A model generated the notes under the pieces. That model was not told the origin of the DNA. It saw only the letters and a program-made list of their open reading frames with translations, and searched no databases. The position numbers were made by a program, and so were the translations under genes. Of a stretch of DNA of 13,129 nt, positions 1 to 13,129 are shown in pieces. Origin of the DNA: Deltaproteobacteria bacterium (GTDB lineage: Bacteria > UBA10199 > DSSB01); assembly GCA_021414045.1 (NCBI GenBank), contig JAIOPF010000150.1, forward strand, positions 1 through 13,129. Reading direction: 5' to 3'. Every line of letters begins with the position of its first letter. Position 1 is the first letter of the stretch.

Positions 1-823
1 GTGGCAGGAAAAAGAAGGGAATAAAGGTGCTCATGGTCAGCTGCGTGTTCATTGCCCAGAACCGGCTCATCCACCCGGTGGTCTTCGCGAAGATCGATAA
101 GGTTTCGGCTGTATGCGCATGACCGGAAAAGATCGAGCTTACGCCGATCCAGCAAAAAAAGACCAAAGTCGCCGCGATTGCAGGGATAGATGCTTTTTTG
201 TATTTGGAGAAGCTGAGGCCCAATAGGAAGACGATTGGGATCAAGGGTACCGCGTTGTACCGCATCCACGTCGCTCCGCCGAGCAATAGACCCCCCAATA
301 CCAGGCAGAGAGTCGAGGAATTTTTCCACCCGCGAATGGAAAGTGCGATAGCCCAGGTGGCTAATCCAGTCGCGGCAATATCCGGCATCGCCAAATTAGA
401 GGAGAGGACGAAAACCGGGGAAACGACAAGGGCACAGGCGGCGAATAAGCTGAGCTTTTTTGAGAAACCGAACTGCATCGCCAGAAAATAACTGGATAAG
501 GCGCTCATCCAAGCGAAGGGAATTATAGAAAGATGAGTCAGCCATTCAGGAGTGAAGACACGGTTCCAATCGAACGCGGCGAGATAGTATGAAAAAAGGG
601 GAGGAAAGGCCGCTATTTTATGCATCGGCTCGTAATCGATGTTCCAGTTGTAGGGAAACCCATAGGGATTCAAGGGATGCTTTTTGATTTGCTCGGAGAT
701 TCGAAGAAATAATGTTTCGTCGATATGATAGGCGTGATTCAGGAACGGCAGCGTGAAAGCCAAGACAAGGGCGCACAAGAATATGCAGCACCATAAAGAC
801 GAGCTGTTAGTATTTTTGGGCAT
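1..823 (-). CDS. GT-C superfamily membrane glycosyltransferase (ArnT/PMT-like), C-terminus cut by window edge
   Basis: I translated this open frame directly from the minus strand; it begins with ATG at 821-823 and runs off the window at base 1, giving about 274 residues. It starts MPKNTNSSSLWCC, followed by a hydrophobic helix (about residues 10-29) and then an exposed acidic pair in HIDETLF (D35, E36). An Asp or Asp-Glu at the start of the first periplasmic loop is the catalytic hallmark of polyprenyl-phosphate-sugar-dependent GT-C enzymes. An FPPLFSYYLA stretch and several further hydrophobic helices follow, also typical of the family. Such enzymes transfer a sugar from an undecaprenyl-phosphate carrier to an acceptor outside the inner membrane. 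The start overlaps the end of the upstream GT2 gene by 17 bases, and no clear Shine-Dalgarno is seen, so translation is probably coupled. The acceptor and the sugar cannot be told. The family call is firm; the subfamily is not. Confidence 0.8.
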   Translation of the reverse strand, partial: MPKNTNSSSLWCCIFLCALVLAFTLPFLNHAYHIDETLFLRISEQIKKHPLNPYGFPYNWNIDYEPMHKIAAFPPLFSYYLAAFDWNRVFTPEWLTHLSIIPFAWMSALSSYFLAMQFGFSKKLSLFAACALVVSPVFVLSSNLAMPDIAATGLATWAIALSIRGWKNSSTLCLVLGGLLLGGATWMRYNAVPLIPIVFLLGLSFSKYKKASIPAIAATLVFFCWIGVSSIFSGHAHTAETLSIFAKTTGWMSRFWAMNTQLTMSTFIPFFFLP

Positions 824-1610
824 TTTCGGATGGATCGGACTTGCCAAAAGATTCTTGCAACTTTGCAGCTTCGTCGCGAAAAATTCCGCTTTTTAGAAGA
901 CCAAGTTTATTAAGAGAATAGATCGCCGAAACCTTCAACACCCCCAACCCATAAACCACCGACCTGCTGAAGTTGATGGAGGAGCTGTCTTCGCTATAAT
1001 GCGTCGGGCAGCTAATCTCGCCGATGCGGAATCCGAAATAGGCCGCTTGCGCCACCATTTGATTGTCGAAGATGAAATCGTTGGAATTGGCGAGAAGGGG
1101 AAGCTTCAGCAAAACCTCGCGCGAAAAGGCCCGGTATCCCGTGTGGTACTCGCTCAATTTTTGCCGCATCAGCAAATTCTGCGATGCGGTGAGGAAGCGG
1201 TTGAAGACGTATTTGTAATAGGGCATCCCGCCCCTCAAAGCGCCTCGACCCAGTATGCGCGAAGCCATGACGACATCGTAGATGCCGCTCGCGATCATGC
1301 CCGCCATCGCCGGGATGAGCTTGGGAGTATATTGATAATCGGGATGCATCATGATGACGATGTCCGCGCCCCGATCGAGCGCCTCGCGGTAGCAGGTCTT
1401 TTGATTTCCGCCATAGCCGAGATTCTTCGGATGGACGACGTGGTGAAGCCCCAACTCGCGGGCGACGTCGACCGTTCGGTCCCGGCTCGCGTCGTCGACC
1501 AGAATGACGTCGTCAACGATCTCCTTTGGAATTTCCTCGTAAGTGCGGCGCAGCGTGAATTCTGCATTATAAGCGGGCATCACTACCGCGATTTTTTTGC
1601 CTAAAATCAT
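807..1610 (-). CDS. GT2 family glycosyltransferase (DPM/DPG-synthase-like), soluble
   Basis: This is a 267-residue GT-A fold enzyme with the family-2 start IAVVMPAYNAE (residues 7-17). It has the nucleotide-binding VDDASRDRT (38-46) and the NLGYGGNQ loop (63-70). HPDYQY (89-94) takes the place of the usual DxD metal site, and SEYHTGYRAFSRE (153-165) is characteristic of the dolichyl-phosphate-mannose/glucose synthase-like branch. Enzymes of this branch transfer a sugar from a nucleotide donor, often to a polyprenyl phosphate. No C-terminal membrane helices are visible, unlike the next gene upstream at 1688-2623. The start is ATG at 1608-1610, preceded only by a weak purine stretch (GAGAG). 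It lies between another GT2 gene and a GT-C membrane transferase on the same strand, consistent with making the lipid-linked donor for a GT-C enzyme. Donor and acceptor are unknown. Confidence 0.88.
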   Translation of the reverse strand: MILGKKIAVVMPAYNAEFTLRRTYEEIPKEIVDDVILVDDASRDRTVDVARELGLHHVVHPKNLGYGGNQKTCYREALDRGADIVIMMHPDYQYTPKLIPAMAGMIASGIYDVVMASRILGRGALRGGMPYYKYVFNRFLTASQNLLMRQKLSEYHTGYRAFSREVLLKLPLLANSNDFIFDNQMVAQAAYFGFRIGEISCPTHYSEDSSSINFSRSVVYGLGVLKVSAIYSLNKLGLLKSGIFRDEAAKLQESFGKSDPSENAQKY

Positions 1611-1687
1611 GAGGAACTCTCATTCTATAAAAGCTGATCCTTAAACCGAACCGCTCCGCTTGGCAAGGCTTTGGAGAGGGATAAGCC

Positions 1688-2623
1688 TCACTTGGGGGTC
1701 TCCTGAATGTCCAGAACCACGGCTTGAAGCAATAGCTGAAAACCCAGGATCAAGGGCAGCAGGGAAAGCATGATGGTCCCCGTAGGGGTCGCTAGTCCGG
1801 TTCGGAGAGTATGGCCCCACAGATAGGCACCAAAACCGAAGCCCCAAAGGAAGGCCAGCGATCCGAGGATGAAGAAGAGGGCGATGGGGGAAAAATCTCT
1901 CAGTACGTATTTTTGATAAATCCGAAAGGCAAAGCGTCTCAGCAAAAGGAAGGGAAAGGTGAGGCCTATCTTGAAAGGATTGAGATCGGTCTTTTCGTTC
2001 CCATATCTCGCCGGAATGGCCAAGTCCTTGACCCGGAAATTGAGCAGATTGAGGTGCACCAGCATGTCATTCTCGAAAAAATATCCCCGGTGGATCTCGC
2101 GGAGATCCAAAGCCTGAAGGGCCTTGGATTTGATGGCCGTGTATCCGTTTTGAGGGTCGAAGATATTCCAGTAACCGGAGGCAAGCTTGGTCAAAAAGGT
2201 TAAGGCGATGTTCCCCAAAAGCCGGAATTTTGGCATGGTTTGCAAGGATTCGCTAGTTAGAAAACGGTTCCCTTTGCTGTAATCCATGCCGTCCACGATC
2301 AATGAATCCAATAAGGCTTCGAGATATTCGGGCGACATTTGGTCGTCGCCATCCATTTTCACGGCAATATCCGCTCCTAAGGAGAGGGCTTTTTCGTAGG
2401 CTCTTAATACTGAACCGCCCACCCCCAAGTTTTCTGAATTTTTGATCACATCAAGCCGAGTATCCTTGCAGGAAAGCGCTGCTTCCGAGGTACCGTCGGT
2501 GCTCGCGTCGTCCACTACCAAAATGTGGTCGACATATTGAGGCAAGCCGCGAATGACGGAGGCGACATGTTCGGCTTCGTTGTGAGCGGGGATCACGACG
2601 GCGATACGGTTCCCTTTATACAT
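1688..2623 (-). CDS. GT2 polyprenyl-phosphate glycosyltransferase with two C-terminal membrane helices
   Basis: The protein has 311 residues. The N-terminal catalytic domain shows IAVVIPAHNEAEH (7-19), VVDDASTDGT (36-45), ENLGVGGSVLRAYEKAL (64-80) and the metal-binding MDGDDQMSP (90-98). DPQNGYTAIK (156-165) and ENDMLVHLN (184-192) match the DPM1-like/GtrB-like pattern. Two hydrophobic helices follow, at about 244-268 and 281-305, as in membrane-anchored polyprenyl-phosphate hexose synthases. The likely reaction is sugar transfer from a nucleotide donor to undecaprenyl phosphate on the cytoplasmic face. The start is ATG at 2621-2623, with AGGAG six bases upstream. The gene lies 57 bases after the PMT-family gene and 77 bases before the second GT2 gene, probably in one transcript. 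The sugar specificity cannot be read from the sequence. Confidence 0.88.
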   Translation of the reverse strand: MYKGNRIAVVIPAHNEAEHVASVIRGLPQYVDHILVVDDASTDGTSEAALSCKDTRLDVIKNSENLGVGGSVLRAYEKALSLGADIAVKMDGDDQMSPEYLEALLDSLIVDGMDYSKGNRFLTSESLQTMPKFRLLGNIALTFLTKLASGYWNIFDPQNGYTAIKSKALQALDLREIHRGYFFENDMLVHLNLLNFRVKDLAIPARYGNEKTDLNPFKIGLTFPFLLLRRFAFRIYQKYVLRDFSPIALFFILGSLAFLWGFGFGAYLWGHTLRTGLATPTGTIMLSLLPLILGFQLLLQAVVLDIQETPK

Positions 2624-2680
2624 CGGAGCTCCTAATGTGAATTTTGAAATTCCGAAAATAGGGAGTCGTGGCCGTATTCG

Positions 2681-3871
2681 TCAAGGAAAGAACCCGCCCC
2701 CCACCTCCGGCAAAGCCCTCCAAAAATACAGCAAAGACCCCGCGGCCAAACAAAAGGCCCAAACCCGGTAATAACGCCTCGGTACCCATTGGCTAAGCGC
2801 ATAAGAAGTATTTAGGCAGAGCGAGGGCTCCATCGGCAGGCCGTAGGTGAGAATTTTCTGCTCTTTGAAGATCACCCAAAAAAGCACCTGAATAGGAATG
2901 GATAATCCCAGGACGAGGTCGAGGGGGCGTTTCGAGAAAAGACCACGGAACAGGAGGGCCAGTGTCGCGAGGCTCCCGACGGTCCAGAGTACGGGATTTT
3001 GAATGCAAAGCGCCCCGAAACGTCGACCGTCTTCGCCGAGCTTGGCAAGATACCAGAGCTGGCCTCGACCCAAGAACCAATCGTACCACTGGGAAAGCCC
3101 CGCATAATCCTTGTGCAGGAAGCTTTGCAGGCCGAACATTTTGCGGAACTGGTCTGGGATCTCTCCGGGGCTGTAACCTAGGATTCCATAGGTCACGAGC
3201 AGCGTGATTCCCGAGGTTAAGGCCGCGAAGATGGCCAGGCGGGGCAGGCTTTTGAAAAGTGGCCACTTCTCGCGCACGGCGAAAAGTCCTATCGCAAAAA
3301 TAGGAAACAAGACGGAATCGAGAACCTTCACCGATCCCCCCAAGGCGGCCAATGAGCAGGCGATGAGCAGCCAAATGGTAGAGTTTTTGTCGGTCGGATT
3401 TTTTAGAATCGGAAGAAAACTAGCCAAGCCCGCGAAGAAAAACAGCGCCGTCGCCATGTCCACCATGGCGAGACGAGCGTGAAGCAGGGCTAAGGTCGAA
3501 CTCAACCAAAGTAGTAAGGAAAGAAGTCCCCCTTCCCAAAACCCGCTTAGCCAAAGCCCTGCCCCGAAAAGAAGGGCCCCTAAGGCGGCGGCCGCCAAAG
3601 CCGAGGGCAAACGGTAGGCGAAGAAGGTATCCCCGAAGCTGCGTATCGATAGGGTAATCAGCTCCTTCCCGAGGGGAGGGTTCCGGAGGTTGCGATAAGT
3701 CTCTTTATCCCCCTGAAGGTAAGATTGGGCCGCCGGAATATAATGCTGTTCATCCCAAATTTGGACCCCGGGTTGGTCGATTCGATAGAGATAAATTACC
3801 GACAAACAAGCAAAAATTAGGATTGTCAAAAAAATGACGATTTTTATCGGCACGAAAGGTCCTAGTCTCAT
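2681..3871 (-). CDS. PMT-family (GT39-like) membrane glycosyltransferase
   Basis: This is a 396-residue polytopic membrane protein. After a first membrane helix (about 9-29) comes IWDEQHYIPAAQSYL (38-52), with the catalytic-type Asp-Glu pair D40/E41. NPPLGKELI (64-72) follows; it matches the (H/N)PPLGK motif of protein O-mannosyltransferases and related dolichyl/undecaprenyl-phosphate-sugar transferases. Several further hydrophobic helices fill the rest of the protein, to about residue 385. It is shorter than the usual 450-550 residues of the family, and I see no large C-terminal periplasmic domain. The predicted role is transfer of a lipid-linked sugar to protein or glycan on the outer face of the inner membrane. 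It is the first gene of the glycosyltransferase cluster. No Shine-Dalgarno precedes the ATG at 3869-3871. A CATAAT sequence 13 bases upstream could be a -10 box giving a very short leader, but no convincing -35 accompanies it. Confidence 0.85.
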   Translation of the reverse strand: MRLGPFVPIKIVIFLTILIFACLSVIYLYRIDQPGVQIWDEQHYIPAAQSYLQGDKETYRNLRNPPLGKELITLSIRSFGDTFFAYRLPSALAAAALGALLFGAGLWLSGFWEGGLLSLLLWLSSTLALLHARLAMVDMATALFFFAGLASFLPILKNPTDKNSTIWLLIACSLAALGGSVKVLDSVLFPIFAIGLFAVREKWPLFKSLPRLAIFAALTSGITLLVTYGILGYSPGEIPDQFRKMFGLQSFLHKDYAGLSQWYDWFLGRGQLWYLAKLGEDGRRFGALCIQNPVLWTVGSLATLALLFRGLFSKRPLDLVLGLSIPIQVLFWVIFKEQKILTYGLPMEPSLCLNTSYALSQWVPRRYYRVWAFCLAAGSLLYFWRALPEVGGGFFP

Positions 3872-3994
3872 GTAATTTTTAGAAAATTATGCTTGCTGCG
3901 CCTGGCTACTACCGCTAGTTTAAAACTTGACCCTTAGCATGAGGGGTTTTTGGTTAAATTCACGTCCTGCTCCTTATAGAAGGAAAGGTAATCT

Positions 3995-4555
3995 ATGAAA
4001 GTTTTTTTTCGCAAACACGGTAACGCGGCATTCTACATCTTGCTGCCGGTATTTTTTCTCATCCTGACCGTCGCCTTCATTCAATTCACTCCGCGGGTTT
4101 CCCAAACGGCGCCCGGGGATACCTGTTCCAATGAAGATGAGTGTTGCACCGAAAGCGGTTGCGGAGCCGAGGCCAGCGAAGTTTGCGATGGCTATCTTTG
4201 CAAACCAGTCAACTTCGGTTGCCCTGAAGAGGGTGTCGAGCCTGACTTCCTTCCCGATGGCACTTGCATCTGCGGTAACCTCGATGACAACGGGGATGTC
4301 CAGCAAGGCGGAACCACTCCTTGCATCCAATGCCCCGCGGGTGAGTCCTTTGTCGGTGGCGCTTGCTTCCGCATTTGCCTTGAAGACGAAAGTCCCGATG
4401 GCAATAACTGCGTGAAGCTCGAAGGTAGCGGTATCCACATGGGTGGTTGCTCCCTCGGCGGCGATGTCGCCAGCGCTTCCAGCATGGCCCTTTTCGGATT
4501 TGGCGCCGCGAACCTCGCGTTCCTCAGCATCCGGGCCCGTCGCAAGAAGAAGTAA
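3995..4555 (+). CDS. Cys-rich, membrane-anchored surface protein with C-terminal sorting-type (CTERM-like) tail
   Basis: I do not recognise this 186-residue protein by name. It begins with a basic stretch and a long hydrophobic helix (about 11-31), a signal peptide or signal anchor. The central part (44-139) holds 14 cysteines, with C-x5-CC-x4-C, CxC and CxxC spacings. It is also rich in Asp, Glu and Gly, as in small extracellular disulfide-knit domains. The tail has three parts: a GGCSLGG motif (150-156, C152), a hydrophobic helix (about 163-179) and a basic end RARRKKK. This is the layout of C-terminal sorting signals such as MYXO-CTERM and related Cys-containing CTERM tags, which are cleaved and anchored by dedicated membrane proteases. 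The start is supported by AGAAGGAAAGG upstream, and a strong terminator follows. It is transcribed divergently from the glycosyltransferase cluster, so surface glycosylation of this protein is conceivable but unproven. Confidence 0.8.
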   Translation: MKVFFRKHGNAAFYILLPVFFLILTVAFIQFTPRVSQTAPGDTCSNEDECCTESGCGAEASEVCDGYLCKPVNFGCPEEGVEPDFLPDGTCICGNLDDNGDVQQGGTTPCIQCPAGESFVGGACFRICLEDESPDGNNCVKLEGSGIHMGGCSLGGDVASASSMALFGFGAANLAFLSIRARRKKK

Positions 4556-4577
4556 GCTACCTAGCTAAACAAATTCC

Positions 4578-4614
4578 AAGCCCATCCCGGGTCAACCGGG
4601 GTGGGCTTTTTTTT
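4578..4614 (+). terminator. Rho-independent terminator of the Cys-rich protein gene
   Basis: A 13-base-pair inverted repeat (4578-4590 with 4596-4608, one G-T wobble) encloses the five-base loop GTCAA. The stem runs into eight consecutive T residues (4607-4614). It lies 22 bases after the stop codon at 4555. The T run overlaps the stop codon of the convergent CLC gene (4613-4615). Read on the minus strand, the hairpin is followed by TTGGAATTT and not a U run, so it is mainly directional for the plus strand. Confidence 0.93.
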
Positions 4615-5893
4615 ATGGTATTTTCGGCGTTCCCAGGCGTTGAGCGGAGTAGATTCCGCTGTGTCCGCTGAAGAGGTAAGCGATGAAGCAGCCGGCCGCA
4701 TAGTAGATCGCGTAGGTGGGACCGAAGAGTTCAATCGCCATCACCGTGCAGGCGAGAGGCGTGTTCGTCGCTCCCGCGAAGATCGAGACGAATCCGATGG
4801 CGGCGAAGAGAGCCTGTGGGGCGCTAAGTAAGGTTGCCAAGATATTCCCCAGCGTCGCGCCAATGTAGAAGAGCGGAGTGACCTCGCCGCCTTTGAAGCC
4901 GCTGCCCAGCGTCACTGCGGTGAAGACCGTTTTCCACCACCAACTCCATCCATGCGCCCCACCGGCATGAAAGCTGGAAAGAATGGTAACGCTATCCGGA
5001 GAAGGCCCCGTGACGCCCAATCCCAAATAATCCCTAGTTCCCACCAGGTAAACCAGGACTATCACCAATAGACCTCCCAAGGCAGGACGCAGGTAGGGAA
5101 GCGGCATCGCCCAAGTGAAGAATCGCTTCAGGCCGTGGGTGAGTTCGGCGAAGCAGGCGCTGGCCAAGCCGAAGGCCGATCCAGCCACGAGGACTTTCGC
5201 GAAGAGCCACCAAAAGGCGGATGCGCTTTCGGGAAGTAGGCCAGGATTGACCAGGTCGGCGAGATGATACTGCGTGTGATGGATTCCCCAGGCGGCGCAA
5301 ACCCAATCGCTGACGATGGCCGCCAAGAGACAGGGCAACAGCGCCTCGTAATTCATTCTTCCGATGGTGAGGACCTCTAGGGCGAAGATGGTGCCGGCGA
5401 TGGGCGTTCCGAAGACGCCGCTGAATCCCGCCGCTATTCCCGCGGTCAAAAGAGTTCGGAGATCCGACCCGCGCAGTCCAAATAATTTGGCGAAGCCGCT
5501 CGCAAGACTTCCGCCCATCTGGATCGCCGTGCCTTCACGACCAGCGGAGCCGCCGAACAAGTGGGTGACGATGGTGCCAATCAGGATGAGAGGCGCCATG
5601 CGTCGAGGGACTCCGCCTCCGGGCTCGTGGATTTCCTCCATGAGCAGGTTGTTGCCGGATTCCACGGAACGGCCGAACCAATGATACAGAAGGCCGATAG
5701 CGACGCCGCCCATGGGCAGGAAATAAAGCAGCCAGGGGTGATCCCACCGTGCTTGAGTGACGACATTGAGCGAACCCAAAAACAAGGCGCAGGCCGAGCC
5801 GATGATGGCGCCGACGGGCAGGGTGATGGCGCACCATTTGCCGAAATACTTCGCCAGTTGCAGGTGCTCTCGGGGGTTCCAACGAAAAATCAT
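4613..5893 (-). CDS. eriCF: CLC-type fluoride/proton antiporter (CLC-F subclass)
   Basis: This is a 426-residue polytopic CLC-family transporter. The selectivity regions are those of the fluoride-specific subclass. SGNNLLMEE (79-87) replaces the GSGIP motif of chloride channels, and GREGT (118-122) replaces GREGP, with E120 as the gating glutamate. GFSGVFGTPIAGTIFALE (156-173), GGEVTPLF (335-342) and YYAAGCFIAYLFSGHSG (397-413, with the conserved tyrosines) complete the pore. CLC-F proteins export F- in exchange for H+ and protect cells from fluoride. I chose ATG at 5891-5893 because GAGGAG (5896-5901) lies just upstream. A longer frame opening at a GTG at 5954-5956 would start inside the leader hairpin and add 21 residues (MGVRPSTPNPKTSF...) unlike a CLC N-terminus. 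A fluoride riboswitch precedes the gene, which fixes both function and regulation. Spacing between the purine box and ATG is tight (two bases). Confidence 0.95.
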   Translation of the reverse strand: MIFRWNPREHLQLAKYFGKWCAITLPVGAIIGSACALFLGSLNVVTQARWDHPWLLYFLPMGGVAIGLLYHWFGRSVESGNNLLMEEIHEPGGGVPRRMAPLILIGTIVTHLFGGSAGREGTAIQMGGSLASGFAKLFGLRGSDLRTLLTAGIAAGFSGVFGTPIAGTIFALEVLTIGRMNYEALLPCLLAAIVSDWVCAAWGIHHTQYHLADLVNPGLLPESASAFWWLFAKVLVAGSAFGLASACFAELTHGLKRFFTWAMPLPYLRPALGGLLVIVLVYLVGTRDYLGLGVTGPSPDSVTILSSFHAGGAHGWSWWWKTVFTAVTLGSGFKGGEVTPLFYIGATLGNILATLLSAPQALFAAIGFVSIFAGATNTPLACTVMAIELFGPTYAIYYAAGCFIAYLFSGHSGIYSAQRLGTPKIP

Positions 5894-5972
5894 GGCTCCT
5901 CGCTTATTTTTTGAAAAACTTGTCTTTGGGTTTGGAGTCGAAGGACGCACTCCCACCCGCTTGGGTAGGAGT
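5894..5972 (-). promoter_or_regulatory. Expression platform of the fluoride riboswitch (competing hairpins)
   Basis: ACTCCTACCC (5972-5963) can pair with GGGTGGGAGT (5958-5949) around an AAGC loop, a 10-bp helix with one U-G pair. This helix consumes the 3' pseudoknot strand of the aptamer, so it excludes the fluoride-bound fold. The same GGAGT (5953-5949) can instead pair with a second ACTCC at 5938-5934. CTCC (5937-5934) is also complementary to GGAG in the ribosome-binding site (5899-5896). No U run follows the hairpin, so a standard intrinsic terminator is not evident. A translational switch is one reading. The pairings are seen; the mechanism is inferred. Confidence 0.6.
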
Positions 5973-6022
5973 CATCAGCCTGTTCTCGAAACAGGCGGTT
6001 CTAAGGCGGACTCCATCGCCTG
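5963..6022 (-). promoter_or_regulatory. Fluoride riboswitch aptamer (crcB motif)
   Basis: The minus-strand RNA reads GGCGATGGAGTCCGCC (6020-6005), a short AACC linker, then a 7-bp hairpin GCCTGTT/AACAGGC (5996-5990 with 5984-5978, loop TCGAG). TGATGACTCCTACC follows (5977-5964). The first helix is GGCG/CGCC (6020-6017 with 6008-6005). Its loop carries GGAGTC (6014-6009), which is exactly complementary to GACTCC (5973-5968) and forms the pseudoknot of this RNA class. The GGCGAUGG, AAC and GCUGAUG elements match the crcB-motif consensus. It lies upstream of a CLC-F fluoride exporter gene, the typical target. Fluoride binding with Mg2+ is expected to stabilise the pseudoknot and switch on expression. 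The call was made by eye, without a covariance model. Confidence 0.95.
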
Positions 6023-6043
6023 AAATGCCGAATCTAAGATCTT

Positions 6044-6071
6044 ATTTTGAGGGAGAAGGCGATTCTGTCAA
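6044..6071 (-). promoter_or_regulatory. Sigma70-type promoter for the fluoride-riboswitch/CLC-F transcript
   Basis: On the minus strand a perfect TTGACA (6071-6066) is followed, after 16 bases, by CAAAAT (6049-6044), a fair -10 box (four of six consensus bases). Transcription would start near 6037, about 17 bases before the aptamer. It lies right after the rhodanese stop codon (6088), inside an imperfect inverted repeat GATTCTGTC...GACAGATTC (6061-6083). The placement fits an independent transcript for the fluoride unit. Confidence 0.6.
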
Positions 6072-6087
6072 GGACAGATTCTCTAGC

Positions 6088-6525
6088 CTATTTGCCCTTG
6101 CCGGACAGGGAGGCGTAGCTGACGCCCTCGCCGTTGTCCTCGCTCACCGGCAGTCCTAAGTCTTTCCAGCCGGGTTGGGGCTCGCCGGTCTCGGGATTGC
6201 GACCGCCTCCGAAACCACCATAAACGTTGTAGAGGTTGGTATAGCCCTGTTGCGAAAGGATATCGCAGGCCTTTTGTGAACGCCCGCCGGCCTGGCAGCC
6301 GACGACCAGCTTTTTGTCTTTGGGGAGCACCGCCGCGGCAACCTTGTTGAAATCGGAATTGGGCTCCATCCCGTAAGACCCCTTGTGCATGATGGGGATG
6401 TTGATGGCCCCGGCGGGATGGCCGGCGGTGAATTCGGGAATCGACCGCACGTCGACGTAGACCGCCTCGGGTTCGCTGTCGAGGAGTGCCTTCGCTTCTT
6501 CGGGATTGATCTGTTGGATGCTCAT
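6088..6525 (-). CDS. Single-domain rhodanese-like sulfurtransferase
   Basis: The protein has 145 residues with one rhodanese domain. AVYVDVRSIPEFTAGHPAGAINIPI (21-45) is the classical N-terminal signature. The active-site loop is CQAGGRS (77-83), with C77 as the predicted persulfide-forming cysteine, so the domain looks catalytically competent. YNVYGGFGGG (99-108) follows as the usual C-terminal element. No signal peptide is seen, so it is probably cytoplasmic. The start is ATG at 6523-6525. The AGGAG eight bases upstream contains the last bases of the preceding gene's TAG stop codon (6537-6539), so the two are translationally coupled. As third gene after a siroheme nitrite/sulfite reductase, it probably handles sulfane sulfur or persulfides produced near sulfide formation. 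The exact donor and acceptor are unknown. Confidence 0.9.
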   Translation of the reverse strand: MSIQQINPEEAKALLDSEPEAVYVDVRSIPEFTAGHPAGAINIPIMHKGSYGMEPNSDFNKVAAAVLPKDKKLVVGCQAGGRSQKACDILSQQGYTNLYNVYGGFGGGRNPETGEPQPGWKDLGLPVSEDNGEGVSYASLSGKGK

Positions 6526-6536
6526 GAAAGGGGCTC

Positions 6537-7109
6537 CTAGAGGGATGCGAGCAGCGCTTCGAGGTCGAAGGGGCGCTCCGTTTGGACCGAGACGCCGAAG
6601 CGTTGCCTCGGATCGGGGTTGGGGATCATTTTAATGGCATTGCCCGGAAAGGCTTTCGAAAAGAAAGATTCGAAATCGCCCCGTAGCTCCGCCCATACTC
6701 CCGGCGTATTGGGGGCGATGCCGCGGTCGTTGATGGAAAATTCCAGTTCGCGGCGCGAAAATTTCAGTTTGCCTTCGAGGAGAGGGGCCGATTCCAGTTT
6801 CAAAGCTCCCTTCAAGACCGAGCGCAGAGCTTGGGTCAGCTTTTCGTTGTTGCTGCCTTCGAGCTTTGCCTTGCGGTTGTAGCGCAGGCCAAGCCGATGG
6901 CCCGTTTCGTCCATGCCGTAGTCCGCGGCTTCGCCGATCAGGACGATGCCGGGACCGGCGGGGACGTGCAGGTAGTCGGCCACGTCCAGCAATAGCTCGT
7001 CGCCCGACTGATCTTGGATCCAACCATGGAAGACGGGGGTGAATTTCTCTCGGTCCACGCCTTCGGAATTTTCGGCGAAAATTTTGACGTTGAGATGTTG
7101 AATTTCCAT
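6537..7109 (-). CDS. Conserved-looking protein of unknown function in siroheme reductase operon
   Basis: I do not recognise this 190-residue protein. It has no signal peptide, membrane helix or cysteine cluster (no cysteine at all in the translation), so a cytoplasmic, non-metal-centre role is likely. The N-terminal third (MEIQHLNVKIFAEN, then FHGWIQDQSGDELLLDVADYLHV at about 28-50) looks like a mixed alpha/beta fold. The middle includes LGLRYNRKAKLEG (73-85), and the C-terminus is PRQRFGVSVQTERPFDLEALL. It begins 12 bases after the reductase stop codon, with AAGGG (including part of that stop region) as ribosome-binding site. Its own stop codon forms part of the rhodanese ribosome-binding site. 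The tight packing argues for a function in the same pathway, for example reductase assembly, substrate handling or sulfur relay; this is inference from position only. Confidence 0.75.
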   Translation of the reverse strand: MEIQHLNVKIFAENSEGVDREKFTPVFHGWIQDQSGDELLLDVADYLHVPAGPGIVLIGEAADYGMDETGHRLGLRYNRKAKLEGSNNEKLTQALRSVLKGALKLESAPLLEGKLKFSRRELEFSINDRGIAPNTPGVWAELRGDFESFFSKAFPGNAIKMIPNPDPRQRFGVSVQTERPFDLEALLASL

Positions 7110-7121
7110 GCGGCGAATCCC

Positions 7122-9389
<2,268 letters not shown>

Positions 9390-9537
9390 GCTTGTACTCC
9401 GTGGTGCTAGGGCAGGCTAAAACACATTCCCCGGCTTTCGAACAAGTCTATTTTTCTCTTTATTACCCATGATTTCTAGGATTTTCACCCCGCAAATATC
9501 ATTTGGAGACGATTCCGATTCCCGCTAGAAAAGGCCC

Positions 9538-9636
9538 ATGAAAACCGCCAAAAAACCCAGCATTCTCTTTCTCGACGCCGTTACCGTGGATTTGGGCGAT
9601 ATCGAAGCCCCCGCGAATCCTTGCCGCCGGAAGCCT
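9538..9636 (+). pseudogene. Orphaned N-terminal fragment of the D-2-hydroxyacid dehydrogenase (frameshifted)
   Basis: An ATG at 9538-9540 opens a frame reading MKTAKKPSILFLDAVTVDLGDIE, the expected N-terminus of a D-2-hydroxyacid dehydrogenase (ILFLDA followed by a DLGDI-type segment). The frame then turns into non-family sequence and stops at TGA (9634-9636). The matching downstream part, RAQIVISNKYLL and onward, is in another frame. About 20 residues normally found between these two pieces are missing, so the lesion looks like a deletion whose length is not a multiple of three, near 9600-9618. A sequencing or assembly error is possible. Confidence 0.65.
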
Positions 9637-10469
9637 TGAGGGCCCAAATCGTGATTTCAAATAAATACCTCCTGAGGGAGGCCCAAATGGCGGCCATGCC
9701 CCGCTTGCGGTTGATCTGCGTCGCGGCCACGGGTACCAATAATGTGGATCTGGAGTCTGCGCGGCGGCGGGGCATCGCGGTCTGCAATGTGGCCGGCTAC
9801 TCGACCCCGACCGTGGTGGAGCATACCTTGATGTTCCTTCTAGCCCTGAGTCACCGCCTTCGGGAGCATGATGCCAGCGTCAAAGAGGGGGCTTGGAGTC
9901 GCAGCCCGCATTTCTCCCTGCTGGATTTTCCCTTTCGGGATTTGGCGGGACGCCGCCTGGGAATTTTAGGCTACGGCAGCATCGGGAAAAAGGTGGCGAA
10001 GGTCGCTCGCCTCTTGGGAATGGAAGTTTCGATCGGAAAAATTCCGGGAGGCAAATATTCCAGCTCCGAAAAACGCCTCGCTCTCAAGTCGCTTTTGAAA
10101 AACAGCGACTTCGTGACGCTGCATTGTCCCTTGACGCCGAGGACTCAAGGACTCTTCGATGCCGAGCGTCTCGCTTGGATGAAACCCGACGCCTGCCTGC
10201 TTAACCTCGCTCGAGGTCCCATCGTGGACGAGGTCGCCGTGGCCGCCGCCCTGAAAAAGGGCCGATTGGCGGGCTATGCCGCCGATGTCCTGGCGGAAGA
10301 GCCTCCCCCGGCTCGACATCCCTTGCTGGACCCGCAGGTCTCCGACCGAGTCTTGTTGACCCCGCACGTCGCTTGGGCGAGCCGCGAATCTCGTCAGCGT
10401 CTGGTCGACGAGATCGCCGCGAACATCTCCGCCTTTAGCCAGGGCCGGAAAAGAAACCGCGTTGTTTAG
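9621..10469 (+). CDS. D-2-hydroxyacid dehydrogenase (NAD-dependent, glycerate/hydroxypyruvate reductase-like), N-terminus broken
   Basis: From TTG at 9621 the frame gives 282 residues, against about 310-330 for the family. It covers the NAD-binding domain with GYGSIG (117-122), preceded by RRLGIL. The catalytic residues are present: R198 in LNLARGPIVDE, E226/E227 in LAEEPPP, and H249 in LTPHVAWAS. ICVAATGTNNVDLESARRRGIAVCNVAGYSTPTVVEHT (32-69) is very close to the hydroxypyruvate/glycerate dehydrogenase branch. The enzyme would interconvert a 2-keto acid and a D-2-hydroxy acid with NAD(P)H. The true N-terminus is encoded in another frame from 9538 (described separately), so the first strand of the substrate domain is lost or displaced. 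TTG at 9621 has no good ribosome-binding site. The gene converges on the acyl-CoA ligase, with only three bases between stop codons. The core looks intact, so the damage is either recent or an error. Confidence 0.85.
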   Translation: MPPEALRAQIVISNKYLLREAQMAAMPRLRLICVAATGTNNVDLESARRRGIAVCNVAGYSTPTVVEHTLMFLLALSHRLREHDASVKEGAWSRSPHFSLLDFPFRDLAGRRLGILGYGSIGKKVAKVARLLGMEVSIGKIPGGKYSSSEKRLALKSLLKNSDFVTLHCPLTPRTQGLFDAERLAWMKPDACLLNLARGPIVDEVAVAAALKKGRLAGYAADVLAEEPPPARHPLLDPQVSDRVLLTPHVAWASRESRQRLVDEIAANISAFSQGRKRNRVV

Positions 10470-10472
10470 AGG

Positions 10473-12074
10473 TTACTTTTTAAGGTTATTTCTTTTTAGT
10501 TTGCCGTTCGAGGTCTTCGGGAGTTCCCGTAAAAAGACGATTTGCCTGGGAAGTTTGTATTTCGCCAAGCGGGATGCGGCGAAGTCGAGGATTTCCGTCG
10601 CGGTGGCCTGAGTGGCGAGAACTCCGGTTTTCAAGACCACGAAGGCTTCAACGATGTTTTTTCCGGCCTCGACTTCGAGATTGACCGCCGCGGATTCGGA
10701 GACGGAAGGGTGGAGGTTGAGCGCATTCTCGATTTCCATGGGAGAAATGCGGTATCCGCCGGAAGTCAAGACGTCGTCCCTTCTTCCTAGGAAGTGGAAA
10801 TTTCCACCCGCGTCGCGGCTGGCGAGGTCTCCGCTGAGGAACCAATCTCCGCGAAAGGCCTGGGCCTCTTCCTCGGGACGGCGGTGATAGCCGAGCATGA
10901 GACCCTCGCAGCTTCGTGCGCTCGCTAGGGCCCCGATTTCATCCGGCGCGCATTCGGTCAAATCCTCCCGCAAGACGGCGATGTTTTGTCCTAGCAGGGG
11001 GCGTCCGCAGGATTCCTCGACGGGCGTTTCCCCGAACGGCTGGACGAGGTAAACCGAGTGCTCGGTCATTCCTAAGCCTTCGTGGATTTCCAAGCCGGTG
11101 AACTCCCGAAAGCTTCTCCGCGTTTCCGAATTTAATTTCTCCCCGGCGCTCAAGCAAACTCTCAGCCCTGCCAGGGCTTCGGGATGTTCGCCAAGATAAG
11201 GGACTAGTCGCCGGTAAATACCCGGCACGGTCATGAAGGTCGTGACGCCGTGGCGGCGAACGATGTGGCTAAGCTGTTCGGGATTCAAGCGTCCCTGATA
11301 GACCACCGAAGTCAGTCCATGACGCCAAACGTCGAGCAGGCCGCAGGTCAGCGCATAGCTCCAATTGAGCGAACTGGTGTTGAAGACCACGTCGCCGGCG
11401 CGGAGGTCTTGCCAAACCTTGGCGCGGGCGTCGTGGGCGCGGATGCTGCGGTGGGCGTGAATCACGGCCTTGGGGCGACCTTCGGTGCCGCTGGTATAGA
11501 GCCAAAAGGCCGGGGCCTCGGCCGGGGTGGCTTGGGTTTCGAATTGGGCCGGCGAATTTTTTAGGAGGTCTTGCCAGCGATGAATCCCCAGGCCGATCTC
11601 CGGCGCCGCTTTGGCGAGTTCCTTGTCTCCGATGAGAATGAGATGTAGCAGCGCTTTCGGCGCATGGCTCTTGAGTTCGGGGCAGAGCAGGTCTTCTGCC
11701 GTGACGATGGCCGCGGCTTCGCTGTCCTGTAAAAGAAATTCGAGTTCCGTCCAAGTCAAGAGCGGCGAGGTGGGAATGGGGATGTGGCCCGCCTTCACAG
11801 CGCCGAGAAAGCTGATGGGAAATTCCGCGCTGTTGTTCAGGCGCAGCAAAATTCGGGAACCCGCCGGAAGTCCCAAGCCCGCCATGGCGTTGGCCATGGC
11901 GTTCGTCAGCCTCTGTAGGCTGGAATAAGAGAGACGCAATGGGGGCTCGCGCAAGATCCCGGTTTCGGGGTCTTCCTTGAGATAAATCAAGGCGATCTTG
12001 TGCTTGTTTTGCAGGGTGTCGGCGTGCTTGTCGACGCAGTCGATGCCGATGTTGTAGGATTCCGCCTTCGTCAT
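10473..12074 (-). CDS. AMP-forming acyl-CoA ligase (ANL superfamily, benzoate/acyl-CoA synthetase-like)
   Basis: The protein has 533 residues and carries the ordered adenylation motifs. These are the phosphate-binding loop YTSGTEGRPKAVIHAHRS (193-210), the LSAGEKLN stretch (308-315), GLGMTEHS (333-340) as the adenine/aromatic motif, and SGDLASRD (414-421) with the ribose-binding Asp. The hinge follows in GRRDDVLTSGGYRISPMEIE (430-449), and the catalytic lysine is K525 in KTSNGKLKR. It activates a carboxylic acid with ATP and joins it to CoA. Resemblance to benzoate-CoA-ligase-type enzymes is noted, but the substrate is not certain. No Shine-Dalgarno precedes ATG (12072-12074), while a TTGACA/CAAAAT promoter sits so close that the transcript may be leaderless. 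With the nearby methylmalonyl-CoA mutase it suggests organic-acid or branched acyl-CoA catabolism. It also occurs on the strand convergent with the dehydrogenase. Confidence 0.92.
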   Translation of the reverse strand: MTKAESYNIGIDCVDKHADTLQNKHKIALIYLKEDPETGILREPPLRLSYSSLQRLTNAMANAMAGLGLPAGSRILLRLNNSAEFPISFLGAVKAGHIPIPTSPLLTWTELEFLLQDSEAAAIVTAEDLLCPELKSHAPKALLHLILIGDKELAKAAPEIGLGIHRWQDLLKNSPAQFETQATPAEAPAFWLYTSGTEGRPKAVIHAHRSIRAHDARAKVWQDLRAGDVVFNTSSLNWSYALTCGLLDVWRHGLTSVVYQGRLNPEQLSHIVRRHGVTTFMTVPGIYRRLVPYLGEHPEALAGLRVCLSAGEKLNSETRRSFREFTGLEIHEGLGMTEHSVYLVQPFGETPVEESCGRPLLGQNIAVLREDLTECAPDEIGALASARSCEGLMLGYHRRPEEEAQAFRGDWFLSGDLASRDAGGNFHFLGRRDDVLTSGGYRISPMEIENALNLHPSVSESAAVNLEVEAGKNIVEAFVVLKTGVLATQATATEILDFAASRLAKYKLPRQIVFLRELPKTSNGKLKRNNLKK

Positions 12075-12080
12075 GGCGCT

Positions 12081-12108
12081 ATTTTGACCAGCTCAGTCGG
12101 GCTGTCAA
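12081..12108 (-). promoter_or_regulatory. Promoter directly upstream of acyl-CoA ligase (possible leaderless transcript)
   Basis: On the minus strand TTGACA (12108-12103) and CAAAAT (12086-12081) are separated by 16 bases. Both hexamers and the spacing are the same as in the fluoride-unit promoter at 6044-6071. The -35 box overlaps the stop codon of the preceding gene (12105-12107). Only six bases lie between the -10 box and ATG, so initiation would fall at or beside the start codon, which agrees with the lack of a ribosome-binding site. Confidence 0.45.
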
Positions 12109-12677
12109 TCGGCGTTATCGGAAAACATGCCGTCGATGGCATCCCCTAGCAAGTAGAGGTAGAACACCGATTCGAAAAGGTCCCAGCCGAAGGAATGGCT
12201 GGCCGAGGCCGAGGTCGCGGGGCTCGATGTCGCTGCCGGTTGGGGAGGGACGGCCCGATAAAGAGTCCCTGTGCCGTCCGAAAACCGGACGAGCAGATCC
12301 GTCAGCCCGTCCCTATTCGAGTCTCCGTAAAGCACGGCGGAAACTCCCATTCCGTCCAGAGGCATGCGCTGGGAGGCGCTCTGTTGGGCGTTGCCGGCGG
12401 CTCTCGCCCGAACGGCGGAGCAATCGGCACCTGTTCGGCAGCCTGAGACTCCGATGTAGAAAGCATTCAAGGGCGTGGGCGTGGCGGCCACTTGGGCTTG
12501 TTGGATATAGACGGAAATCGCTTCGCCGGAAGGACCGGAGCGCGCGGGCAAATCCGCGATATAGGATGCGCGCGGGCCGGTGGGGTTGCCGGAGGTCGGC
12601 GCCAGGGTTTGGAAGCTCGAGGCCGCTAGCAGCGTTTGAATTTCTTGGGAATTGAGCGTTTGGGTGACGTAACGCAT
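12105..12677 (-). CDS. Hypothetical protein with calcium-loop / FG-GAP-like motif
   Basis: I do not recognise this 190-residue protein. The first 115 residues are rich in Ala, Ser, Thr and Pro without a signal peptide or clear domain, apart from YIGVSGCRTGADCS (74-87), which has two cysteines that could form a disulfide. GDSNRDGLTDLLVRFSDG (118-135) fits a D-x-N-x-D-G-x-x-D calcium loop, as in FG-GAP/VCBS or dockerin-like repeats of extracellular proteins. A low-complexity PPQPAATSSPATSASAS stretch (144-160) then links to a hydrophobic C-terminus, FGWDLFESVFYLYLLGDAIDGMF (163-185), possibly a membrane-associated helix. The start is ATG at 12675-12677 with a GAGGG purine run upstream. It lies 30 bases before the acyl-CoA ligase on the same strand but shows no functional link to it. 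The reading frame is supported by sensible composition and motif; expression and location are uncertain. Confidence 0.6.
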   Translation of the reverse strand: MRYVTQTLNSQEIQTLLAASSFQTLAPTSGNPTGPRASYIADLPARSGPSGEAISVYIQQAQVAATPTPLNAFYIGVSGCRTGADCSAVRARAAGNAQQSASQRMPLDGMGVSAVLYGDSNRDGLTDLLVRFSDGTGTLYRAVPPQPAATSSPATSASASHSFGWDLFESVFYLYLLGDAIDGMFSDNAD

Positions 12678-12726
12678 GGGGACCCTCTACCTTTTCCATG
12701 GCCCCCATGGATGTTAGATTCTCGAG

Positions 12727-12753
12727 CAAAAAACGAAAAAGTTGCCTTGGCAA
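12727..12753 (-). terminator. Weak intrinsic terminator after methylmalonyl-CoA mutase gene
   Basis: Directly after the mutase TAA (12754-12756), the minus strand reads TTGC-CAAG-GCAA (12752-12741), a short four-base-pair hairpin. It is followed by CTTTTTCGTTTTTT, a broken but strong U tract (12740-12727). The short stem makes it a weak candidate; the U tract and position support it. Confidence 0.45.
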
Positions 12754-13129
12754 TTATAACACAACGCGTTCTTGGTAAAGCCCGAAGACTTCGCGCATCG
12801 TGTCGCTGATCTCGCCTAAAGTCGTATAACAGCGCACCGCCGTCAGAATATGCGGCATGAGATTATCGCTGCCGCGGGCTGCCGCCGCGAGGGCTTCTCT
12901 TGCCTGTTTTACCTTGAGGTTATCGCGGCTTTCGCGAAGCTTCTTGAGCCGCTCTTTCTGCTGCTGCTCCAGCGCCGGGTTGACCTTGAGGATGTCCTTG
13001 ACCGGGGCTTCCTTCATTTGGAACTCGTTCACGCCCACGATGATCATGCGCTTGTTCTCGATGGCCTTCTGATACTGATAGGCCGATTCCTGGATTTCGC
13101 GTTGAGGAAAGCCCGCCTCGATGGCCTTC
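12754..13129 (-). CDS. Methylmalonyl-CoA mutase family catalytic subunit, C-terminal part (5' end outside window)
   Basis: The open frame enters from the window's right edge and ends at TAA (12754-12756); about 124 residues are visible. AIEAGFPQREIQESAYQYQKAIENKRMIIVGVNEF is the typical end of the (beta/alpha)8 barrel in methylmalonyl-CoA mutase and its relatives. A helical linker (ALEQQQKERLKKLRESRDNLKV) and DNLMPHILTAVRCYTTLGEISDTMREVFGLY complete the catalytic chain. The protein stops there, so it carries no cobalamin-binding domain (no DxHxxG region). The B12 subunit must be a separate gene, as in split two-subunit mutases. The reaction is adenosylcobalamin-dependent carbon-skeleton rearrangement, for example (R)-methylmalonyl-CoA to succinyl-CoA. 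Substrate-specific residues lie outside the window, so isobutyryl- or ethylmalonyl-type relatives cannot be excluded. An internal ATG (13045-13047) is not the start, because homology continues upstream of it. Confidence 0.9.
   Translation of the reverse strand, partial: KAIEAGFPQREIQESAYQYQKAIENKRMIIVGVNEFQMKEAPVKDILKVNPALEQQQKERLKKLRESRDNLKVKQAREALAAAARGSDNLMPHILTAVRCYTTLGEISDTMREVFGLYQERVVL

Follow-up and report, generated by a model that had tools for sequence, protein, structure and literature searches.

A fluoride riboswitch associated with a CLC-F exporter gene

The window analyzed here is a stretch of 13,129 nt from the genome (G000) of an uncultured deltaproteobacterial lineage. On its minus strand, where all features lie unless noted otherwise, a promoter-like site is followed by a riboswitch aptamer, an overlapping hairpin, a Shine-Dalgarno-like element, and clcF (4613–5893), a 426-aa gene for a CLC-F type fluoride/proton antiporter. 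The initial annotation of this DNA had proposed a crcB-motif riboswitch at 5963–6022 with two helices, an exact pseudoknot, and the conserved GCUGAUG segment, and all of these elements were located when the region was searched with Rfam covariance models. The fluoride riboswitch model RF01734 matches positions 5959–6029 across 64 of its 64 positions, scoring 57.2 bits (E 6.3e-14) against a curated cut-off of 34. This is the single Rfam match in the window at E≤1, and a search of the genome returned the same copy as its sole RF01734 match.

Stem P1 is formed by GGCG (6020–6017) and CGCC (6008–6005), and P3 by GCCTGTT (5996–5990) and AACAGGC (5984–5978). The pseudoknot strands GGAGTC (6014–6009) and GACTCC (5973–5968) are exact complements, and GCTGATG is found within the aptamer. 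A second genome of the same genus, G002, retains the aptamer. There, P3 is kept; its loop differs, and one pair is changed on both sides (GCCC/GGGC vs GCCT/AGGC in the window). In its full-length match, both helices, its pseudoknot, and its position upstream of a fluoride exporter, the RNA resembles the known members of the crcB motif class (RF01734). It ends 65 nt ahead of the clcF ATG, on the same strand as this fluoride-related gene.

A TTGACA promoter had also been proposed. Such a site (6044–6071) is present, with TTGACA at 6071–6066 separated by a 16-nt spacer from CAAAAT at 6049–6044. It matches the consensus at 10 of 12 positions, and one site of this quality occurs between 5500 and 7700, compared with a mean of 0.4 in shuffled sequences. 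By consensus count alone, the promoter-like site is weak. Both boxes are kept in G002, where 13 of 13 positions of the −35 block and 7 of 8 of the −10 block are identical, while the remainder of the spacer (3/11) and the stretch ahead of the aptamer (6/13) agree far less.

The encoded protein

Several lines of comparison assign the downstream gene to the CLC-F family. The protein carries the CLC family domain (PF00654, 244.8 bits; cut-off 24.8), and among 35 distinct PDB sequences matched, the top three are CLC-F fluoride/proton antiporters (E 8e-60 to 1e-58). ClcA comes next at E 7e-07, a gap of about 50 orders of magnitude. Published CLC-F signatures are GNNLI or GMGLI, GREGT or GREGV, and GEVTP (review PMC11139923). 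The GNN and GREGT selectivity motifs recognized earlier are indeed there, the first as GNNLL (5642–5656; GNN is residues 80–82), which departs from GNNLI by one conservative change, and the second with its gating glutamate at 5528–5542 (residues 118–122). Alignment also locates GEVTP (4874–4888; residues 336–340). Judged by domain, structural neighbors, and motifs, the gene is a clcF.

One could argue instead that the gene encodes a chloride-type CLC, which the riboswitch would serve for some other reason, since the only families named by Pfam and NCBIfam are Voltage_CLC and ClcA/ClcB-like ones. However, the NCBIfam scores fall far under their cut-offs (best 94.4 vs 482), and both the lead of the three CLC-F structures and the presence of GNN, GREGT, and GEVTP speak against this explanation, which we consider very improbable.

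The closest structural counterpart, the CLC-F antiporter of PDB entry 6d0j, aligns with residues 23–420 of 426 (E 8e-60) and shares the GREG glutamate and GEVTP, but has GMN where the window protein has GNN. Some variation at this motif is seen among eight aligned relatives, of which five carry GNNLI and two carry GHNLI or GSNLI. A relative at 35% identity from genome G021 carries none of the three signatures.

An in-frame GTG at 5956, given as the start in the open reading frame listing, is unsupported. Because the nearest kin begin at a matching MPFRWNP, the start is taken to be the ATG at 5893, which is preceded by the Shine-Dalgarno-like GAGGAG (5896–5901), 2 nt away. The G002 equivalent of this element is GAGAGG. 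In that genome, three GTG codons between the hairpin and the ATG are out of frame, and a TAA stop lies 78 nt before the ATG. At its other end, the window protein is shorter than its nearest kin (P0002–P0007, 450–465 aa), with 24–39 tail residues missing.

The same pairing of aptamer and exporter recurs among related genes. Of 65 loci fetched with the window protein, which are selected close relatives, some cut by contig ends, rather than an unbiased survey, 48 contain an RF01734 match, and in 44 it lies <300 nt upstream of the CLC-F gene. For CLC-F genes in general, a riboswitch association of about 30% is given in PMC11139923. Together, the RF01734 match, the CLC-F assignment, and these 44 relatives support the earlier reading of a fluoride-sensing riboswitch joined to a fluoride exporter. 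Such a unit is of a known kind and largely ordinary, and it adds a clean sensor and exporter pair from an uncultured lineage.

Other arrangements were encountered in the same collection. The RF01734 match lies at least 300 nt upstream of the CLC-F gene in L011, L022, L023, and L056. In L022 (1445–4338), about 180 nt separate the riboswitch from an ORF that looks enolase-like by eye and is directly followed by the CLC-F gene; the match in L023 is at the same place. Locus L034 from Hydrotalea (4332–6892) has a riboswitch and CLC-F gene followed by a short, possibly DUF190-like ORF, a Fluc-like ORF, and a universal-stress-like ORF (all by eye), and beyond these a second RF01734 match before a transporter-like ORF. 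Second matches occur near the same place in L024, L031, and L038. Some CLC-F relatives reach 600–660 aa through an extra C-terminal region, which in several is a PII-like DUF190 domain (checked for P0011).

A hairpin that competes with the pseudoknot

The initial annotation called this unit complete. Its sensor and exporter parts stand, but the word goes slightly too far for the expression platform, which fits neither a canonical terminator nor, in any obvious way, a mask over the ribosome-binding site. What the leader does contain is a potential strand-exchange hairpin (5949–5972) with arms at 5972–5963 and 5958–5949 and a loop at 5962–5959. Its first arm takes in five of the six bases of the 3′ strand of the pseudoknot. 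This 10-bp hairpin, formed with the last strand of the aptamer, has a predicted energy of −18.0 kcal/mol in the window and −15.5 kcal/mol in G002, and its 3′ arm is identical at 10 of 10 positions between the two. When G-U pairs are allowed, the fit is better than expected from 300 shuffled linkers in both genomes (p 0.003 in each). A test restricted to Watson-Crick pairs finds neither leader outstanding (best match 5 bases; p 0.48 in the window, 0.58 in G002), because one G-U pair splits the hairpin stem.

Folding with ViennaRNA, which covers neither the pseudoknot nor the ligand, shows the whole leader to be more stable than 200 of 200 shuffles (z −2.86). The leader also holds a second GACTCC (5934–5939) complementary to the GGAGTC of the aptamer; it pairs with that strand in the unconstrained fold and is partly kept in G002. 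Ensemble energies are −55.6 kcal/mol unconstrained vs −46.4 kcal/mol with the aptamer constrained in the window, and −54.7 vs −44.8 kcal/mol in G002. This predicted gap of 9–10 kcal/mol could be closed by the 6-bp pseudoknot and the ligand, both of which lie outside the folding model. Overall, these results give the exchange hairpin fairly good support, but not any particular output.

A platform of the canonical terminator type was rejected: the overlapping hairpin is present, but no U-tract follows it, with T occupying three (window) or four (G002) of the next eight bases. Similarly, a pattern scan of 5500–7700 found no terminator-like site on the minus strand; four were found, all on the plus strand. 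The published transcriptional platforms of this class described in PMC13273304 end in a terminator with poly-U, whereas the window hairpin lacks one and is followed 3 nt on by UCCUU. According to the same paper, poly-U shrank to five pyrimidines when all variants were taken together, so a degenerate terminator stays conceivable by analogy.

Regulation at the level of translation has to be weighed as well. When the 3′ strand of the aptamer was tested for pairing in 44 kin leaders with G-U allowed, 31 gave p≤0.05, and in 29 of those 31 the paired stretch ends ≤12 nt from the ATG; these counts refer to mutually related leaders, to shuffles that keep base composition only, and to the next ATG string as the start. 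With exact pairing only, the number is 21 of 44. Five T among the eight bases that follow are seen in none of the 31 leaders; among the 13 leaders with nonsignificant pairing, three have at least five (L047, L048, and L055). In a separate case, L030 from Turneriella (2898–2976), a short hairpin uses a Shine-Dalgarno-like stretch before the ATG as its 3′ arm (p 0.06), and it is possibly a simpler form of the platform in the window.

Masking of the ribosome-binding site in the manner of these kin was rejected for the window on the basis of distance and two-state folds. The hairpin ends 55 nt ahead of the start codon in the window and 62 nt ahead in G002. When the aptamer is held closed, the mean predicted accessibility of the ribosome-binding site goes from 0.34 to 0.33 in the window and from 0.35 to 0.36 in G002, and for the leading two bases of the Shine-Dalgarno in the window the values drop from 0.30 and 0.34 to 0.15 and 0.19. 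One translational scheme would have a C-rich strand mask the Shine-Dalgarno in the absence of fluoride and the G-rich arm of the hairpin capture that strand when fluoride is present, thereby freeing the ribosome site. Both copies of GACTCC include CTCC, which could pair with the GGAG of the Shine-Dalgarno, and the 29 kin leaders give control of translation a precedent. Given the 55- and 62-nt distances and folds that predict no gain in accessibility, we regard a translational switch as possible but doubtful.

Proposed mechanism

We consider it highly probable (roughly 0.9) that this unit operates as an ON switch, responding to fluoride and controlling a fluoride exporter, judging from its sequence and the behavior established for its family. 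As RNA polymerase moves off the promoter, the aptamer would fold, and Mg-bound fluoride would lock the pseudoknot between GGAGUC and GACUCC, as expected for this family. Without fluoride, GGGUGGGAGU, which is made directly after the aptamer, would capture ACUCCUACCC by strand exchange and so break the pseudoknot. With fluoride, the hairpin would be blocked and CLC-F would be made, expelling fluoride in exchange for protons. A downstream hairpin that takes over a pseudoknot strand in this way is the mechanism described in PMC11077080 and PMC13273304.

How the hairpin would lower expression is a separate matter. Ranked first, at about even odds, is an early loss of transcription by hairpin-assisted pausing or a Rho-assisted stop rather than by a canonical U-tract terminator. 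An effect on transcription is favored because the hairpin directly follows the aptamer and is far from the start codon. A platform of this sort could extend what is known about how aptamers of this class are read out.

The lack of a recognizable standard expression platform in the leader could also be taken to mean that the aptamer is a carried-along remnant and that the TTGACA promoter drives constitutive clcF expression with little or no switching. Against this, the aptamer, the hairpin arm, and the promoter boxes are kept in two species, while only 3 of 11 spacer positions outside the −35 block are identical. This contrast suggests that selection has acted on the RNA, and we judge the remnant explanation improbable.

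Exchange of exporters at one chromosomal site

Upstream of the riboswitch, the window carries genes for a nitrite/sulfite reductase and a rhodanese, with a 190-aa ORF (6537–7109) between them. The order is the same in G002 and is kept in G001–G005, where the ORF shows 41%–65% identity; neither Pfam nor NCBIfam matches it at E≤0.001. On the far side of the rhodanese, genomes differ in the exporter. G002 has a glycosylase and a CLC-F gene in this slot, the latter divided between two contigs, the ends of which are 100% identical to protein P0002 over 57 and 59 residues. In G001, a genome of the same genus listed as 100% complete, there is no RF01734 match and no CLC-F relative with >28% identity. 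Beside its rhodanese are instead genes for a uracil-DNA glycosylase and Fluc, convergent with the rhodanese and without a riboswitch match. This pair (985–1995 of L135) fills the slot that the riboswitch and clcF occupy in the window (4613–6088).

Between G001 and G002, DNA identity is 92.5% over the segment that starts at the reductase and closes with the rhodanese, and 87.8% over the one running from a 396-aa ORF almost to the glycosylase end; the exporter between these segments differs. With 88%–92% identical flanks and different exporters, the two genomes give a close view of the mutual exclusion of Fluc and CLC-F, which occur together in about 3% of surveyed strains according to PMC11139923. 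Searches for Fluc returned no match in G000 (84% complete) or G002 (80% complete). In G003, Fluc adjoins the rhodanese, and in G004, a glycosylase and Fluc lie at the end of a contig, as would fit the same slot. The arrangement is not seen in G005, because its Fluc match and rhodanese are on separate contigs and the 618 bases past the rhodanese are without a match. Besides the window, this comparison covers G001–G005.

The window itself appears to have been altered further. A glycosylase search in G000 gave no match, and a U-tract terminator-like site on the plus strand (4578–4614), behind a convergent 186-aa ORF and 1.3 kb from the leader hairpin, has its T-run overlapped by the clcF stop codon (4615–4613). 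The missing glycosylase, the stop codon within the T-run, and the shortened C-terminus probably reflect a later deletion in the window lineage.

Exchange of Fluc and CLC-F within one genetic context is already known in principle because it has been published for streptococci (PMC11077948), in which one chromosomal neighborhood likewise holds either exporter type. Here, by comparison, a riboswitch accompanies the CLC-F allele, whose orientation is opposite to that of Fluc, and the lineage is uncultured. Among the papers listed, judged by title and the start of the abstract, we recognized none describing the exchange in other lineages.

A tree built from 244 columns of reductase C-termini in 22 rows places G001 and G002 in one six-row group (support 97/90) with the window outside, and in a CLC-F tree (41 rows), the window protein, P0002, and P0003–P0007 form one clade (100/100). 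The distribution of exporter types therefore disagrees with the reductase tree, and if Fluc is ancestral, we infer from these sequences that at least two exporter changes would be needed. More tentative, and on balance rather unlikely, is the broader proposal that riboswitch output in this lineage belongs to neither standard type, with a hairpin that lacks a U-tract and lies away from the start codon acting through pausing, Rho, or another factor, and that the cassette has been repeatedly swapped with Fluc in one slot. There are hints of a further CLC-F case: reductase P0134 groups with G004 in the tree, and P0007 and P0134 each reside on a 6618-base contig from the same source, equal sizes that may point to linkage of the two genes.
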